A DNA stretch of 64,000 nt from Rhizobium sp. BK602 (GTDB taxonomy: Bacteria > Pseudomonadota > Alphaproteobacteria > Rhizobiales > Rhizobiaceae): assembly GCF_014195095.1 (NCBI RefSeq), contig NZ_JACIBC010000002.1, positions 434,001 through 498,000 on the forward strand. The letters run 5' to 3'. The first letter of the stretch is position 1. Each line of letters begins with the position of its first letter. The translations under genes and the position numbers were made by a program. Under the pieces are notes generated by a model. It made no database searches and was not told where the DNA came from. It was given only the letters and a program-made list of their open reading frames with translations. Shown piece by piece: positions 1 to 64,000 of the stretch.

Positions 1-38
1 CGGAGTTCAAGCCGTCCATCATTCGGGAGGAGAGCCGG

Positions 39-629
39 ATGCCCTTGCTGCCTCATCATGAGCAGACCGTTTGCGATCCTCTGGGTCTCGGTGAACGGTC
101 GCTGGCCGTCAAGGCGTCCTGCGTCATGGTCGGGACGCTCGCCCTGACGCTTGCCTCATGGGTATCCCTGCCGATGGTGCCAGTACCGGTTACCATGCAG
201 AGCTTTGCAGTCACGATGATCGGCGCGCTCTACGGCTGGCGCCTCGGCGCACTGACCATTCTCGCCTGGCTGGGTGCCGCGCTGCTCGGCTTTCCCGTTC
301 TGGCCGGCAGCGCCAGTGGTATCGCTCCCTTCATGGGCCTGACGGCTGGCTATCTCCTCTCCTTCCCCATCATGGCGGCGCTGGTCGGCTGGCTTGCGGA
401 GCGTGGCTGGAGCGGCGACCGCATCGTGTATAGCTTCGCGGCGCATCTGGCCGGCAATGCGCTGGGTTTGACGCTCGGCGGTGCGTGGCTTGCGGTGCTG
501 CTTGGTGCGCAAGAGGGCCTGTCGCTCGGTGTGGCACCCTTCATTCTCGGCGCTATCCTGAAGTCGGCGCTTGCCGCAGCCGTGCTCACAGGCGTAAAAA
601 TCTACGGCGACAAGGCGCGGCTGATTTGA
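39..629 (+). CDS. bioY: Biotin transporter BioY, ECF S component
   Basis: 196 aa. Integral membrane substrate-binding subunit for biotin uptake. After an approximately 25-residue cytoplasmic leader there are about six hydrophobic segments, with the family signatures PMVPVPVTMQ, LGAALLGFPV and the glycine-rich GLTAGYLLSFP loop. The start ATG is preceded by GGGAGGAG. The stop overlaps the TTG start of the next gene, suggesting coupling. The upstream partner genes expected in an ECF cassette would lie left of the window. Confidence 0.92.
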   Translation: MPLLPHHEQTVCDPLGLGERSLAVKASCVMVGTLALTLASWVSLPMVPVPVTMQSFAVTMIGALYGWRLGALTILAWLGAALLGFPVLAGSASGIAPFMGLTAGYLLSFPIMAALVGWLAERGWSGDRIVYSFAAHLAGNALGLTLGGAWLAVLLGAQEGLSLGVAPFILGAILKSALAAAVLTGVKIYGDKARLI

Positions 630-1051
630 CTGTTCGGCTTCGCGCCCATCACCTGCTCTGCATGCTGACCTTCGTCGGCGAGGGCTATACGCCGGCCTTC
701 ACCGCCAATTACCGCCGCATCGCAGAACGTCTTTCGGCTGGGGAAGAGATCCAGCTCGTATCCGGTCCCGACGATATCTGCGCGCCGCTTCTCGAGGAGA
801 AGGAGCCGCATTGCTTCAACGACTCGGTGCTGGAGCGCGATGCCGCAGCCCTGGCGGATGTCGCGGCTCTCCTGGGGATGGATGTCCGCCCCGGTTCCAT
901 CCTTGTTCCGGATGCCGGTCTGCTGACCAGATTGCGACAGAGCTTCGCCGGCGGCGAAATTCGCCAAGCCTGCATTCGTTGCGAGTGGAGCAATCTATGC
1001 GACCGTATCGCCGCAAACAATTTCGAGGGCATATTGGTCGGTGCGCGCTAA
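626..1051 (+). CDS. DUF1284 domain protein
   Basis: 141 aa beginning at TTG 626, which overlaps the bioY stop (TTGA). The protein opens with TVRLRAHHLLCMLTFVGEGY, the usual start of DUF1284 proteins, which is why I reject the longer upstream frame. Cysteines in LLCML, DDICAPL, EPHCF and the terminal ACIRCEWSNLC could ligate a metal or Fe-S centre. Function is unknown. Its coupling to bioY hints at a link with biotin, but that is only context. Confidence 0.8.
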   Translation: MTVRLRAHHLLCMLTFVGEGYTPAFTANYRRIAERLSAGEEIQLVSGPDDICAPLLEEKEPHCFNDSVLERDAAALADVAALLGMDVRPGSILVPDAGLLTRLRQSFAGGEIRQACIRCEWSNLCDRIAANNFEGILVGAR

Positions 1052-1098
1052 AGCCGGCCGGCGGTCGAGGCGCTCGGGAAAGATGCCCTCTTGCGCCG

Positions 1099-1818
1099 CT
1101 ATTCGGCGCTTTCCCTCTCGCTGGCGCGGTTGTCGGCCTCGAGGGGAAACAGCGCCAGGAAGCGGCGCTCGCCCTCGGGCGTGAACTGGATCGAGCGGCT
1201 GTTTTCCGTTCGCCGCGCCCAGCCCCTGTCGAAGAAGCTGGACAGCAGTGCCTTGCCGAGCCCGCCGGCCAGATGCGTGCGCCGTTCGCTCCAGTCGAGG
1301 CAGGCGCGGCAGAGAGGACGACGGGTCGCGCGCAATCCGCCGACATCGATGCCGATCGCATGAAGATGCGCTTCGCCGCGCTCCGTCAGGTCCAGGCCCT
1401 CGCCGAGTGCCGAGATCGCGCCGGTCGCGATCAGGCTGTCGAGCATGCGCACGCCATAGTCGCCGGCGAGGTGGTCGTAGCAGATGCGTGCCTTGCGCAG
1501 GGCGGGTTCTTTTGGTCCGGGGCGATGGCGCAGATGTCCGCGGCTTGCGGCAAAGCCCATGATACCCTCAAGCAGCTTGCCGACGCCGTCGTCGGCCAGC
1601 GCGAAATAACGATGGCGGCCCTGCTTGCGCTGCGCCAGCAACCCGCCCGCTTCGAGCTTGGACAGATGCGTGCTCGCCGTCTGCAGCGTGATGCCGCCGG
1701 CGGCCGCCAGCTCCGTCGCCGTCAGCGCACGGCCGCCCATCAGCGCGGTCAGCATGTTCGCCCGCGCCGGATCGCCGATCAACGCGCCGATTTGCGCTAT
1801 GTCAGGACCTTCCTTCAT
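1099..1818 (-). CDS. ArsR-family winged-helix regulator
   Basis: 239 aa. The first 90 residues are a winged helix (IGALIGDPARANMLTALMGG, then ATELAAAGGITLQTASTHLSKLEAGGLL with recognition helix QTASTHLSKL). The longer C-terminal part is typical of the double-length ArsR-like proteins and has a CRACLDWSERR segment. It is divergent from the NIPSNAP/ABM pair and probably controls it and itself; an inverted repeat sits just upstream of its start. The effector is unknown. Confidence 0.85.
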   Translation of the reverse strand: MKEGPDIAQIGALIGDPARANMLTALMGGRALTATELAAAGGITLQTASTHLSKLEAGGLLAQRKQGRHRYFALADDGVGKLLEGIMGFAASRGHLRHRPGPKEPALRKARICYDHLAGDYGVRMLDSLIATGAISALGEGLDLTERGEAHLHAIGIDVGGLRATRRPLCRACLDWSERRTHLAGGLGKALLSSFFDRGWARRTENSRSIQFTPEGERRFLALFPLEADNRASERESAE

Positions 1819-1838
1819 ACTTCGATCCTAACCGAAGC
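1819..1838. promoter_or_regulatory. Inverted repeat, candidate ArsR-type operator
   Basis: CTTCG at 1820-1824 and CGAAG at 1833-1837 flank an 8-bp spacer, immediately outside the ArsR-type start codon and in the divergent interval before the NIPSNAP gene. ArsR proteins usually bind such repeats over their own promoter. No binding evidence. Confidence 0.4.
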
Positions 1839-1889
1839 ATCGACGTCATGCAATGTGCGATACCAACTCCGTCAGCAAAGGAGAAAACC

Positions 1890-2219
1890 ATGATCACCTG
1901 TTTCATCCGCTACGAGATTGACCCGTTCAAGAAGGATGCCTTCGCCGAATATGCCAAAGCCTGGGGGCAGGCCATCCCGCGCAACGGCGCCGACCTCATC
2001 GGCTATTTCGGCCCGCATGAAGGGTCTGCGACGACAGCCTACGGCGTCTACAACATCGAGAGCCTTGCGGCTTACGAAGCCTATCGCGCCCGTCTCGTCG
2101 CCGATCCGCTCGGCCGGGCGAATTATGATTTCGCTCGCCGCGAACGCTTCATTCTCCGGGAGGACCGCATCTTCCTGAAAAATGTCTCCCTGCCGCACGC
2201 GCCGAGGATATCGCCATGA
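1890..2219 (+). CDS. NIPSNAP-family protein
   Basis: 109 aa. ITCFIRYEIDPFKKDAFAEYAK and the alternating strand/helix pattern mark the NIPSNAP subset of the dimeric alpha/beta-barrel (ferredoxin-like) fold. I start at ATG 1890, which has AAAGGAGAA six bases before it; the reading frame is open upstream but has no such site. It overlaps the next gene by ATGA (2216-2219), so the two are probably one operon controlled by the divergent ArsR-type protein. No substrate can be assigned. Confidence 0.8.
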   Translation: MITCFIRYEIDPFKKDAFAEYAKAWGQAIPRNGADLIGYFGPHEGSATTAYGVYNIESLAAYEAYRARLVADPLGRANYDFARRERFILREDRIFLKNVSLPHAPRISP

Positions 2220-2584
2220 TCGTGGTCATCTTCGAAGTCACGCCGCAAGCGGGCGAACGCCATCATTATCTTGATATCGCCGGCAAGCTGCGCGCCGAAC
2301 TCGACACGATAGACGGCTTCATCTCCGTCGAACGTTTCGAAAGTCTCACCCAGCCCGGCAAGGTCCTGTCACTGTCCTTCTGGCGCGACGAGGCGGCGGT
2401 TGCGGAGTGGCGCAACCGCGAGGCACATCGCGCCGCGCAGAAGGCCGGGCGCGGCGGCATTTTCGCGGATTACCGGCTGCGGATCGCGCATGTGTTGCGC
2501 GACTATGGCATGAACGAACGGGAGGAGGCGCCGGCCGACAGCCGGTCGAGGCATGACGGATCGGGGCCGGCGGAAGTTCCGTGA
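2216..2584 (+). CDS. Antibiotic biosynthesis monooxygenase (ABM) domain protein
   Basis: 122 aa. IVVIFEVTPQAGERHHYLDIAGKLRAEL, then FISVERFESLTQPGKVLSLSFWRDEAAVAEWRN, is the ABM ferredoxin-like fold found in small monooxygenases and heme-handling proteins. The last approximately 25 residues are polar and probably disordered. Translationally coupled to the preceding NIPSNAP gene. Catalysis is not demonstrable from sequence. Confidence 0.8.
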   Translation: MIVVIFEVTPQAGERHHYLDIAGKLRAELDTIDGFISVERFESLTQPGKVLSLSFWRDEAAVAEWRNREAHRAAQKAGRGGIFADYRLRIAHVLRDYGMNEREEAPADSRSRHDGSGPAEVP

Positions 2585-2635
2585 CGACCGCAGTCTTTAT
2601 TTCCGGGAAATCGTAAAATCTGCGGCTCGCTTTAG

Positions 2636-3838
<1,203 letters not shown>

Positions 3839-3964
3839 TCCCGACTATCCCATCGGCGCGAGCCCGTCCGAGAGCTGCCCCACGGCTTTCGGGCTCACGC
3901 CGCGGCCAGATCCGCATACCCGCCTTCTTCCGTCGAGTACCTCCAGTTAGGGAGGAAGGCGAGA

Positions 3965-4042
3965 CGCCCAGGGCCACCGCATATCCTCGCGAATCCGCAT
4001 GGCTTCAAGCAAGGATTATGCGAGCCCTGGGCGCCATTTTTT
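3965..4042 (+). terminator. Structured terminator after ccrM
   Basis: Outer stem CGCCCAGGGC (3965-3974) pairs perfectly with GCCCTGGGCG (4024-4033). An inner imperfect stem pairs the CGCATA-TCC stretch with GGATTATGCG. A T6 tract follows at 4037-4042. The 49-nt loop is longer than usual, so a small structured RNA is possible. Confidence 0.6.
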
Positions 4043-4061
4043 AAAGGCGTGGCCTCTCGGC

Positions 4062-4427
4062 TCAGAATTCCTGATAATCCGTCACATCGACGCGCACGAC
4101 GCGGCCCTCTTCATCGAAGGTGATCGTTTCCTCGCCCTCGCGGACCAGCGGCTTGCCGGTCTTGCTGTTCGTCGCCCGGACGGACCAGACGGAGCGGCCC
4201 GAAAGCGGCGTCAGCGTTTCCACCAGTGAATTGACGGCAGTCTGATCCGGATAGGTGTCGAAATAGCCGCGGAATGCTTCCATGATCGCCTCGCGGCCGG
4301 CAAGGCTGCCGACGCCGTTCGAGACATAGGTGGCATCCTCGGCGAAGAAGTTCTCGATCGTCTCGTAGTCGAGCTGATTGATGGCGTCATGGAACAGGGT
4401 GATGCGTTCTGCCGGGTCAAATATCAT
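4062..4427 (-). CDS. NTF2/SnoaL-like protein
   Basis: 121 aa. Cone-shaped alpha+beta barrel typical of nuclear transport factor 2-like proteins: FHDAINQLDYETIENFFAEDATYVSNGVG, REAIMEAFRGYFDTYPD, then strands WSVRATNSKTGKPLVREGEETITFDEEGRVVRVDVTDY. Members bind or isomerise small molecules; no specific ligand can be named. It ends close to the ccrM terminator and lies four bases from the HAD gene upstream on the same strand. Confidence 0.75.
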   Translation of the reverse strand: MIFDPAERITLFHDAINQLDYETIENFFAEDATYVSNGVGSLAGREAIMEAFRGYFDTYPDQTAVNSLVETLTPLSGRSVWSVRATNSKTGKPLVREGEETITFDEEGRVVRVDVTDYQEF

Positions 4428-4431
4428 CTCT

Positions 4432-5046
4432 TCAAACCTCGATGCCGTAGGTGGCTAGATCGCTTCTGAGCTTTTCCGCGTCGGTAAAATGGACCGCATG
4501 CCAGCCGGCGGCCCTGGCACCTTCGACGTTGATGAGCGTGTCGTCGATGAAGATGGTCGATGCCGGGTCGAGGCCGAAGCTCTTCGCATGGGTTTCGTAG
4601 ATCGTGACGTCCGGTTTGATCAGGCCGATATCGCCCGATACGGTGACGCCGCGCGTCTTGGTGAGGAAGGGGAAGCGTGCCTGCGCCTCGCGGAACGTAT
4701 CCGAGGCGAAATTGGTCAGCATGGTGACGTCACGCCCCTCCGCGATCAGCTTCTCCATGATCGCCACGCTGCCGTCATAGGCATGCGGCACCATCTCATA
4801 CCAATATTTGCGGAAGGCGCGGATCTGTTCCTCGCGCTCGGGATGCTTTTCTATCAGCAGCGCTTCGGCGTCTTCCCAGGTGCGGCCACGATCCTGTTCG
4901 ATGTTCCATTCATGGGTGCAGACATTGGCGAAAAACCAGGCGCGCTCGGCCTCGTCGGGAATGATGCGGCTATAGGGAAGGCTCGGATCGTAATGGAGAA
5001 GAACCTTGCCGATATCGAACACGATGTGGCGGATTTCTGTCGTCAT
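4432..5046 (-). CDS. HAD-superfamily hydrolase (subfamily IA)
   Basis: 204 aa. Motif I is HIVFDIGKVLLHYD. The nucleophile Asp is present, but the second acidic position is Gly, as in YihX-like proteins, so phosphatase chemistry is not assured. A helical cap covers about residues 25-90, motif II is VTMLTNFASD, and motif III/IV runs through DIGLIKPDVTIYE to STIFIDDTLINVEGARAAGWHAVHF. The likely role is small-molecule phosphate hydrolysis. Probably co-transcribed with mutY upstream and the NTF2-like gene downstream. Confidence 0.88.
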   Translation of the reverse strand: MTTEIRHIVFDIGKVLLHYDPSLPYSRIIPDEAERAWFFANVCTHEWNIEQDRGRTWEDAEALLIEKHPEREEQIRAFRKYWYEMVPHAYDGSVAIMEKLIAEGRDVTMLTNFASDTFREAQARFPFLTKTRGVTVSGDIGLIKPDVTIYETHAKSFGLDPASTIFIDDTLINVEGARAAGWHAVHFTDAEKLRSDLATYGIEV

Positions 5047-5064
5047 GTATGCTTTCCTGATGTG

Positions 5065-6183
5065 TTAGGCGCTGGCCTCGATGAATGCGCCGGTCTTCGC
5101 GAACGCATTGGGAATAGCCTGAGCGATTGCTTTTTTCATGACTGTCGGCAGCGCCTGAGCTTCAAGATTTGTAACCGGCTCCCACCATCCGTCATTGCCG
5201 TCCCCGGTTGACGTCACCCGCGCGCGATAGATCGACAGTCGCAGCTCGAAATGGGTGAAAACATGCGTCACCGTTCCCGCCATTTGCCAATCGGCCGGGA
5301 AGGGAGCGGCGTCCATGCCGGTTTCGCCATCGATCCGCGCCGTCCAGCCGGTGGTCGGCACCTCCGTCATGCCGCCGAGCAGGCCGCTGGCGACGCGCCG
5401 GCGCAGATAGATCTCGCCGTCGCGATTGACCGCCACGAAGGCCGCGCCCTGCCGCACCGGCTTTTCCTTCTTCGCGGCCTTCACCGGAAACTGCTCCGGA
5501 TCGTGGGCGGCAAGCGCCTCGCAGGCATCGTTGAAGGGACAGAGCGCGCAGGCCGGCCGCTTCGGCGTGCAGATTGTGGCGCCCAGATCCATCATTGCCT
5601 GCGCGAAATCGCCCGGCCGGTCGGCCGGGGTCAGCAATGCCACCTTCTGCTTCATCAGCGGTTTGGCGGCGGGCAGGGGGGCCGAGATGGCGTAAAGCCG
5701 GGAGATGACGCGCTCGACATTGCCGTCCATCACGGCCGCCTGCCGGTTGAAGGCGATCGCCGCAACCGCCGCGGCCGTATAGTCGCCGATCCCCGGCAGG
5801 GCTCGCAAGCCCTCCTCGGTGTCGGGGAAACGCCCACCATGCTCAGACGCCACGGCCTCCGCGCATTTCTTCAGGTTGCGGGCGCGGGCATAGTAGCCGA
5901 GCCCGGCCCAGGCGGCCATGACATCGTCGGTCGGTGCCGCCGCGAGGTCGCCGACCGTCGGCCAGCGCGCGAGGAACTTGGCGAAATAGGCCTTGACCGC
6001 CGGCACGGTGGTCTGCTGCAGCATCACCTCGGACAGCCAGATATGGTAGGGATCGGGCCGGATGCCGCGCGCGGCCATCGGCGGCGAAATGCGCCACGGC
6101 AGGTCGCGATGATGGCGGTCGTACCAGGCGAGCAGGGGCGCGGCCGTTGGGGATGCTGTTGTCGTCGTCATGATTTGCCGCAT
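5065..6183 (-). CDS. mutY: A/G-specific adenine glycosylase MutY
   Basis: 372 aa. Removes adenine mispaired with 8-oxoguanine. Visible are SEVMLQQTTV with the catalytic Glu, the helix-hairpin-helix LPGIGDYTAAAVAAIAF, MDGNVERVISR with the catalytic Asp, and the Fe-S loop CTPKRPACALCPFNDAC (C-X6-C-X2-C-X5-C). The Nudix-like 8-oxoG-recognition domain covers about residues 235-350. An alternative ATG four codons in (6171) fits equally well; neither start has a strong ribosome site. Divergent from the DUF721 gene. Confidence 0.95.
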   Translation of the reverse strand: MRQIMTTTTASPTAAPLLAWYDRHHRDLPWRISPPMAARGIRPDPYHIWLSEVMLQQTTVPAVKAYFAKFLARWPTVGDLAAAPTDDVMAAWAGLGYYARARNLKKCAEAVASEHGGRFPDTEEGLRALPGIGDYTAAAVAAIAFNRQAAVMDGNVERVISRLYAISAPLPAAKPLMKQKVALLTPADRPGDFAQAMMDLGATICTPKRPACALCPFNDACEALAAHDPEQFPVKAAKKEKPVRQGAAFVAVNRDGEIYLRRRVASGLLGGMTEVPTTGWTARIDGETGMDAAPFPADWQMAGTVTHVFTHFELRLSIYRARVTSTGDGNDGWWEPVTNLEAQALPTVMKKAIAQAIPNAFAKTGAFIEASA

Positions 6184-6270
6184 CGAGGAGAAGTGCTCTA
6201 TACTTGGCCAAGCTGCGCCGGGCGATCAAGGTCCCGGAGGCGCAAACGAGGTTCCGGACCCTTTTATCAG

Positions 6271-6771
6271 ATGAGTTATCCCCGAAAAGGCGAGAAGCAG
6301 ATCTCCGAGTTGACCAACGGCATCATCGATCCCGTGCTGGCCAAGCGCGCCGGCATCAATACGGCGTTGCTCGGCTCCTGGGACGAGATCGCTGGTGAGG
6401 ATTTTGCCGAATGCACCCGGCCGGAAAAGATCGCCTGGGCCAAGCGCGGCCATGCGGGTGACGATGGCGGCTATCAGCCCGGCGTGCTGACCATCGCCTG
6501 CGAGGGCGCCCGCGCCCTCTTCCTCACCCACGCGCAGGGCGAACTGATCCAGCGCATCAACGGCTTCTTCGGCTTCCACGCCGTCAATCAGATCCGCATC
6601 GTCCAAAAGCCGGTCTCGGTCGCCTCCAAACGCTCCCGTACCCCGCCGCCGCTGAAGGGCGAGGCGGCGCAAAAGCTGGAAGACATGATGGAGGGCATCG
6701 AGGACGACAAGCTGCGGGCGGCCGTGCAAAGACTGGGCACGGCGATGGTTTGGCGGCGGGGCAGGAGATAG
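6271..6771 (+). CDS. DUF721 (DciA-like) protein
   Basis: 166 aa. The DUF721 core is GSWDEIAGEDFAECTRPEKIAW, then LTIACEGARALFLTHAQGELIQRINGFFGFHAVNQIRI. DciA, the DnaB-helicase loader of many bacteria, belongs to this domain family, so a replication role is plausible but not proven. The frame stays open far upstream antisense to mutY; I use ATG 6271 because protein similarity begins there. This is the conserved rhizobial neighbour of mutY. Confidence 0.8.
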   Translation: MSYPRKGEKQISELTNGIIDPVLAKRAGINTALLGSWDEIAGEDFAECTRPEKIAWAKRGHAGDDGGYQPGVLTIACEGARALFLTHAQGELIQRINGFFGFHAVNQIRIVQKPVSVASKRSRTPPPLKGEAAQKLEDMMEGIEDDKLRAAVQRLGTAMVWRRGRR

Positions 6772-6817
6772 AAATACCACGATGTCGGGAAATGCATGGC
6801 ATGTTCATATCTACGAT

Positions 6818-6833
6818 GCTATACATGTATAGC
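6818..6833. promoter_or_regulatory. Perfect 16-bp palindrome, toxin-antitoxin operator
   Basis: GCTATACATGTATAGC is fully palindromic and ends 12 bp before the antitoxin gene. Ribbon-helix-helix antitoxins autoregulate by binding such repeats over their promoter. Assignment is by position. Confidence 0.6.
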
Positions 6834-6844
6834 TATCGGGAGAA

Positions 6845-7078
6845 ATGACGATGCTGGCTTTGAGACTGCCGCCGGAAATTGAAGCAAGGCTTGATGAGCT
6901 GGCCAAACGCACCGGGCGCAGCAAAAGCTTTTATGCTCGCGAAGCGATCCTGGAGCATCTGGACGATCTTGAGGATATCTATCTTGCGGAAAAGCGTCTG
7001 GAAGAGTTTCGCCGTGGCGAAGGCGACACTACTGTTTCCCTGGCTGAATTAATGGCACGCCATGGCGTGGAGGATTGA
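6845..7078 (+). CDS. RHH-type antitoxin (RelB-like)
   Basis: 77 aa. LALRLPPEIEARLDELAKRTGRSKSFYAREAILEHLDDLEDIYLAEKRL is a ribbon-helix-helix DNA-binding domain. The acidic C-terminal tail (RRGEGDTTVSLAELMARHG) would wrap the toxin. A second ATG at 6851 sits eight bases from GGGAG and may be the true start. It overlaps the toxin gene by 17 nt and is preceded by a perfect palindrome, the usual autoregulated antitoxin arrangement. Confidence 0.85.
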   Translation: MTMLALRLPPEIEARLDELAKRTGRSKSFYAREAILEHLDDLEDIYLAEKRLEEFRRGEGDTTVSLAELMARHGVED

Positions 7079-7334
7079 GTTCCTGCGGCCTGCGGAGCGG
7101 GAGCTTGAAAAACTCGGGCATGAGACATCGCGCCGGATATTGAAGTTCCTTCACGAACGTATAGCCAAGCTCGAAGACCCGCGCTCGGTCGGCGAGGCTT
7201 TGAAAGGCTCCGAACTGGGCGACTTCTGGAAATATCGTGTTGGCGACTATCGCATAATTGCTCATATCGAAGACAGCGCCATACGGATTTTGATCGTTCG
7301 GGTCGGAAATCGTCGCGAAGTTTATCGCAGATAG
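7062..7334 (+). CDS. RelE/ParE-superfamily toxin
   Basis: 90 aa. The RelE fold is shown by EFLRPAERELEKLGHETSRRILKFLHERIAKLEDPR, GDFWKYRVGDYRIIAHIED and IRILIVRVGNRREVYR. The terminal Arg/Tyr-rich strand is typical of ribosome-dependent mRNA interferases. It would be neutralised by the overlapping upstream antitoxin. Confidence 0.88.
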   Translation: MAWRIEFLRPAERELEKLGHETSRRILKFLHERIAKLEDPRSVGEALKGSELGDFWKYRVGDYRIIAHIEDSAIRILIVRVGNRREVYRR

Positions 7335-7509
7335 CATCGGCGGTGCATTCGCGGAACGATTCCCATGCAATCCTGACGATAATTTAATCCATCCGTCTTC
7401 TCCAGGTCACAATTCTTTGAAGAAAGTTGGTTGACCGTGCCTTGTTAGCGGCAATCAGCCGTTATATCGCAATGGACCATCAATGACCTCTTAACCCACG
7501 GGTGACTCT

Positions 7510-8250
7510 ATGCCGATGTCCGACATGTTCTTGACCAAACGCCACCTGCTGGGCGGCACTGCCGCCGCAGCACTTTCCGTGGCGTTCGCGGCCGTTGCCG
7601 ACACCGCCGCATTCGCCGCCAACGCCACGACGGCCGGCGGTGCGCAGGAGACCACCAGCACCGCCGCCACGCCGGAGGACGCAATCCCGACGGCCGACGG
7701 CAGCGTCGACATGAACGAAGTGCTGAAGCCCGGCGCCCTGCCGGAGATCGCGCTTGGCAAGGAAGACGCTCCGGTCAAGATCGTCGAATACATGTCGCTG
7801 ACCTGCCCGCACTGCGCGCATTTCGCCGTGACGACCTTCGATGCGATCAAGCAGAAATATGTCGACACCGGCAAGGTTCGCTTCATCATCCGCGAATTCC
7901 CGTTCGATCCGCGCGCCGCGGCCGCCTTCATGCTGGCCCGTTGCGCGCCGCAGGAACAGTACGTGCCGATGGTGGAAATGCTGTTCAAGCAGCAGATCGC
8001 CTGGGCCTCGCCGGATGTCAACGGCCGCGATGCACTGCTGCAAATGTCGAAACTTGCCGGTTTTACTGAGGATAGCTTTACGAAGTGCTTGACGAACCAG
8101 AAGCTTCTGGATGATGTCAATTCAGTACGGGAACGCGCAGCCAAGGATTTCGGCGTCAATGCGACGCCGACCTTCCTGATCAACGGCAAGCGCTATGCGG
8201 GAGACATGTCGGTTGGTGCCATGTCGAAGCTCATCGACAGCCTTCTCTGA
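7510..8250 (+). CDS. DsbA-family thiol:disulfide protein
   Basis: 246 aa. An N-terminal hydrophobic signal segment (residues 7-35) exports it to the periplasm. The thioredoxin domain carries the active site LTCPHCAHF (CPHC, near residues 99-102), and cis-proline region ATPTFLINGKRY near 218. The long alpha-helical insertion between is DsbA-like. It probably introduces or shuffles disulfides in envelope proteins. A GC-rich hairpin with T6 follows the gene. Confidence 0.9.
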   Translation: MPMSDMFLTKRHLLGGTAAAALSVAFAAVADTAAFAANATTAGGAQETTSTAATPEDAIPTADGSVDMNEVLKPGALPEIALGKEDAPVKIVEYMSLTCPHCAHFAVTTFDAIKQKYVDTGKVRFIIREFPFDPRAAAAFMLARCAPQEQYVPMVEMLFKQQIAWASPDVNGRDALLQMSKLAGFTEDSFTKCLTNQKLLDDVNSVRERAAKDFGVNATPTFLINGKRYAGDMSVGAMSKLIDSLL

Positions 8251-8267
8251 TCCGCGCCTTTTGCAAA

Positions 8268-8304
8268 GGGCGGGCGGCGGGGAAACCCGCGCGCCCGCTT
8301 TTTT
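8268..8304 (+). terminator. Rho-independent terminator after dsbA-like gene
   Basis: A GC-only hairpin (GCGGGCGGCGGG, loop GAAA, CCCGCGCGCCCGC with one bulge) is followed by T6 at 8299-8304. It separates the thioredoxin gene from smc. Confidence 0.7.
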
Positions 8305-8352
8305 GCGACTACCTGTTACCTTCTCCCTGTGTGGGAGAAGGAGGTTTAGCCC

Positions 8353-11300
8353 ATGAAGTTCAACAGGCTTCGTCTCGTCGGCTTCAAGTCCTTCGTGGAA
8401 CCGGCGGAATTCGTCATCGAGCGTGGCCTGACCGGCGTCGTCGGCCCCAACGGCTGCGGCAAGTCCAACCTGGTCGAGGCGCTACGCTGGGTCATGGGCG
8501 AGAATTCCTACAAGAACATGCGCGCCTCCGGCATGGACGACGTCATCTTTTCCGGTTCCGGCAACCGCCCGGCGCGCAACACCGCCGAAGTCGGCCTCTA
8601 TCTCGACAATAGCGACCGCACCGCGCCTGCCGCCTTCAACGACAGCGACGAAATCCAGGTCACCCGCCGTATCGAGCGCGAGCAGGGCTCGCTCTATCGT
8701 ATCAACGGCAAGGAAGCCCGCGCCAAGGATGTGCAGCTTCTCTTCGCCGATGCGTCCACGGGCGCACGCTCGCCGTCGATGGTCGGCCAGGGGCGTATCG
8801 GTGAATTGATCCAGGCCAAGCCCCAGGCCCGCCGCCAGCTTCTTGAAGAGGCGGCCGGCATTTCCGGCCTGCATTCGCGCCGGCATGAGGCGGAACTGCG
8901 TCTGCGCGCCGCCGAAAGCAATCTCGAGCGCCTCGACGACGTGACCTCGCAGCTCGAAAGCCAGATCGAGAGCCTGAAGCGCCAGGCCCGGCAGGCCAAT
9001 CGCTTCAAGATGTTGTCCGCCGATATCCGCGCTCGTGAGGCCATGCTTCTGCATATCCGCTGGGTGCAGGCGAAGGAAGCCGAGGCCGAGGCCGACAGCG
9101 CGCTCAATCAGGCCACCGTGCTGGTCGCCGAGAAGGCTCAGCTGCAGATGGAGGCGGCGAAGGCGCAGGGTATCGCCAGCTTCAAGCTGCCGGAACTGCG
9201 CGAAGACGAGGCGAAGGCCGCGGCCGCTTTGCAACGCTTGCAATTCGCCCGCAATCAGCTGGAAGAGGATGCCAATCGCATCCTGCGCCGCCGCGATGAG
9301 CTGACCCGGCGCCTGGCGCAATTGGCGGAAGACATCCGCCGCGAGGAGCGCCTTGTCGCCGACAATGCCGCCATCCTTGCCAAGCTTGATGCCGAAGAGG
9401 CCGATATCGCGGAAATCCTCGCCGATTCCGGTCGGCTTGCGGAAGAGACGCACGAGGCTTTCGAGAGCGCCGCCGCCAAGCTTGCCGACAGCGAACGCGT
9501 CTTTGCCGCGCTGACGGCGGAGCGGGCCGAGGCCGCTGCCGCCCGCAACCAGCTCGAACGCGCCATTCGCGATCTCGCCGACCGCAAGATGCGGCTGGAG
9601 CGGCAGATGGATGAGGCGAGCGGCGAGCTTGCCGCGATCGGCGAGAAGATCGCGACCCTGCCGGACCCCGGCGAGAAACGCGATATGGTCGAGGCGGCGG
9701 AGGCCGTGGTGGCCGACGCCGAGGCGGTAATCCAGAGCGTCGAAGCAGCGCTTGCCAGGGCGCGCGAGACCGAAGCGCTGTCGCGCACGCCGGTCGATCA
9801 GGCCCGCTCGCGGCTGAACGCCCTGGAAACGGAAGCCCGTACCATCTCCAAGATGCTGGCGGCCGGTGCCGCCTCCGGTGCATTTCCGCCGGTTGCCGAA
9901 GACCTGCGCGTCGATCGTGGTTTCGAGACCGCGCTTGGCGCCGCCCTTGGCGATGATCTGGAATCGCCTCTCGACCCGCAAGCGCCGGCTCATTGGTCGG
10001 ACAATGGCAGCGGCAGCGCCGATCCCGCCTTACCGGAAGGCGTCACGCCGCTGATTTCGCATGTGCGGGCGCCGGCCGTGCTGACCCGGCGCCTGCGCCA
10101 GATCGGTCTGGCCGCTGCTGCCGATGCCCAGCGCCTGATGCCGTCGTTGAAACCCGGTCAGCGGCTGGTGACCAGGGATGGTGCCGTCTATCGCTGGGAT
10201 GGCCATGTGACCGGGGCTGACGCGCCGAGCGCGGCGGCCCTGCGGCTGGCGCAGAAGAACCGCCTTGCCGAACTCGAGGCGGAAGTCGAGCTCGCCCGCG
10301 ATGTCCTGACCGAGGCCGAAGAGCGTTTTGCCGCGGCCGGCGAGGCTATCCGGGCGGAAGAAGGGCAGCTGGTGATCGCGCGTGATGCCAGCCGGCTTGC
10401 AGCGCGTCATCTTGGCGAAGCCCGTGAGGCTCTGGCGGCGGCCGAGCGCGCCTCCGGCGATCTGATCCGCCGAAGGGATGTGATCACCGAGGCCGTCAGC
10501 CATCTGCAGACGCAGTTGGAAGACGTCGCCGTGCAGGATGAAAACGCCCGCATCGAGCTGGAAGACGCCCCCGATCTGAACGCGATCGACCTCAAGCTGC
10601 GCAATCAGCAGGCGGACGTGGCGACCGATCGTGGCGTGCTGGCCGAAGCCCGCGCCCGTCATGAGGGGCTGAACCGCGAAAATGAGGCCCGGCAGCGCCG
10701 CATCCTGGCGATCCGGCAGGAGCGCGACGGCTGGCGCCAGCGCGCCGCAAGCGCCGAGGAGCACATTCAGACCCTGCGCGATCGCGAGGAGGAAGCGCGC
10801 GACGAAGCCGCCGAGCTCGATCTTGCCCCCGACGAATTCGACGACAAGCGCCGCGCGCTGATGAACGAATTGCAGAAGGCCGAAGAGGCCCGCCGCGTCG
10901 CGGCCGATCGTCTCGCCGAGGCGGAAATCGTTCAGCGCGAGGCCGACCGCCAGGCGGCGACGGCCCTGTCGGAACTGGCCGAAAGCCGCGAAAAGCGCGG
11001 CCGCGTCGAGGAGCGGCTGGTATCCGCCCGCGAACGCCGCCAGGAAAGCGAGCTGCGCATCCGCCAGGCGCTGAATGTCGAGCCGCATGAGGCGCTGCGG
11101 CTGGCGGGCCTGTCGGCGACGCAGGCCATTCCCGATCTGCGGGAGGTCGAACGCGAAGTGGAGCGCTTGAAGATCGAGCGCGAACGCCTGGGTGCGGTCA
11201 ATCTGCGCGCCGAGGAGGAAAGCAAGGAGCTGACCGAGCGGCTGCAGGCGCTGATCAAGGAACGCGACGATGTCATCGACGCGATCAGGAAGCTGCGCGG

Positions 11301-11814
11301 CGCGATCCAGAGCCTCAACCGCGAAGGCCGAGAACGGCTGATTGCCGCTTTCGACGTCGTCAACGCGCAGTTCCAGCGGCTGTTCACCCACCTCTTCGGC
11401 GGCGGTACGGCCGAACTGCAGCTGATCGAATCCGACGATCCGCTGGAGGCCGGCCTCGAAATCCTCGCCCGCCCGCCGGGCAAGAAGCCGCAGACCATGA
11501 CGCTGCTCTCCGGCGGCGAGCAGGCGCTGACGGCGATGGCGCTGATCTTTGCCGTCTTCCTCACCAATCCCGCGCCGATCTGCGTGCTGGACGAAGTGGA
11601 TGCGCCGCTCGACGATCACAATGTCGAGCGCTATTGCAACCTCATGGACGAGATGGCCGCCTCGACCGAGACGCGCTTCGTGGTCATCACTCACAATCCC
11701 ATCACCATGGCGCGCATGGACCGCCTCTTCGGCGTCACCATGGCCGAGCAGGGCGTTTCACAACTGGTTTCCGTCGATTTGCAGACGGCGGAGCGGTTGC
11801 GCGAGATTGCGTAA
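8353..11814 (+). CDS. smc: Chromosome partition protein SMC
   Basis: 1153 aa, normal for alphaproteobacterial SMC. The N-terminal ATPase half contains Walker A GPNGCGKSN near residue 35. Two long Ala/Glu/Arg-rich coiled coils flank a hinge at about residues 500-625 (GVTPLISHVRAPAVLTRRLRQ). The C-terminal half has signature LLSGGEQALTAMALIFA and Walker B VLDEVDAPLDDHN. It organises the chromosome with ScpAB. AAGGAGG precedes the ATG by nine bases. Numerous long antisense frames here are shadows of its biased codons. Confidence 0.97.
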   Translation: MKFNRLRLVGFKSFVEPAEFVIERGLTGVVGPNGCGKSNLVEALRWVMGENSYKNMRASGMDDVIFSGSGNRPARNTAEVGLYLDNSDRTAPAAFNDSDEIQVTRRIEREQGSLYRINGKEARAKDVQLLFADASTGARSPSMVGQGRIGELIQAKPQARRQLLEEAAGISGLHSRRHEAELRLRAAESNLERLDDVTSQLESQIESLKRQARQANRFKMLSADIRAREAMLLHIRWVQAKEAEAEADSALNQATVLVAEKAQLQMEAAKAQGIASFKLPELREDEAKAAAALQRLQFARNQLEEDANRILRRRDELTRRLAQLAEDIRREERLVADNAAILAKLDAEEADIAEILADSGRLAEETHEAFESAAAKLADSERVFAALTAERAEAAAARNQLERAIRDLADRKMRLERQMDEASGELAAIGEKIATLPDPGEKRDMVEAAEAVVADAEAVIQSVEAALARARETEALSRTPVDQARSRLNALETEARTISKMLAAGAASGAFPPVAEDLRVDRGFETALGAALGDDLESPLDPQAPAHWSDNGSGSADPALPEGVTPLISHVRAPAVLTRRLRQIGLAAAADAQRLMPSLKPGQRLVTRDGAVYRWDGHVTGADAPSAAALRLAQKNRLAELEAEVELARDVLTEAEERFAAAGEAIRAEEGQLVIARDASRLAARHLGEAREALAAAERASGDLIRRRDVITEAVSHLQTQLEDVAVQDENARIELEDAPDLNAIDLKLRNQQADVATDRGVLAEARARHEGLNRENEARQRRILAIRQERDGWRQRAASAEEHIQTLRDREEEARDEAAELDLAPDEFDDKRRALMNELQKAEEARRVAADRLAEAEIVQREADRQAATALSELAESREKRGRVEERLVSARERRQESELRIRQALNVEPHEALRLAGLSATQAIPDLREVEREVERLKIERERLGAVNLRAEEESKELTERLQALIKERDDVIDAIRKLRGAIQSLNREGRERLIAAFDVVNAQFQRLFTHLFGGGTAELQLIESDDPLEAGLEILARPPGKKPQTMTLLSGGEQALTAMALIFAVFLTNPAPICVLDEVDAPLDDHNVERYCNLMDEMAASTETRFVVITHNPITMARMDRLFGVTMAEQGVSQLVSVDLQTAERLREIA

Positions 11815-11970
11815 GGAACCCTTTTCGAGTGGCCTCCTTTCCGGGTGGAAAGAGAGAAAACCGTTCCCATATGCCAAGAAATTGCAGCTTCGGCTGCCGT
11901 GCGCTTATAAAGCGTGATAGTCTTGTTTTCGATCGACAATACGTGGCGCTGAACCGCCCGGAAGGGAAGC

Positions 11971-13296
11971 ATGTCTGGATCTGATGGCAGTATTTTCGAT
12001 ATTCTCGGGATACTTGCCGTATTGTTTCTTGTCGCGGCCAATGGCTTTTTCGTTGCCGCGGAGTTTTCTCTCGTCTCCGTACGGCGCAGCCGCGTGACCG
12101 AGCTCGTCGCCGAAGGGCGGATGAACTCCAAGGCGCTGCAAAAGGCCGTCGACAATCTCGACGCCAATCTCGCCGCCACGCAGCTCGGCATCACCATCTC
12201 CTCGCTCGCGCTTGGCTGGGTCGGCGAACCGGCGCTCGCCCATCTGCTGGAGCCGCTTCTCGATTTCCTCCCCGGTGCCTGGGCGGCGGCCGGATCGCAT
12301 GCCGTCGCCGTGGTGATCTCCTTCATCATCATCACCGCCCTGCATATCGTGCTCGGTGAGCTCGCGCCGAAGAGCCTGGCCTTGCAGCGCAGCGAAGGCA
12401 CGGCCTTGGGCGTCGTGCGGCCGCTCGGCCTTTTCCTCTTCCTGCTTCGTCCGGCGATCACCGTGCTGAACGGACTTGGAAACCTGGTGTTGCGGCTTTT
12501 CGGCCTGCGGCCGGGCACGGGCGAGGGTTCGCTGCATTCTCCGGCGGAGATCAAGCTTCTGGTCGCCGAAAGTCAGGAAGCCGGCCTTCTGGAGCAGGCG
12601 CAGCAGGAGCTTGTCGAGCGTGTCTTCAACATCGGCGATCGCGATGTCTCCGACATCATGACGCCGCGGCTGGAGGTCGACTGGATCGATGCCGACGACA
12701 CGCCGGAGGAAATGCAGAAAACCATCCGCGAAAGTCGCTTCGAGCAGCTCCTGGTCGGCCGCGGCTCGATCGACGAGCCGATCGGCATGATCCTGAAAAA
12801 GGATCTGCTCGACCAGCTTTTGAACGGCAAGCCGCTCGATCCGATGGCGGTCATCCGCCAGCCTTTGGTCGTTCACGAAGCGACGGCCGTCTTCAAGGTG
12901 CTGGAAAGCTTCAAGCGCGCGCCGGTTCGCCTCGCCATGGTCATCGACGAATATGGCAGCCTGGAAGGCATCGTCACCCAGACGGACCTGTTGGAAGCCA
13001 TCGCCGGTGACCTGCCCGACATGGACAATGAGGGGCCGGATGTGGTCGAGCGCGCCGACGGCTCGCTGTTGATGGAAGGCATGATGCCGGCCTACGACGC
13101 CTTCCAGCGGCTGGGCCTGCGCGAGACCTCCGACGACAGCAGCTTCCACACCCTTGCCGGTTTCGCGCTCTATCAGCTCGGTCATCTTCCGGAAGTCGGC
13201 GAAAGCTTCACCTATGGCGGCTGGCACTTCGAAATCATCGATCTCGACGGCATGCGCATCGACAAGATCTTGGCGAAGCGGGAGGCGGGGGCGTAA
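11971..13296 (+). CDS. Hemolysin-family (CNNM/CBS/CorC) membrane protein
   Basis: 441 aa. An N-terminal CNNM domain with about four hydrophobic segments (ILGILAVLFLVAANGFFVAAEFSLVSVRRSR onward) is followed by a pair of CBS domains (DIMTPRLEVDWIDADDTPEE to YGSLEGIVTQTDLLEAIAGD) and a C-terminal CorC/HlyC domain. Homologues affect Mg2+ or Co2+ homeostasis; the hemolysin name is historical. GGAAGGG precedes the start. Confidence 0.9.
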   Translation: MSGSDGSIFDILGILAVLFLVAANGFFVAAEFSLVSVRRSRVTELVAEGRMNSKALQKAVDNLDANLAATQLGITISSLALGWVGEPALAHLLEPLLDFLPGAWAAAGSHAVAVVISFIIITALHIVLGELAPKSLALQRSEGTALGVVRPLGLFLFLLRPAITVLNGLGNLVLRLFGLRPGTGEGSLHSPAEIKLLVAESQEAGLLEQAQQELVERVFNIGDRDVSDIMTPRLEVDWIDADDTPEEMQKTIRESRFEQLLVGRGSIDEPIGMILKKDLLDQLLNGKPLDPMAVIRQPLVVHEATAVFKVLESFKRAPVRLAMVIDEYGSLEGIVTQTDLLEAIAGDLPDMDNEGPDVVERADGSLLMEGMMPAYDAFQRLGLRETSDDSSFHTLAGFALYQLGHLPEVGESFTYGGWHFEIIDLDGMRIDKILAKREAGA

Positions 13297-13307
13297 GATT
13301 CTGTTCC

Positions 13308-13607
13308 TTATTCGTTCGTGAGCCGAACCTCTCTGCCGCCGTGGAATATGCGCATAATGGTCACGGTATTCCCTTTGATGCGGAAAGCGATGGTCGCCCT
13401 GTGGCGATATCCTACCGTGCGCAAGCCTGGGCTGATGTCATCGTGACGCATGCCACGCTCCGGAAACGTCTCGAACGCCGCGCAATGATCAATCAAGCGC
13501 TCGACATAGTCCCGCGCCGTTCGATCGCCGGCTTCCTGAAGCAGATAATCATAGAGTTCGGCCAAATCGGCCCGCGCATCGGCATCGAATATGATCTCAT
13601 ATTTCAT
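13308..13607 (-). CDS. parE: ParE-type toxin
   Basis: 99 aa. KYEIIFDADARADLAELYDYLLQEAGDRTARDYVERLIDHCAAFETFPERGMRHDDISPGLR then YRHRATIAFRIKGNTVTIMRIFHGGREV is the ParE form of the RelE fold. ParE toxins typically poison gyrase. It lies directly downstream of its antitoxin with a 5-bp gap. Confidence 0.9.
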   Translation of the reverse strand: MKYEIIFDADARADLAELYDYLLQEAGDRTARDYVERLIDHCAAFETFPERGMRHDDISPGLRTVGYRHRATIAFRIKGNTVTIMRIFHGGREVRLTNE

Positions 13608-13612
13608 GAAAG

Positions 13613-13894
13613 CTAGATTTTCTGCCCGCTTCGCAAGTTCATATGGGCTTGTAGCTGCTTGCGGGTCTCTTCGGCGGACAGGCCGCGACTAGGATTGGCG
13701 TCATGCGCCTCGATCGTCGGGACGACCTCTTGGCGCAACCATCTTTCCATTGCCGCATCACGAGCGGCCAGAGCGCGCAGGCCATCGCGAATAACTTCGC
13801 TTTCGCTCGCGTACTCGCCAGACGAAACCTTATTTTTCACCATCTGAGCCATTTCCAGCGGAAGCGTGATGCTGAGGGCTTGGGTCGTTCTCAT
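13613..13894 (-). CDS. parD: ParD-type antitoxin
   Basis: 93 aa. Ribbon-helix-helix ALSITLPLEMAQMVKNKVSSGEYASESEVIRDGLRALAARDAAMERW is classic ParD, with a C-terminal tail that binds the toxin. I use ATG 13894, which has AAAGGAG in front, instead of the longer frame. A perfect 17-bp palindrome lies upstream and probably mediates autorepression. Confidence 0.9.
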   Translation of the reverse strand: MRTTQALSITLPLEMAQMVKNKVSSGEYASESEVIRDGLRALAARDAAMERWLRQEVVPTIEAHDANPSRGLSAEETRKQLQAHMNLRSGQKI

Positions 13895-13927
13895 GGACGT
13901 CTCCTTTGTCACCTTTGATAACACGAA

Positions 13928-13944
13928 ATAGGATTTAATCCTAT
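13928..13944. promoter_or_regulatory. 17-bp palindrome upstream of parD
   Basis: ATAGGATT-T-AATCCTAT is perfectly symmetrical and lies 33 bp upstream of the parD start, the expected place for a ParD autoregulatory operator. Confidence 0.6.
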
Positions 13945-14079
13945 CGCATCCTTGTGAGCGTATGGTTTATTCAACCTACGTCTCATATTTATTGTGCAAC
14001 GCAACATTTTGCCGTATTTGTCGATTTTCATTTCCGTCTCAATGAATTAAGTTCAACTTCAGGAGTTGGACGGGGGAAA

Positions 14080-16746
<2,667 letters not shown>

Positions 16747-16776
16747 GATTGGGCGCTGTCGGCGGCGATTTCGGTG

Positions 16777-17046
16777 TCACCAATAGCCGCGACGATGATA
16801 ATAGCGCGGCCCGATGACATAGGGCGGTCCCCAGAAGAAGTCGTCATTGCTTTCCATGAAGGCGCGCTGGTCGGCGCGCCGGCTCAAGTCCTGATTCATC
16901 AGGCAATTGCCGAAATTCTGCGTGCCGCGCTTGAAGCCGTAGGAGCTGCATTTCGCCTCGTCCGCCGCCCGGATCTGCTCCGCCGTCTGGCAGGCGGAGA
17001 GCGTGATCGCGATGGCGAGGAGCGAAGCAACGGGAACGATACGCAT
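16777..17046 (-). CDS. Small lipoprotein, unknown
   Basis: 89 aa. A lipoprotein signal ends in LSAC (Cys19), followed by QTAEQIRAADEAKCSSYGFKRGTQNFGNCLMNQDLSRR. Two internal Cys may form a disulfide. The C-terminal tail is aromatic and Tyr-rich (FWGPPYVIGPRYYHRRGYW). Similar small lipoproteins are common in rhizobia; role unknown. Confidence 0.7.
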   Translation of the reverse strand: MRIVPVASLLAIAITLSACQTAEQIRAADEAKCSSYGFKRGTQNFGNCLMNQDLSRRADQRAFMESNDDFFWGPPYVIGPRYYHRRGYW

Positions 17047-17238
17047 GGCTCGATATCCGGATTAGAGCAATTCCAGGAAAAACGCGTCGCGACTTTCCGC
17101 CCGGAATTGCGTCAAAACAATAGGATGGAGAGCTTCAATGATTCCGTGAAGCGCTGATGCTCTCCAGATGTGCAGTCGAAATCATAGCGCCGCTCGGCAA
17201 GGCGCGAAAGCTCCGCCGCGCGACAGGACGGGGGATAA

Positions 17239-17664
17239 TCAGGCGGCGTCGGGCAGCTTTTCCGGCAGGCGCCGCAGCAGATCGACGAAGGCATCGGTGA
17301 AGCTCAGCAGATGCTCGGTTTCCTCATCCGGCTGCAACAGGCGAATTTCCGCGCCGTCGCCGTCAAGTGCCGCGAAGATGATGCGGATATCCTCACCGCC
17401 TCGCGGAACCCACAGAACGGCTAGCCGCCGGCAATCGGGGATCAACCCGGCAGCCGGAAGATCGAACAGGAATTCACCGCCGACCGCCTTGGCTGCGGTT
17501 CGCACGGCCTCGCAAAATCCCACTTCGCCACCGGAAAAGCCGTCGAGCGACAGCTCCAGCTCAAGCAGTTCGAGCGGCAGGACAGGCTCTATGGCATCGC
17601 CGGCCGCATTGGCCGCTACAGGCGACGGCTTGGCGGCGATGTCTGGCGATTGCGTCGTTCCCAT
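17239..17664 (-). CDS. Hypothetical protein
   Basis: 141 aa from ATG 17664, with AAAGGA nine bases upstream; ATG 17682 and GTG 17688 are alternatives in the same frame. An Ala/Pro-rich head precedes an alpha/beta region with LLELELSLDGFSGGEVGFCEAVR and RLAVLWVPRGGEDIRIIFAALDGDG. I do not recognise a family. The A/T-rich interval 17689-17780 upstream may contain its promoter. Confidence 0.55.
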   Translation of the reverse strand: MGTTQSPDIAAKPSPVAANAAGDAIEPVLPLELLELELSLDGFSGGEVGFCEAVRTAAKAVGGEFLFDLPAAGLIPDCRRLAVLWVPRGGEDIRIIFAALDGDGAEIRLLQPDEETEHLLSFTDAFVDLLRRLPEKLPDAA

Positions 17665-17898
17665 CTCCTCAAGTCCTTTCATGGCCACGGTAAAACACGA
17701 AAATCATGGCCTTTTTTCGGAATTTAAGCAAGTACTCACACTTTTCTGCTAGGCGCCGCCGGATCGGCAGGCAGTGGAACCTTGTTCAGTCGTGCCGCGA
17801 CATCCGATTTATTTTCGCCGTTTCTTGCTCTAAACATGAAATCGATCTTCGGGATTCGGTTGGTCCGGCTTCCGATCCGACGCGCCGACGAGCCCTTG

Positions 17899-18837
17899 AT
17901 GACCATCCGCTTCGACCGTCCCGTTTCGCATGCCGCACGCGCCGCGCGCCTGATCGCTTCCTTTGCGCTGGTGCTGTGCGGAGTGATCTTGATCGGCCAT
18001 CGGTTCGGGCCGCTGGAAACTCCCTATTTCATTCTGCTGCTGCTGATTTCGGCCGGTTTCGCCGCGCTGGCGGTGCTGCTGGCGGTCGTTGGCCTGACGC
18101 AGCTCTGGCGCTTTGCCGCCCTTGGCGGCGTTTCGGCCGTGAAGGCGCTGATCTATGCTGCCCTGCCGCTCGCCATCGTCGGCATCGGCGTGGAGCGTTA
18201 CTGGACGCGGCCGGCGATCTACGACGTCTCTACCGACCTCGTCGATGCGCCGGAATGGCTGGCGCAATCCGAGGCGAGACAACTCTGGCTGCCGGCACGG
18301 CGGCTGGTCACGCCCGGCGACCGCGAGGCGCAATATGTCGCTTATCCCGCGCTGACCAGCCGGCGCTATGAAGGCGCTTCCGACCGGGTGCTGGAGGCGG
18401 TGCGCAAGGTTGCAAGAGACAGTCACATCACCATCGTCAAGGCGGAAGGCACCGACGTGATCGATCCGAACGGCGATCCGAAGCCGCGGCGGCGCACCGT
18501 GCGCCAGAAGCCGAGCCCGACGGCGGATGACAGCGCCGTCACCGACATGCCCGACGTCATTCCGGTGCCGACGCCGCGCCCGCGGCCCTATCGCGACGGC
18601 GTGGCCGATCTCATCCGCCAGAATACCGATGTCATTCTGCAGGGCGAAACGCGCACGCGCATCTTCGGCCTGCCCTTCGACATATTGATCCGCCTGCGTG
18701 AGGAGGCGGAGACCACGCTGGTCGATGTCCGCGTCGCCTCGCGCTATGGCCAGGACGATCTCGGCATCAGCGCCAATATCACTGAGAACTATTTGAAGGC
18801 GCTGGATGCCGAACTGCTGGGCATTGCGGGCAGCTGA
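17899..18837 (+). CDS. DUF1499 membrane protein
   Basis: 312 aa from ATG 17899; the frame is open to 17782 and an ATG at 17836 is possible. Three hydrophobic segments (about residues 17-37, 45-67 and 82-100) precede a soluble DUF1499 domain (YPALTSRRYEGASDRVLEAVRKVARDS, then GLPFDILIRLREEAETTLVDVRVASRYGQDDLG). A Pro/Arg-rich linker splits the domain. Function unknown. Confidence 0.75.
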   Translation: MTIRFDRPVSHAARAARLIASFALVLCGVILIGHRFGPLETPYFILLLLISAGFAALAVLLAVVGLTQLWRFAALGGVSAVKALIYAALPLAIVGIGVERYWTRPAIYDVSTDLVDAPEWLAQSEARQLWLPARRLVTPGDREAQYVAYPALTSRRYEGASDRVLEAVRKVARDSHITIVKAEGTDVIDPNGDPKPRRRTVRQKPSPTADDSAVTDMPDVIPVPTPRPRPYRDGVADLIRQNTDVILQGETRTRIFGLPFDILIRLREEAETTLVDVRVASRYGQDDLGISANITENYLKALDAELLGIAGS

Positions 18838-18843
18838 GATTAT

Positions 18844-19752
18844 TCAGGCGGGCCGGTAGGCGCCGAGCAGGGCGGGCGGCCCGTCCGTCCGCACCGCGCC
18901 CTTTTCCACCAGATCCTCCAGATGCGCCAGCACCGACAGGGCAGCCGCACCATGCAGGCGCGGATCGGTGTCGCGGTAGATGACCTTCACCATGTCGGGG
19001 ATCAGCCGGTCGCCGGCCTTGACGCGCTCCAGTATGGCGCGCTCGCGCATGCGCCGATGCATCCGGATCCCGCGCATGAAGGAGGCCGGCTCCGTCACCG
19101 GCCCGCCATGGCCGGGCAGGAACAGCCGGTCATCGCGGGCAAGCAGTCGGTCGATCGAGGCCATGTAGTCGGCCATGGAGCCATCGGGCGGCGCGACGAT
19201 GGTCGTCGCCCAGGCCATGACATGATCGGCCGAAAAGACGATGCCGCTGCCCTCGAGCGCGAAACAGGCGTGATTGGCCGTGTGGCCGGGCGTCAGAAGC
19301 GCGGTCAGCTGCCAACCGTCTCCCGAGACGCTTTCGCCGTCGCCGAGCACGATGTCCGGCCGAAAATCCGTATCCGAGCTTTCGGAAAAGGGATTGATTT
19401 CGCCGGCATGCAGCGGCCGCGAGGCCCGATGCGGCCCTTCGCCGACCGTCAGTGCCCCCGTTGCCTCCTTCAGCCGCCTGGCGAGCGGCGAGTGGTCGCG
19501 ATGGGTATGGCTGACGAAGATATGCGTCAGCTCGCGCCCCTTGAGCGCCGCCATCAGCGCCGCGAAATGCGCCTCGTTCTCCGGGCCGGGATCGATGACC
19601 GCCACCGAGGAGGTGCCGACGATATAGCTGTTGGTGCCATGAAAGGTGAAGGGGCTGGGATTGTTGACCGTCATCCGCTGAATACCCGGCGCCACCGCTA
19701 CGGCGCTGCCATAGGCCGGCACGAAGGCAAGGTCGAATTCGGGAACGCTCAT
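18844..19752 (-). CDS. Metallo-beta-lactamase-fold hydrolase
   Basis: 302 aa. The metal-binding motif HTHRDHSPLAR (H-x-H-x-D-H) is intact, followed by the downstream ligands in TPGHTANHACF, FSADHVM and FLPGHGGPV. A C-terminal helical domain resembles the LACTB2/RNase-type subgroup. It could be a thioester or nucleic-acid hydrolase; the substrate is unassigned. Confidence 0.88.
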   Translation of the reverse strand: MSVPEFDLAFVPAYGSAVAVAPGIQRMTVNNPSPFTFHGTNSYIVGTSSVAVIDPGPENEAHFAALMAALKGRELTHIFVSHTHRDHSPLARRLKEATGALTVGEGPHRASRPLHAGEINPFSESSDTDFRPDIVLGDGESVSGDGWQLTALLTPGHTANHACFALEGSGIVFSADHVMAWATTIVAPPDGSMADYMASIDRLLARDDRLFLPGHGGPVTEPASFMRGIRMHRRMRERAILERVKAGDRLIPDMVKVIYRDTDPRLHGAAALSVLAHLEDLVEKGAVRTDGPPALLGAYRPA

Positions 19753-19763
19753 GATCGCCTGAA

Positions 19764-20063
19764 CTATCGTTTGTATTCGATTTCTATGAAGGACATCGGC
19801 TCGGCCCCGGCATTGACGACATTATGCTCGACGCCGGCATCGCGCCGGTAGGCCGCGCCGGCCGCGAGATCGACCCGCCGGCTTCCATCCGCCTCCTCGA
19901 TCAGGAACTGGCAATCGGTCATCGGCACAACGACATAGCCGAGGCCGTGAACATGATGGCCGGTATCGGCGCCCGGCTCGAAATCCCATCGAGTGATGCG
20001 CACGACGGCATCGTCGGCAAGCACGGTGGGGTGAGCGGGCGGGCGGGCACGATATTGGCTCAT
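19764..20063 (-). CDS. Cupin-domain protein
   Basis: 99 aa starting at ATG 20063 behind GGGAG. The cupin barrel carries GADTGHHVHGLGYVVVPMTDCQFLIEE, giving the metal-binding histidines, then RRDAGVEHNVVNAGAEPMSFIEIEY. A single small beta-barrel, perhaps an isomerase or sensor. It ends 11 bp before the metallo-hydrolase start and is probably co-transcribed. Confidence 0.82.
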   Translation of the reverse strand: MSQYRARPPAHPTVLADDAVVRITRWDFEPGADTGHHVHGLGYVVVPMTDCQFLIEEADGSRRVDLAAGAAYRRDAGVEHNVVNAGAEPMSFIEIEYKR

Positions 20064-20155
20064 CGGAGCTCCCTGACTGGATTTGGGCTGGACAAGACCT
20101 ATCATAGCGCCCGTCGAAGCGCACAGAAATATGCATCCGGCAGCAACTTAATGAT

Positions 20156-20184
20156 TGTGGGCCGATGCGACCTTTGCTAATCAG
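20156..20184 (+). promoter_or_regulatory. Promoter for tRNA-Gln
   Basis: TTGTGG (20156-20161), a 17-bp spacer, then TAATCA (20179-20184); the tRNA begins 38 bp further on. A near-consensus housekeeping-sigma promoter. Confidence 0.55.
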
Positions 20185-20221
20185 ACGCCGATTTGGCCGG
20201 CATAGCCGCCATATCCTCTGT

Positions 20222-20296
20222 TGGGGCGTCGCCAAGCGGTAAGGCACCGGTTTTTGGTACCGGCATTCCCAGGTTCGAATCCTGGCGCCCCAGCCA
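20222..20296 (+). tRNA. tRNA-Gln (anticodon TTG)
   Basis: The acceptor stem TGGGGCG pairs with CGCCCCA. The anticodon arm CCGGT-TTTTGGT-ACCGG has anticodon TTG. The T arm AGG-TTCGAAT-CCT closes correctly and CCA is encoded at 20294-20296. Confidence 0.95.
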
Positions 20297-20555
20297 TGCA
20301 TGTCAGCTTCGATCTCAAGGGCAATCCGGGCTATTGTATTGGCCGCGAAGTTCGTCGGCTTGCGTTGGGCTTGGTGCTCAACCCGACATATAGGGCTAAT
20401 TTATTAGTTTTTACTTATAATTCCAATTGCTATACCGCTTTGATCGCGCCAGTGTTTCGGCTTATCTAAGCAGTATACTGTTATCTCCCCCACCCTTAAA
20501 GCTTGCTTGACCTTTCTCCTGCAATCTCACCGCCAACAATTCAATACAGGCGGTC

Positions 20556-21626
20556 ATGAACCACAAATCTCCACCACTCCTTTCCATCGTCGCCCCTTGT
20601 CATAATGAAGAAGAGGGGCTTCGCGAATTTTGCCGGCGTGCTGTTGCGACCGCACGCAGCATTGCCGGCGATGCCTTCGAAGTGGTGCTGGTAGATGACG
20701 GGTCGACGGACGGGACATGGGATGTGATCGCCTCGCTGGCACGCGAGGTGCCGCAGGTGCTCGGTGTCCGGCTGATGCGCAATCACGGTCATCAGTTGGC
20801 CGCCACAGCCGGGCTTGCCGCCTCGCGTGGCGAGCGCGTGCTGCTGATTGACGCTGATCTTCAGGATCCGCCGGAGCTGCTTCTGATGATGATGCCGATC
20901 ATGGATCGCGGCGCCGATGTGGTCTATGGGCAGCGCGTGCGGCGGGAAGGCGAGAGCTGGTTCAAGCTCGCCTCGGCCTCACTCTTCTACCGGCTCCTCT
21001 CGCGGCTCGCCTCGGTGGCGATCCCCCGTGATGTCGGGGATTTCCGCCTGATGCGCCGCCGCGTCGTCGATATCCTGCTGTCGATGCCGGAGCGCGATCG
21101 TTTCATTCGCGGCATGGTGAGCTGGATCGGCGGGCGGCAGGTGGCGCTGCCCTATGAGCGCGACGCCCGTTTTGCCGGCACGACCAAATATCCGCTGCGC
21201 AAGATGGTCAATTTCGCCATCGACGCCATCACCAGCTTTTCCACCGTGCCGCTGCGTGTCAGCACCTGGCTCGGCATGGTGACGGCGGCCTGCGCCATCC
21301 TGCTGCTTGCCTATACGCTGCTGCGCTGGCTGGAGGGCGAGACCATCGTCGGTTGGTCGAGCATCATGGCGGCGATCACCGCTTTCAGCGCCATCCAGCT
21401 CATCTGCATCGGCATCATCGGCGAATACATCGGCCGGCTGGTCCAGGAAAACAAAAAGCGGCCGATGTTCATGATCGAGAGCCTGGTCACCGGTGCTCGC
21501 TCCGTGGAAGTGGCCGGCGATTTCGCCGACATGAATGCGGCTGGAAAGCGCCGTGAAATCGACCGGCTGCTGATGAGCGAAGGCGAGGTCGAGCAGGATG
21601 GCGCGCGGGCGAGGGCCGCCCGCTGA
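20556..21626 (+). CDS. Family 2 glycosyltransferase (polyprenol-phosphate type)
   Basis: 356 aa. GT-A domain with LSIVAPCHNEEEGLREF, VVLVDDGSTDGTWD and LLIDADLQDPPELL (DxD-like), then DVGDFRLMRRRVVDIL. It ends in two transmembrane segments near residues 232-256 and 268-292 and a cytoplasmic tail. Such enzymes (DPM1/GtrB/ArnC-like) load a sugar onto undecaprenyl phosphate at the inner membrane. The overlapping downstream membrane protein may use or flip that product. Confidence 0.9.
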   Translation: MNHKSPPLLSIVAPCHNEEEGLREFCRRAVATARSIAGDAFEVVLVDDGSTDGTWDVIASLAREVPQVLGVRLMRNHGHQLAATAGLAASRGERVLLIDADLQDPPELLLMMMPIMDRGADVVYGQRVRREGESWFKLASASLFYRLLSRLASVAIPRDVGDFRLMRRRVVDILLSMPERDRFIRGMVSWIGGRQVALPYERDARFAGTTKYPLRKMVNFAIDAITSFSTVPLRVSTWLGMVTAACAILLLAYTLLRWLEGETIVGWSSIMAAITAFSAIQLICIGIIGEYIGRLVQENKKRPMFMIESLVTGARSVEVAGDFADMNAAGKRREIDRLLMSEGEVEQDGARARAAR

Positions 21627-23356
21627 TGCCGCATCCCTCTGCAAGCCTGCCCATGGCCGAGCCCGCGCATTTGCCGGAGGCCGAAGTCGACCCCGTTCGG
21701 GACGGGGGCGCCGTCCGCCAGCGGCCGGGCATCGTCATCGCCGCCTTCGTTGCGCTGGTGGCCGTCTTCGTTGCGGTCTTCCAGTTTCCGCCGATCCTGG
21801 ATTATCCGAATCACTATGCCCGCATGTGGCTGCTCGCCGGCGGTATAACGCAGCCGCCCTTCGACCGGATCTATGCGCTCGACTGGAACCGGACCTTCAC
21901 CAATGTCGGCATCGATCTCGCCGCCTATTGGCTGGGGCCGGTGATCGGCGTGCCGTTCCTGGCCTGGAGCCTACTCTTCCTGGCGATCGTGCTGCCGCCG
22001 CTCGGCGCCATCGCGCTGCATCGCCGCCTGTTCGGCGGCGGTTATTATTGGCAGCTCGCCATTCTCTATTTCGCCTGGTGTGCCACGCTGATCGGCGGCT
22101 TTCTCAATTTCCAGATCGGCCTGGGCATGGCGCTGTTTTTCGCCACGGCCGACCATGCGCTGCAGCCGACGAACCGGGCGGCCTTGTTTCTCTGGCGCCT
22201 GCTGGCCGGTCTGCTGTTGACGGTCATGCATATCTTCTCGCTCGGCTTCTATATGGCGCTCGTCTGCGGCCTCGAATTTTCGCCGACGATGGCGGCCCTG
22301 AAATCCCCCCGCGATTTTGCCCGCCTCTGCGGCCGGTTGATCGTTGCAATGCTGGCCTGCGCGCTGCCGGCGGTCTGCCTCTACCTCTATGCGCCGATCC
22401 TGCCTGCCGGCAATTCAGCCGATCTGCTAGGCGCGGTTTGGAACAACAGCCCGAGCTTGATACTGGCAAATCTCATGTCGGCGATCTGGACCTACAAGGC
22501 CGTCGTGGACATGCTGCTGCTGATTCCGTTGGTGCTCGTCTGTACCAATGCGATCCGCACGCGCCGGCTGAAACTGCATGCCGGCCTTGCGGTTGCAGCC
22601 ATCGGCCTGCTGATTCTGGCCTGCGTCTCCCCGTTACATCTGCTCGGCACTGGCTGGATCAGCTGGCGCTTCCCGATCATGGCGGCGCTGGCGGCGATGG
22701 CGATGATCTGCCCCTTGGGACGTCTGCCGCGCAGGCAGGCTCTCCTATTGGTGATCGTGCTGGCTGGCGCGGTGCTGGGCAGGACGGCCTGGATCGGCGT
22801 CAACTGGTGGCACGGGCAGGCGGATGTCGCCGATATCCGCACCGTGCTTGCTGCCGTTCCAGAGGGCTCGGCCATCCTGCCGATGACCCATAAGCCCAAG
22901 GATATGCCCATCGGCATCGACCAGCGGCATTATGCCTGGAACCAGGACACATTCCGGCATCTGCCGACGCTCGCCGTTCCCTATGCCCATGCCTTCGTGC
23001 CGACGATCTTTACCGCCGCCGGCAAGCAGCCTCTGACGGTGCTGCCGCCGTGGCGGGAGATTGCTGTGCCCGAGGGCAATCTTCTCTCCGTCGGCCTGCT
23101 GGACTGCCCGGCCGAACTGCGGGCATTCAGCACGCTTGCGCCCTATCTCGCCGATTGGCGTCAGCGCTTCGATTTCGTGCTGGTCGTCAATGCCGACCTG
23201 CCGGATCAATATAGCGGCGATGTCGCTCCTGCCGGCCTGCGGCTCGCCGTCGACACGCCATTCGCCAAGCTCTATGCCATCGACAAGGCTTTCGCGCCGC
23301 CGGCCGATGCGCCGGCGCCGAAAGACTGCGCGCATCTGCGGGCGTCTGAAGACTGA
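21626..23356 (+). CDS. Polytopic membrane protein, probable glycan-modifying partner
   Basis: 576 aa, start overlapping the glycosyltransferase stop (TGATG). About ten hydrophobic segments between residues 30 and 400 and a C-terminal soluble domain of about 170 residues. The periplasmic-type loop YPNHYARMWLLAGG after the first segment resembles GT-C-type layouts, so a lipid-linked sugar transferase is plausible; I cannot identify a defined family. Confidence 0.6.
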   Translation: MPHPSASLPMAEPAHLPEAEVDPVRDGGAVRQRPGIVIAAFVALVAVFVAVFQFPPILDYPNHYARMWLLAGGITQPPFDRIYALDWNRTFTNVGIDLAAYWLGPVIGVPFLAWSLLFLAIVLPPLGAIALHRRLFGGGYYWQLAILYFAWCATLIGGFLNFQIGLGMALFFATADHALQPTNRAALFLWRLLAGLLLTVMHIFSLGFYMALVCGLEFSPTMAALKSPRDFARLCGRLIVAMLACALPAVCLYLYAPILPAGNSADLLGAVWNNSPSLILANLMSAIWTYKAVVDMLLLIPLVLVCTNAIRTRRLKLHAGLAVAAIGLLILACVSPLHLLGTGWISWRFPIMAALAAMAMICPLGRLPRRQALLLVIVLAGAVLGRTAWIGVNWWHGQADVADIRTVLAAVPEGSAILPMTHKPKDMPIGIDQRHYAWNQDTFRHLPTLAVPYAHAFVPTIFTAAGKQPLTVLPPWREIAVPEGNLLSVGLLDCPAELRAFSTLAPYLADWRQRFDFVLVVNADLPDQYSGDVAPAGLRLAVDTPFAKLYAIDKAFAPPADAPAPKDCAHLRASED

Positions 23357-23365
23357 TCAAGCCTA

Positions 23366-23399
23366 ACAAAAAGACGGGCGGCCCTCGGAGCCGCCCGTC
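23366..23399 (-). terminator. Terminator between convergent genes
   Basis: A perfect 10-bp stem (GACGGGCGGC at 23373-23382, GCCGCCCGTC at 23390-23399). Read leftward it is followed by five T, so it best serves the minus-strand lipoprotein gene, but it also ends the plus-strand operon. Confidence 0.75.
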
Positions 23400-23428
23400 G
23401 AATGCTTGTCCCCGATTATGCGGGAGAC

Positions 23429-23833
23429 TTAGCTCGCCTTTTCCGGCGGCGCCAGAAGCTCGGCGCAATAGGAAGAGCCGGTGAGGCCCGGCTGGTCGCC
23501 GAGGATGCGGACCGAGCGGATGACGTAGCTCTGGTTGGCGACGATATCGGCCTTGCAGCTCAGATAGCGCTTGCCGCCTTTCTTGCCGTCCTTGGTGGTG
23601 ACGGTGATCGTCTTGTAGCCGCCGCGCCAGGTGTAGATACGGTTGCCGCCTTCGTCGCGATCGGCGATCGGCGGGCCGTAGGCTGCGAAGAAGCGGCCGG
23701 CCGACTGGCCTTCCCAACGATCCTGCGCCGGGTTGCTCACGATTTTCGGAAGGATTGGGGTGCTGGTCGTTGTGGTGCTGCAGCCGGCCAATGCCAGCAA
23801 CAGTCCCGCCGCGGTGATCATGCGGAAATTCAT
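23429..23833 (-). CDS. Hypothetical lipoprotein
   Basis: 134 aa. Lipobox LAGC (Cys18) followed by a Thr/Ser linker STTTTSTPILPK. The mature domain contains FFAAYGPPIADRDEGGNRIYTWRGGYKTITVTT and two Cys (LSCKAD, YCAELL). Probably an outer-membrane or periplasmic lipoprotein of rhizobia; function unknown. Confidence 0.72.
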   Translation of the reverse strand: MNFRMITAAGLLLALAGCSTTTTSTPILPKIVSNPAQDRWEGQSAGRFFAAYGPPIADRDEGGNRIYTWRGGYKTITVTTKDGKKGGKRYLSCKADIVANQSYVIRSVRILGDQPGLTGSSYCAELLAPPEKAS

Positions 23834-24095
23834 CGTTTCGTCCTTGAGCTTCTGTCTCGCATTCGGTTGCGGAAACGCCGCTGTCCCACGGCATTTCCAC
23901 CTGTCCCGCTAAGGGCTTTAGCGCCAAAGCCGGCAAAAGAAAATTCCCATCTGCGTGTAGAAACGGGATTTTGCCGGATGTGTTGCGTCTTATGCACTTC
24001 GGCCGGTCCGGTGCCTGTTTTTCCTGCCGATTTTCTGTGCAAATGCCTCTGTAATCTTTTCGTCAAAAAACCAGCGGTTTTTTTGAATTTGGTGC

Positions 24096-24124
24096 TTGTG
24101 CATCAAAAATGGCTGGTCTATAGA
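24096..24124 (+). promoter_or_regulatory. Promoter for tRNA-Pro
   Basis: TTGTGC (24096-24101), 17-bp spacer, TATAGA (24119-24124), 14 bp before the mature tRNA. It remains intact beside the prophage, so the tRNA should still be expressed. Confidence 0.6.
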
Positions 24125-24138
24125 AGCGCCGCTGGTCA

Positions 24139-24215
24139 CGGAGTGTAGCGCAGTCTGGTAGCGCACCACGTTCGGGACGTGGGGGTCGAGTGTTCGAATC
24201 ACTCCACTCCGACCA
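24139..24215 (+). tRNA. tRNA-Pro (anticodon CGG), prophage integration target
   Basis: CGGAGTG pairs with CACTCCG. The anticodon arm CCACG-TTCGGGA-CGTGG gives CGG, the T arm is GAGTG-TTCGAAT-CACTC, and CCA is encoded at 24213-24215. Its 3' end faces the integrase gene 107 bp away, the usual geometry for phage insertion into a tRNA 3' half. The attachment core should be a stretch of this 3' end repeated beyond the right edge of the window. Confidence 0.93.
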
Positions 24216-24286
24216 GCGAAAGCCCTTATTTCTTAGGGCCTTGATCCCGAACAGGACTTTCTTCGCGAAAACCATTTTCTAGTGAT

Positions 24287-24320
24287 CGGACCTTTTGCGG
24301 ACCGATTGATGTTCCGGACC
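24287..24320. repeat. Three CGGACC repeats beside attL
   Basis: CGGACC at 24287, 24298 and 24315, between the tRNA and the integrase stop. Short direct repeats next to an attachment site often bind integrase arms or excisionase; the number is small and chance is not excluded. Confidence 0.35.
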
Positions 24321-24322
24321 GC

Positions 24323-25438
24323 TTAGAAAGCGTTCGCGGCCTGCTTCTGAAAGTCCGGATGTGCATGAGCGTAGGTGCGCTCAAACTCTTCTGCCGTCAT
24401 GCCCAATGATGCCGCTGCCTGTTCGATCTCGACACCGGCTTGAGCCAGCCAGGTTGCTCTCGTGTGGCGCAGAACATGCGGAGTAATGTCCTCGCCAAAG
24501 CCCGCGAGCGAGCGGATCGATCGGAAAGCCTTGTGAGGCTTTACTATCTTTTCGCCACCGTAGTGGACGGCATAGCGCAGGGTGATTTCTCGGCCCTGCT
24601 CATCGATCGTGGTGTCTGCCTTTTTCCAGTAATGCAGAAACCGTAGAAGGCGTGGCGGGATCTTGACCGGTGTCTTGCGTTTATTGTGCATCGTGCGCTC
24701 GCCCTGAGACTTGCGATAGATGACGCCTCGTTCGAGATTGACGTGGCCGCCGGTCGTGTTTGGTATCCATTGTAGATTGAGGATCGCGCTGAGACGCGTG
24801 CCGGTGTAGAGGCCGATCATGATAATGCGGACCAGGTGAGGATAGCGCCAGCCTGTCCGTATCCATTTATTTGGTTCGCGCGTCTCAATGTCGAACGTGA
24901 CTGGAACCCATCCTAGGGCAACCAGCAACAGCTTTGCCACTTCCCATCGGCTCAGCCAGCTTTGGCGCGGTTCCCCCTTGTCTGGCAAGGTCACCTTCGG
25001 CACTATGTCGAGCGTCTCTTCGGCATGGTAATGGTTTATGGCTGCGCGAAATACCTCTAGATCGCGCCGGGCCCCCCCTTTGTTGCCGCGATCATCTACG
25101 TAATCCCGATAGGTTTGCCCCCTGAGCTCGACAAGCGTCAACTCTCCGCAAAAGTCGTTCACGCGATCGAGGGCCGAGATCGTCTCCTTTGGTCGCGCGG
25201 TCGTGGGGGCTATGTCCGTCGCATAAACGATGATGACGTCGCCTACCGTGACTTCAGCGGAGCGACTACTGCGCTGCGGCCGGTATTGATTGGTGATGTA
25301 GTCGGCAAGCTTTCCCTGAGCTGCTTCAACTTCAGTTTCGCAGCATTCCGTGGGGATACGCTTGCCTCCGTCCTTGATGAACCATGTGCCGGTGTCTGGT
25401 CTGAGCCAGAGGCGGGCTGGTCGCTTTTTTTGAGGCAT
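24323..25438 (-). CDS. int: Phage tyrosine integrase
   Basis: 371 aa. An N-terminal arm-binding segment (ARLWLRPDTGTWFIKDGGKRI) and SAM-like core-binding region precede the catalytic domain: Arg in GLYTGTRLSAILNL near residue 213, HVLRHTRATWLAQAG (H-x-x-R), and the nucleophile in ERTYAHAHPD near residue 357. Catalyses insertion and excision at tRNA-Pro. Its first 196 nt overlap the 3' end of the upstream excisionase-like gene. Confidence 0.95.
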   Translation of the reverse strand: MPQKKRPARLWLRPDTGTWFIKDGGKRIPTECCETEVEAAQGKLADYITNQYRPQRSSRSAEVTVGDVIIVYATDIAPTTARPKETISALDRVNDFCGELTLVELRGQTYRDYVDDRGNKGGARRDLEVFRAAINHYHAEETLDIVPKVTLPDKGEPRQSWLSRWEVAKLLLVALGWVPVTFDIETREPNKWIRTGWRYPHLVRIIMIGLYTGTRLSAILNLQWIPNTTGGHVNLERGVIYRKSQGERTMHNKRKTPVKIPPRLLRFLHYWKKADTTIDEQGREITLRYAVHYGGEKIVKPHKAFRSIRSLAGFGEDITPHVLRHTRATWLAQAGVEIEQAAASLGMTAEEFERTYAHAHPDFQKQAANAF

Positions 25439-25626
25439 TTTTCAAGCATCCTTTTGATTCCGTTCTTGGTGACGAAATCCTTGTTGGCGATCTGGATGAT
25501 TTCCAGATTGCCCTTCCCGTGCTCCGTGCGCAGGCTCGATTTCGTCAGCTCACCACGAAACAGCAGCCTCGCGGCTTTCGCAAGCGGGATCGGATCGTCC
25601 GGACCATAGTCGTCGGTATCCATCAT
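25243..25626 (-). CDS. Excisionase-like HTH protein
   Basis: 127 aa. PIPLAKAARLLFRGELTKSSLRTEHGKGNLEIIQIANKDFVTKNGIKRMLEKC is a MerR/Xis-like winged helix. The tail is Ser/Gln-rich with SGSDQTPAHGSS and QLRESLPTTS, a pattern I recognise from rhizobial integrase-adjacent proteins, which supports the overlapping 3' end. It starts at ATG 25626, overlapping the upstream stop (ATGA). Likely a directionality factor for Int (inference). Confidence 0.72.
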   Translation of the reverse strand: MMDTDDYGPDDPIPLAKAARLLFRGELTKSSLRTEHGKGNLEIIQIANKDFVTKNGIKRMLEKCLKKSDQPASGSDQTPAHGSSRTEASVSPRNAAKLKLKQLRESLPTTSPINTGRSAVVAPLKSR

Positions 25627-26138
25627 AGGCGCTTCCATTGGTTGAAATCTTTCCTGAGATTGTCCCATCGCGCCGCCGCGGCCGGATCGTCGTTCAATTC
25701 CCCCATGGAATGGATTGCCAGAAGCGAGCGGACCTTGACCTTCACGCGCTCCGTGTCGGCGGCGTCGGGCATATCGTGGCATTCGATCAGAAAGCGGCGG
25801 AATGCCTGATCGTTCTGGCATTTCATGGCGCACTCGGCCGCGTAATCTTTCGGCTTGTTCTGCCGTTGCCGGCTCGCGATCTCGCGGTAGGCGCGGGCGC
25901 AGCGGTCGAGCATATCCAGCAGGAAGGCGAGATTGTCGCCAGCGCCGACCAGGAAGGTTTGCACTGCATAGGGCAGATCCGGCGCCAGCGTCGCAGCAAG
26001 CCGGAATTCGCCGTCAGCGGGATCTGCGAAGACGAGGCGTATTTCGGCGCCATCGGCTTCTATCGACCAATCCCGGCCGATATAGGCCATGTCCTGCCTG
26101 ATCCGCTCAAGTTTCTGGATTTCAGCCGGCGTCGCCAT
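25623..26138 (-). CDS. Hypothetical phage protein
   Basis: 171 aa from ATG 26138. The central part (DWSIEADGAEIRLVFADPADGEFRLAATLAPDLPYAVQTFLVGAGDNLAFLLDMLDRC) is alpha/beta, followed by a helical region (ECAMKCQNDQAFRRFLIECHDMP). The last 35 residues (LLAIHSMGELNDDPAAAARWDNLRKDFNQWKR) recur in phage proteins of this clade. Function unknown. It follows the AAA+/ASCH gene by two bases. Confidence 0.65.
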   Translation of the reverse strand: MATPAEIQKLERIRQDMAYIGRDWSIEADGAEIRLVFADPADGEFRLAATLAPDLPYAVQTFLVGAGDNLAFLLDMLDRCARAYREIASRQRQNKPKDYAAECAMKCQNDQAFRRFLIECHDMPDAADTERVKVKVRSLLAIHSMGELNDDPAAAARWDNLRKDFNQWKRL

Positions 26139-26140
26139 GT

Positions 26141-27943
26141 TCAGGCCTCGCGCGCGGTCAGGCTCTTGCGCCAGTCGAAGAAGCCGAGGGCGCCCTTGAC
26201 GGGGATGAAGTCGATGGGCTTGGGATTGCGGAGCACGAAGCCGTAGCGACCGAAGAACCACGGGCTTCCCATCGTGGTCACGACATCGACGATCTCGGCC
26301 GTGCCGACGATACCGCCGCGCGGGAGGTCGTTCATGCCTGGGAAGGTGCGCAGGTCATCGAAGCCCGCGCCGGCGTAGCGGGCGGTCTCAAGGCAATAGC
26401 GCCATTCGTCTCGCGTCATGCCCTTGGCGGCATGCAGGCAGATCGGGCCACGGATCTTGGTCGACCAGTCGCGATTTTCGACCGGCTTGCCGAGATGGAG
26501 AATGCAATGCACCCATGGCTGGCGAATCGACAGGGCTAGTTGCGGCAGGTCATCATAGCTCATTGCACCATACCCCCCCCCGTGCCGGACCATTTCCTTC
26601 AGCGGCATGCTTTCGATCCATTCGCGCATGGCGAAGGCGTGGTCGAGGGTCTTGTTTTCGTCGAAGACCTGCTTGACGGCGGCGAGCATGTCGGCGGTTT
26701 TGAGGCCCGACCGCTCGCCAGTCTTCCGGTCTCGGGCGAAGGCAAGCGACTTGGCGCGCTGGACGATGCCAACGACCATGGCGCCGGAGACGATATGCTC
26801 GAGGCAGAAATTTACGGCGATATCCCGCGCGACCTGCGGTCCATCAGCCGTTATCTGGCCGGCGATGATGTGGGCATCGCGGATGACATAATGCGGATTG
26901 AAGAAGCTCTCGACACCGGCCATGACGAGATCGTTGATGCTGTCCCCGCTGGGAGCCCCGTCAAGCGCTTTCAGCAATATATGCTCGACGGCGGCGCGGT
27001 TCGGCCGCTCGACCTTGATCTTGCGGTCGCAGCGCCCATCGCGCAGCAGGGCTTCGTCGATCGCTTCCGGCCGGTTGGTAGCGAGGATGACGAAGGCGCC
27101 CATGGTGTTGAGACCATCCATCTCGGCAAGGAACTGCGCGACCTGGCTTTCCTCCCAGGGCATGACGCGGCGCGCGCGGCCGGTGCGATCGGGAAAGAGC
27201 ACTTCGGCCTCGTCGAAGAAGACGGTCAGCGGATGCTTGTGATGGGCGGCATACTCCCTGGCGAATTTGAAGATCGCGCGGATCGTCTCCTCTGTCTTGC
27301 CGACATACGGAGACTGGATCTGTGGCCCGTTGACGACGAGCACTTCAGCCTTTGCCCCATAGACGCGCCCGACGGCGGCCGCCGCGGCCTTGGCGAACAT
27401 GGTCTTGCCGCAGCCGGGCGGACCGTAGAGCAGCACGCCTTTCGGTGTGCGCATGCCGTAATAGTCATAGAGTTCCGGATGAAGCTTCGGCTCCTCGATC
27501 GCCTCGACCAGCGCGGCGCGGGCCGTATCATTGCCGACGATGTCATCCCATGCGGTCGCATGGTTGACTTCGAGTAGGTAGTCTTTCACCGCTTCGCGCG
27601 CTTCCGTATATGAGCGCGGCAAGCTCTGCCGGCGATCGTCTCGATCATCCGAGAAGGGACGATATGCATCGCCGAACGACTGACGTACAATATCGGCATA
27701 GATGCCGGAGAGAATGTCGCCCGATGAAGGAAATATTCTGAGGTCACCTGTGATTGAGCGATTGGACGTTTGCCCACCAAGGAGGCCGCGTCCGCAATTC
27801 GGGTCGCCACACCAGCAGATGCCGCGCTTGTCGCGCTGGTGCTGGCGTTCGGGTTCGCGCTGCATCTTGCCAAAATCTTCCATTGCTCGGCTCCTTGGAT
27901 CGTAAGGGGAAAGGGGAATGTTGGGTGGCCGGCGCCTAGCCAT
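26141..27943 (-). CDS. AAA+ ATPase fused to ASCH domain
   Basis: 600 aa. An N-terminal Cys cluster (CWCGDPNCGRG) is followed by an AAA+ module with Walker A GPPGCGKT (174-181), Walker B VFFDEAE (241-247), sensor ATNRPE and Arg finger region LRDGRCDRKI. Residues 461-600 form an ASCH domain (ALSIRQPWVHCILHLGKPVENRDW, GPICLHAAKG), an RNA-binding PUA-like fold. The junction is three glycines encoded by a G9 tract. With eight G the AAA+ frame would stop in an ATGA overlapping ASCH start 26563, so these were probably two coupled genes. The start 27943 has AGGAG. Confidence 0.8.
   Translation of the reverse strand: MARRRPPNIPLSPYDPRSRAMEDFGKMQREPERQHQRDKRGICWCGDPNCGRGLLGGQTSNRSITGDLRIFPSSGDILSGIYADIVRQSFGDAYRPFSDDRDDRRQSLPRSYTEAREAVKDYLLEVNHATAWDDIVGNDTARAALVEAIEEPKLHPELYDYYGMRTPKGVLLYGPPGCGKTMFAKAAAAAVGRVYGAKAEVLVVNGPQIQSPYVGKTEETIRAIFKFAREYAAHHKHPLTVFFDEAEVLFPDRTGRARRVMPWEESQVAQFLAEMDGLNTMGAFVILATNRPEAIDEALLRDGRCDRKIKVERPNRAAVEHILLKALDGAPSGDSINDLVMAGVESFFNPHYVIRDAHIIAGQITADGPQVARDIAVNFCLEHIVSGAMVVGIVQRAKSLAFARDRKTGERSGLKTADMLAAVKQVFDENKTLDHAFAMREWIESMPLKEMVRHGGGYGAMSYDDLPQLALSIRQPWVHCILHLGKPVENRDWSTKIRGPICLHAAKGMTRDEWRYCLETARYAGAGFDDLRTFPGMNDLPRGGIVGTAEIVDVVTTMGSPWFFGRYGFVLRNPKPIDFIPVKGALGFFDWRKSLTAREA
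26573..26581 (-). repeat. G9 mononucleotide tract at AAA+/ASCH junction
   Basis: Nine C on the plus strand, nine G in the coding strand. G9 keeps both domains in frame. G8 ends the AAA+ protein four codons later in a TGA overlapping the ASCH ATG. G10 ends it at a nearby TGA as well. A slippage-prone site. Confidence 0.85.
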
Positions 27944-27952
27944 CGGCGGCTC

Positions 27953-28342
27953 CTACTTCAAATCCACATCGGGAATGATGGCGGAGGGCTTGAAGATCAC
28001 CTTGTAGTGATAGGTGTTCACGGCCGCGCTATCGATCTGTTCGGCGAAATAGGTCACGTTATCGGACAGGCCGAGGAAATGCTTTTTGTAGGCGTCCGGC
28101 CCTGTCTTGCAGGTGATCGTGACTTCTCGGTCCTTGTCGTTGTTCCCGATTGAGCAAAGCCCTTCGACCGACAGGATATAGTCGCCGGTGATGCCGTTGT
28201 AGAAAACGATCCGGCGGTTGATCTGGAACATGTCGGCGGATTTCGACAGGTTCCGGGAGGCGATATCGGCATCCGTGCAGGCGGACAGCAGTCCGGCGCA
28301 AGCGATGAACAGTGTGGCCGTGGTGGGTCGGGTAATTTTCAT
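27953..28342 (-). CDS. Phage-encoded lipoprotein
   Basis: 129 aa from ATG 28342. Signal peptide TATLFIACAGLLSAC with lipobox LSAC. The mature part is strand-rich: MFQINRRIVFYNGITGDYILSVEGLCSIGNNDKDREVTITCKTG, then NTYHYKVIFKPSAIIPDVDL. Prophage lipoproteins sometimes alter the envelope or block superinfection, but nothing here proves that. It sits in the leftward operon, so expression is probably lytic or early rather than lysogenic. Confidence 0.72.
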   Translation of the reverse strand: MKITRPTTATLFIACAGLLSACTDADIASRNLSKSADMFQINRRIVFYNGITGDYILSVEGLCSIGNNDKDREVTITCKTGPDAYKKHFLGLSDNVTYFAEQIDSAAVNTYHYKVIFKPSAIIPDVDLK

Positions 28343-28343
28343 C

Positions 28344-28526
28344 TCAATATCCTCGTCCTGGATTGTCGCAATAGCCGTCGCGGTCGTAGTGCTCGTGAAA
28401 GCGCCACCAGCCTCTACGCGAAGCGTCGACGACGGGCGTGAGCTTGCCCTCGAAGAATTCGAGCTTGCCCGGAATTTCCTTTTCCTCGGCCGCATCCGCA
28501 CCAAGGTTGCGTTTCCTGTCGTTCAC
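28344..28526 (-). CDS. Small hypothetical phage protein
   Basis: 60 aa starting at GTG 28526, preceded by AGAGGAAA and overlapping the upstream stop as GTGA. Acidic and aromatic: ADAAEEKEIPGKLEFFEGKLTPVVD, ending RRGWWRFHEHYDRDGYCDNPGRGY. No family recognised. One base separates it from the lipoprotein start. Confidence 0.6.
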   Translation of the reverse strand: MNDRKRNLGADAAEEKEIPGKLEFFEGKLTPVVDASRRGWWRFHEHYDRDGYCDNPGRGY

Positions 28527-28732
28527 AGCAGCTTTCCTCTTGTTCGGGATTTGGCACAGGCCGGGCAGAAGTGCTGCCATGCGCCGGCATGACGTTCGAT
28601 GCTCCAGCGGACCGCCTTGGCGCTCTGGATGGTGGCCGCAATATCGAAAGGCTCGTCGTCACGCGCGAAGGTGGTCTGGCAGCTGTCGCAGCGGAGCGTC
28701 GTGCGGTTGCTGGGTTTGTCGACCTTCAGCAT
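28523..28732 (-). CDS. Small zinc-ribbon-like protein
   Basis: 69 aa. Two Cys pairs, TLRCDSCQTTFAR and HFCPACAKSRTR, separated by about 34 residues suggest one zinc site. The middle AATIQSAKAVRWSIERHAGAW is helical. Start overlaps the end of the HTH gene. Likely a small nucleic-acid or protein-binding phage factor. Confidence 0.6.
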   Translation of the reverse strand: MLKVDKPSNRTTLRCDSCQTTFARDDEPFDIAATIQSAKAVRWSIERHAGAWQHFCPACAKSRTRGKLL

Positions 28733-29067
28733 CGGCCGGCGTCCTGCAGTGCGGCGATATGGGATGATATGCGCGGCACGGAGATCCGCTGGAACATCAT
28801 GCCGCCATAGGTGCCGGCGGTGACTTCGCGGGTGAAGACGATCCGGTCAGGCAGCAGCTCGACTTCGTTGCGCTCCTGGCGTGGCCTGTAGGCTGGGCGC
28901 GCGCCATTGACCGGCGGCGCCTTCGGCTTGCGGATGACGAGGCCTGCCTTGCGCAGGACTTCGCGCACCGAATCCGGATGGCATCCGTAGATGGCGGCGA
29001 TCTCGCGGCCGTCGAGGCCGCGTTCGATATGTTTTTGCAGGACGTAGGCATCGGGAAGCTTACGCAT
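28726..29067 (-). CDS. HTH-containing phage protein
   Basis: 113 aa from ATG 29067, six bases after AAGGAG. The N-terminal helix-turn-helix is KHIERGLDGREIAAIYGCHPDSVREVLRKAGLV, similar to sigma-like or transposase-type HTHs. A basic Pro-rich linker leads to a strand-rich tail. It overlaps the DUF5131 gene end by eight bases. Possible regulator; target unknown. Confidence 0.6.
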   Translation of the reverse strand: MRKLPDAYVLQKHIERGLDGREIAAIYGCHPDSVREVLRKAGLVIRKPKAPPVNGARPAYRPRQERNEVELLPDRIVFTREVTAGTYGGMMFQRISVPRISSHIAALQDAGRC

Positions 29068-30397
29068 CGGCATGCTCCTTGAAGTGTGCAGGAAGGGGTG
29101 GAAAACCATTGTGCTCGACGCCATCGAGCGTGCGGCCGGCGACGGCCTTCGAGACGCGGTGCATCGCGTAGGGCCTCTTCAGGCCGAGAGCGCTGGGCTT
29201 GTGGCGCGTACTGTCGACATCGATCCAGAAGGCATCGTTGCGCAGCATGTCGTGGTCGATATGGCCGTTGGCCTCGCAGGCGACCTGCCAGTTGCCCCAT
29301 TGCTTGAACAGGAAGGGCACGCCGACTTCGGCGCACTGATCACGAAGTAATCTCGCCCAATCCGGATGCATCGGTCTGGCGTTCCAGCCGCTCTCGCCAC
29401 CGGCGACGACCCAGTTGATCCTGGGAGGGCGACTTTGATAGATCCCGGCGGAGACGCAATGAACTTCGCCAGCATCGGTGATTACGCGACCGATGTTGTT
29501 CCAGGCGGGCACGAACCGGCCTTCGATCAACGGCTCGCCACATCGAAAAGTCTCATATTGGCCGGTGGTGCCCAATAGTGGTTGTCCGTTCTCTATGGCA
29601 CCGCGCATCCACGCGTTCGGTCCACGGCCCCACTCCGGGTTCCAGAAGGATTCGATATCCTTTCGGACGCCCTCTGGCACCCAGCTGGGCCAGACAAAAT
29701 CAGCCCAGTCGCGCACCGGCTGTTTGCATTTCCAGGTGTCAGGCAGGAAGGCCCGCAGGTCGATAGTGCCGAGAAGGGGTTCTGCGCTGATCCAACGGAT
29801 GGCGGCCGGAGTATCGAGCAGGAACGGGATACGTTCATCTGATCGTCGTTGGTCCTCGACGGACACGCCAAGCCAGGCATTGGGAAGTGGGAATTCGATA
29901 TCCTCGATTGCGCCGGAGGCACATGGCGACTCCGTCACCTCGGCAGCAGCCGTTCCCCAGCGTCGTGAAAATTCCAGATAATCGGATTCGAAGCTTCGCT
30001 GCATCTCCAGCAGATAATCCCGCATCCGCTCCGGTCGTTTCGTCAGCACTTGGAAGATGTGCTGCGGGCTGAGCGCCATGACGGCGAAGATCTGGTCGAG
30101 CTGCTCGTCGGTGACACCATCGGCGAAGAGATCGCCGTGGGCGGCAACAAAAATCATACGCGGGGTTTTCCAGCGCAGCGGCTGGTCGAGCCATTGAGCG
30201 TTGAAGCGCGTTTCGCCGGTCCAGACCGGGCCGGCCTTGGTGTCCTTCGTCAGTCCGGCACGGCTCGGATGGTTGCGCAGGCGGGTGCCGGCAAGGCGCA
30301 TGGCGTAGCAATTGGTGCAGCCGGGCGAAACGACCGAGCAGCCGGTAACGATCTGCCATGTGGCGTCGGTCCATTCGATCTTGGTATGATCAGCCAT
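29060..30397 (-). CDS. DUF5131 (phage Gp37/Gp68) family protein
   Basis: 445 aa. Opens KIEWTDATWQIVTGCSVVSPGCTNCYAMRLA, the diagnostic DUF5131 start with a C-X6-C-X2-C cluster. Later family blocks are FVAAHGDLFADGVTDEQLDQIFAVM, FQVLTKRPERM, WLGVSVEDQ and WVVAGGESGWNARPMHPDWARLLRDQC. The cysteine cluster and barrel-like pattern recall radical-SAM enzymes; the reaction is unknown. The stretch near residues 220-290 looks like an insertion. Start chosen seven bases after GAAGGA. Confidence 0.85.
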   Translation of the reverse strand: MADHTKIEWTDATWQIVTGCSVVSPGCTNCYAMRLAGTRLRNHPSRAGLTKDTKAGPVWTGETRFNAQWLDQPLRWKTPRMIFVAAHGDLFADGVTDEQLDQIFAVMALSPQHIFQVLTKRPERMRDYLLEMQRSFESDYLEFSRRWGTAAAEVTESPCASGAIEDIEFPLPNAWLGVSVEDQRRSDERIPFLLDTPAAIRWISAEPLLGTIDLRAFLPDTWKCKQPVRDWADFVWPSWVPEGVRKDIESFWNPEWGRGPNAWMRGAIENGQPLLGTTGQYETFRCGEPLIEGRFVPAWNNIGRVITDAGEVHCVSAGIYQSRPPRINWVVAGGESGWNARPMHPDWARLLRDQCAEVGVPFLFKQWGNWQVACEANGHIDHDMLRNDAFWIDVDSTRHKPSALGLKRPYAMHRVSKAVAGRTLDGVEHNGFPPLPAHFKEHADA

Positions 30398-30420
30398 TGG
30401 CATGTCCTTCAGCTTTTGAA

Positions 30421-30531
30421 TTAAGGCCGGTCACGGTCGATGTCCTTTGAAACCCAATGGAAAAACCAGGCGACCAGGATGAGCGGCAGGAAGATCTTGA
30501 TGGCGGCGACGACGATGTCCGGCGTGATCAT
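30421..30531 (-). CDS. Small membrane protein overlapping the reverse transcriptase gene
   Basis: 36 aa. ITPDIVVAAIKIFLPLILVAWFF is one clear transmembrane helix, followed by a charged tail HWVSKDIDRDRP. The ATG overlaps the reverse transcriptase stop (ATGA), implying coupling to it. Position at the end of a DGR cassette is notable but may be incidental. Too short for family assignment. Confidence 0.5.
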   Translation of the reverse strand: MITPDIVVAAIKIFLPLILVAWFFHWVSKDIDRDRP

Positions 30532-31550
30532 GGGTGGCCTCGGCAAAGCTGGTGGCCGCTTTCCATGGTGCAACAAATCCCAAGGCTCTTCATGAGATTG
30601 CGGCTGTCGGCCCAATTGGCGTGGCCGGTCCATGCAGCGATAAAGCGTTCCAGCCGTTCGTGCTCGCCGGCGGCGCGATAGGCGGCGATCTTGCGCCGGG
30701 CGCGCACGACGCTGTCGCGACGCAGCAGCTTGTGGTCGGGCCAGATGCGATAGCCGACGAAGTTGACGCCACGGCCGATCGGCTGGATGCTCCATTTGGA
30801 AAAGCGCAGGCCTAGCCGATCGCGTGACAGGTCCTCGATCGAGGATCGGACCCGACGAAGATGTCCCATCGATCCTCCGAGGACGACGATATCGTCCATG
30901 TAGCGATACCAATGGCGCTCGCCGAGATCCTGCTGCAGATGGCGATCGACGACGCCGGCATAGATATTGGCGAAGATCTGCGAGATGAGATTGCCGATCG
31001 GCAGGCCTATGCCCGTTCGCGGCAGCATGGTTTCCAGCAGGCGCAGCGTGCCCCGGCATGAGATCTTCGCCTCGATCAGCCGCCAGAGTGTATTGTGCTC
31101 GATGCTGGCGAAGTATCGCGAGAAGTCGGTCTTCAGCGCATAGAGCGCGTCGCCGCCGCGGGTGAGGCGGCGCATGTCGGCCTGGACCGACAGGGCGGCG
31201 GCGTGCGTTCCCTTGCCGGGACGGCAGGCGAAAGCCCTCGGCAGCAGCGTCGCCTCGAAGATCGGGCTGATCACGGCGCAGAGCGCATGCTGGGCGACGC
31301 GATCGCGGAAGGGAAGCGCCGATATCAACCGTTCTTTCGGATCGAAGATGCGGAATTCGTGCGGTGTGCCCGGCTGATAGGAACCGTCGAGCATGGCGGC
31401 GGCCAGGTCTTGCAGGTTGATGATGGAGAATTCCTTGAACTCAAGGAAGCCGGGGGTGAGGCGCTTGCCGAGGGAGGTCAGGCGAAAGGCCTCGCGCATA
31501 TTGGCATCGGCGGTGATCGCGCCGATCAGATTGCGGTGCTTTTTTCCCAT
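30528..31550 (-). CDS. DGR reverse transcriptase
   Basis: 340 aa, the usual size for diversity-generating retroelement RTs. Motif 3 is ALKTDFSRYFASI with Asp142. Motif 4 is IGNLISQ (185-191), the IGxxxSQ form that distinguishes DGR RTs from the QGxxxSP of other reverse transcriptases. Motif 5 is RYMDDIVVL (YMDD 217-220). There is no maturase or endonuclease domain, so it is not a group II intron protein. It copies TR RNA into adenine-mutated cDNA with Avd. The frame continues upstream through the TR; ATG 31550 matches the conserved N-terminus. Confidence 0.95.
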   Translation of the reverse strand: MGKKHRNLIGAITADANMREAFRLTSLGKRLTPGFLEFKEFSIINLQDLAAAMLDGSYQPGTPHEFRIFDPKERLISALPFRDRVAQHALCAVISPIFEATLLPRAFACRPGKGTHAAALSVQADMRRLTRGGDALYALKTDFSRYFASIEHNTLWRLIEAKISCRGTLRLLETMLPRTGIGLPIGNLISQIFANIYAGVVDRHLQQDLGERHWYRYMDDIVVLGGSMGHLRRVRSSIEDLSRDRLGLRFSKWSIQPIGRGVNFVGYRIWPDHKLLRRDSVVRARRKIAAYRAAGEHERLERFIAAWTGHANWADSRNLMKSLGICCTMESGHQLCRGHP

Positions 31551-31859
31551 GATGTCCGTGCTTGATTGCCGGTCGCGGGTTTCGACGGCCAAATCGCCGC
31601 TACTCCCCGCTGTACCGGACCTTGCAATGTGTTCGCCGAAGCCGGAAGGTTGGGCCGACCACCCTGATGCCGCCGACTTGGCTGCACCCGTGGAAGATGA
31701 CCGGCGAGGCCGTGACCGTCGCCGAGCCGAAATCGGGTCGTCGCTACCGCCGCGCGCGGAGATGTTGTCATTCGAGTTCTCCGGCCAGTAGTCCAAGTTC
31801 GCATAGCGGGAACCGGCGTTCGAGCCGTTGATCCACGAGCCGCCGAAGATGGACGGGCG
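31551..31859 (-). ncRNA. DGR template RNA core (TR plus spacer)
   Basis: The interval holds the TR followed, in transcript order, by 189 nt of spacer before the reverse transcriptase start. In the Bordetella phage DGR the TR and a spacer of comparable length form the RNA used to prime and template cDNA. RNA ends here are inferred and probably extend into avd. Confidence 0.6.
31740..31859 (-). repeat. DGR template repeat (TR)
   Basis: 120 bp starting eight bases after the avd stop. It contains 22 adenines on the coding strand, mostly in AAC/AAT, ATC, GAC and TAT/TAC codons that allow broad amino-acid change. Relative to VR1 10 of these adenines differ, relative to VR2 14; all 98 other positions are identical in the three copies. 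A 13-nt G/C-only run (31747-31759) marks the 3' end. Confidence 0.97.
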
Positions 31860-31867
31860 CCGCAACG

Positions 31868-32245
31868 TCATTGCCCCGACCTCCCGCTGCCCTTCGCGGT
31901 CTTGATCCATTGGCCGAGCATCGCGCCGGCTTCAGCGAGGTAGCGCAGCGCCACCGCATGCTGCCGGTATGAGATGAGCTTCAGCTTGGGATCGGCCGCA
32001 AAGCGCAACCAGAAACGCAGCGTCGCTAGGTTGGCGTCCGCCGCATAAAGACGCGAAGCCTGTTTCGACTTCGCGGCCTCGTAGAGAAGGCCAACCTGAT
32101 CGAAGATCAGTCCGATCAGCCGGTCGCGCAGCGTCGCGTGGCGACGCGGGCAATTCTGGATGATCGGATAGAGGTAGGTCACAACGGCCTCGTATTTTTC
32201 AATAATCGCCAGATCGCGGGCGTTTACATGTTCATCGCGTGTCAT
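31868..32245 (-). CDS. avd: Accessory variability determinant Avd
   Basis: 125 aa. A helical protein of the four-helix-bundle Avd family (LAIIEKYEAVVTYLYPIIQNCPRRHATLRDRLIGLIFDQVGLLYEAAKS, ADANLATLRFWLRFAADPKLKLISYRQHAVALRYLAEAGAMLGQWIK). Avd pentamers bind the RT and TR RNA and are needed for retrohoming in Bordetella phage. Placed between the second target gene and the TR, the same order as in that phage. The basic tail KTAKGSGRSGQ may bind RNA. Confidence 0.92.
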   Translation of the reverse strand: MTRDEHVNARDLAIIEKYEAVVTYLYPIIQNCPRRHATLRDRLIGLIFDQVGLLYEAAKSKQASRLYAADANLATLRFWLRFAADPKLKLISYRQHAVALRYLAEAGAMLGQWIKTAKGSGRSGQ

Positions 32246-32273
32246 GATCGGCGACCGTTCTGGGATGGAGAGT

Positions 32274-32293
32274 GTCCGCGCTTCCGCGCGGAC
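32274..32293 (-). other. Hairpin downstream of VR1
   Basis: GTCCGCGC-GGAA-GCGCGGAC on the coding strand: a perfect 8-bp stem with a GGAA (GRNA-type) tetraloop, beginning at the last base of the target stop codon, 17 bp after the VR. The Bordetella phage target has an 8-bp, GRNA-loop hairpin in the equivalent place that stimulates retrohoming. No T tract follows, so it is not an ordinary terminator. Confidence 0.85.
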
Positions 32294-33219
32294 TAGGCAG
32301 GCGCCATGTGGTCGCTACCGCCGCGCGCGGAGATGCTGCCAGCCGAGTCCTCCGGCCAGTAGGCCAAGTACGCACAGCGGGAACCGGCGCTCGAGCCGTT
32401 GATCCACGAGCCGCCGAAGACGGACGGGCGGGGATCATCCGGATGGCCGTCGGTGCCCCATTGCCACATCGTGCCGGTCGCATCGAAAAGACCGTATCGG
32501 CTGATGAAGCGTTCGCCACCGCCATTGAAAGATCCGGTTGTCCTGGGCTCGCCATCGCGCGAGCATCGCTCCCTGACGCCGTAGGCGGCCGTGAAGAACT
32601 CCTCGGCGCTGAGTAGGTGCTTGTCGTGATGGGCGTAGATTTCTTTGGCCGTGGTAAAGTCGAGCTTTCCGTAGGTGCTGCCATCCGGTCGCAGCGGCAG
32701 GTCTTCGCCATCCGCGATGGTCGCGCCGAAGCGGCTCGTGCCATGCTCATGGTGATTGATGCCAAGCAGGTAGATGTCGGCCCAGAAACGGCGGCCGTTG
32801 CCCATATCGATCAGCGCCATGCCGCGCGGATCGGGGCATGCGGGACCGAAGCCGATATTCCAGAGTGAATAGGGATTGATCTCCGGAATGGCGTCGCCGC
32901 CGGCGGTGCCTGTTGCGTGGCCGCCAGGTGCGAAATGAAAGCCCGCGAAATATCCGGCGGTCAGGGGATTTTTCCGGCTGACATCTTCGACGATCAGCTG
33001 GCCTGCCGCGTCGATGGTGACGGCATAATCCTTGCCAGCGTCCAGATTGCCGAGCGCGATCGGCGTGTCGTTGTCGAAGCGATGGATGGTGCCATCAATC
33101 TCGACAGCCGTACCGGCCGAGATGTAGAGGCTCGTGCGGTCCGGCGTGACCAGGATTGATTTTGTCCAGTCCTGGCTTTCAATGCGAATAATGCGATTGA
33201 CTTCGGCTGCTGCCGTCAT
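32293..33219 (-). CDS. Mtd-like variable target protein 1
   Basis: 308 aa. Resembles Bordetella phage major tropism determinant: INPYSLWNIGFGPACPDPRGMALID, FWADIYLLGINHHEHGTSRFGATIADG, KHLLSAEEFFTAAYG and a C-type-lectin-fold end with VFGGSWINGSSAGSR. The N-terminal about 95 residues form strand-rich particle-attachment or trimerisation modules. VR residues are about 264-303, on the ligand face of the lectin fold. No signal peptide, consistent with a virion protein. AAAGGA precedes ATG. Confidence 0.93.
   Translation of the reverse strand: MTAAAEVNRIIRIESQDWTKSILVTPDRTSLYISAGTAVEIDGTIHRFDNDTPIALGNLDAGKDYAVTIDAAGQLIVEDVSRKNPLTAGYFAGFHFAPGGHATGTAGGDAIPEINPYSLWNIGFGPACPDPRGMALIDMGNGRRFWADIYLLGINHHEHGTSRFGATIADGEDLPLRPDGSTYGKLDFTTAKEIYAHHDKHLLSAEEFFTAAYGVRERCSRDGEPRTTGSFNGGGERFISRYGLFDATGTMWQWGTDGHPDDPRPSVFGGSWINGSSAGSRCAYLAYWPEDSAGSISARGGSDHMAPA
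32311..32430 (-). repeat. Variable repeat 1 (VR1)
   Basis: 120 bp matching the TR except at 10 positions, each an adenine in the TR coding strand (plus-strand TR coordinates 31765, 31768, 31771, 31772, 31778, 31792, 31799, 31804, 31819, 31850). Changes include Asn-to-Ser, Asp-to-Ala, Tyr-to-Cys and Asn-to-Tyr. The stop codon follows 17 bp beyond its end. Confidence 0.97.
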
Positions 33220-33249
33220 GGTCTTGATCCTTTGTTGTGATCAGGGATT

Positions 33250-33269
33250 GTCCGCGCTTCCGCGCGGAC
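33250..33269 (-). other. Hairpin downstream of VR2
   Basis: The same 20-bp GTCCGCGC-GGAA-GCGCGGAC hairpin, at the same distance from VR2 and again starting on the last stop-codon base. Conservation of stem, loop and spacing between the two targets argues for function. Confidence 0.85.
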
Positions 33270-34132
33270 TAGGCAGGCGCCATGTGGTCGCTACCGCCGC
33301 GCGCGGAGAGGTTGCCATGCGAGGACCCCGGCCAGTAGCCCAAGTCCGCATAGCGGGAACCGGCGACCGAGCCGCCGAGCCACGAGCCGCCGAAGAGGGA
33401 CGGGCGGGGGTCGTCGATATCCCCGTCAGTGCCCCAGACCCAGAGATTGCCGGTCGCCTGCATGAGGCCGAACTTGCTGGTGCGTGCGGCATCGAGGCCA
33501 GTCGTTTTCGGGTCGCGGTCGGCGGATGACCGTTCCGTGACGCCGAAGGCGGCGGTGCGGAATTCGTCATAGGTCAGCAGCCGCTTGCCATGGCTGGCAT
33601 AGATGCCGGCGGCCGTCTTGAAGTCGAGACGGTCGAGCGAACGGCCATCGGCGATCTCGATGCCGTGGCGGCTTGTGCCGTGCTCCTTGTAGTCGACCCC
33701 AAGCAGATAGATGTCGACCCAGAAACGATGTCCGTCCTTGGCCTCGACGAGCGTCATGCCGCGCGGATCGGGGCAGGCAGGACGAAAGTCCATGTCCCAG
33801 AGGGAATAGGGGTTGATCGCAGGGATAGCATCGCTGCCATTGCGCTCCAGGGCGCAACCGCCGGGAGCGGCATGAAATCCCGCCACGAAGCCGGAGTCGC
33901 GCGGATTGCCCGATAGGGCCTGCGCAACCGGCTTGCCGTTCGCGTCGATGCTGACACCGTAGTCCGTGCCTACGGCGATGTGGTCGAGGGCGATCGGTGT
34001 TTCCTGCCCGAAGGCATGCGGCTGTCCGTCGATCTCGATTACGGTCCCGGCGCGGATCGCGACGGTGGTCGCCGCGCTCGTGGCGAGGATGGGCGTTGTC
34101 AGGTCGGAGCGATGGATGCGTATGCTTGTCAT
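33269..34132 (-). CDS. Mtd-like variable target protein 2
   Basis: 287 aa, paralogue of the adjacent target. Shared blocks with Mtd: INPYSLWDMDFRPACPDPRGMTLVE, FWVDIYLLGVDYKEHGTSRHGIEIADG, KRLLTYDEFRTAAFGVTE and LWVWGTDGDIDDPRPSLFGGSW. VR residues about 243-282. It starts at ATG 34132 after AAGGAACAGGAC; the longer frame is spurious. The N-terminal part diverges from target 1 more than the lectin part, so the two may attach differently or bind different ligands. Confidence 0.93.
   Translation of the reverse strand: MTSIRIHRSDLTTPILATSAATTVAIRAGTVIEIDGQPHAFGQETPIALDHIAVGTDYGVSIDANGKPVAQALSGNPRDSGFVAGFHAAPGGCALERNGSDAIPAINPYSLWDMDFRPACPDPRGMTLVEAKDGHRFWVDIYLLGVDYKEHGTSRHGIEIADGRSLDRLDFKTAAGIYASHGKRLLTYDEFRTAAFGVTERSSADRDPKTTGLDAARTSKFGLMQATGNLWVWGTDGDIDDPRPSLFGGSWLGGSVAGSRYADLGYWPGSSHGNLSARGGSDHMAPA
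33287..33406 (-). repeat. Variable repeat 2 (VR2)
   Basis: 120 bp matching the TR except at 14 positions, all coding-strand adenines in the TR (31763, 31768, 31772, 31777, 31778, 31780, 31792, 31799, 31819, 31820, 31828, 31829, 31832, 31850). Seven of these are also changed in VR1, often to a different base, so the two VRs were diversified separately. Confidence 0.97.
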
Positions 34133-34163
34133 GTCCTGTTCCTTCTGTCCTGGAGGAGTGGCG

Positions 34164-34472
34164 TTACTGGGCGGCTTCGAGCAGGCCCTGCCATTCATGG
34201 AAGCCGGAGAGCTTGCGGTTCGTGCGGGCATCGGTGCCGGGCGGCAGGGTGATGACCTCGCGCAACCAGGCAACGGCGGCCATCATGTCGGCGATCTCGT
34301 CGGCAAGGGCGTCGATGTTCGGCTTGCCGCTCTTCGGATCGGCCTTGTCGATGCCCTGGGCGAGGCAGCGGCCGACGATCTGCAGCAGTTCGCCGCTTTC
34401 CTCGGTCAGCTTGTTCAGCACCTGGCGGCGAATGAGGTCGTTCTCGGGGAGCCAGAGGGTGATATCGGCCAT
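34164..34472 (-). CDS. MazG-like nucleotide pyrophosphohydrolase
   Basis: 102 aa. The all-helical MazG pattern is visible: NKLTEESGELLQIVGRCLAQGID, then DALADEIADMMAAVAWLREVI, giving EExxE and ExxD metal ligands. Phage MazG-like enzymes hydrolyse NTPs or alarmones. Start ATG 34472 overlaps the stop of the preceding small gene and has AGGGA eight to nine bases upstream. Confidence 0.78.
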   Translation of the reverse strand: MADITLWLPENDLIRRQVLNKLTEESGELLQIVGRCLAQGIDKADPKSGKPNIDALADEIADMMAAVAWLREVITLPPGTDARTNRKLSGFHEWQGLLEAAQ

Positions 34473-34624
34473 CACTTTTCCCTTACGATCTTGGTTTTCC
34501 GGATGATGCCGTCGTGCCTGGCGAGGGCGGCCTTGTTGGCGGTTGCGGCGTCCTTCGCCGCGACGTCGATCTTCGCGCCATCCTCGAAATGGATGCGAAA
34601 AAGCTGGGTGGTGTCAGTCGACAT
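34472..34624 (-). CDS. Small hypothetical phage protein
   Basis: 50 aa: STDTTQLFRIHFEDGAKIDV followed by a basic helix ending RKTKIVREK. It bridges neighbouring genes with an 11-nt overlap upstream and TGATG downstream, and has sensible codon use, so I regard it as real despite its size. Function unknown. Confidence 0.55.
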   Translation of the reverse strand: MSTDTTQLFRIHFEDGAKIDVAAKDAATANKAALARHDGIIRKTKIVREK

Positions 34625-34961
34625 CGCCGCCTCCATCCCGTTCGGTCAGCCAAGCGCGCGCAGCGGTGATCAGCGCATGGTCGCGGTTCGAGGCGCCGTG
34701 AACCTCGATGGCGGCGACCAGGCCGCGCACGATGCTTTCGACGGTCTCGGCCGTGACGATGGTTGATGGCTCCGTGCGCTGCTGCAGGAACATCTTCTGC
34801 GCCTCGGCGATCTCCTGTCCTGCGGTCGCGATCGACGACATGGCGTCGGCGAGATGCGTCATGGTCCAGAGAGCGCTTTCATCTCGCGCGATATCCGTGG
34901 TCGCCGGCACGAGGCGCGGCGTTGCGGGCGGCAGATTGAGGGTGACGATCTCGCCCATCAT
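34614..34961 (-). CDS. Hypothetical phage protein
   Basis: 115 aa. Mostly helical: ALWTMTHLADAMSSIATAGQEIAEAQKMFLQQRTEP, then TAETVESIVRGLVAAIEVHGASNRDHALITAARAWLTE. No family recognised. ATG 34961 overlaps the upstream stop (ATGA). Confidence 0.6.
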   Translation of the reverse strand: MMGEIVTLNLPPATPRLVPATTDIARDESALWTMTHLADAMSSIATAGQEIAEAQKMFLQQRTEPSTIVTAETVESIVRGLVAAIEVHGASNRDHALITAARAWLTERDGGGDVD

Positions 34962-35233
34962 GCGGCTCCCCAGCGATAATCACCGCGAAGGGTAGCGTCG
35001 CGGAACTCCGGCCATGCCGGCCAGCGGCGGCCCAGCTCGACCTGGTCGCCGGTCTGGGCGACCTCCAGAAAGGCGCGGCATTCGTAGATGCCGAGGCCAT
35101 GGGCGAATTCGAGCGTGGCGTTGTGCAGCCGCCGCAGGCGCAGGTCGCGCTGCTGGTAGAAGACGGTCGTCACGTAGATGACGGCGATGCCGGCGAGGCC
35201 GACGAAGGGGAGGCAGAGCATGGTCGACTGCAT
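34958..35233 (-). CDS. Small membrane-anchored phage protein
   Basis: 91 aa from ATG 35233 after AAGGAT. One N-terminal hydrophobic segment (MLCLPFVGLAGIAVIYVTTVF), then a charged cytoplasmic-type domain YQQRDLRLRRLHNATLEFAHGLGIYECRAFLEVAQTGD. Unknown function; the open frame upstream is antisense noise. Confidence 0.55.
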   Translation of the reverse strand: MQSTMLCLPFVGLAGIAVIYVTTVFYQQRDLRLRRLHNATLEFAHGLGIYECRAFLEVAQTGDQVELGRRWPAWPEFRDATLRGDYRWGAA

Positions 35234-35235
35234 GG

Positions 35236-35394
35236 CTAGATCATCCTTGCGATGGACATGCCGAGCGAGACTGCGATGACGGCGAGCAGCCAGAATTCGA
35301 GGTGGCGTTGGGTGCGGACCGGCATGCGAGGCATGCCAAGATCGCGAAGCGCGGGCAGTGCGCCGGCAGGCAGGAAGGGTGTGAAGTGGTTCAT
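35236..35394 (-). CDS. Small membrane protein
   Basis: 52 aa. The basic N-terminal half (MPRMPVRTQRHLEF) precedes a single helix WLLAVIAVSLGMSIARMI at the C-terminus. It packs tightly between neighbours (2-3 bp gaps), typical of phage early operons. No family recognised. Confidence 0.45.
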   Translation of the reverse strand: MNHFTPFLPAGALPALRDLGMPRMPVRTQRHLEFWLLAVIAVSLGMSIARMI

Positions 35395-35397
35395 GGC

Positions 35398-35682
35398 TCA
35401 AGCCGCCTCCGCTTCGCTCGATGCAGCCGGTTTCTCGGCGCGGGCGGTATGGACCTCGCCCACGACGATGAAATCGAAGCCGGGATAGGCAATTGCGAGC
35501 CGCTCGGCTTCGGCGATCGCCTCCGGCAGGGTGGCGTATTCGAAGGGCCATTGTGACGGACGGATGCGGCCCGTCTCCTCGCCGCGGCGGAAGACGAAGA
35601 AGCCGCCGCCGATGGTTTCGCCCTTGCGCGGAAGGCGAGGGTTCTTCAGGAAGCCGCGCTGATGCTGTCCATTGTCTTGCAT
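35398..35682 (-). CDS. Hypothetical phage protein
   Basis: 94 aa from ATG 35682, seven bases after AGAGGA. Contains FLKNPRLPRKGETIGGGFFVFRRGEETGRIRPSQWPFEYATLPEAIAEAERLAIAYPGFDFIVVGEV, a compact alpha/beta unit seen in many rhizobial prophages but without assigned role. Confidence 0.6.
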   Translation of the reverse strand: MQDNGQHQRGFLKNPRLPRKGETIGGGFFVFRRGEETGRIRPSQWPFEYATLPEAIAEAERLAIAYPGFDFIVVGEVHTARAEKPAASSEAEAA

Positions 35683-35735
35683 GGCAAAATCCTCTGATCT
35701 GTTGCGAAAGCCTGCAGGCGCCCGAAAGTGGGCCG

Positions 35736-36146
35736 CTATTGATGCTGTATCGTGGAGGCGGTGATGCCCTCCGATGTTCCGTAAGGCACGATATCGGCGA
35801 AGGGGTCGTCGTCGCCGAGCAGGCGGCGGATCTTCGCCAGTTTGGCTTCCGCGTCGACGAGGCGCTGCTTGAGGCCGGTCATTGCGTCCATGGCGTCGGC
35901 CGGCCCGCCAAAGAGCGGCCCGAGGATATCCATCGGGCTGACGTGCAGGACGGTGCAGATGCGCAAAAGGGTCGACGCGGCCACGCGGTTCATGCCCTTT
36001 TCGTATTTCTGCACCTGCTGGAAGGTGACGCCGATGCCGTCGGCAAGGCGCTCCTGGCTCATGCCGGCAAGCTGGCGAAAGCCGCGAATGGTTGCTCCGA
36101 TGGCGCGATCCACCTGCGCCGTCGTCTCGGTGAGACGCTTCGTCAT
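35736..36146 (-). CDS. XRE-family HTH regulator
   Basis: 136 aa. The helix-turn-helix GFRQLAGMSQERLADGIGVTFQQVQKYEKGMNRVAASTLLRICTVL is canonical Cro/CI type. A C-terminal coiled segment (GLKQRLVDAEAKLAKIRRLLGDDD) may dimerise it. As the second gene of the leftward operon it could be an early-gene regulator distinct from CI. Confidence 0.85.
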   Translation of the reverse strand: MTKRLTETTAQVDRAIGATIRGFRQLAGMSQERLADGIGVTFQQVQKYEKGMNRVAASTLLRICTVLHVSPMDILGPLFGGPADAMDAMTGLKQRLVDAEAKLAKIRRLLGDDDPFADIVPYGTSEGITASTIQHQ

Positions 36147-36221
36147 GGTATTCCCCTGTGCTTACGTTGAACATCTGCTTTGGAAGCCGCCCGCAGGTCG
36201 GGCGGAGATCAAAGCGGATGG

Positions 36222-36410
36222 TTACGCGGCGAAATGCATGCCGCTGGCGCGGATGGCGGCGGCGATGGCGTTGCGGTTGCGGGCGAGGCTTTCCGGCGAA
36301 ATGCCGAGCGCGAGCACCTGCTCGTCGCTCATCGAGCCGAGTTCAAGGGTCTTGCTGACGGCGAGTTCGATATCGCGCTTGTCTTCCGCAGTTGCGGTCT
36401 TGGATTTCAT
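36222..36410 (-). CDS. Small hypothetical phage protein
   Basis: 62 aa from ATG 36410, nine bases after AGGA. Helical: DKRDIELAVSKTLELGSMSDEQVLALGISPESLARNRNAIAAAIRAS. First gene of the leftward operon, the position of lambda N, although it has no Arg-rich RNA-binding motif. Role unknown. Confidence 0.55.
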   Translation of the reverse strand: MKSKTATAEDKRDIELAVSKTLELGSMSDEQVLALGISPESLARNRNAIAAAIRASGMHFAA

Positions 36411-36500
36411 GGCGGATTTCCTGTCGGCCGATGACGAAGCCCTTGCCTCGGCGGCCGATCGTGCCAAGATGCAAGGATGAGTTGAGTGAAGGGATTCGAG

Positions 36501-36830
36501 ATGAAAAGGCTTCTGGTCGCGGTGCTGCTCGGCGCCTGCTGTGCGTCGCCGGCCCCGGCCGGCCAGCGTGAGAATGCGCTGAAGAATATCGCGCAGGCCT
36601 TCGCTGCGGAGCGCATCTGCTCGCGCGTCGAGATCACGAAGGGCTCGGTCGTTCTGGCGGCCGCCTATTTCGGCATCGACTTCGACAGGGACCGGGCGGA
36701 GCTGATGACGGAGATTACTCGCCAGATCGATGCCTGGAAGGGCAAGCCGGAGGATGCGGCCTGCGTTGCCGCGCTTCTGCTCTACGGCCCGAACGGCACC
36801 AATGTGCGCAATCTGATTCACGAGAAGTGA
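36501..36830 (+). CDS. Exported small protein, possible moron
   Basis: 109 aa from ATG 36501 behind AAGGGA. Signal segment RLLVAVLLGACCASPAPAG could be a cleaved signal or lipobox (LGAC). The mature part, AERICSRVEITKGSVVLAAAYFGIDFDRDRAELMTEITRQIDAWKG, has three Cys. It is oriented against the leftward operon. A 10-bp GC stem-loop (36860-36890) without a T tract follows it. May be expressed in the lysogen, but that is inference. Confidence 0.55.
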   Translation: MKRLLVAVLLGACCASPAPAGQRENALKNIAQAFAAERICSRVEITKGSVVLAAAYFGIDFDRDRAELMTEITRQIDAWKGKPEDAACVAALLLYGPNGTNVRNLIHEK

Positions 36831-36940
36831 CATCTGCTGATCTCCGCTCCCATCGCGACGCCGCTGCCCTGGAGGAGAAGGGGCAGCGGCGCTCCGCGAT
36901 ATCCGGAGATGGGAGGAGGAGTTCACCGGATGGGTGAAAG

Positions 36941-36992
36941 TTGGCACATGAGGCCAAATATTGTCAAGCCATAAAATGGCACAATGGGCCAA
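36941..36992 (-). promoter_or_regulatory. Left operators and pL
   Basis: Two TGGC-N7-GCCA palindromes: TTGGC...GCCAA at 36941-36957 and ATGGC...GCCAA at 36976-36992. On the minus strand TTGACA (around 36961-36966) is followed 17 nt later by CCAACT, with the 36941 operator between them, exactly as at the right promoter. Predicted CI/Cro control point for the int-DGR arm. Confidence 0.75.
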
Positions 36993-37073
36993 ATATTGTT
37001 GTCGCGCGTATTGATGCGCGTTGGGAAGGGTCGCGAAGCGCCCCGAAGATCCGGTTATTCAGGATGGGGGGTC

Positions 37074-37742
37074 TCAGGCGAGCCCTAGCAACTCGCCATA
37101 ATCGAGGACCTTATGGATGGTCTTCACGAATTTGGCGTTGATCTCGACAAAGCTACCGGCGGGGTTGAGCTTCTGCAGGACTACCTTCTCGCCTGTTCGG
37201 GCGTAAAGAATGCCGATCGATGCCATCATCGGCTCGGATTCCATTCGTTGCTCCTGTATTACGACGGCGTCGCCAATGCGCGCGGGCTTGTATTCACTGA
37301 CGAGCACCAGCGAGCCGTGGCGATGCAGCGGCTCCATTGAGGTGCCGTCGATATAGAGGCCGTAAATGCCTCTGGCGTTCTCCAAAGCCTTGGGGCGATC
37401 GATCCAGTCGATAGGGCCTTCCGTAATCTGCATGGTGCCGCTTGCCAGCGAGCCCGCCGCGGCGCCCATGACTTGTATCTGCGATCCTTCACCGGACGGC
37501 GGAGATGTGGGCGCAGGGGGTGGCGGCACATAGTGGGATGCGAAGAGATCGTCGACCGACACTTCAAGTGCGGCGGCGATTTTCAGCAGGCGCTCCGTCG
37601 CGGGCCGGATCTTGCTCTTCTCGATCTTGCTGACGGTCGAAGCATCTGTGCCGATCTCCTCGCCAAGCTTCTCCATAGACCACTTTTTTGCGCGGCGGAT
37701 GGCTTCGATATTATTCGGAGGAATGGTGTCTTTGGCGGCCAT
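37074..37742 (-). CDS. cI: CI-type repressor with S24 peptidase domain
   Basis: 222 aa. The N-terminal XRE HTH is IEAIRRAKKWSMEKLGEEIGTDASTVSKIEKSKIRPATERLLKIAAAL. A Pro-rich linker leads to a LexA-like peptidase domain with GTSMEPLHRHGSLVLVSEYKPARIGD (catalytic Ser) and the presumed Lys in GEKVVLQKLNP. It should be cleaved on RecA activation, making the prophage SOS-inducible. Operators flank the gene on both sides. Confidence 0.93.
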   Translation of the reverse strand: MAAKDTIPPNNIEAIRRAKKWSMEKLGEEIGTDASTVSKIEKSKIRPATERLLKIAAALEVSVDDLFASHYVPPPPAPTSPPSGEGSQIQVMGAAAGSLASGTMQITEGPIDWIDRPKALENARGIYGLYIDGTSMEPLHRHGSLVLVSEYKPARIGDAVVIQEQRMESEPMMASIGILYARTGEKVVLQKLNPAGSFVEINAKFVKTIHKVLDYGELLGLA

Positions 37743-37771
37743 GGTTTATCGAATCCTAATGGTGCCGAAAT

Positions 37772-37850
37772 GTGGCCGCTAATGCCAAAAAAGTGAATGG
37801 CGCATAACGCCAAACTTTGGATTGACAAAAAATGGCCTGTTGTGCCAACT
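37772..37850 (+). promoter_or_regulatory. Right operators and pR
   Basis: Three TGGC-N7-GCCA palindromes centred at about 37780, 37805 and 37840 (37773-37787, 37797-37813, 37832-37848). TTGACA at 37822-37827 and CCAACT at 37845-37850 with 17-bp spacing form pR, whose start would fall at or next to the cro ATG (37858). The leftward cI promoter should use the other side of the same operators. Confidence 0.78.
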
Positions 37851-37857
37851 TGCGGGC

Positions 37858-38136
37858 ATGAAGCTCAGGGATTGGCGAAATCAACGGAAACTCACACTTC
37901 GGGCCTGCGCCGCAGCGCTCGGGATTTCGCATGCGCGGAACTATCAGCGCTACGAGATCGGCATGGTACTTCCTGATTCGCCCATAATCGAACGGATCAA
38001 GACGATGACCGACGGTCTCGTTACCGCCGAAGATCATCATCTGCAGCGTATAGAGTGGATCGAGCAATTCAAGCCCGGCCTCCTTGATGGTGTTCGCGAC
38101 GCCTCCCTCGCACATATCGCGGAGGCTGCTGAATGA
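37858..38136 (+). CDS. cro: Cro-like HTH protein
   Basis: 92 aa. KLRDWRNQRKLTLRACAAALGISHARNYQRYEIGMVLPDSPIIERIKTMT is an HTH of the XRE class; the C-terminal part VTAEDHHLQRIEWIEQF is helical. It is the first rightward gene, facing cI across three operators. ATG 37858 lies about seven bases after the -10 element and lacks a good ribosome site, so its mRNA may be leaderless. A TTG in frame at 37822 is the -35 box itself and is rejected as start. Confidence 0.82.
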   Translation: MKLRDWRNQRKLTLRACAAALGISHARNYQRYEIGMVLPDSPIIERIKTMTDGLVTAEDHHLQRIEWIEQFKPGLLDGVRDASLAHIAEAAE

Positions 38137-38325
38137 TCCCGAGCCTTTCCATTGGCGACTGCCGCCGCATCCGGCGTCGCCGATCAGTCGCGTCGGCCCT
38201 TGCCCGTGGCCGGCGCGCATTGTTTTCCCCGCGCAGTTCGTCAACTGGCTGCGCCACTTCGCGCCGGCGCGATCTAGCAAGACGCTGGAATGGCGGACCT
38301 TCGATGTCCGGCGCGCTTTTCTTTT
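38137..38325. other. Unassigned interval between cro and tRNA
   Basis: Open frames overlap here (from 38084 and 38133), but their translations are low-complexity Arg/Ser/Pro-rich, and the longer one runs through the tRNA. I see no supported gene. Confidence 0.5.
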
Positions 38326-38403
38326 CGCAGGGTAGGGAAGCCTGGTCATCCCATGTGGTTCATACCCACAAGATCGCTGGTTCGAATCCAGCCCCTGCAA
38401 CCA
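38326..38403 (+). tRNA. Phage initiator-like tRNA (anticodon CAT)
   Basis: The cloverleaf closes with CGCAGGG / CCCTGCA, seven pairs of which only the first, C1-A72, is mismatched; that mismatch is the hallmark of bacterial initiator tRNA. The D loop has AGCCTGGT as in tRNA-fMet. The anticodon arm TGTGG-TTCATAC-CCACA has CAT but only two, not three, adjoining G-C pairs. The T arm is GCTGG-TTCGAAT-CCAGC and CCA is encoded. It lies inside the prophage, transcribed with the early right operon. Confidence 0.85.
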
Positions 38404-38531
38404 GTTTGTCGGTCCTGAAATCTCTGCCGCGCGCATGCGGGCCTCCGTGATGTTGCGTTGCGTCGGCCTTCGCTGACGCACAGCTTTTCGCATCTGCGCA
38501 CAATTCCCGCCACGGGAAAACCCGGCCGGAT

Positions 38532-38556
38532 TTCCCGGCTCGGGAAGGGCTTTTTT
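38532..38556 (+). terminator. Candidate terminator after the tRNA
   Basis: TTCCCG-GCT-CGGGAA hairpin (38532-38546) followed by GGGC and T6 (38551-38556), ten bases before the next gene's ribosome site. Could act as an early attenuator. The rest of 38404-38531 shows no gene. Confidence 0.5.
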
Positions 38557-38571
38557 ATTCGGAGAATGGGC

Positions 38572-39060
38572 ATGGACGCATTCCTTTATCGCATCAAGGC
38601 GGCCCAGCGCGATCTGATCGCGCGATGCGGCGGCATCATCCGCGTGGCCGAGCTGGTCAGTGCTTCGAAGAGCGAGGTCGGCCGTTGGAACAACGGCGCC
38701 GATCCGGACGTGATGCCGGTCGGCGCCATCGTCGTTCTCGAAAGGGACTGCGGCTATGCGCTGGTGACCAACGTGCTCGCCGAGGCCAATGGCCGGCGGC
38801 TCACCGATCCGGAAGAGGAACGGCAGGCGGGTCAGGGCATCCTGACGGCGCTGAGCGAGATCCACCGGCAGACCGGCGAACTGACCAATGCCGTGGGGTC
38901 GGCGATTTCCGATGGCATCGTCACCTCGACCGAGGGCACGACGATCGACCGCATCGCCGCATCGCTGGAGATCGCGACCTCCAACCTGCGGGCCGCCGCC
39001 GCCGTCATTAAGGCGCAGGGCGGCGCGAAGGCCGGCTTGCGCGTGGTCGGGGAGGGCTGA
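38572..39060 (+). CDS. Phage regulatory protein, CII-like position
   Basis: 162 aa from ATG 38572 after GGAGA. The N-terminal region (YRIKAAQRDLIARCGGIIRVAELVSASKSEVGRWNNGADPDVMPVGAIVVLERDCG) looks like an HTH with a domain that senses ploidy of sites, as in phage CII-like proteins. The helical tail EERQAGQGILTALSEIHRQTGELTNAV may oligomerise. Third rightward gene after cro. Confidence 0.6.
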   Translation: MDAFLYRIKAAQRDLIARCGGIIRVAELVSASKSEVGRWNNGADPDVMPVGAIVVLERDCGYALVTNVLAEANGRRLTDPEEERQAGQGILTALSEIHRQTGELTNAVGSAISDGIVTSTEGTTIDRIAASLEIATSNLRAAAAVIKAQGGAKAGLRVVGEG

Positions 39061-39063
39061 GCC

Positions 39064-39876
39064 TTGCGCGCCATCGAAGCCCTCGATTTTCCGGATTTGC
39101 CGCGCGCGGCATTGACCGATTGGCTGCCGGAGGTTCGTCTCGTCGATCCGCGCGCCCTTGTGGTCGACGAAGGCTATCAGCGTGGTCTGTCCGATCGGTC
39201 GATCCGTCTTATCCGTAAGATCGTCTCGGAATGGAGCTGGCTGGCATTCAAGCCACCAATCGTCGTCGAGTCGGACGGCTCGCTGCATGTCATCGACGGG
39301 CAGCATACGGCGATCGGCGCGGTCACCCATGGCGATATACCGACGATCCCTGTTGTCGTGGTTCGCGCCGAGGCGGTGGCGGAGCGCGCTTCGGCATTCG
39401 TCCGCCATAACCGCGACCGCATTCAGGTGACGGCGACGCAGCTGCATGTGGCGCTGGTCGCGGCCGGCGACGAGGATGCGCTGACAATGGCGCAGGTCTG
39501 TGAGCGGTCCGGCGTGACGATCCTGAAAAATCCGCCGCCCTTCGCGCGCTTCAAGCCAGGCGAATGCATGGCGGTGACGACGATTGCGGCGCTGATTTCG
39601 CGCCGGCACGCCAAGGGTGCCCGTGAGGTTCTGGAGATCTGCGTCAAGGGTGGGTCCGCACCCGTCAGCGCCAATCTGATCCGCGCCGTCGAATGCCTGC
39701 TTTTTACCAGTGAGTACAAGGGGCAGATAGAGGCGGATCGCATTTCCGCCGTCATCCAGGCCATGCCGGAACAGATCGAGCTCGAAGCCAAGCGCTTTGC
39801 GACGGAACGCAAGGTTCCTCTTTGGCGCGCCACGGCCTCGGTCATCTTCATGAACCGGAGGAAGGCGCGTGGATGA
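39064..39876 (+). CDS. ParB-like nuclease-domain phage protein
   Basis: 270 aa from TTG 39064. ParB/Srx-type core: LVDPRALVVDEGYQRGLSDRSIRLIRKIVSEWSWLAFKPPIVVESDGSLHVIDGQHTAIGA, with the DGQHR-like box. The C-terminal part contains an HTH-like region (MAQVCERSGVTILKNPPPF). Such proteins bind DNA or hydrolyse NTP; their phage role is unclear. It overlaps the next gene by eight bases. Confidence 0.75.
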   Translation: MRAIEALDFPDLPRAALTDWLPEVRLVDPRALVVDEGYQRGLSDRSIRLIRKIVSEWSWLAFKPPIVVESDGSLHVIDGQHTAIGAVTHGDIPTIPVVVVRAEAVAERASAFVRHNRDRIQVTATQLHVALVAAGDEDALTMAQVCERSGVTILKNPPPFARFKPGECMAVTTIAALISRRHAKGAREVLEICVKGGSAPVSANLIRAVECLLFTSEYKGQIEADRISAVIQAMPEQIELEAKRFATERKVPLWRATASVIFMNRRKARG

Positions 39877-40348
39877 CCTGGTCCGGATACAGCAGGACGA
39901 GATCGAGAAGCTGCGCGAACAGGTGCGTCAGCTCCAGGGCCTGCTTTGCGGAGCAGACGTCCTGATCCGGCCGGAATGGGGGTTGGTGCGAGCTGAGCAG
40001 CGCGTCTTCGGCGCGCTCTGCCGTCGCGACCTGGTGACGAAAGACATGCTCTGGGCAGCACTCTACGGTGATCGCCACGATCTCGATTGCGATCCGTCGG
40101 AAAACGTCATCGAGAGCCATGTCAGCAAGATGCGCCGGAAACTCAAGCCGTTTGGGATTGTCGTGCGGTCGCAGCGCTTTGTCGGTTATTCGCTCGTAGA
40201 TCGGGAAAAATTCGTCAATACCCCCCCCCCCCCCCCGCGCCCCGAACGGAATGATGGGAGGGCATGTCCGTGCCTGACATCGTCGACGCGCAGCGGGACA
40301 GAATTTCCATGCTCGAAGAGCGCATCCGCCAATTGGAGGATGCGCTGA
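39869..40348 (+). CDS. Winged-helix (OmpR-type) protein 1, C-terminus affected by C16 tract
   Basis: 159 aa as read. A short coiled coil (QQDEIEKLREQVRQLQGLL) precedes a Trans_reg_C-like winged helix (RAEQRVFGALCRRDLVTKDMLWAALYG to VIESHVSKMRRKLKPFGIVVRSQRFVGYSLV) without a receiver domain. The tail after residue 118 is encoded by a C16 run and then by a frame that overlaps the next gene by 85 nt. One C fewer or more would end it close to 40264, so the present tail is probably not native. Confidence 0.7.
   Translation: MDDLVRIQQDEIEKLREQVRQLQGLLCGADVLIRPEWGLVRAEQRVFGALCRRDLVTKDMLWAALYGDRHDLDCDPSENVIESHVSKMRRKLKPFGIVVRSQRFVGYSLVDREKFVNTPPPPPRPERNDGRACPCLTSSTRSGTEFPCSKSASANWRMR
40221..40236 (+). 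repeat. C16 mononucleotide tract
   Basis: Sixteen consecutive C inside the first winged-helix gene. C15 gives a stop just after the next gene's ATG. C17 gives a TGA 14 bp before it. The tract is highly slippage-prone and also hard to sequence accurately. Confidence 0.85.
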
Positions 40349-40617
40349 TGCCGCCGACGATCGTCATCCCGCTCGAATATCGCCTGACGTCTTCGGAGGC
40401 GCGCGTCTATGCCCATCTCGCCAGCCGCGATGTGGCGACGAAGCAATCCATCATGCTGGCGCTCTACAGCGACCGCATCGATCTCGAACCGGAGATCAAG
40501 ATCGTCGATGTCTTCGTCTGCAAGATGCGCCAGAAACTCAAAAGATTCGATGTCGTCATAGAAACGGTTTGGGGGCACGGCTACCGGCTGGTTCGCAAGC
40601 GTGAGGTGGCGGCATGA
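40264..40617 (+). CDS. Winged-helix (OmpR-type) protein 2
   Basis: 117 aa. Paralogue of the preceding gene: coiled coil AQRDRISMLEERIRQLEDAL, then SSEARVYAHLASRDVATKQSIMLALYSDRIDLEPEIKIVDVFVCKMRQKLKRFDVVIETVWGHGYRLV. The DNA-binding wing and recognition helix are intact. GGGAGGGC lies before ATG. Probably a tandem-duplicated phage transcription factor. Confidence 0.78.
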   Translation: MSVPDIVDAQRDRISMLEERIRQLEDALMPPTIVIPLEYRLTSSEARVYAHLASRDVATKQSIMLALYSDRIDLEPEIKIVDVFVCKMRQKLKRFDVVIETVWGHGYRLVRKREVAA

Positions 40618-40817
40618 CAGCGCCTCTATGCGCCTCGCCCTCGGACATCATGCGTCAGTTCGACGAGCTTCCGGCGATCATCCGCACGGCAATGTGCCTG
40701 GCTGATTTCCCCTATGATCCATACTGGGTCGCCAGACGTATCGAGCGCGGCCACAAGCCGGAGCGGATTGCCGCGCTGATCAACCTTTCGACGGAAAGGA
40801 AAATCCATGTCGGCTGA
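40614..40817 (+). CDS. Small hypothetical phage protein
   Basis: 67 aa, start overlapping the previous stop (ATGA). SDIMRQFDELPAIIRTAMCLADFPYDPYWVARRIERGHKPERIAALINLSTERKIHV is helical and may contain an HTH. Overlaps the methyltransferase start by 11 nt. Function unknown. Confidence 0.6.
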   Translation: MTAPLCASPSDIMRQFDELPAIIRTAMCLADFPYDPYWVARRIERGHKPERIAALINLSTERKIHVG

Positions 40818-42003
40818 GCTTTTCCGCCTTCCGCATCATCCGCTCGCCGCGCTCTTCCCGATGCTGCCGGACAGCGAGATCGACGAGCTCGCCAGGGATA
40901 TCGAAACGCACGGGCAGGAACAGGCGGTCTGGCTGTTCGACGGCAAGATCCTCGACGGGCGCAATCGCGACGAGGCTTGCCACCGGCTGGGTATCGACGC
41001 CTGGACCGAAGATTACAAGGGCAATGATCCGCTCGGCTTCGTCCTGTCGCTAAACCTGCGACGCCGCCATCTGACGGATGCGCAGCGGGCCATGGTCGCA
41101 GCCCGTATCGTCGATTGGGAAAACGGGATGAACCAGACGACCGGGGGCGCACATGTGCACGCCCGCGAAGCCGGGCGTCGGCTCTCGATTTCGGAGAGGG
41201 CGGTCAAGGCTGCGAAGCGTATCCGGGAGCATGGTGTCGATACGCTGATCCAGGCAATGGAAAGCGGATCGCTGTCGATCAAGGTTGGCGAGACCATCAG
41301 TCACCTGGAGCGCGAGGCGCAGGAAGAGGTGCTGCGGGCCGAGAAGAAGCGCATCACCGCGCTGGCCAAGGCGTTTCGCGCTGAAGACCAGAAGAAGAAA
41401 CATGATGTTCGGCTGGCGCATATGGCGCATGTCGTTACGACGGGCGCGGCGACGGCCGGGATCGTCACGCAGAAATTCCCGGTCATCTATGCCGATCCGC
41501 CGTGGAAGTTCGGCGTGCATTCCGAGGTGACAGGCCGTGAGAAGAGTGCCGAAAATCATTATCCGACCATGCCGACGGACGACATTTGTGCACTCTGGGA
41601 GAAGATCGGGGCGCCGGCGAAGAGGGACGCCGTTCTTTTTCTGTGGGCCACGAACCCGATGCTGCCGGACGGCCTGAAGGTCATGGAAGCATGGGGCTTC
41701 CAATATGTTCATCACTGGATCTGGGACAAGCAGGTTGCCGGAACCGGCTATTGGGGTCGCGATCGGCATGAGTTACTGCTGATCGGCCGCAGAGGTGAAC
41801 CCGCGACGCCGCTGATGGGGTCGCAGCCGGAGACCGTCTATTGCGAGGCCAAGGGCCGCCACTCCGCCAAGCCGGACTTTTACGCAGAGACGATCGAACG
41901 GCTCTATCCCGCAATGCCGCGCCTGGAAATGTTCTGCCGCGCGCCTCGTCCAGGCTGGTCGGCATGGGGCTTTGAGGCCGGCCTCGATGGAGGGGCGGTA
42001 TGA
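40807..42003 (+). CDS. ParB domain - MT-A70 adenine methyltransferase fusion
   Basis: 398 aa. N-terminal ParB/Srx-like region (LPDSEIDELARDIETHGQEQAVWLFDGKILDGRNRDEAC) and an HTH block (GRRLSISERAVKAAKRIREHGVDTLIQAMESG). The MT-A70 catalytic domain follows: VIYADPPWKFG (DPPW near residue 231), TMPTDDICALWEKIG, FLWATNPMLPDGLKVMEAWGF and KPDFYAETIERLYP. Predicted N6-adenine DNA methyltransferase, guided by the ParB-like domain. Likely protects phage DNA. Confidence 0.9.
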   Translation: MSAELFRLPHHPLAALFPMLPDSEIDELARDIETHGQEQAVWLFDGKILDGRNRDEACHRLGIDAWTEDYKGNDPLGFVLSLNLRRRHLTDAQRAMVAARIVDWENGMNQTTGGAHVHAREAGRRLSISERAVKAAKRIREHGVDTLIQAMESGSLSIKVGETISHLEREAQEEVLRAEKKRITALAKAFRAEDQKKKHDVRLAHMAHVVTTGAATAGIVTQKFPVIYADPPWKFGVHSEVTGREKSAENHYPTMPTDDICALWEKIGAPAKRDAVLFLWATNPMLPDGLKVMEAWGFQYVHHWIWDKQVAGTGYWGRDRHELLLIGRRGEPATPLMGSQPETVYCEAKGRHSAKPDFYAETIERLYPAMPRLEMFCRAPRPGWSAWGFEAGLDGGAV

Positions 42004-42575
42004 CGCCCCGTCTCGATCAGCTGACCGGACCTGCCGAGGTAGGGAGCCTCTATCTCGTACCCACCGTCGCCGGCAAATGGCATGGCGTAAAGCGGCATTG
42101 GCCGGTCATCGGCCCGAAGCACAGCGATGCGCATTGCCTGAATTTTGAGTGGTCTCACTATCATATCGATCCGCGGTTCATCTGGGCCGGAAGCCGGGAA
42201 GAGTTGGACGATCAATTCTGGCGGCTGGTTGCGGCTTCGCCGCTGATGACCAGCGAGCGTATCAATCCGGACGGTCTCCCTGCGCCTGTCTGGCGCTTGC
42301 GCAAATGCCGGCGTGTCGGAAACCCCTTCGCAAGGGATCTTCTGAATCTGGTGGTCTCCAACGGCAACCAGAACTGGAAATGCCATTTCGATGAATGGAC
42401 CAGCAAGCAGGCGCGCCATGACGGGCGCGGCTGGGTCTGCCCGCATCGCGCCGTGCCGCTCGCCGATCACTCACCCGTCTATGGCGTCATCACATGCCCA
42501 TTGCACATGTTGCGCATCGATGTCCGGACCGGCGTCGTGCTGCCGCCACTCAAGGAGGCGGTTCATGACGCCTGA
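42000..42575 (+). CDS. Rieske-motif phage protein
   Basis: 191 aa, ATGA overlap with the methyltransferase. Residues about 148-176 read GWVCPHRAVPLADHSPVYGV then ITCPLHMLRIDV, matching the Rieske [2Fe-2S] pattern C-x-H-x16-C-x2-H. The N-terminal half (YLVPTVAGKWHGVKRHWPVIGPKHSD, FIWAGSREELDDQFWRLVA) is unfamiliar. A phage-encoded Rieske centre between modification enzymes could feed electrons to a base-modifying oxygenase; this is inference. It may instead be a zinc site. Confidence 0.68.
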   Translation: MTPRLDQLTGPAEVGSLYLVPTVAGKWHGVKRHWPVIGPKHSDAHCLNFEWSHYHIDPRFIWAGSREELDDQFWRLVAASPLMTSERINPDGLPAPVWRLRKCRRVGNPFARDLLNLVVSNGNQNWKCHFDEWTSKQARHDGRGWVCPHRAVPLADHSPVYGVITCPLHMLRIDVRTGVVLPPLKEAVHDA

Positions 42576-42855
42576 TTTCTCGCCCGACATGCTCAAGCGC
42601 TTCCTTCGGCTGCGCGTCGACATGATGGTGCGCATCTCCTTTCCGTCGCAGGGCCGCTCAGCCGAAAAGGCGGCGCGGGCCGAGCTGCGGCAGCGCTGTG
42701 ATGTCAGCCGGCAGGAATTTTGGGATGCCTGGCAGGGCCGGCTTGGCAATGGGCGCCTGCGGGCCAAAATCTGGGCGGCGCTCTGGGTCGATCCGGCGGA
42801 GTTCGGGCTGCTGCTGACGGATGACGGCGGTCAGGAGGCGGTCGATGCAGGCTGA
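42565..42855 (+). CDS. Hypothetical phage protein
   Basis: 96 aa from ATG 42565 behind AAGGAGG. Helical, basic: LKRFLRLRVDMMVRISFPSQ, then SAEKAARAELRQRCDVSRQEFWDAWQGRLGNGRLRAKIWAALWVDPAEFGLLLTD, resembling a lambda-repressor-like HTH. It resembles the next gene in layout, so the two may be a diverged pair. Confidence 0.6.
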   Translation: MTPDFSPDMLKRFLRLRVDMMVRISFPSQGRSAEKAARAELRQRCDVSRQEFWDAWQGRLGNGRLRAKIWAALWVDPAEFGLLLTDDGGQEAVDAG

Positions 42856-43129
42856 TTTCGACCGTGGGCGCTTTGCAGACGATATCGGGCGTTGGCTGGA
42901 GCGCGAGGGGATTTCCTATCGCGCCGCGTCGGCGCTGCATCCCTGCCTCAATCCCGCGATGCTGTCGCGGGCGGTCCATCAGCGCGATCTGAGCGTGACG
43001 AGCGTGCTGCTGCTTTCCCGCGTCGCAGGTCTCGACCCGATGCTTTATCTCGTCCTTCCGGTTCAGAAAAATCAAGCCGTTACAGCGATTGAGTCCCGTG
43101 AAACATCAGAGATGGAAGGCGGTTGGTGA
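42845..43129 (+). CDS. Hypothetical HTH-like phage protein
   Basis: 94 aa from ATG 42845. DDIGRWLEREGISYRAASALHPCLNPAMLSRAVHQRDLSVTSVLLLSRVAGLDPMLYL fits a small HTH with a preceding dimer helix. Overlaps both neighbours. Likely a minor regulator. Confidence 0.6.
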   Translation: MQADFDRGRFADDIGRWLEREGISYRAASALHPCLNPAMLSRAVHQRDLSVTSVLLLSRVAGLDPMLYLVLPVQKNQAVTAIESRETSEMEGGW

Positions 43130-43311
43130 TGAGCATCGAAACCGGATGGTGGTGGCTGCCGTTGCTGCTGACGGCCCTCGTCTTCCTGCTGGCGCTCGCC
43201 AATTTGGGGCCTGGGCGGGGCGCTATTTCGGCTCTGCGCAACGGCGCGCTGTTCGCCGCCGCTGTCGTCGCCTCGGCCGCTGTCTGGCTCATGTGGGCGA
43301 TGGTGCTGTGA
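43129..43311 (+). CDS. Small two-helix membrane protein
   Basis: 60 aa from ATG 43129, eight bases after GGAAGG. Two hydrophobic helices (WWWLPLLLTALVFLLALANL and LFAAAVVASAAVWLMWAMVL) joined by a short basic loop. Size and layout recall a holin, but the location is wrong for a lysis cassette. Overlaps neighbours by one base at each end. Confidence 0.55.
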   Translation: MSIETGWWWLPLLLTALVFLLALANLGPGRGAISALRNGALFAAAVVASAAVWLMWAMVL

Positions 43312-43598
43312 TGAGCGATTTTCTACCGATCCTGGAAGAGCTGGAACAGTGCCAGAGCCATGCCGAGCGCAGGGCGTGGCTGATGTCCGTGCCGAATTAC
43401 GTCTTCCATCGCGAGCATTTGAATCTGCGCCGCATCCTCGACGCTGCCGGTCATCACGCCGCCATCGCCTATGCCCAGGCCAAGCTTGCCGAACAGACGG
43501 CGACGCGCCTCGCCGACGGCTCCATCCCGATCACCATTCTGTCGGCGGTCTACATCGCCGAAACCGATCTCAAGATTTCCGCGCGAGAGGGAGGCTAG
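43311..43598 (+). CDS. Hypothetical phage protein
   Basis: 95 aa from ATG 43311. Helical: EELEQCQSHAERRAWLMSVPNYVFHREHLNLRRILDAAGHHAAIAYAQAKLAEQTATRLADGSIP. No family recognised. Last gene of this tight block before an opposing gene. Confidence 0.6.
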   Translation: MSDFLPILEELEQCQSHAERRAWLMSVPNYVFHREHLNLRRILDAAGHHAAIAYAQAKLAEQTATRLADGSIPITILSAVYIAETDLKISAREGG

Positions 43599-43613
43599 TT
43601 GATGCTGGATGCA

Positions 43614-44360
43614 CTATCGCTCGCCGACCGAGCGAGCAACATTGATGTCATCGGTGATGTCGGCGGCTTCCGTAATCTTGCCGCGCCACTTCGCATTGAA
43701 TGCCTTCGCATCCTCGATCAGCAGGTTGAGGTAGCCAATGCAATCGATGTTCCATTGGATGATCTTTGCGGCAATCTCCGGCCCATCCCTTTCAAGGGTT
43801 TCCTTGCTCATGATCGGATAGAGATTGTAGCTGGTTCGATATCTCCCGATTTCCTCGATCAGGCGATCGGCCCGTCCGACCAGGGGCTTGGCCAGCAGGG
43901 CGTAGTCAAAGCCGATCCTTTCTGCATACTCGTCGATGACCGGGCTTTTCATCGCCTCTTCGATTGCTTTCACGGAGTCCGGAAAGCGGGCGAATTCCCT
44001 AGGATAATTGACGGCTTCGCTGCGAAGGCGTGCGATCGTCTCTGTGCATGCGCCCAGGCTGACCAGAAGCCCGGCCAGCAGCTTCCGTGTGAGCGCAAGC
44101 CGGCCCATGATCTCCAGCTCGACATTCTCTCGCTGATGTCTGTTTGCTTCCGCGCGCTGGCCGTTCATCGTGCGGATCGTCACGTATGCGGCAAGGGCGG
44201 CGACCCAGCCGCTCAAGGCGGAGATCCATTCCCGAACGCAGGCTTCGTCAGCTTTGCAGAAAAGCTCGCGATGATCCCATGGGCTCAGCCAGATCAGGAA
44301 GACCGCTGCCGGCAGGATGAGAACTGCGCATCCGCCGAAATGTCGCTTGCACCATTCCAT
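43614..44360 (-). CDS. Membrane-anchored phage protein on opposite strand (moron-like)
   Basis: 248 aa from ATG 44360 behind AGGGAA. Two hydrophobic segments (CAVLILPAAVFLIWLSPW, ISALSGWVAALAAYVTIRTM) flank a short Cys-containing loop (FCKADEACVRE). A long helical cytoplasmic domain follows (ENVELEIMGRLALTRKLLAGLLVSLGACTETIARL onward). It is transcribed against every neighbour, the signature of an independently expressed prophage cargo gene. A role in superinfection exclusion or sensing is conjecture. Confidence 0.65.
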   Translation of the reverse strand: MEWCKRHFGGCAVLILPAAVFLIWLSPWDHRELFCKADEACVREWISALSGWVAALAAYVTIRTMNGQRAEANRHQRENVELEIMGRLALTRKLLAGLLVSLGACTETIARLRSEAVNYPREFARFPDSVKAIEEAMKSPVIDEYAERIGFDYALLAKPLVGRADRLIEEIGRYRTSYNLYPIMSKETLERDGPEIAAKIIQWNIDCIGYLNLLIEDAKAFNAKWRGKITEAADITDDINVARSVGER

Positions 44361-44475
44361 CGTGGCTTCCCTCCGTCGATTGCATCGACCGTAGCGCTTT
44401 CGCGCGTCGGTATGCAAGCGGCCTACACGGGCGCCAATTTCGAATTTTTCACCATCAATGACGGGGCGGATTGAC

Positions 44476-46707
44476 ATGTATATGGAGACGCTTTTCGGCG
44501 GCGCCACCACGGCAGACCTTCACGGGAGATTCGGCCATCTGCCGCCGATGATCATTGACAGTTTCGCCGGCGGCGGCGGGGCATCGACCGGGATTGAGAT
44601 GGCGCTTGGCCGCTCGCCCGATATCGCCATCAACCACAATGCCGATGCGCTGGCGCTGCATGCCGCTAACCATCCGGATACGCTGCACCTGTCGGAAAAC
44701 GTCTACAAGGTCGACCCGCTCGACTATCTCAGGGGACGGCATATCGGGCTGGCGTGGTTTTCGCCCGATTGCAAGCATTTTTCCAAGGCCAAGGGCGGCA
44801 AGCCCGTCGAGCGCAATATCCGCGATCTCTGCTGGATCATACCCGGATGGGTCGACCGCATCCAGAAGAGCGGCGGCAAGGTCGACGTGATCATCATGGA
44901 GAATGTCGAGGAATTCAAGGATTACGGCCCGCTCGTGCAGACCGATCGCGGGCTGATGCCGGACCCGGAGCGCAAGGGCGAGACCTTCCGCAAGTGGTGC
45001 AAGACTATCCGGCGCCTTGGCGGCAGGATCGAACATCGCGAGTTGCGGGCCTGCGACTACGGCGCACCGACCATCCGCAAGCGCCTGTTCGTCATCATCC
45101 GCTTCGACGGGCAGAAGATCGTCTGGCCGAAGCCGACACATGGGGCGCCCGCCGACCCGGATGTGATCGCCGGGCGCAAGCTGCCCTGGCGCACCGCGGC
45201 GGAGATCATCGACTGGTCGCTTCCGTGCCCGTCGATCTTCGATAGCGGCGACGAGATTATGGCCAAGCATGGCCTGAGGGCCGTCCGCCCGCTCGCCGAC
45301 AACACCATGGCCCGCGTGGCGCGCGGGATGAAACGCTATGTGCTCGATGCGGAGCGGCCGTTCATCGTCAGCATCGCACATGGCGATAGCGGCGGTCGGC
45401 GGGAATATTCGATCGACGATCCCTATGGTGTCGTGACTGCTGGCGGCATCGGCCACGCTGTCGTGTCCCCGCATCTTGCTTCCTATTACAGCCACTCAGG
45501 AAATCGCAGCGAGCGCACCAGCGAGATCGATGACCCGTTGGCGACGGTGACCTGCGAGAACCGCCACGCGGTGATCGCGCCATCCGTTATCCGATTCAAT
45601 ACCGGCGCGACGGGGCAGGATGCGCGCGAGCCATTGTCGACCGTCACGGCAAACGGCTACATCAAGCGTCCTGGCGGCGCAGCGCCCCTTGGTGTCATCG
45701 CTCCCCACCTGATGACGATGCGCAATTCCGGCAAGCCGTTCAACGAGGCCGACGAGCCGGCGCATACGATTACGGCTGGCGGCGCTGGCTTGACGCTTGT
45801 GGCGCCGGTCCTGACGGCGGCGCAGCAGGGAGGATCGGTGCGTAGCGTGGAGGCACCACACCATACAATCATCGCCAGCGCGAAGGATCAGAATTCGATC
45901 ATCGTTCCAACGCTGGTCGGCTGTGGCGGCAGGGCCGGGCAAAGCAGGCCGCGCGGCGGAGACGAACCGACCGCGACAGTGACAGCCAAGGCTGACGTAT
46001 GCGTCGCTACCGCCTTCATTGCTCAGCACAACAATGACAGCCGCCGCGTCGGCGGCGTCAATCCGGGCCGCGGCGCGGACGAGCCGGTCTCGACAGTGAC
46101 GGCGACGGGCGCGCAGCAGGGCGTGGTTTCCGCTTTCATTTCCCGCCAGTTTAGCACGTCCACCGGCCATGAGGCAGACAAGCCGCTTGCGACCACGATG
46201 GCGGACGGTGGCGGCAAGTCGATGCTCGTTGCGCCTTACCTTCAGGCTTATTACGGAACGGGCGACGGTGGCGAGGAAGACCAGCCTTGCCGCACGATCA
46301 CCACCAAGGACCGCCACGGCCATGTCGAGGCCTGGATCGACGCACCGCCCTTCACCGAGGCGCAGGCGGCTCGGGCGCGGCAGGTCGCCGATTTCCTGCG
46401 GGCGCACGGGTTCTGGGACGAGCGCGAGTTCGTGACCATCGAGATCGGCGGAGAGACCTTCGTCATCGTCGATATCGGCATGCGGATGCTGACGCCGCGC
46501 GAGCTGTACAATGCCCAGGGCTTCCCGCCGCACTATGTCATAGATGGCGTCTGGATCTCGCCGGAGAGCGGCGGAGAGCCGACCTGGCGGCCATTCGCCA
46601 AGTCGGTGCAGGTGAGTTGCGTCGGGAATTCGGTCTCGCCCGTCATGGCGGAGGCGCTGGTTGCCGCCAATGCCGATCATTGCCGCGTCGAAAGGATGGC
46701 GGCATGA
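44476..46707 (+). CDS. C5-cytosine DNA methyltransferase with repeat array
   Basis: 743 aa from ATG 44476; ATG 44482 is an alternative. Motif I is IDSFAGGGGASTG. Motif IV is WFSPDCKHFS, with PDC where PPC is usual. Motif VI is ENVEEF and motif VIII YGAPTIRKRLFVI. Motifs IX-X are MLTPRELYNAQGFPPHYV and SCVGNSVSPVMAEALV. Between VIII and IX lie nine degenerate repeats of the form D-x-P-x-x-T-V-T, replacing a conventional target-recognition domain. Predicted to methylate phage DNA and defeat restriction. Confidence 0.9.
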   Translation: MYMETLFGGATTADLHGRFGHLPPMIIDSFAGGGGASTGIEMALGRSPDIAINHNADALALHAANHPDTLHLSENVYKVDPLDYLRGRHIGLAWFSPDCKHFSKAKGGKPVERNIRDLCWIIPGWVDRIQKSGGKVDVIIMENVEEFKDYGPLVQTDRGLMPDPERKGETFRKWCKTIRRLGGRIEHRELRACDYGAPTIRKRLFVIIRFDGQKIVWPKPTHGAPADPDVIAGRKLPWRTAAEIIDWSLPCPSIFDSGDEIMAKHGLRAVRPLADNTMARVARGMKRYVLDAERPFIVSIAHGDSGGRREYSIDDPYGVVTAGGIGHAVVSPHLASYYSHSGNRSERTSEIDDPLATVTCENRHAVIAPSVIRFNTGATGQDAREPLSTVTANGYIKRPGGAAPLGVIAPHLMTMRNSGKPFNEADEPAHTITAGGAGLTLVAPVLTAAQQGGSVRSVEAPHHTIIASAKDQNSIIVPTLVGCGGRAGQSRPRGGDEPTATVTAKADVCVATAFIAQHNNDSRRVGGVNPGRGADEPVSTVTATGAQQGVVSAFISRQFSTSTGHEADKPLATTMADGGGKSMLVAPYLQAYYGTGDGGEEDQPCRTITTKDRHGHVEAWIDAPPFTEAQAARARQVADFLRAHGFWDEREFVTIEIGGETFVIVDIGMRMLTPRELYNAQGFPPHYVIDGVWISPESGGEPTWRPFAKSVQVSCVGNSVSPVMAEALVAANADHCRVERMAA
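45408..46341 (+). repeat. Nine degenerate repeats inside the C5-methyltransferase gene
   Basis: Successive units contain DDPYGVVTAG, DDPLATVTCE, REPLSTVTAN, DEPAHTITAG, EAPHHTIIAS, DEPTATVTAK, DEPVSTVTAT, DKPLATTMAD and DQPCRTITTK, each followed by a hydrophobic V-x-P/A-x-[IVL] strand, roughly 25-40 residues apart. The DNA is diverged, so the units are old protein repeats. Confidence 0.8.
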
Positions 46708-47255
46708 AGCCCATGACTGCGCAGGATATTCTCGATGGCCTGATCGGCTGGTCCGAGAACAAGATATGGGCGGCGGAGCTGGCCTTTTTTGCCGGTATGC
46801 GGCGGATCGACTTCTGGACGCTGGAGCCGACGGCTTCGCAGGGGTTCCGCACCTGCTCCTATGAGATCAAGATTTCGCGGGCGGATTTCCGGCGTGACAG
46901 CGACGAGAAACAGAGCGGCGCGCTGATGTATTCCGACCGCTTCTGGTATGTCACACCGCCCGATCTCCTGCGCCGGGACGATCTGCCGGACTGGGCAGGC
47001 CTGCAGGAATGGACCGGCAAGGAGTTCCGTGTCATCCGCCGCGCGCCGAAGCTGGAGCGGCGGGAGCCGAGCTGGGAACTGCTAGTCTCGATCCTGCGCA
47101 ATTCCGGCGATTGCCGGCGCGATATCGGGCTGATCAAGGCGCAGCTGACCTATTATCAGGCTCGCGAGGCACGGGAGAAACGCTGGAAGCAGGTTGCCGA
47201 CGACCGCAAGATGGAGCGCTTTCTGCGCCGCCATCGGCAGGGAGGCGCGCTATGA
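46704..47255 (+). CDS. MmcB-like PD-(D/E)XK protein
   Basis: 183 aa, overlapping the methyltransferase stop (ATGA). DFWTLEPTASQGFRTCSYEIKISRADFRRDSDEKQSGALMYSDRFWYVTPPDLL has the E-x-K and aromatic strand pattern of MmcB-like nuclease-fold proteins. The tail (AQLTYYQAREAREKRWKQVADDRKMERFLRRHRQ) is a basic helix. Could be a repair or restriction-type nuclease paired with the modification genes. Confidence 0.65.
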   Translation: MKPMTAQDILDGLIGWSENKIWAAELAFFAGMRRIDFWTLEPTASQGFRTCSYEIKISRADFRRDSDEKQSGALMYSDRFWYVTPPDLLRRDDLPDWAGLQEWTGKEFRVIRRAPKLERREPSWELLVSILRNSGDCRRDIGLIKAQLTYYQAREAREKRWKQVADDRKMERFLRRHRQGGAL

Positions 47256-48469
47256 AGCCCCTCCAGCCGACGCTCTTCGAGGGCAGCAAACGGCTCGTCT
47301 ATGACGAGGCGATCGAACTGACGCTGCAATCCATGCAGGCCTACGGCCCGACGCATGAGCATTGGGGTATTGCCTGGTCTGGCGGCAAGGACAGCAGCGC
47401 GACGTTGACGCTGATTCTGCACCTTCTGGAAACTGGCCGCCTCGCTCCACCGAAGAGCCTGACGATCTTCTATGCCGACACCCGGCAGGAGCTGCCGCCG
47501 CTCGCTATGGCCGCGGCCGAGATCATGCGGCAACTGGCCGAGCGCGGTATCCGCTGCGAGGTGGTCAGGGCGCCGCTCGACAAGCGATTCCTTGTCTACA
47601 TCCTCGGCCGGGGCGTGCCGCCGCCGAACAACAATACGCTGCGCTGGTGCACGCGCCAGATCAAGGTCGATCCGATGACGCAGGCGCTCGCTGAGCGGCT
47701 CGACGCGCTGGACGGCAATATCCTGATGATCACCGGCGTCCGGCAGGGTGAGAGCGCGGTGCGCGACGGGCGCATCGCCATGTCCTGCGGCAAGGACGGC
47801 GCGGAGTGCGGGCAAGGCTGGTATCAGCAGGTGCTGCCGCAATCGAAGGGCATCCGCGGGCGGATCGCCACGCTGGCGCCGATCCTGCATTGGCGGGTCT
47901 GCAACGTCTGGGACTGGCTGCGCATCTATGCGCCCATGCGCGAATATGGCGGCTGGGCGACGGCGGCGATCGCCGACGCCTATGGTGGCGACGAGGCGAC
48001 CGAGATCAATGCTCGGACCGGCTGCATCGGCTGCCCGCTGGCCAGCAAGGAAAAGGCGCTGGAAACGGTGCTGGCCTCGCCCGATTGGGCTTACCTTGCG
48101 CCTTTGCGCGGGCTGAAGCCGCTCTATCGCGAGCTGCGGGAGCCGCGTCATCGGCTGCGCAAGGCTGGGCTAGAACGCCTGAAGGACGGCTCTATCGCAG
48201 CCAATCCGCAGCGCATGGGGCCGCTGACCTTTGAGGCCCGGCTGATGGCGCTCGACCGCGTTCTCTCGATTCAAGCCGAATGCAATGCTGCGGCGGCACG
48301 CCTCGGCCGGCCGGTCATCGATCTGCTCAATGCGGAAGAGGAGGCGCGTATCCGCGCGCTGATCACGGCCGGAACCTGGCCGGACGGCTGGGATGGCGAC
48401 GAGCCGGTCGCCGACACGCCGATGGACACGATTTTTGCCGACGGCTCCGTGCAGCCGTTGTTTATTTGA
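47252..48469 (+). CDS. PAPS-reductase / DndC-like PP-loop protein
   Basis: 405 aa from ATG 47252, which overlaps the previous stop. PP-loop WSGGKDSSATLTLIL (SGGKDSS 43-49), FYADTRQELPP, and RWCTRQIKVDPM. A C-terminal cysteine cluster includes SCGKDGAECGQGW and RTGCIGCPLASKEKALETV. The pattern is shared by PAPS reductases and DndC, the sulfur-transfer enzyme of DNA phosphorothioation. No dndA/D/E partners are visible, so its product is uncertain. Confidence 0.82.
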   Translation: MKPLQPTLFEGSKRLVYDEAIELTLQSMQAYGPTHEHWGIAWSGGKDSSATLTLILHLLETGRLAPPKSLTIFYADTRQELPPLAMAAAEIMRQLAERGIRCEVVRAPLDKRFLVYILGRGVPPPNNNTLRWCTRQIKVDPMTQALAERLDALDGNILMITGVRQGESAVRDGRIAMSCGKDGAECGQGWYQQVLPQSKGIRGRIATLAPILHWRVCNVWDWLRIYAPMREYGGWATAAIADAYGGDEATEINARTGCIGCPLASKEKALETVLASPDWAYLAPLRGLKPLYRELREPRHRLRKAGLERLKDGSIAANPQRMGPLTFEARLMALDRVLSIQAECNAAAARLGRPVIDLLNAEEEARIRALITAGTWPDGWDGDEPVADTPMDTIFADGSVQPLFI

Positions 48470-48477
48470 GGTGGGAC

Positions 48478-49857
48478 GTGAGTGCATTTCTGCTCGGGGC
48501 CGGCTTTAAGGCCGATATGGGAACGCAGAGCCGCAAGCTCGTTCTGCTGAAGCTGATCGATGCCTGCGACGACGATGGGACGCGTATTTTCCCGGCCATG
48601 GCGACGGTCGCGCGCGCGGCGCAATGCTCGACGCGGCAAGTGCAGCGGGAAATCAAATCCTTCCTGGCTATTGGTTTGCTGCGACTTGTGCGGGCGGGTG
48701 GCAATGGGCCGAAATCGACCAATGAGTACTCTCTCGATCTCGATGTTCTGTTTGCGATCACGCGCGACGGCTGGGACGCCTATGCGGCCTCGATCGGCGC
48801 TTCTGTCGAGGCGGATGCCCCGGAAAATAAGGGTGACACCATGTCACCCTTGGAAAATAAGGGTGACATTGACGACGCGCTAAGGGTGACACCAGAGACG
48901 CTTAAGGGTGACAATGGGAGTCATACAACCCCTCCTTACCCCTCCAATAACCCCTCAGAAGAGAGAGCGCGCGAGCGCGATCATTCCGGATCGGTTGTAA
49001 ACGCGGATCTGACCAAGCGGGTTCAGAAGTTCTGCACAGGCGACGGCTACCGGGAGGGCGAATGGGCGAAGTGGGCGACCTCGACGATCGGTCACATCGC
49101 CAAGGAGTTCGCCAAGCTTGCGCCGGAGGAACAGCGATTGGCCTGCGAATGGCGCGATGCCTTCCTGGCGAAATGCAAGCGAGATCGCGTGACGAAGCCC
49201 ATGCCGGTGGCGAACTATTTCCGCGACAAGGTCTGGGAGATGCTGACGGAAGCCGACAAGGCGGTCGTCAGGCCGGTTGCAGGCGGTGCGCCGGCGGTCT
49301 CCGGCGGCAAGGTCGCGGTGCCCGTCTTCGGGCCGGCATTCGCGGCGGCCAGGGCCTGGGCGCTTGTGAAGGGGCCGGTGTATTTCGAACTTCCGGACGA
49401 TCTGCGCGGGAAGGTCACGGCCTCGTACGAGGCCTATGCGAGGGCATCGTCCACATCGGCGCTGAACTATCGCCAGAAGCTCGGCCTTTTCCTCGACGAT
49501 GCCGGAGAGCTGGTTTTCCCGGACGATTTCGAGGCGCGGGAATGGGAGCGCCGCAAGATCGACGAGGGCTATCCGGAAGTCATTCGACTGCACGCGGCGG
49601 CCAAGGACCGCAATCACGTCACGGTGGAGCCGATCTTCGAGCGGCTGAAGGATCTCTGCGAGGCGGTGCCCGTCGGCTCACAGATGTGGGAACGCTGGCG
49701 CTCCTATCACGAGGATCAGGGCTGGCCATTCGTGCCGACGCCGGCCGTGATGAAGGTCGTGTTCTTTCCGAAGGGCGGACCTCATGGACTTCAGGAATTC
49801 GAATTTGCCGTCCGAGAGGCGGCCAACAAGGAGCGGAGCGATGACCATGCAGCGTAA
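48478..49857 (+). CDS. Phage replication initiator with internal iterons
   Basis: 459 aa from GTG 48478 after GAGGTGGGAC. N-terminal winged helix: LLKLIDACDDDGTRIFPAMATVARAAQCSTRQVQREIKSFLAIGLLRLVRAGGNG. A low-complexity central part (ENKGDTMSPLENKGD...) is encoded by repeated TAAGGGTGACA units. Helical C-terminal regions follow. The layout (DNA-binding head, iterons inside the gene) parallels lambda O. No helicase motif, so it would recruit host replication proteins. Confidence 0.72.
   Translation: MSAFLLGAGFKADMGTQSRKLVLLKLIDACDDDGTRIFPAMATVARAAQCSTRQVQREIKSFLAIGLLRLVRAGGNGPKSTNEYSLDLDVLFAITRDGWDAYAASIGASVEADAPENKGDTMSPLENKGDIDDALRVTPETLKGDNGSHTTPPYPSNNPSEERARERDHSGSVVNADLTKRVQKFCTGDGYREGEWAKWATSTIGHIAKEFAKLAPEEQRLACEWRDAFLAKCKRDRVTKPMPVANYFRDKVWEMLTEADKAVVRPVAGGAPAVSGGKVAVPVFGPAFAAARAWALVKGPVYFELPDDLRGKVTASYEAYARASSTSALNYRQKLGLFLDDAGELVFPDDFEAREWERRKIDEGYPEVIRLHAAAKDRNHVTVEPIFERLKDLCEAVPVGSQMWERWRSYHEDQGWPFVPTPAVMKVVFFPKGGPHGLQEFEFAVREAANKERSDDHAA
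48828..48913 (+). repeat. Iteron-like repeats, candidate phage replication origin
   Basis: TAAGGGTGACA occurs at 48828, 48858, 48881 and 48903, with an inverted AAGGGTGACA at 48842-48851. Four direct copies spaced 30, 23 and 22 bp within the replication gene are typical of an initiator-bound origin. A pyrimidine-rich stretch follows (48925-48960). Confidence 0.75.
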
Positions 49858-50533
49858 GATCACCGGAAACAAGATCAGCTATAAGCCGATGATCGAGGCT
49901 GAACTGTCGATCCATGAACGGGATCGGGCCTATCGCCGCCAGGAACGCGTGGAGCGGGCGAAGCGAATCGCTGAGAATCAGTTGCGCGCCGCATCGGTGC
50001 GGATCGTCAAACGGAGGCCGAAGGACGCGCATTGGTACTGCCTGCGCGTCGAAACGGGTCGCGAATTCGCTGTGGAAAAACTTTTGCAGGATGCGAATGT
50101 GGAGGTTTGTTCTCCGCGCGAGAAGTGGGTGAAGGTCCGTCGCGGGGAGAAAATCGAAGGCGAAATTCCGTTCTTTCCATCCTATTTGCTGGTGCATTGT
50201 GTACCGTCGGCGGATGCATTCGCGGGCCTGAAACGACAGAAATACGTGATCGATATCGTCGGCGGAGAGAATGGATATCATGTGATTCAGGACGAAGATG
50301 TTGAGGTATTCAAGGCACTTACGCAGAGCACTGAAGCGCCGCGCATCGCGACCGACAAGACCATGACGGACGGCGATCGGGCTGCGATCATCCTCGGCCC
50401 ATTCGTCGGATTTGAGTGTGTGGTTCTGGCGGTCAAGTGGTCGCGGCAGGCGAGGGCGCGGGTGCTGATCAATGTCGGTGGTAGGCAGTTCGAGATCGAT
50501 AGCATGCCGCTTGCATTTCTCAAAAAGCTGTGA
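49841..50533 (+). CDS. NusG-like phage transcription factor
   Basis: 230 aa from ATG 49841 behind AAGGAG. After a basic helical leader, the NGN domain reads HWYCLRVETGREFAVEKLLQDANVEVCSPREKWVKVRRGEKIEGEIPFFPSYLLVHC. The C-terminal KOW-like part is GDRAAIILGPFVGFECVVLAVKWSRQARARVLINVGG. Specialised NusG paralogues (RfaH type) modulate elongation or termination of particular operons. Placed immediately before a terminator and the late genes, it may be the phage antiterminator. Confidence 0.82.
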   Translation: MTMQRKITGNKISYKPMIEAELSIHERDRAYRRQERVERAKRIAENQLRAASVRIVKRRPKDAHWYCLRVETGREFAVEKLLQDANVEVCSPREKWVKVRRGEKIEGEIPFFPSYLLVHCVPSADAFAGLKRQKYVIDIVGGENGYHVIQDEDVEVFKALTQSTEAPRIATDKTMTDGDRAAIILGPFVGFECVVLAVKWSRQARARVLINVGGRQFEIDSMPLAFLKKL

Positions 50534-50710
50534 GAGTCATTTGTCCATTGGACGAGCCGATCAATGCAACCCTCCGATCCCCGACGCACCGACGACGGGC
50601 AGAGCAGGCGAAGGCGCCTCAGGGAACATGCACCCGGCCCCAGCCCTGAATGCCTCCTGATGAGGCGACCGAGTCAGGGTCAGTGCGACAGCTATGAGTA
50701 CCAGATAACA

Positions 50711-50735
50711 GGCGGCCCTCGGGTCGCCTTTTCCT
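50711..50735 (+). terminator. Intrinsic terminator before late genes
   Basis: GGCGGCC-CTCG-GGTCGCC stem (one G-T pair) followed by TTTTCCTTT. It lies 178 bp after the nusG-like gene and upstream of terminase. The flanking 50534-50963 interval has no supported gene. Confidence 0.6.
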
Positions 50736-50777
50736 TTGCCAGTAGCTCGGCCTGGCCACGAGGCGAGGGCGCAAGCC

Positions 50778-50800
50778 CCGTGAAACATGATGTTTCACGG
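50778..50800. other. 23-bp palindrome upstream of terminase
   Basis: Eleven-base arms CCGTGAAACAT and ATGTTTCACGG around a single G, perfectly symmetrical. GTGAAACA and TGTTTCAC are the two halves of a ParB-type parS site but in swapped order. A regulator or packaging-protein site is more likely given its place before the terminase genes. No T run follows. Confidence 0.7.
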
Positions 50801-50921
50801 ACCGACCGACCCCACCCCACCCCCTGGGTCAAGGGACCGTACCCCCCCGTTTCGCCCGCCTGCGGGCCCGGAGGACCCCGCGGGGTGCCCAGTCTGACGC
50901 TAAAATCGAAGCCTAAACTTC

Positions 50922-50958
50922 TAAAGAACAGCTAAAGAGCTAAAGAACCCGGTAAAGA
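50922..50958 (+). repeat. Four TAAAGA repeats before small terminase
   Basis: TAAAGA at 50922, 50933, 50941 and 50953 in an A-rich patch ending just before the small-terminase ribosome site. Repeats in this position can be binding sites for the small terminase (pac/cosB). Confidence 0.45.
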
Positions 50959-50963
50959 GCGAG

Positions 50964-51596
50964 ATGGAAGGCGCGGTTTCGAAGGGTGAGTTCGCCGCCA
51001 TCATCGGTGTTACTCCGGGGCGCATCAGCCAGTACATTGCGGCGGGCAAAATCACGCCTGCCGCTTTGATCGGTATAGGGCGCAACGCGAAGATCGATGT
51101 CGAGCGCGCCAAGGCCGACCTGCGCGGCACCCTCGATATCTCGCAGCGCCTCGGCAATGGGATCGACACTCGACTCGACCCGGATCTACCGTTCGATCGA
51201 CCCTCACAGCCGACTGGACGGACGATACCGCCGGCCCCGAGCGTCGACAACGACATCAAGGCGCAGAAGCTTGAGCAGCTCCGGCGTATCAATCGCAACG
51301 GGGCAATCGCGGAAGCGCAGCAACGTGGCCAGCTTGTGGATGCCGAGGCATCGCGGGCAGAGCGCGCAAAGATCGCCGGGACGATGCTGCAGGTGTTTGA
51401 AGGCGGTCTGGCCGAGATCGCATCAGCCATCTCCGCCGAATATAAGGTGCCGCAGCGCGACATCCTGCATTTGATGCGCAAGAAATTCCGCGACGTACGC
51501 GCAAAGGCAGCCGAGCAGATGCGCAAGCAGGCGGTCGAGCTTTCGGAGACTGTGGAAACCGAACTGGCGGCCGACGATATCGAAAGCCTGAACTGA
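50964..51596 (+). CDS. Terminase small subunit
   Basis: 210 aa. An N-terminal HTH of the Nu1/MerR type, SKGEFAAIIGVTPGRISQYIAAGKITPAALIGIGRNAKIDVERAKADL, recognises packaging DNA. A central helix (QKLEQLRRINRNGAIAEAQQRGQLVDAEASRAERAKIAGTML) oligomerises. The end (RKQAVELSETVETELAADD) should bind the large subunit. Confidence 0.85.
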   Translation: MEGAVSKGEFAAIIGVTPGRISQYIAAGKITPAALIGIGRNAKIDVERAKADLRGTLDISQRLGNGIDTRLDPDLPFDRPSQPTGRTIPPAPSVDNDIKAQKLEQLRRINRNGAIAEAQQRGQLVDAEASRAERAKIAGTMLQVFEGGLAEIASAISAEYKVPQRDILHLMRKKFRDVRAKAAEQMRKQAVELSETVETELAADDIESLN

Positions 51597-51597
51597 C

Positions 51598-53541
51598 ATG
51601 ACGTCTGTCATTGTTGAGACAGCCAATTCCCGGCGCATCAGCTACGATGTCCTGGCGGAGATCCTGCAGCCGCCGCCCGAGGTCGACTACCTGGCCTGGG
51701 CCGAAGACAACATCGTCTTCTCGGAGCGTGAAAGCCCCTTTCCGGGTCATTACAATCGGAATCTCTTCCCATATTTCGACGAGGTTCTGAGGGCGCTGTC
51801 GCCTGACGATCCGTGCCGCACGGCCTCGGTGCGCGCCTCGGCGCAGATCGGCAAGACGGTCGTCGCCAACATCTTCACCTGCGGGTCCATCGAAATGGAC
51901 CCAGGCGATTTTCTCTACGTCCATCCGACAGAGAATAACGCCCAGCGCTGGTCGAAGATGAAGCTTGCGCCGATGCTGCGCAACACGACGGCCTTGTCGA
52001 AGCTCTTCCCGATGAAAAACCGGGATGGCCTCGACAGCGTACTTTACAAGGAGCGCGTCGACGGCCGCGGCGCCATCCAGATCTCCGGCGCGAATTCGCC
52101 GGCGTCGCTTTCCCAGGTGACGATGAAGCGACAGGTCCAGGACGACTTGTCAAAATGGGAAGTCAATGCCGGTGGCGATCCGGAAACGCAGGCCGACAGC
52201 CGGTCGCGTGCTCATGAGTTTGCCAAGATCCTGAAGATATCGACCCCGCTCGTCATGCCGGGGTGCAGGATCACCCGGAATTTCGAGGACGGCAGTCAGG
52301 AATATCCCTATGTGCCGTGCCCGCATTGCGACCATTTCCAGGTGCTGGAATGGGAAAACATGCTGGCGAACCTCGATGAGGACAGGCCGGAGAATGCGTG
52401 CTTTTCCTGTGTCGAATGCGGCGGCCTGATCGAGGAGCATCAACGCTCCGAGATGATGCAGCGCCTGGAGTTTCGGGCGCATAATCCCAAGGCCAAGCGC
52501 CAGCATCGGTCATTCTACATCTGGTCGGCCTATTCGGTGCTGCAGTCGTGGGAGCGAATTGCTCGCGAATGGCTGAATGCGAAAGGTGATCCGGCATCCG
52601 AGCAGACATTCCTGAACGACACGGTCGGCAAGGCCTATGTCACGTCAGGCGAGGCTCCGCCATGGGAGACACTGCGCGATCGCGGCGCGAACTCGGATTA
52701 TCAGAAGGGCCATATCCCTGCCGGATTCTTCATCGTCACGATCGGTATCGACTGCCAGGATGACCGTGTTGAATGGCAGGCTATCGCCTGGGGCAGGGAT
52801 CTTCGCAGAGCTGTCGTCGATTGTGGCCGCATTCCGGGCCATATTTCCGACAAGGCATGTCAGGATCGGCTCGACGCCATGCTGCTGCAGACCTGGCCGA
52901 ATAGCTACAGGCGGAAGCTCTGCGCCGACAAGATTGCGATCGACGGTAACGCTTGGACCGAAGATGTCTGGGAATGGGCTCGGCGTCATCCAGCGGCAAA
53001 AGTCATCATGGTCCGCGGCAGCAATACGGACAGCGCTCCCCTGACGCAGCGCGTCAAGAAAGAGCGAAACCATAAGACCGGCAAGCTGCTGAAGTACGCC
53101 AAGCGCTTCTATAACTTCAATGCCAGCGTCCTCAAAATGGCGCTCTATCGCAATGTCGCAAAACTGGACCCGTTGGAGCGGGGCTACGTCGCTTTCCCGA
53201 CCGGGCTGGACGACGATTATTACCAGCAGCTCACGGCCGAGCGTCGTGTTCCGAAGAAGCGAAAGGATGGCTTCACGGAATACAAGTGGGAAAAAGAAAA
53301 GACGCAAGCCAACGAAATGCTGGACACGATGAATCAGGCGGAGGCCGCCGCGATCCTCTACGGGATTCGCGATCTTCCTGAAGCGATCTGGGACAGGCTC
53401 GAAGCCGAGCGCGAGGCAGCGCCTCAGGAGGCGCAGCTCGATTTCGAAGAGGGGCTGTTCGCCGTCGCGGCGCCGGCCCCCCCGAAAAAACAGCCGACCA
53501 AGCCGGCAGAGAAAACAAACCGATGGCTCAATCGCAATTGA
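51598..53541 (+). CDS. Terminase large subunit, GpA family
   Basis: 647 aa, usual length for lambda gpA-like packaging motors. The head reads YLAWAEDNIVFSERESPFPGHYNRNLFPYFDEVLRAL, followed by a Walker-type loop ASAQIGKTVVANIF near residue 85. A zinc-binding insertion (PCPHCDHFQVLEW ... ACFSCVECGGLIEE) and the nuclease half with TIGIDCQDDRVEWQAIAWG follow. It pumps DNA into the prohead and cuts concatemers. Overlaps the portal gene by 19 nt. Confidence 0.94.
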   Translation: MTSVIVETANSRRISYDVLAEILQPPPEVDYLAWAEDNIVFSERESPFPGHYNRNLFPYFDEVLRALSPDDPCRTASVRASAQIGKTVVANIFTCGSIEMDPGDFLYVHPTENNAQRWSKMKLAPMLRNTTALSKLFPMKNRDGLDSVLYKERVDGRGAIQISGANSPASLSQVTMKRQVQDDLSKWEVNAGGDPETQADSRSRAHEFAKILKISTPLVMPGCRITRNFEDGSQEYPYVPCPHCDHFQVLEWENMLANLDEDRPENACFSCVECGGLIEEHQRSEMMQRLEFRAHNPKAKRQHRSFYIWSAYSVLQSWERIAREWLNAKGDPASEQTFLNDTVGKAYVTSGEAPPWETLRDRGANSDYQKGHIPAGFFIVTIGIDCQDDRVEWQAIAWGRDLRRAVVDCGRIPGHISDKACQDRLDAMLLQTWPNSYRRKLCADKIAIDGNAWTEDVWEWARRHPAAKVIMVRGSNTDSAPLTQRVKKERNHKTGKLLKYAKRFYNFNASVLKMALYRNVAKLDPLERGYVAFPTGLDDDYYQQLTAERRVPKKRKDGFTEYKWEKEKTQANEMLDTMNQAEAAAILYGIRDLPEAIWDRLEAEREAAPQEAQLDFEEGLFAVAAPAPPKKQPTKPAEKTNRWLNRN

Positions 53542-55151
53542 TCGGCTCGATCCTGGGTAGGATGCGATCGGCATTCGCTCCGGCGCAGCCGGTTCAGCCG
53601 CCGAAAACGCAGGCCTATCTGCGCGATACCCGCTCCGGCGTCATCGCCACGCGTCAGACCGTGCTTCGCGAGCATCGTGACGAAATCCGACGGGTGTGGG
53701 ATCGGACCGCCGCGCTGGCGATGGACATGATCCAGAATTCCGGCCGGCTGAAGGGGGCTTGCGATCAGATCATCGCCGATACCGTCGGCGTGGAACTGAC
53801 GTTGAACCCGCAGCCTGACCTGTCGGCGCTGGGATATAATGATGCCGAGCGCCGCGACTGGATCGCTCTCGTCAAGCGGCGCTGGAAGCAATGGGCCTGG
53901 AACAGGGCCGAATGCGATTTTCGCGGCAAGCTGACGATCCCGCAGATGGCGGATATCGGGCTGCGCTACTGGATCGCCTTCGGCGAAAGCCTGCCGATGA
54001 TCGCGCATATGAGCGATGCCGACCAGCGGCGCTACGGAATCGGCACCAGCACGAAGATGCTGATGGTGCCGCCGACGCGGCTGGTGCGCGACACACAGGA
54101 GGCGCTCGGGCTCTATCAGGGCGTGTTCCATGATGCCAACGGCCGCGCCGACGCTTACCGTTTCCGCTGGCGGCGCGACGGCATGACGGTCACCGAGGAT
54201 ATGCCGGTGCGGGATGCCCTTGGGCAATCGCTGATCGAGCATATCTTCGATCCGATGGACGCGACCGACGTGCGTGGCATATCGCTGCTGGCCCCGACCT
54301 TCCGTCGCTACATCCAGCATGAGATGCTGGATGACGCGACGCTGCAGACCTTCATCCTGCAGACGCTCTATGCCGTCACGTTGACCAGCGATGCGCCGAG
54401 CGCCGATGCGTTCGAGGCGTTGGAGGTGCTGAAGGAGGCGGCTCCGGATGCTGGCGCGGCCTTTGTCGGCGATTTCGCGGATTATCTGAAGGCGCGGATG
54501 GACCGGGCGATGGAAAGCCGCATCAGCATCGGCGCCGATCCCACCGTGTCGCATCTGGCGCCGGGCGAGGAGCTGAACTTTCGCTCGGCCAGCGTGCCGG
54601 GTGGCGAATACATGCCGTTCTCGACCAGCCTGTCGCGCGACACGGCGCGGGCGATGGGTATCACCCTCGGCGGCCTGACGATGGACCACAGCGACGCGAC
54701 CTATTCTGCGGTTCGCATGGAGACGTCGTCGATCTGGCCAGTGGTGCAGCGCCGGCGCGACCGCATCGCCGCGCCGCATTACCAGCTTGCCTACGAGAAC
54801 CTGCTCGACGAGGATATCTACACCGGCCGCATTCCTTTCAAGGGCGGCTATGAGGCTTTTGCAGCCAATCGTGACCGCGTCTGCTGGGCGCTGTGGCAGG
54901 GTCCGGCGAAGCCGACCGCCGACGATCAGAAATCCGCGAAGGCATCGAGCGAACGGATCGTCAACGGCACGACTACGCTGGCGCACGAATGTGCCGAGCT
55001 GGGGCTCGATCCGGAAGAGGTCTTCGAGCAGCGGATGCTGGAGCACCAGCGTTACGTCGACGCCGGCATGCCGTCGCCCTTCGAGCGCGGCATGCCGAGT
55101 GATCCGGTCATCGCGGACGAAGGGTCGAAAACCGGAGGGGCATCGCAATGA
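53523..55151 (+). CDS. Portal protein (lambda gpB family)
   Basis: 542 aa. RVWDRTAALAMDMIQNSGRLKGACDQIIADTVGVELTLNPQPD, FGESLPMIAHM and HIFDPMDATDVRGISLLAPTFRRYIQHEMLDDATLQTFILQTLYAVTL are lambda-type portal blocks. A dodecameric ring at one capsid vertex. Normal length. ATGA overlap with the gpW-like gene downstream. Confidence 0.94.
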   Translation: MAQSQLIGSILGRMRSAFAPAQPVQPPKTQAYLRDTRSGVIATRQTVLREHRDEIRRVWDRTAALAMDMIQNSGRLKGACDQIIADTVGVELTLNPQPDLSALGYNDAERRDWIALVKRRWKQWAWNRAECDFRGKLTIPQMADIGLRYWIAFGESLPMIAHMSDADQRRYGIGTSTKMLMVPPTRLVRDTQEALGLYQGVFHDANGRADAYRFRWRRDGMTVTEDMPVRDALGQSLIEHIFDPMDATDVRGISLLAPTFRRYIQHEMLDDATLQTFILQTLYAVTLTSDAPSADAFEALEVLKEAAPDAGAAFVGDFADYLKARMDRAMESRISIGADPTVSHLAPGEELNFRSASVPGGEYMPFSTSLSRDTARAMGITLGGLTMDHSDATYSAVRMETSSIWPVVQRRRDRIAAPHYQLAYENLLDEDIYTGRIPFKGGYEAFAANRDRVCWALWQGPAKPTADDQKSAKASSERIVNGTTTLAHECAELGLDPEEVFEQRMLEHQRYVDAGMPSPFERGMPSDPVIADEGSKTGGASQ

Positions 55152-55420
55152 ACATGGTCACCATCAACGGCGTTGCCGTCGATACGGCCGATCCCTGCGC
55201 ACTTTATCAGGCGCTCTATGCCGTCAAAGTGCGTCGTCTTGCCGGCGAGCAGGTGACCGAGACGGAAATCCGCTCGCCCGTCGGGCAGCGCCGCATCCAG
55301 ATCGCCAGCGTCAGCATGGCCGATCTCGATGACGAGCTGAACCGGCTGGCTGACGCCTGCTCGAAGAAGAACGGCGGCAAGCGCCGGCGCTACGCAAAGG
55401 GCATCCGCTGGGACTGCTGA
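55148..55420 (+). CDS. gpW-like head-tail joining protein
   Basis: 90 aa. The segment YQALYAVKVRRLAGEQVTETEIRSPVGQRRIQIASVSMADLDDELNRLADAC matches the lambda gpW pattern (helix, beta-hairpin, helix), and the basic tail KKNGGKRRRYAKGIRWDC resembles its C-terminus. In lambda it caps the portal; there it lies just before portal rather than after. Confidence 0.8.
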   Translation: MNMVTINGVAVDTADPCALYQALYAVKVRRLAGEQVTETEIRSPVGQRRIQIASVSMADLDDELNRLADACSKKNGGKRRRYAKGIRWDC

Positions 55421-55432
55421 AAGGATCGATTC

Positions 55433-56503
55433 ATGTCACTTCTCGTGAATGGCGAACTCGTGCTGTACGGGTTCGTCGGCGACAGCTTCTGGGATGTCGG
55501 CTTCACCTCGCGCGAGGTTATCGATGCGCTCGCGGAGATCGGCCGCGATGCGGATCTGACCGTGCGCATCAATTCCGGCGGCGGCTACATCGACGACGGC
55601 ATCGCCATCTTCAATGCGCTCTCCGCCCATAAGGGCAAGGTGACCGTCATCGTCGACGCGCTCGCCGCTTCCAGCGCGTCCATCATCGCGATGGCCGGCG
55701 AGGAGCGCATCATGCGCAAGGGCGCGATGCTGATGATCCATGATCCGGCCAATGTCGTCTGGGGTACTGCCTCCGACATGGAGAAGATGGCCGCGACGCT
55801 GGAGAAATACGCCGTCAACATGGTCGGCATCTATGCCGACGTCAGCGGCGAAGATCCCGACGATATCCGCGCCGACATGAAGGAAGAGCTCTGGCTCGAC
55901 GCCGACGAGGCTGTCGAGCGTGGCTATGCCACGGCGGTCAACGACAACAAGTCGAAGACTGCCGCCGCGCATGATTATCGCGTCTATGCGCATGCGCCGG
56001 ATCGCCTGGTTGCGCTTTCCAGCAAGAAAAACTGGTCTCATTCCGAGGCTCGTCAGAAGGCTCCGGCGTCCGCCGCGGCCGAACCCCGTCAATCGAAGGA
56101 GAAATCCATGCCGACGGATAACACTGCGGCGGACGCAAATGCCGCCGAACATGAAAAGGCCGTGGCGGAAGCCGCCACCAAGGCCGGCGCGGACGCAAAA
56201 GCCCGCATCAAGGCCATCACCGGCAGCGAGGAAGCGAAAGGCCGAGAAGCCCTGGCGGAACATTTCGCCTTCGATACCGACATGACGCCGGAAGCGGCGC
56301 TCGCCGCTCTTTCCAAATCTCCGAAGGCCAGCACGCAGGAGCAGAAGCCGGCGGCCGATGGCCAGTGGGGCAGCTACGCCGCCCGTCGTCTTGCCGCGGC
56401 GGGCCTCGCCACGCCGGAAGCCGGACAGGATGCCGACAAGAAGGCCGCCAGCCGGGCGATCCTGGCCGAGGCGGTCGATCGCACCAACAAGCGCCGCAAG
56501 TAA
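55433..56503 (+). CDS. Head maturation protease (ClpP-like) with C-terminal scaffold
   Basis: 356 aa. Protease domain about residues 1-190: VRINSGGGYIDDGIAIFNAL, ALAASSASIIAMAGEERIMRKGAMLMIHDP (Ser nucleophile in AASSAS, His in MIHDP) and WLDADEAVERGYA. The rest is acidic and helical, scaffold-like. An internal ATG at 56108 behind GAAGGAGAAA probably produces the scaffold alone, as lambda C/Nu3 do. Confidence 0.9.
   Translation: MSLLVNGELVLYGFVGDSFWDVGFTSREVIDALAEIGRDADLTVRINSGGGYIDDGIAIFNALSAHKGKVTVIVDALAASSASIIAMAGEERIMRKGAMLMIHDPANVVWGTASDMEKMAATLEKYAVNMVGIYADVSGEDPDDIRADMKEELWLDADEAVERGYATAVNDNKSKTAAAHDYRVYAHAPDRLVALSSKKNWSHSEARQKAPASAAAEPRQSKEKSMPTDNTAADANAAEHEKAVAEAATKAGADAKARIKAITGSEEAKGREALAEHFAFDTDMTPEAALAALSKSPKASTQEQKPAADGQWGSYAARRLAAAGLATPEAGQDADKKAASRAILAEAVDRTNKRRK
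56108..56503 (+). CDS. Nested scaffold protein (internal start)
   Basis: 131 aa in the same frame as the protease. ATG 56108 has GAAGGAG with optimal spacing, unusual inside a coding region. The protein is Ala/Glu/Lys-rich (EHEKAVAEAATKAGADAKARIKAITGSEEAKG), consistent with a capsid scaffold that is removed by the protease. Expression is inferred. Confidence 0.62.
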   Translation: MPTDNTAADANAAEHEKAVAEAATKAGADAKARIKAITGSEEAKGREALAEHFAFDTDMTPEAALAALSKSPKASTQEQKPAADGQWGSYAARRLAAAGLATPEAGQDADKKAASRAILAEAVDRTNKRRK

Positions 56504-56515
56504 GGAGGCAGCGTC

Positions 56516-57157
56516 ATGACCATCATTCTTTCCGACGATCGCCATACCGCGGCGAGCTATATCGTCTCCGAGGCCAACGGCTTTCGCTCCCGCGAGGTCG
56601 GCATCATCGCCAGCGGTGCCGGTGTGCTGAAGGCCGGCACGGTGCTCGGCAAGGCGGTACTTGGAACCGCAACCGCAGCCGCCAAGGCCGGCGGCAATAC
56701 CGGCAACGGCACCATCTCCGCTGTGACGCTGCTCGATGGCGCGAAAGTCGGCGTCTATAAGCTGCGATTCACCGCCGCAACCACATGGTCGCTGGTCGAT
56801 CCGGATGGTTTCGAGATCGGTGAAGGCGCCAATGGTGTCGCGAATGCCAACGATCTCGCCTTCACGACGACTGCCGGCGGCACGGCCTTCATCGCCGGCG
56901 ACGGCTTCGATATCACCGTTGCGGCCGGGACTGAAAAGCTGAAGCCGTTCGCTCCGTCCGCGGTCGACGGTTCCCAGCACGCGGTCGCCATCCTCTTCGA
57001 AGGATGCGACGCAACCTCCGCCGACGTTCGCCGTACCTATACGGCCCGCGACAGCGAGGTGCAGGTCGACATGCTGACCTGGCCGGAAGGCATCACCGAT
57101 CCCCAGAAAACCGCCGCGCTCGCCTCCCTGGCCGCGCTGGGCATCATCGCCCGATAG
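56516..57157 (+). CDS. Head decoration protein
   Basis: 213 aa. GpD-like start (DRHTAASYIVSEANGFRSREVGIIASGAGVLKAGTVLGKA) with an inserted Ala/Gly-rich beta domain (YKLRFTAATTWSLVDPDGFEIGEG onward). It ends AILFEGCDATSADVRRTYTARDSEVQVDMLTWPEG. Trimers stabilise the expanded capsid. About double the size of lambda gpD because of the insertion. Confidence 0.85.
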   Translation: MTIILSDDRHTAASYIVSEANGFRSREVGIIASGAGVLKAGTVLGKAVLGTATAAAKAGGNTGNGTISAVTLLDGAKVGVYKLRFTAATTWSLVDPDGFEIGEGANGVANANDLAFTTTAGGTAFIAGDGFDITVAAGTEKLKPFAPSAVDGSQHAVAILFEGCDATSADVRRTYTARDSEVQVDMLTWPEGITDPQKTAALASLAALGIIAR

Positions 57158-57171
57158 GAGGGGCGCGATCC

Positions 57172-58200
57172 ATGGCACTTGTCGTAGATATCTTCAACCA
57201 GAACGCCTTCGGCGTCGTCGAGTTTCAGGAGGAAGTCGTCGAGCGTGTCGACTTCCGTCCGCAGCTGCTCGGCTCCCTCAACCTGTTCGAGCCGATCTAT
57301 TCCCGCTCGCGCATGATCGCGATCGCCGACCGCAACGGCGTGCTGAACCTGATCCCGACCTCTGAGAACGGCGCTGCGCCGGCAGAGCTGATCCCGACCG
57401 GCGCCAATGTCCGTGCCTTCCAGGCCGTTCGTCTCGCAAAGGGTTCGACCATCTACATGATCTCCATCGCCGAGGTGCTGGCGCTTCCCTTCGATCAGCA
57501 GACGCGCGACATTACGCGGGAGGTGGCCGAACGGCAGGCGAAGATCATGGAGGATATGGAGCTGACCTGGGAGCATATGCGTTTCGGCGCCATCCAGGGC
57601 CGCGTCCTCGATGCCGATGGCACGACGGTGCTGCGCGACTGGTATTCGGAATGGGGCATCGCAGAGCCGGCCGAGATCGATTTCGAGCTCGACAATGCCG
57701 ATACCGACGTCCGCAAGAAGTGCCGCGATGTAGGTCGCGTCATGCAGAGGGCGGGGAAGGGCGCATGGAGCCCGTCAGCGCGCATCGGCGCCCTGGTCGG
57801 CGACACCTTTTTCGACTTGCTGGTGAACCATCCGCAGATCAAGGAGACCAAGATCAGCACCAACCGCGCGGCGATGCTGGAAGACATCGAGGGCTACTCC
57901 GCCATCGAGATCGAGAATATCACCTTCATCAACTATCGCGGCACGGATGACGGTTCGACCATCGCCATCGGCACCGACAAGGCCCGCTTTTTCCCGATCG
58001 GCGTTCGCGGCGCCTTCCAGGTGGGTTGGGCACCGGCCAGCGAGTTCAAGTCTGGCCTCAACAGGCCGGGCCAGCCGGTGGTCGGCCTGCTTCTGTCCGA
58101 TCCGTCCGGTCGCGACGAATGGGACCGTGTCGAGAACTACAGCTATCCGCTGTTCATCTGCACCCGGCCCGAGATGCTTCAGCGCGCCAAGGCGGCCTGA
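57172..58200 (+). CDS. Major capsid protein (gpE family)
   Basis: 342 aa from ATG 57172. IFNQNAFGVVEFQEEVVERVDFRPQLLGSLNLFEP and SRMIAIADRNGVLNLIPTSENGAAPAELIP open the HK97-type capsid fold of lambda gpE. FFPIGVRGAFQVGWAPASEF and YSYPLFICTRPEMLQRAKAA close it. Spaced 14 bp after the decoration gene. Confidence 0.94.
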   Translation: MALVVDIFNQNAFGVVEFQEEVVERVDFRPQLLGSLNLFEPIYSRSRMIAIADRNGVLNLIPTSENGAAPAELIPTGANVRAFQAVRLAKGSTIYMISIAEVLALPFDQQTRDITREVAERQAKIMEDMELTWEHMRFGAIQGRVLDADGTTVLRDWYSEWGIAEPAEIDFELDNADTDVRKKCRDVGRVMQRAGKGAWSPSARIGALVGDTFFDLLVNHPQIKETKISTNRAAMLEDIEGYSAIEIENITFINYRGTDDGSTIAIGTDKARFFPIGVRGAFQVGWAPASEFKSGLNRPGQPVVGLLLSDPSGRDEWDRVENYSYPLFICTRPEMLQRAKAA

Positions 58201-58267
58201 TCATTCCTGGGGCGGCGCATGCCGCCGCCTCATTCCCTCTCCCTGCTGATCTGAGGCCATTATAATC

Positions 58268-58672
58268 ATGGACTGGACTTCCGCTCTGGCAGGCATGGAG
58301 GAGACCTGCGCCGACGTCTTCGACGTCACGCCCTGCCGGCTTCAGCCTCGCACCAATGGTCGCTCCAATGGTCGTTCGGTCAATCATTCCGAGCAGAACG
58401 ATCCGGAGCGTGCGGCCTTTGACTTCATGGGCACGCTGGAACTGGGGCCGCCGTCGACGAAGGTCTGGCGGCATCTGTCTCCCGATCCCGGCGACGCGGG
58501 CAATCGCAGCGATACGGTTTCCTACGATGCCGTCCTGACGGCGCATACGGGCGGCTGGCCCTACAAGCCTGTGCGCGGCGATTTCTTCATCGTTGGAAAC
58601 GACACCTGGCGCATCGCCTCCATTCTTCCCGACGGCACGGTGCGTCCTGCCTTTTTGCTGGTGAGAGCCTGA
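58268..58672 (+). CDS. Head-tail joining protein (gpFII-like)
   Basis: 134 aa. Beta-rich with AFDFMGTLELGPPSTKVWRHLSPDPGDAGNR, then PYKPVRGDFFIVGNDTWRIASILPDGTVRPAFLLVRA. Position after the capsid gene and size fit a neck protein. Stop overlaps the next ATG (TGATG). Confidence 0.65.
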   Translation: MDWTSALAGMEETCADVFDVTPCRLQPRTNGRSNGRSVNHSEQNDPERAAFDFMGTLELGPPSTKVWRHLSPDPGDAGNRSDTVSYDAVLTAHTGGWPYKPVRGDFFIVGNDTWRIASILPDGTVRPAFLLVRA

Positions 58673-59382
58673 TGCTTGCGGCCGAAGCCCTTCGCCTGTC
58701 CGCGATCGAGATATTGTCGCCGACGGCGGTGCAGGAAAGTGGACCCTATCCGACGCTTGCCGGGTATCGCGTCTATGACAGCCGCGCCGTCGCGCTGGAA
58801 GACCTCGATCAGGACGGACCCTATACGCCCGTCCTGTCGCTCTACACGCCGGAAAGCGGCGTCAAGCTGCGCGGCCCTCATGCCGCCGCAGATGATACCG
58901 AGGCGGAAGCGGTCCTGGAGATCGTCGCCGAACTGGCGGTCTCAGCCACGGACAATGGCGTGACCTATGCCGACGCCCTGGCAAGCGCCGATCCCGAAGC
59001 CCGCCTCGTGCTGGCGGCGCTCTGCGCGCAGGTGCGGAGGCTGCTGGAACGCAGCCAGGCCGGCGGCTTGTGGCGGCGGCTGGTCCGGCAGATCACGGAC
59101 ACGGATTACAAGACCTTCGCCGTGCCGGAACTGGGCCTGCGCTGGCATCGCGTCACGATCCGCATGCATTGCGAGATCCGCGACGACGATTTCGACATGA
59201 CGGCCGGCGGGCTGCCGGAGCCGATCAAGTCGCTCTACGAGGCCCTGCCGGACGATTCCTACGCGAAGGAAAAGCTCGGCGTTCTTGCCGCCCATTTCGA
59301 TCCCGAACTTCTGCCGCAGTTGCAGCAGGTTCGTATCACCACCGGTCCGGTGACATCGGGATCGGACGATCTTTCGCCCTGA
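58672..59382 (+). CDS. Neck / tail-terminator protein
   Basis: 236 aa. Begins ALRLSAIEILSPTAVQESGPYPTLAGYRVYDSRAVALEDLDQDGPYTPVLSLYTPES, a pattern of tail-terminator proteins of myovirus-type prophages. The later helices contain LVLAALCAQVRRLLERSQAGG and RVTIRMHCEIRDDDFD. Specific fold not confirmed. Confidence 0.55.
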   Translation: MLAAEALRLSAIEILSPTAVQESGPYPTLAGYRVYDSRAVALEDLDQDGPYTPVLSLYTPESGVKLRGPHAAADDTEAEAVLEIVAELAVSATDNGVTYADALASADPEARLVLAALCAQVRRLLERSQAGGLWRRLVRQITDTDYKTFAVPELGLRWHRVTIRMHCEIRDDDFDMTAGGLPEPIKSLYEALPDDSYAKEKLGVLAAHFDPELLPQLQQVRITTGPVTSGSDDLSP

Positions 59383-59396
59383 CATTGGAGCCTGTC

Positions 59397-59609
59397 ATGC
59401 CCGACGACATTTACGTGCCGCGCGACGGTGCGCGCATTCCCATGCCCGGCAATGCCGGCGACTGGCCTGCCGACGGACGGCCGATCAATCCGCTCAGCCC
59501 CTACGAGCGCCGCCTGAAGCAGGATGGCGATCTCGTCCTCAAACCCGCAGCAACCGCCGCATCCTCGAAGAAGGGGCAGGGCGGCGATACCGGAGGTGAC
59601 CAATCATGA
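59397..59609 (+). CDS. DUF2635 small tail-region protein
   Basis: 70 aa from ATG 59397. DIYVPRDGARIPMPGNAGDWPADGRPINPLSPYERRLKQDGDLVL is the DUF2635 pattern seen just before the sheath gene in Mu-like phages, where its role is unknown. Ser/Gly-rich tail. ATGA overlap with the sheath gene. Confidence 0.75.
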   Translation: MPDDIYVPRDGARIPMPGNAGDWPADGRPINPLSPYERRLKQDGDLVLKPAATAASSKKGQGGDTGGDQS

Positions 59610-61096
59610 CGTCCAACATCCCGTCGAACCTGACGGCTCCGATCTTCACCTTCGACGTGACGAGCGGCGGCGCCTTCGAGAACGAAAACCGCCTGATCAT
59701 CCTGGCTCACGGACTTGCTGCCGGCTCGCTTGCCGAGGGCGCTATCGCCATCTGCAACACCAAGACGGATGCGCGCAATCTGGCTGGCGCCGGCTCCATG
59801 CTGGAGGCGATGTTCCTGGTTTCTCGGGCCAACGCCCCGTCGCAGGAAATCTGGCTCGGCCGCGTCGCCGATACCGGTACGGCGGAACAGCGGACCATTA
59901 CCGTGGGTGCGGTTCCCGCCGCCGGCGGTCAGGGCGTTGTGCAGATCGCCGGCAAGACCGTATCGCTGCAGATCAACGCCGGCGACACGGCCAATGCCGT
60001 CGCGGCCGCGCTCGCCGCCGCCATCAACAGCTATTACGACAGCCTGACCGGCATGTCGCTGCCCTTCACCGCCACGGTGGCGACCAATGTCGTGACGATC
60101 ACGGCCCGGCACAAGGGCGCCTATGCATCCGGCCTCGACATCTATATCCCGACCCTCGACACCGTGAACGCCTTCGATGGCGTGCTGACCTTCGCCACCA
60201 GCGTCGCCGGCGCCGGCGTGCCGGATCTGAGCGACGTCCTTGCGGCGATGAACGACGATCCCTTCGAGATGATCGTCTCGGCCTTCGGCGATACCGCCAA
60301 TCTGACGCTGCTGGATACGTTCCTGAATACCGTATCCGGCCGCTGGTCCTATGCCCAGCAGCTTTACGGACACGCCTTCTATCCCGCGACGGATACATCC
60401 TCCAACCTGGTGACGAAGGCGCTCGCCAAGGATAGTTGGCACCTGACGATGATCCCGCGCTTCTCCGCCGGCGGCTTCGCCGAGCCGGATTATCTCTGGG
60501 TGGCCGGTTTTGTCGCGCGGATCGCTCCCTGGGCGGGCGGCGGTTCCAACGGCGACGTCTCGCGCAACCAGAGCGGTCTTGTGGTGCAGAACCTTTCGGC
60601 GCCGCGCGACCGCAACTACTGGATGGATTACGCCACGCGCGACGCGCTCCTGAAAAATAGCGTCTCGACCTGGAAGATCGACCGCAGCGGCAATGTGCTG
60701 ATCGACAAGATCATCACCCAGCAGCAGACGACGAACGGCGCGCCGGATACGACCTTCCGGGATGTCCAGAAGATCTATCAGCTCACCTATGCGCTGAAGA
60801 AGTTCCGCGCCGATCTCGCCGCCGAGCATTCGAACAAGGCGATCGCCGACAGCAATCCGTCGAACCTCGCGTCGATCTCGACCGTCGCGGATATCAAGGC
60901 GACGCTGTTCCACAGCTACCAGCAGATGGCCGGCGTCCTGGAGAATTCCGAGACCGCGCTCGCCAACCTGGTGGTCACGCGCGACAGCGACAACGCCAAC
61001 CGCGTCAACGTCTCGCTGCCGCTCGATTTCGTCAACCCGCTCGACATCCTCGCGGGTCTCGCCACCGCCTACAGCCAGTTCGCGAACGCGGCATAA
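59606..61096 (+). CDS. Contractile tail sheath protein (Mu gpL-like)
   Basis: 496 aa. Starts PSNLTAPIFTFDVTSGGAFENENRLIILAHGL. The central variable beta region includes AGKTVSLQINAGDTANAVAAALAAAI. The conserved end is FRDVQKIYQLTYALKKFRADLAAEHSNKAIADSN to VVTRDSDNANRVNVSLPLDFVNPLDILAGL. Its presence makes the phage a myovirus type. Confidence 0.93.
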   Translation: MTSNIPSNLTAPIFTFDVTSGGAFENENRLIILAHGLAAGSLAEGAIAICNTKTDARNLAGAGSMLEAMFLVSRANAPSQEIWLGRVADTGTAEQRTITVGAVPAAGGQGVVQIAGKTVSLQINAGDTANAVAAALAAAINSYYDSLTGMSLPFTATVATNVVTITARHKGAYASGLDIYIPTLDTVNAFDGVLTFATSVAGAGVPDLSDVLAAMNDDPFEMIVSAFGDTANLTLLDTFLNTVSGRWSYAQQLYGHAFYPATDTSSNLVTKALAKDSWHLTMIPRFSAGGFAEPDYLWVAGFVARIAPWAGGGSNGDVSRNQSGLVVQNLSAPRDRNYWMDYATRDALLKNSVSTWKIDRSGNVLIDKIITQQQTTNGAPDTTFRDVQKIYQLTYALKKFRADLAAEHSNKAIADSNPSNLASISTVADIKATLFHSYQQMAGVLENSETALANLVVTRDSDNANRVNVSLPLDFVNPLDILAGLATAYSQFANAA

Positions 61097-61123
61097 GGCT
61101 CGCCTCAACAGGAGATTTCCAAC

Positions 61124-61498
61124 ATGGCAGGCAAGGATTTCGGCGGCATCATCAATGTCCGCCTTTCGACCGGCGCGACGTTTTCGTTGCGCGGCACGCT
61201 CAATATGAACCCGTCGCGGATCTCGATCGAGGCGCAGGCCAATCAGGATGGCTCCGTCGACAGGATAGGCACGGTTCAGCCGGCGCGCGCCGAGCTGAAC
61301 TTCGCCGATCGCGGTCTCGATCTCGATGCGCTGATGCGATCCGGCCGCTTCAACGTCACCTTCATCGAGGATTTTTCCGGCGTCACCCATTATTTCACCG
61401 ACGCCTTCATGGTCGGCGATCCCCAGATCAACCGCCAGAATGGCGAGATCGCCGGTCTCAGCATCTCCGCCGAGAAATATAGCAGGACGGACGGCTGA
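61124..61498 (+). CDS. Tail tube protein (Mu gpM-like)
   Basis: 124 aa. KDFGGIINVRLSTGATFSLRGTLNMNPSRISIEAQANQDGSVDRIGTVQPARAELNFADRG, then EDFSGVTHYFTDAFMVGDPQINRQNGEIAGLSISAEKY is the small beta-sandwich tube protein that stacks inside the sheath. TGATG overlap with the chaperone gene. Confidence 0.9.
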   Translation: MAGKDFGGIINVRLSTGATFSLRGTLNMNPSRISIEAQANQDGSVDRIGTVQPARAELNFADRGLDLDALMRSGRFNVTFIEDFSGVTHYFTDAFMVGDPQINRQNGEIAGLSISAEKYSRTDG

Positions 61499-61863
61499 TG
61501 ACCCAGACCGTCGTTCCGCTCTCGAAGAGCTATACCGCGCATGACAAGACGTTCGGCAAGATCACGCTGCGTGAGCCGACATATAAGGAAATTTATATGG
61601 ATGGGCTCGGCAAGCCGCAGGACTGGCAGCCCACAGGAAATGGCAGGGCGGTTTTGCTCACCTTTCCGGAGGTGGTCGATGCATATCTGCAAAAGATCAT
61701 CGTCGAGCCCGGATATGAATGTATCTCCCAGTTGAACCCGGTGGATAGCTTGGCGCTGGAGCGCGAAGTCTGCGGTTTTTTTCTGGTTACGACGGAATCG
61801 AAGAAACCGTCGACACGCTCGTCTTCCGGCTCGGGTGGCCGGTCGCGCAAATCCACGGCATGA
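61498..61863 (+). CDS. Tail assembly chaperone, zero-frame product
   Basis: 121 aa. TVVPLSKSYTAHDKTFGKITLREPTYKEIYMDGLGKPQDW, then VDAYLQKIIVEPGYECISQLNPVDSLALEREVCGFF, matches the small tail-assembly (GpE/gp41-type) proteins. After residue 95 the zero frame gives an odd Ser/Lys-rich tail (TTESKKPSTRSSSGSGG), while the -1 frame is protein-like. A T7 slippery run lies exactly at the switch. Confidence 0.8.
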   Translation: MTQTVVPLSKSYTAHDKTFGKITLREPTYKEIYMDGLGKPQDWQPTGNGRAVLLTFPEVVDAYLQKIIVEPGYECISQLNPVDSLALEREVCGFFLVTTESKKPSTRSSSGSGGRSRKSTA

Positions 61864-61928
61864 CGCTTCCCGAGATCGCCTATTGGGCGCGTCGCGGCGT
61901 CGATCATTTTGAGCGAAATGGTAGATAA
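61498..61928 (+). CDS. Tail assembly chaperone, -1 frameshift product
   Basis: About 143 aa. Zero frame to 61782, then -1 frame to TAA 61926-61928. The slippery heptamer is T-TTT-TTT (61776-61782). The extension is SGYDGIEETVDTLVFRLGWP followed by VAQIHGMTLPEIAYWARRGV, the usual second domain of tail chaperones that recruits the tape measure. It ends in a TAATG overlap with the next gene, which supports real translation of this frame. Confidence 0.75.
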
Positions 61929-62494
61929 TGTTTTCTGATCTGAAGATCGACGACCGCGATCTCGTACAGCTTCATCGCGCCATTGCGAAGGTGCCGGGCG
62001 AGATCAAGGCCAAGGCCATGCGCCGCGCCATGTCGCGTATGTCGCAAATGGCCCGGACGCGGATCGTTGATCGCAATGCCAGCCATGTGAAGCTGCCGAA
62101 GCAGGTGGTGGCGTCGCTGACCACGGCAGCATTCAATGCCGGCGGCAGCACGTCGAAGGTCACCGTCGAGTCTGGGTGGATGCCGCTGCAGCGTCTTGGT
62201 GCCGTGCAGACCGCCAGCGGCGCCTATGTAAACCTTCGCGGGTCGTACCGGCATGCATTTATCGCGGCCATGAAGAGCGGGCATGTCGGTGTCTTTCGTC
62301 GTGTGCCAGGCACACGAATGTCGAGCAATCCCTACAAGGAACAGATCCGGGAACTCTTCGGCCCGAACCCCGCGCACGCGATTGGCAACCATCCGGACAT
62401 CTATCTCGACATTCTCGCCAAGCTGATCGAGCAGAGCCTTCTCCCTCGCTTTGCCCACGAACTCGATTTCATCCTTTCCAAACTGGGACGCTGA
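61928..62494 (+). CDS. Minor tail protein Z-like (tail completion)
   Basis: 188 aa. DRDLVQLHRAIAKVPGEIKAKAMRRAMSRMSQMARTRIVDRNASHVKLPKQVVASLTT is the gpZ opening. The middle TSKVTVESGWMPLQRLGAVQTASGAYVNLRGSYRHAFIAAM and FRRVPGTR fit, then helical RFAHELDFILSKLG. Probably completes the tail at the head-proximal end. Position between chaperone and tape measure is atypical for lambda but common in this phage type. Confidence 0.75.
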   Translation: MFSDLKIDDRDLVQLHRAIAKVPGEIKAKAMRRAMSRMSQMARTRIVDRNASHVKLPKQVVASLTTAAFNAGGSTSKVTVESGWMPLQRLGAVQTASGAYVNLRGSYRHAFIAAMKSGHVGVFRRVPGTRMSSNPYKEQIRELFGPNPAHAIGNHPDIYLDILAKLIEQSLLPRFAHELDFILSKLGR

Positions 62495-62497
62495 CCT

Positions 62498-64000
62498 GTG
62501 GCAAATCGCAAGATCAAGGCCGAGCTGGATATCAACGGCAAGGACAATACCGGTCCGGCGTTCCGCTCGCTTGCTACTCGGATGGGTGGTGTCGAGAAGC
62601 AGATTTCGCAGTTCAACAAGCAGGTCGCGACCTTCAATAGGACTGGTGCGCAGTTTCAAAAGCGCGTCAACGAGGTGGAGCGTTCGGCAAGCTCCTTCAG
62701 TCGCCGCAATGGCGTCTTCGCCAGGACGTCCAGCCGTATGGCGCTCGTCGCCGGAAGCATGAGCGACGACATGATGGCGACGGCGGGCCGCTATGCGGCG
62801 CCTGCGGCCGTGGCGGGCGGGTTGATCTACGCGACCAAGGCTGCCGGAAATTTCGAGCAAAGCCTGGTTGATATCCAGAAGAAGAGCGGCGCGACGGAAA
62901 AGCAGATGCGCAGCTTCCAGGATCAGATCTTCGAGCTTGGCCGGGAAATCCCCGTGCCGATCGAGGAAATCGCGAAGGGCTTCGAGCGGGGCGCGGCGGC
63001 CGGCATCCCGATGAACGAGATCAAGGACTTTGCCGCCCTGTCGGTCAAGGTTGCCGATGCTTGGGATACTTCCGCCGAGAATGCGGCAAACTTCTTTGCC
63101 GGCTTCAACAAGGGCATGGGCATTCCTCTCAACCAGATGAAGGCTTATGCGTCGCTGATCAACGATCTTGCCGACAGCGGCATCTCGGATGAGAAGGATA
63201 TCGCCGATTTCGTCGATCGTGCCGGCGCATCGCTCAAGAATTTCGGAATGACACCGCAGCAGATCGCCGCCTATGGCGCGGCGATGCTGAACCTGAAGAT
63301 GCCATCCGATGTCGCCGCCCGCGCGATGGATACCGTAACGTCGAAGCTGATCGCGCCGGAAAACCTGTCGAAAAAGTCGAGGGCCGCCCTGGTTGGTATC
63401 GTCGGCGATCTGAAGAAATTTTCCAAACTATCTGGCGACCAAAAGCTTTCCTTCTTCCTCGGCCGTCTTGAAAAGATGAGCAATCAGAAACGGGCGAGCC
63501 TGCTCGGCGGGTTGCTCGGCGAGGGCTTCGACGATGAGATCATGCGGCTTGTGGCTGGAACCGATGAGGTGAAGCGCAATCTGGCGATTGCCAATCAGCA
63601 GACGAAGGTGGCGTCGAACAGCATCGACAAGGTGTTCGAAGCCAGAATGAAGACCTTCAACTCGCAGATGGCGGTTCTCCAGAACAACTGGAACGAGATG
63701 TCGGTCAAGTTCGGCAGCATGATGCTGCCGACGGCGAATGGCATGATCCGCTCACTCAATAAGGACTTCGACTTCGGCGAAGCTATCGGCCGCGGCAAGG
63801 ATATGTTCGGCTGGACTGGGGCGCAGCGATATATGCCGATCCGCCTCGATACGAGGGATGATCTCGCCTATGCCGGCGGCTATAACGATCCTGAATTCCT
63901 GAAGCGATATTACGGCCGGGTACAAACGGCCGTGCCTGGAATGTGGGATGGCGTTAAAGGTTCGGTGCTTCGGGCTTGGCAATTGACGCCGAAGCCTGAA
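62498..64000 (+). CDS. Tail tape measure protein (partial, runs off window)
   Basis: 501 codons visible from GTG 62498, no stop. Opens ANRKIKAELDINGKDNTGPAFRSLATRMGGVEKQISQFNKQV. Coiled coil to about residue 80, hydrophobic AGRYAAPAAVAGGLIYATKAAG, then the TP901-like core ATEKQMRSFQDQIFELGREIPVPIEEIAKGFERGAAAGI and FVDRAGASLKNFGMTPQQIAAYGAAML. Sets tail length. The full gene would continue to the right. Confidence 0.9.
   Translation, partial: MANRKIKAELDINGKDNTGPAFRSLATRMGGVEKQISQFNKQVATFNRTGAQFQKRVNEVERSASSFSRRNGVFARTSSRMALVAGSMSDDMMATAGRYAAPAAVAGGLIYATKAAGNFEQSLVDIQKKSGATEKQMRSFQDQIFELGREIPVPIEEIAKGFERGAAAGIPMNEIKDFAALSVKVADAWDTSAENAANFFAGFNKGMGIPLNQMKAYASLINDLADSGISDEKDIADFVDRAGASLKNFGMTPQQIAAYGAAMLNLKMPSDVAARAMDTVTSKLIAPENLSKKSRAALVGIVGDLKKFSKLSGDQKLSFFLGRLEKMSNQKRASLLGGLLGEGFDDEIMRLVAGTDEVKRNLAIANQQTKVASNSIDKVFEARMKTFNSQMAVLQNNWNEMSVKFGSMMLPTANGMIRSLNKDFDFGEAIGRGKDMFGWTGAQRYMPIRLDTRDDLAYAGGYNDPEFLKRYYGRVQTAVPGMWDGVKGSVLRAWQLTPKPE

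Follow-up and report, generated by a model that had tools for sequence, protein, structure and literature searches.

The cassette and its genes

Positions 30528-34132 on the minus strand of the window (the whole 64,000-nucleotide stretch of Rhizobium sp. BK602 DNA that was analysed) hold a complete diversity-generating retroelement (DGR) of the BPP-1 type. All named parts were found, with target 2, target 1, avd, the template repeat (TR) and the reverse transcriptase (RT) gene following one another on one strand, the same order as the annotated mtd, avd, TR and brt of BPP-1. The initial annotation had described such a cassette in a prophage of the rhizobium order, with two targets of the Mtd type, and the parts it listed were all recovered. 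The span that it proposed (30421..34132) was correct at its upper end and too long at its lower one, where the cassette stops at 30528. An open reading frame (ORF) at 30421-31059 crosses the RT gene in another frame and gave no Pfam match.

The RT gene (30528..31550, minus strand) begins with a start codon of its own and encodes 340 aa, with the motifs YRYMDD and IGNLISQ, as read at the outset. When the search was made with a 460-aa ORF, the protein matched PF00078 (6.6e-16) and PHROG 1423 (1.7e-114). The best matches among phage records were BPP-1 Brt and its kin, with 53.5% identity to Brt over 96%. Against the profiles it proved to be of the DGR type, not of the group II intron or retron type that was to count against the cassette. 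Weak matches to group II intron, retron and defence RT models do exist, but all were far below the curated cut-offs (93.9 of 300 bits for the group II intron model and 37.4 of 235 bits for the retron model); with Brt as the nearest phage RT and a system of template and variable repeats (TR/VR) beside the gene, these identities were ruled out and keep practically no probability. The Avd-like protein was likewise recovered: avd (31868..32245, minus strand, 125 aa) scored above cut-off both with PF22296 (E 1.4e-26) and with NCBIfam NF033474 (113.8 bits, cut-off 80), and it also matched PHROG 3206 Avd.

Both targets are Mtd-like. Target 2 (33269..34132, minus strand, 287 aa) matched PHROG 11262 "tail protein" (3.2e-69) and Pfam mtd_2nd above cut-off, both in searches with the ORF from 34273. 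Target 1 (32293..33219, minus strand, 308 aa) matched PHROG 11262 (6.8e-68) and mtd_2nd, and is 35% identical to BPP-1 Mtd. Its AlphaFold model, which is poor over residues 271-293, much of the VR segment, resembled the Mtd structures 1yu0-1yu4 and 2iou in the PDB (Foldseek E 1.8e-26, TM 0.79-0.80). Thus, the second Mtd domain (PF21916) was found, and a C-type-lectin domain is supported by the PDB matches. Mtd_N (PF18454) was detected neither in the two window targets nor in the three relatives tested by Pfam search, while the same kind of search did detect it in BPP-1 Mtd. The two targets are 57% identical to each other and are old paralogs, and no relative of them was present in the plasmid collection searched. 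Both likely serve as variable binding proteins.

Template repeat, variable repeats and activity

The TR (31740..31859, minus strand) is exactly 120 bp long, as first described, and contains a run of 13 G/C nucleotides close to the 3' end. Each target ends in a VR of 120 bp, also as described: VR1 at 32311..32430 and VR2 at 33287..33406, both on the minus strand and both ending 15 nt ahead of the target stop codon. Of the 22 adenines in the TR, 10 are changed in VR1 and 14 in VR2, with 0/98 changes at other positions in either case. Therefore, all 24 differences fall on TR adenines (hypergeometric chance of 5.6e-9 for VR1 and 4.8e-13 for VR2), on which ground a chance resemblance of TR and VR was rejected. 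The first base beyond the shared 120 bp is C in both VRs and G at the TR. Since the TR differs from both target ends only at adenines, the cassette likely rewrites both proteins.

A DNA hairpin on the minus strand lies at the stop of target 2 (33250..33269; 8-bp stem GTCCGCGC/GCGCGGAC, loop GGAA), and one with the same stem and loop at the stop of target 1 (32274..32293). According to the part of PMC3240598 that was consulted, a hairpin with a GRNA loop and a 7-10-bp stem is needed for efficient homing in BPP-1; the window hairpins fit that element by their 8-bp stem and GGAA loop. The combination of a G/C-rich VR end with a GRNA-loop hairpin downstream is present at the window VRs and absent at the TR. 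Working with Avd, the RT is predicted to make a copy of the 120-bp template RNA in which the adenines are randomised, and the mutated copy would be pasted into the 3' ends of both paralogous Mtd-type genes. Homing would follow the BPP-1 route, with priming of the cDNA in the TR-RT spacer, and the targets would bind host or environmental ligands.

One RT search kept the 80 best of at least 569 loci, which biases the sample towards close relatives. The TR/VR search covered 101 loci, with a TR/VR pair in 86 and none in 15, some of which have little upstream sequence. After 10 repeats of the same or a near-same element were dropped (among them L067, kept for the comparison of VR pairs), the table of reading phase came to 76 rows, 54 from the RT's clade (RT at least 62% identical) and 22 from outside it. 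One contig is present twice (L017/L085), so the 54 clade rows are 53 contigs, including the window's own prophage (L054). The identity lines at 62% and at 71%, used below, were set after the data had been seen, and the rows are related, so the counts are not independent events.

Summed over 85 TR/VR pairs of the clade, among which one contig is represented twice, the VRs depart from the template at 990 of 2004 TR adenines and at 79 of 8628 remaining positions. The GRNA-loop hairpin follows 49/83 clade VRs and 0/53 clade TRs. Close pairs of loci point to recent adenine-directed VR change in some relatives, as judged from their sequences. In L010 and L011 the target bodies agree at every position over 500 nt, yet there are 17 VR differences, 14 of them at adenines, with TRs that differ at 3 of 125 positions. 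In L017/L087 the bodies are 98.0% identical, the TRs identical and all 10 VR differences at adenines, and in L067/L068, outside the clade, bodies and TRs are identical and 19 of 20 VR differences are at adenines. VR change was not always seen: bodies and VRs are both identical in six pairs of contigs that carry separate names (L015/L016, L060/L061, L080/L108, L087/L088, L104/L105 and L125/L128).

The window copy would itself be active at present. It is improbable that it is a silenced remnant, which formerly diversified both targets and is now inactive here, although a single copy of the locus was found in the collections searched (two identical IMG/VR copies, L009 and L054, appear to be the same prophage and give no independent information) and the ribosome-binding site at the RT's own start is poor (-3.2 kcal/mol). 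Against such decay, all cassette ORFs are intact, the RT retains YMDD, both hairpins are intact, 0/98 non-adenine positions have drifted between the TR and either VR, and the prophage keeps exact 49-bp att repeats; the recent change in some relatives speaks the same way.

A common reading frame of TR, spacer and RT

A long ORF of 447 aa (30528..31871, minus strand), predicted to be translated, runs through TR, spacer and RT in one frame. Its ATG overlaps the avd stop (ATGA), and a second in-frame ATG is found upstream, at 31910, within avd. The spacer (31551..31739, minus strand) forms, with the TR 3' end, a conserved RNA structure and at the same time has no stop in the RT frame. In the clade of this RT, the template shares the reading frame of the target as well. 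The initial annotation made no mention of the common frame. DGRs, paired Mtd-like targets and the overlap of TR and RT ORF are each already published; the literature search found no earlier description of a phase-lock between TR and RT.

With the target frame chosen by motif, the TR is in phase with the RT in 47 of the 53 clade contigs. The spacer is open in the RT frame in 49/53 (6 and 23 in the other frames), and in all 53 an in-frame ATG stands at the TR start or shortly before it. The three features occur together in 46/53 clade contigs and in 2/22 outside loci. Counted by rows, an in-frame ATG at the TR start or no more than 15 nt from it is present in 54/54 of the clade, against 6/22 outside within 30 nt, and the frame from TR to RT is broken in 7/54 (L014, L059, L082, L084, L090, L098 and L100). 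An open RT frame across the TR does not by itself set the clade apart, since it is also found in 18/22 outside loci.

Lengths were then compared between clade pairs with alike spacers and unequal TR-to-RT lengths. The difference was a multiple of three in 14/14 pairs at 80% likeness or more and in 166/211 at 70%, while for the target-to-avd gap in such pairs it was so in 5/9 and 52/163, respectively; total lengths were used without selection for phase, and the pairs are not independent. Among distinct TR-to-RT lengths, 21/26 were multiples of three (binomial P 9e-7, phylogeny ignored). Single spacer gaps in unselected pairs, where spacer ends are uneven, were multiples of three in 11/26 and 256/630. 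A figure of 19/19 for spacer gaps was set aside as circular, its pairs having been chosen among in-phase loci.

The spacer shows RNA covariation. In an alignment of 20 hand-picked rows of the 54 in the clade, 15 of 41 predicted pairs show changes on both sides, and 0/500 shuffles scored as high. Its changes show no third-position excess (225/164/177) and its composition is not coding-like, with G/C highest at the second codon position; on these two grounds selection on the spacer peptide was rejected. In the window, the predicted ribosome-binding strength is -11.0 kcal/mol at the TR ATG and -3.2 kcal/mol at the RT start, but the former signal is confounded because the G-rich avd end is conserved (-5 kcal/mol or stronger in 46/51 clade loci and 7/17 outside). 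A reverse-transcription terminator is described in the consulted part of PMC12875486, and the G-rich avd end that resembles a ribosome-binding site may instead be that terminator.

We tentatively propose, at odds well short of even, that the clade TR is translated. Ribosomes would read the avd-TR-RT transcript by restarting at the ATG of the avd stop and continuing through TR and spacer, in the frame of the target, into the RT, so that one RNA would be both messenger and template and a second RT form, extended at its N-terminus, would arise. RT synthesis and template folding or copying would be mutually exclusive on a given molecule, which would act as an inherent brake on hypermutation. The same proposal includes a diversified pair of Mtd-like proteins made from the lysogeny arm, so that the resident prophage, and not the particle alone, would display a changing binder.

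A by-product of conserved RNA and shared descent, with the RT translated only from its own start, would give the common frame too, and this explanation deserves to be taken seriously, its probability being somewhat above one third. The conserved spacer structure, the unconstrained spacer peptide, the RT frame open in most outside loci and the G-rich avd end found in part outside the clade all agree with it. So does the RT's own first codon, which is a start codon in 54/54 clade rows and from which internal initiation probably also occurs. It accounts less well for the excess of multiples of three among distinct lengths, for the difference between 166/211 and 52/163 in the length comparison and for the in-frame ATG near the TR start, constant in the clade and infrequent outside. 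A TR in one frame with the RT is an unusual layout that would tie enzyme production to template use. Were translation to run from the template into the RT, a single RNA would serve as messenger, folded primer platform and mutagenesis template, and a simple control of the hypermutation rate would follow.

Prophage setting and known systems

The host element is a 54.9-kb contractile-tail prophage with exact 49-bp att repeats. attL lies at 24169..24217 and attR outside the window at G000:C2:513012-513060. The tyrosine integrase (24323..25438, minus strand; PF00589 2.6e-10) has a tRNA-Pro beside it (24139-24215), and a phage repressor (37074..37742, minus strand; PHROG 4 transcriptional repressor, 5.8e-24) marks the far end of the cassette arm. 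The cassette is inside this integrase-repressor arm and outside the tail operon, on the strand opposite to the head and tail genes, which raises the question of whether diversified binding proteins are made by the lysogen.

The claim that the prophage rewrites its receptor-binding proteins was upheld for the rewriting, which is likely, and weakened for the virion receptor-binding role by the lack of Mtd_N and the position in the integrase-repressor arm. It is possible, though doubtful, that the targets are not virion receptor-binding proteins but products of an early-left (integrase-repressor) operon, perhaps made in the lysogen and directed to another ligand, perhaps a competing phage or a surface ligand. 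An integrase follows downstream on the same strand in 20/27 rows that have an RT of 71% identity or more and 2.5 kb of sequence beyond the cassette (a tally made by hand, one contig in twice), and in 21/42 of the whole clade against 0/15 outside; the outside figure is weak because most of the integrase queries were clade sequences. Mtd_N, missing from the targets, is presumably the part of Mtd that attaches to the tail fibre, according to the part of PMC10743442 consulted, and the phage has a further gene next to its baseplate genes that weakly matches tail and tail-fibre proteins (L043:7842-8726). On the other side, the target operon could be induced late, and in both sequence and fold the targets match a tail-tip protein. 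Whatever the ligand, we are strongly confident that this is a BPP-1-type DGR in a contractile-tail prophage, predicted to rewrite two paralogous Mtd-type genes.

Two Mtd targets had been the reason for calling the system the most striking of the window, and that reason loses force, since the Faecalibacterium prophage Lagaffe_CP, from a different host group, has a DGR with two Mtd-like targets as well, as reported in the consulted part of PMC11792537. DiGReF structural group 3 DGRs are presented as an arrangement class in PMC3521204, the consulted part of which does not mention phase conservation, an avd start codon or a clade. A prophage of Rhizobiales bacterium AFS050986 (L021), of the same genus, shares the cassette, an integrase 78% identical and the tRNA-Pro site, but has three targets instead of two, the middle one being a later duplicate of the target-1 lineage.

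The BPP-1 DGR (mtd-avd-TR-brt) has the same order and strand logic as the window cassette, with identities over the aligned parts of 53.5% for RT, 35% for the target and 44% for Avd. It likewise has a target-side hairpin, as described in the consulted part of PMC3240598. Its TR/VR differences are mostly at adenines (18/22), and those of the window are at adenines as well. The window cassette is thus a close relative of the founding one in a different phage type, with a contractile tail, and a different host group. BPP-1 has one target, with mtd at the end of the tail genes, whereas the window has two, both without Mtd_N, in the integrase-repressor arm. In addition, the BPP-1 TR is out of phase and has no ATG, while that of the window shares its frame with both target and RT and follows an ATG that overlaps the avd stop.

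Cassette and its place in the prophage

The complete diversity-generating retroelement (DGR) proposed in the initial annotation was borne out. Target 2 (34132-33269), target 1 (33219-32293), avd (32245-31868), the 120-bp template repeat (TR, 31859-31740) and the RT gene (31550-30528) were all found on the minus strand within 30528-34132; the cassette start formerly placed at 30421 falls beyond the RT stop at 30528. Over the 120 bp, the variable repeat of target 1 (VR1) differs from TR at 10 of 22 adenines and that of target 2 (VR2) at 14 of 22, with 0 of 98 other positions changed in either, and 13 of 40 codons are changed in one or both.

The prophage is about 54.9 kb and is flanked by an exact 49-bp repeat that falls within the 3' portion of tRNA-Pro (left copy, window 24169-24217; right copy, G000:C2:513012-513060 in the same genome). 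Its right part, on the plus strand, encodes a replication protein, terminase, portal, protease, capsid, tail sheath, tube, tape measure, baseplate proteins, an endolysin and a weak match to a tail fibre. Since sheath, tube, tape measure, baseplate and other structural genes are present, it was assigned to a contractile-tail phage. The minus-strand left arm carries, smaller genes omitted, a repressor (37742-37074), a pyrophosphohydrolase gene, target 2, target 1, avd, TR, RT, a DUF5131 gene, a recombination directionality factor, an AAA gene and the integrase. A protein between integrase and directionality factor (600 aa, 26141-27943) combines an AAA-type ATPase region with a C-terminal domain that belongs to PHROG 3193.

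Related loci were compared as a clade with RTs at least 62% identical to that of the window (54 rows, 53 contigs) and 22 rows outside it. A same-strand integrase lies downstream in 21 of the 42 clade loci with at least 2.5 kb of downstream sequence, and elsewhere in 1. Outside the clade the figure is 0 of 15, a weak one, as the integrase queries were mostly clade-derived. A PHROGs check of 10 chosen ORFs identified 8 as integrases, and one related contig (L010) has tail genes past the integrase on the opposite strand.

Other cargo was also observed. A tRNA-Met (CAT) at 38326-38403 lies close to the repressor, and tRNA-Met also occurs in 5 of 16 related DGR loci scanned (L015, L021, L044, L071, L072). 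Upstream of the replication gene, the right arm holds a 749-aa DNA methyltransferase (44458-46707) and a phosphoadenosine phosphosulfate reductase-like gene (47009-48469; PHROG 12882, 4.2e-246).

Template and RT in one frame

An ATG at 31871 overlaps the avd stop (ATGA) and starts a 447-aa ORF that spans TR, spacer and RT, with a further in-frame ATG at 31910. When TR is read as in the target, its phase matches that of RT in 47 of 53 clade contigs; the spacer is stop-free when read with RT in 49 (6 and 23 in the other two frames), and in all 53 an in-frame ATG stands at the TR start or shortly before it, the nearest 0 to 15 nt away. The three features coincide in 46 of 53 clade contigs vs 2 of 22 outside. 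An RT frame that stays open across TR occurs in 18 of the 22 outside loci as well, more often with another phase. Seven clade rows depart from the common-frame pattern.

Distinct TR-to-RT lengths are in phase in 21 of 26 cases (P 9e-7 against 1/3, phylogeny ignored). Pairs that have similar spacers but unequal TR-to-RT lengths were compared irrespective of phase: the two lengths differ by a multiple of three in 14 of 14 pairs with spacers at least 80% alike and in 166 of 211 at 70%. The target-to-avd gap in such pairs gave 5 of 9 and 52 of 163, respectively, and phase was absent from this gap over single loci (12/18/23).

All 54 rows retain a start codon at the beginning of RT itself, and no constraint on the spacer peptide was found. 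In our reading, it is the frame rather than the spacer peptide that appears conserved, which would fit translation that continues from avd across the template and on into RT. A template inside the RT frame, with predicted translation, is a feature a specialist would not expect. An account of a phase-locked TR-RT frame was not found in the literature searched, whose reach excluded most subscription journals.

Within the clade, the spacer is at once open in this frame and a conserved RNA, formed together with the TR 3' end. In an alignment of 20 of the 54 clade rows, 98.5% of cells pair (reached by 0 of 500 shuffles; slid controls, 19-51%) and both partners have changed in 15 of 41 predicted pairs. 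According to PMC12875486, RT and Avd of BPP-1 are recruited by the spacer RNA, which also primes the cDNA; synthesis stops at a motif at the avd end.

Relatives, paired targets and recent diversification

In target searches, 2 of 148 genomes from the genus gave a match, counting that of the window, as did 11 of 394 in the family sample (its own genome and two marginal hits included), 4 of 397 in the order sample (its own and one already found) and 3 of 385 in the class sample (its own plus two marginal hits). More loci were added through RT searches in IMG/VR, and a TR/VR pair is present in 86 of the 101 loci examined. Within the available sequence, some contigs being cut, 28 of 53 clade rows have two VRs, 1 has three and 24 have one.

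In a tree of 88 targets, the target-1 lineage falls in one supported group (96/100; 25 rows). In a hand count of the 24 loci that have several targets and an RT at least 70% identical, the avd-adjoining copy lies inside this group in 22 and far copies lie outside, except that of L078 and the middle copy of the L021 prophage, a later duplicate. The two window targets are thus products of an old duplication with order mostly kept. Of the two exceptional loci, L078 has the order swapped and L100 has neither copy in the group. Deeper in the tree the kept order fails: only 23 of 53 avd-adjoining copies are in the target-1 group, and order labels switch 18-19 times over the whole tree.

Across 85 clade TR/VR pairs (one contig counted twice), 990 of 2004 adenines differ vs 79 of 8628 other sites. 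Some phage pairs with near-identical target bodies show apparently recent VR change. L010 and L011 share 500 identical target-body bases followed by 17 VR differences, 14 at adenines, their TRs differing at 3; in L017/L087 (bodies 98.0% identical) all 10 VR differences are at adenines; and in L067/L068, outside the clade, 500 identical bases accompany 20 VR differences, of which 19 are at adenines. Looser pairs (bodies 90.8-93.6%) have 14-18 VR differences, 12-16 at adenines. In six other contig pairs with identical target bodies, the VRs are identical too.

Two loci have VRs distant from the cassette (L099:10139-10270 and L104:789-917), the first lying some 4 kb downstream of the RT start and the second some 5 kb upstream; they would be DGRs reaching distant targets within the same contig.

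Comparison with Mtd and BPP-1

In sequence, target 1 matches Mtd proteins of known crystal structure (E 4.8e-46), and its model (pLDDT 78.3, pTM 0.82; VR segment poorly modelled) matches the Mtd fold (Foldseek E 1.8e-26, TM 0.79-0.80). Both window targets and the three relatives tested contain the second Mtd domain of Pfam.

Mtd-like domains were also seen in L048 (9230-11005), as a DUF2793-Mtd fusion, and in L049 and L050, with no nearby match to the window's RT or Avd; the L049 and L050 genomes gave no RT match and that of L048 only a 23% one. These may be orphan or fixed Mtd-type proteins. In LR745708.1 and LR745707.1, named Escherichia phage T7, the gene 17 tail fibre is 31.6-35.5% identical to the window's Mtd-like target, a match that is not expected for natural T7.

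Already in print are DGRs, multiple targets (several VRs in 28.6% of 948 DGRs; PMC6642488), two Mtd-like targets (PMC11792537) and TR overlapping an annotated RT ORF (PMC3521204). Term searches found no Mtd in the text of PMC8144416, and no DGR, retroelement or reverse transcriptase in that of the Sinorhizobium prophage paper PMC12429752.

Both targets end, at the stop codon, in an identical GC-rich hairpin with an 8-bp stem and GGAA loop, resembling the hairpin with a 7-10-bp stem and GRNA loop that efficient BPP-1 homing needs (PMC3240598). Whereas BPP-1 Mtd, used as control, has both Mtd_N and the second domain, Mtd_N was absent by Pfam from both window targets and the three relatives. The alignment to BPP-1 Mtd begins near its residue 47; Mtd presumably attaches to the fibre through its N-terminal domain (PMC10743442). 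The BPP-1 cassette is found where the tail genes end, whereas that of the window lies in the minus-strand integrase-repressor arm. The element joins the BPP-1 kind as a new member, and its variant features are paired targets without Mtd_N, location in the lysogeny arm and a template within the RT frame.
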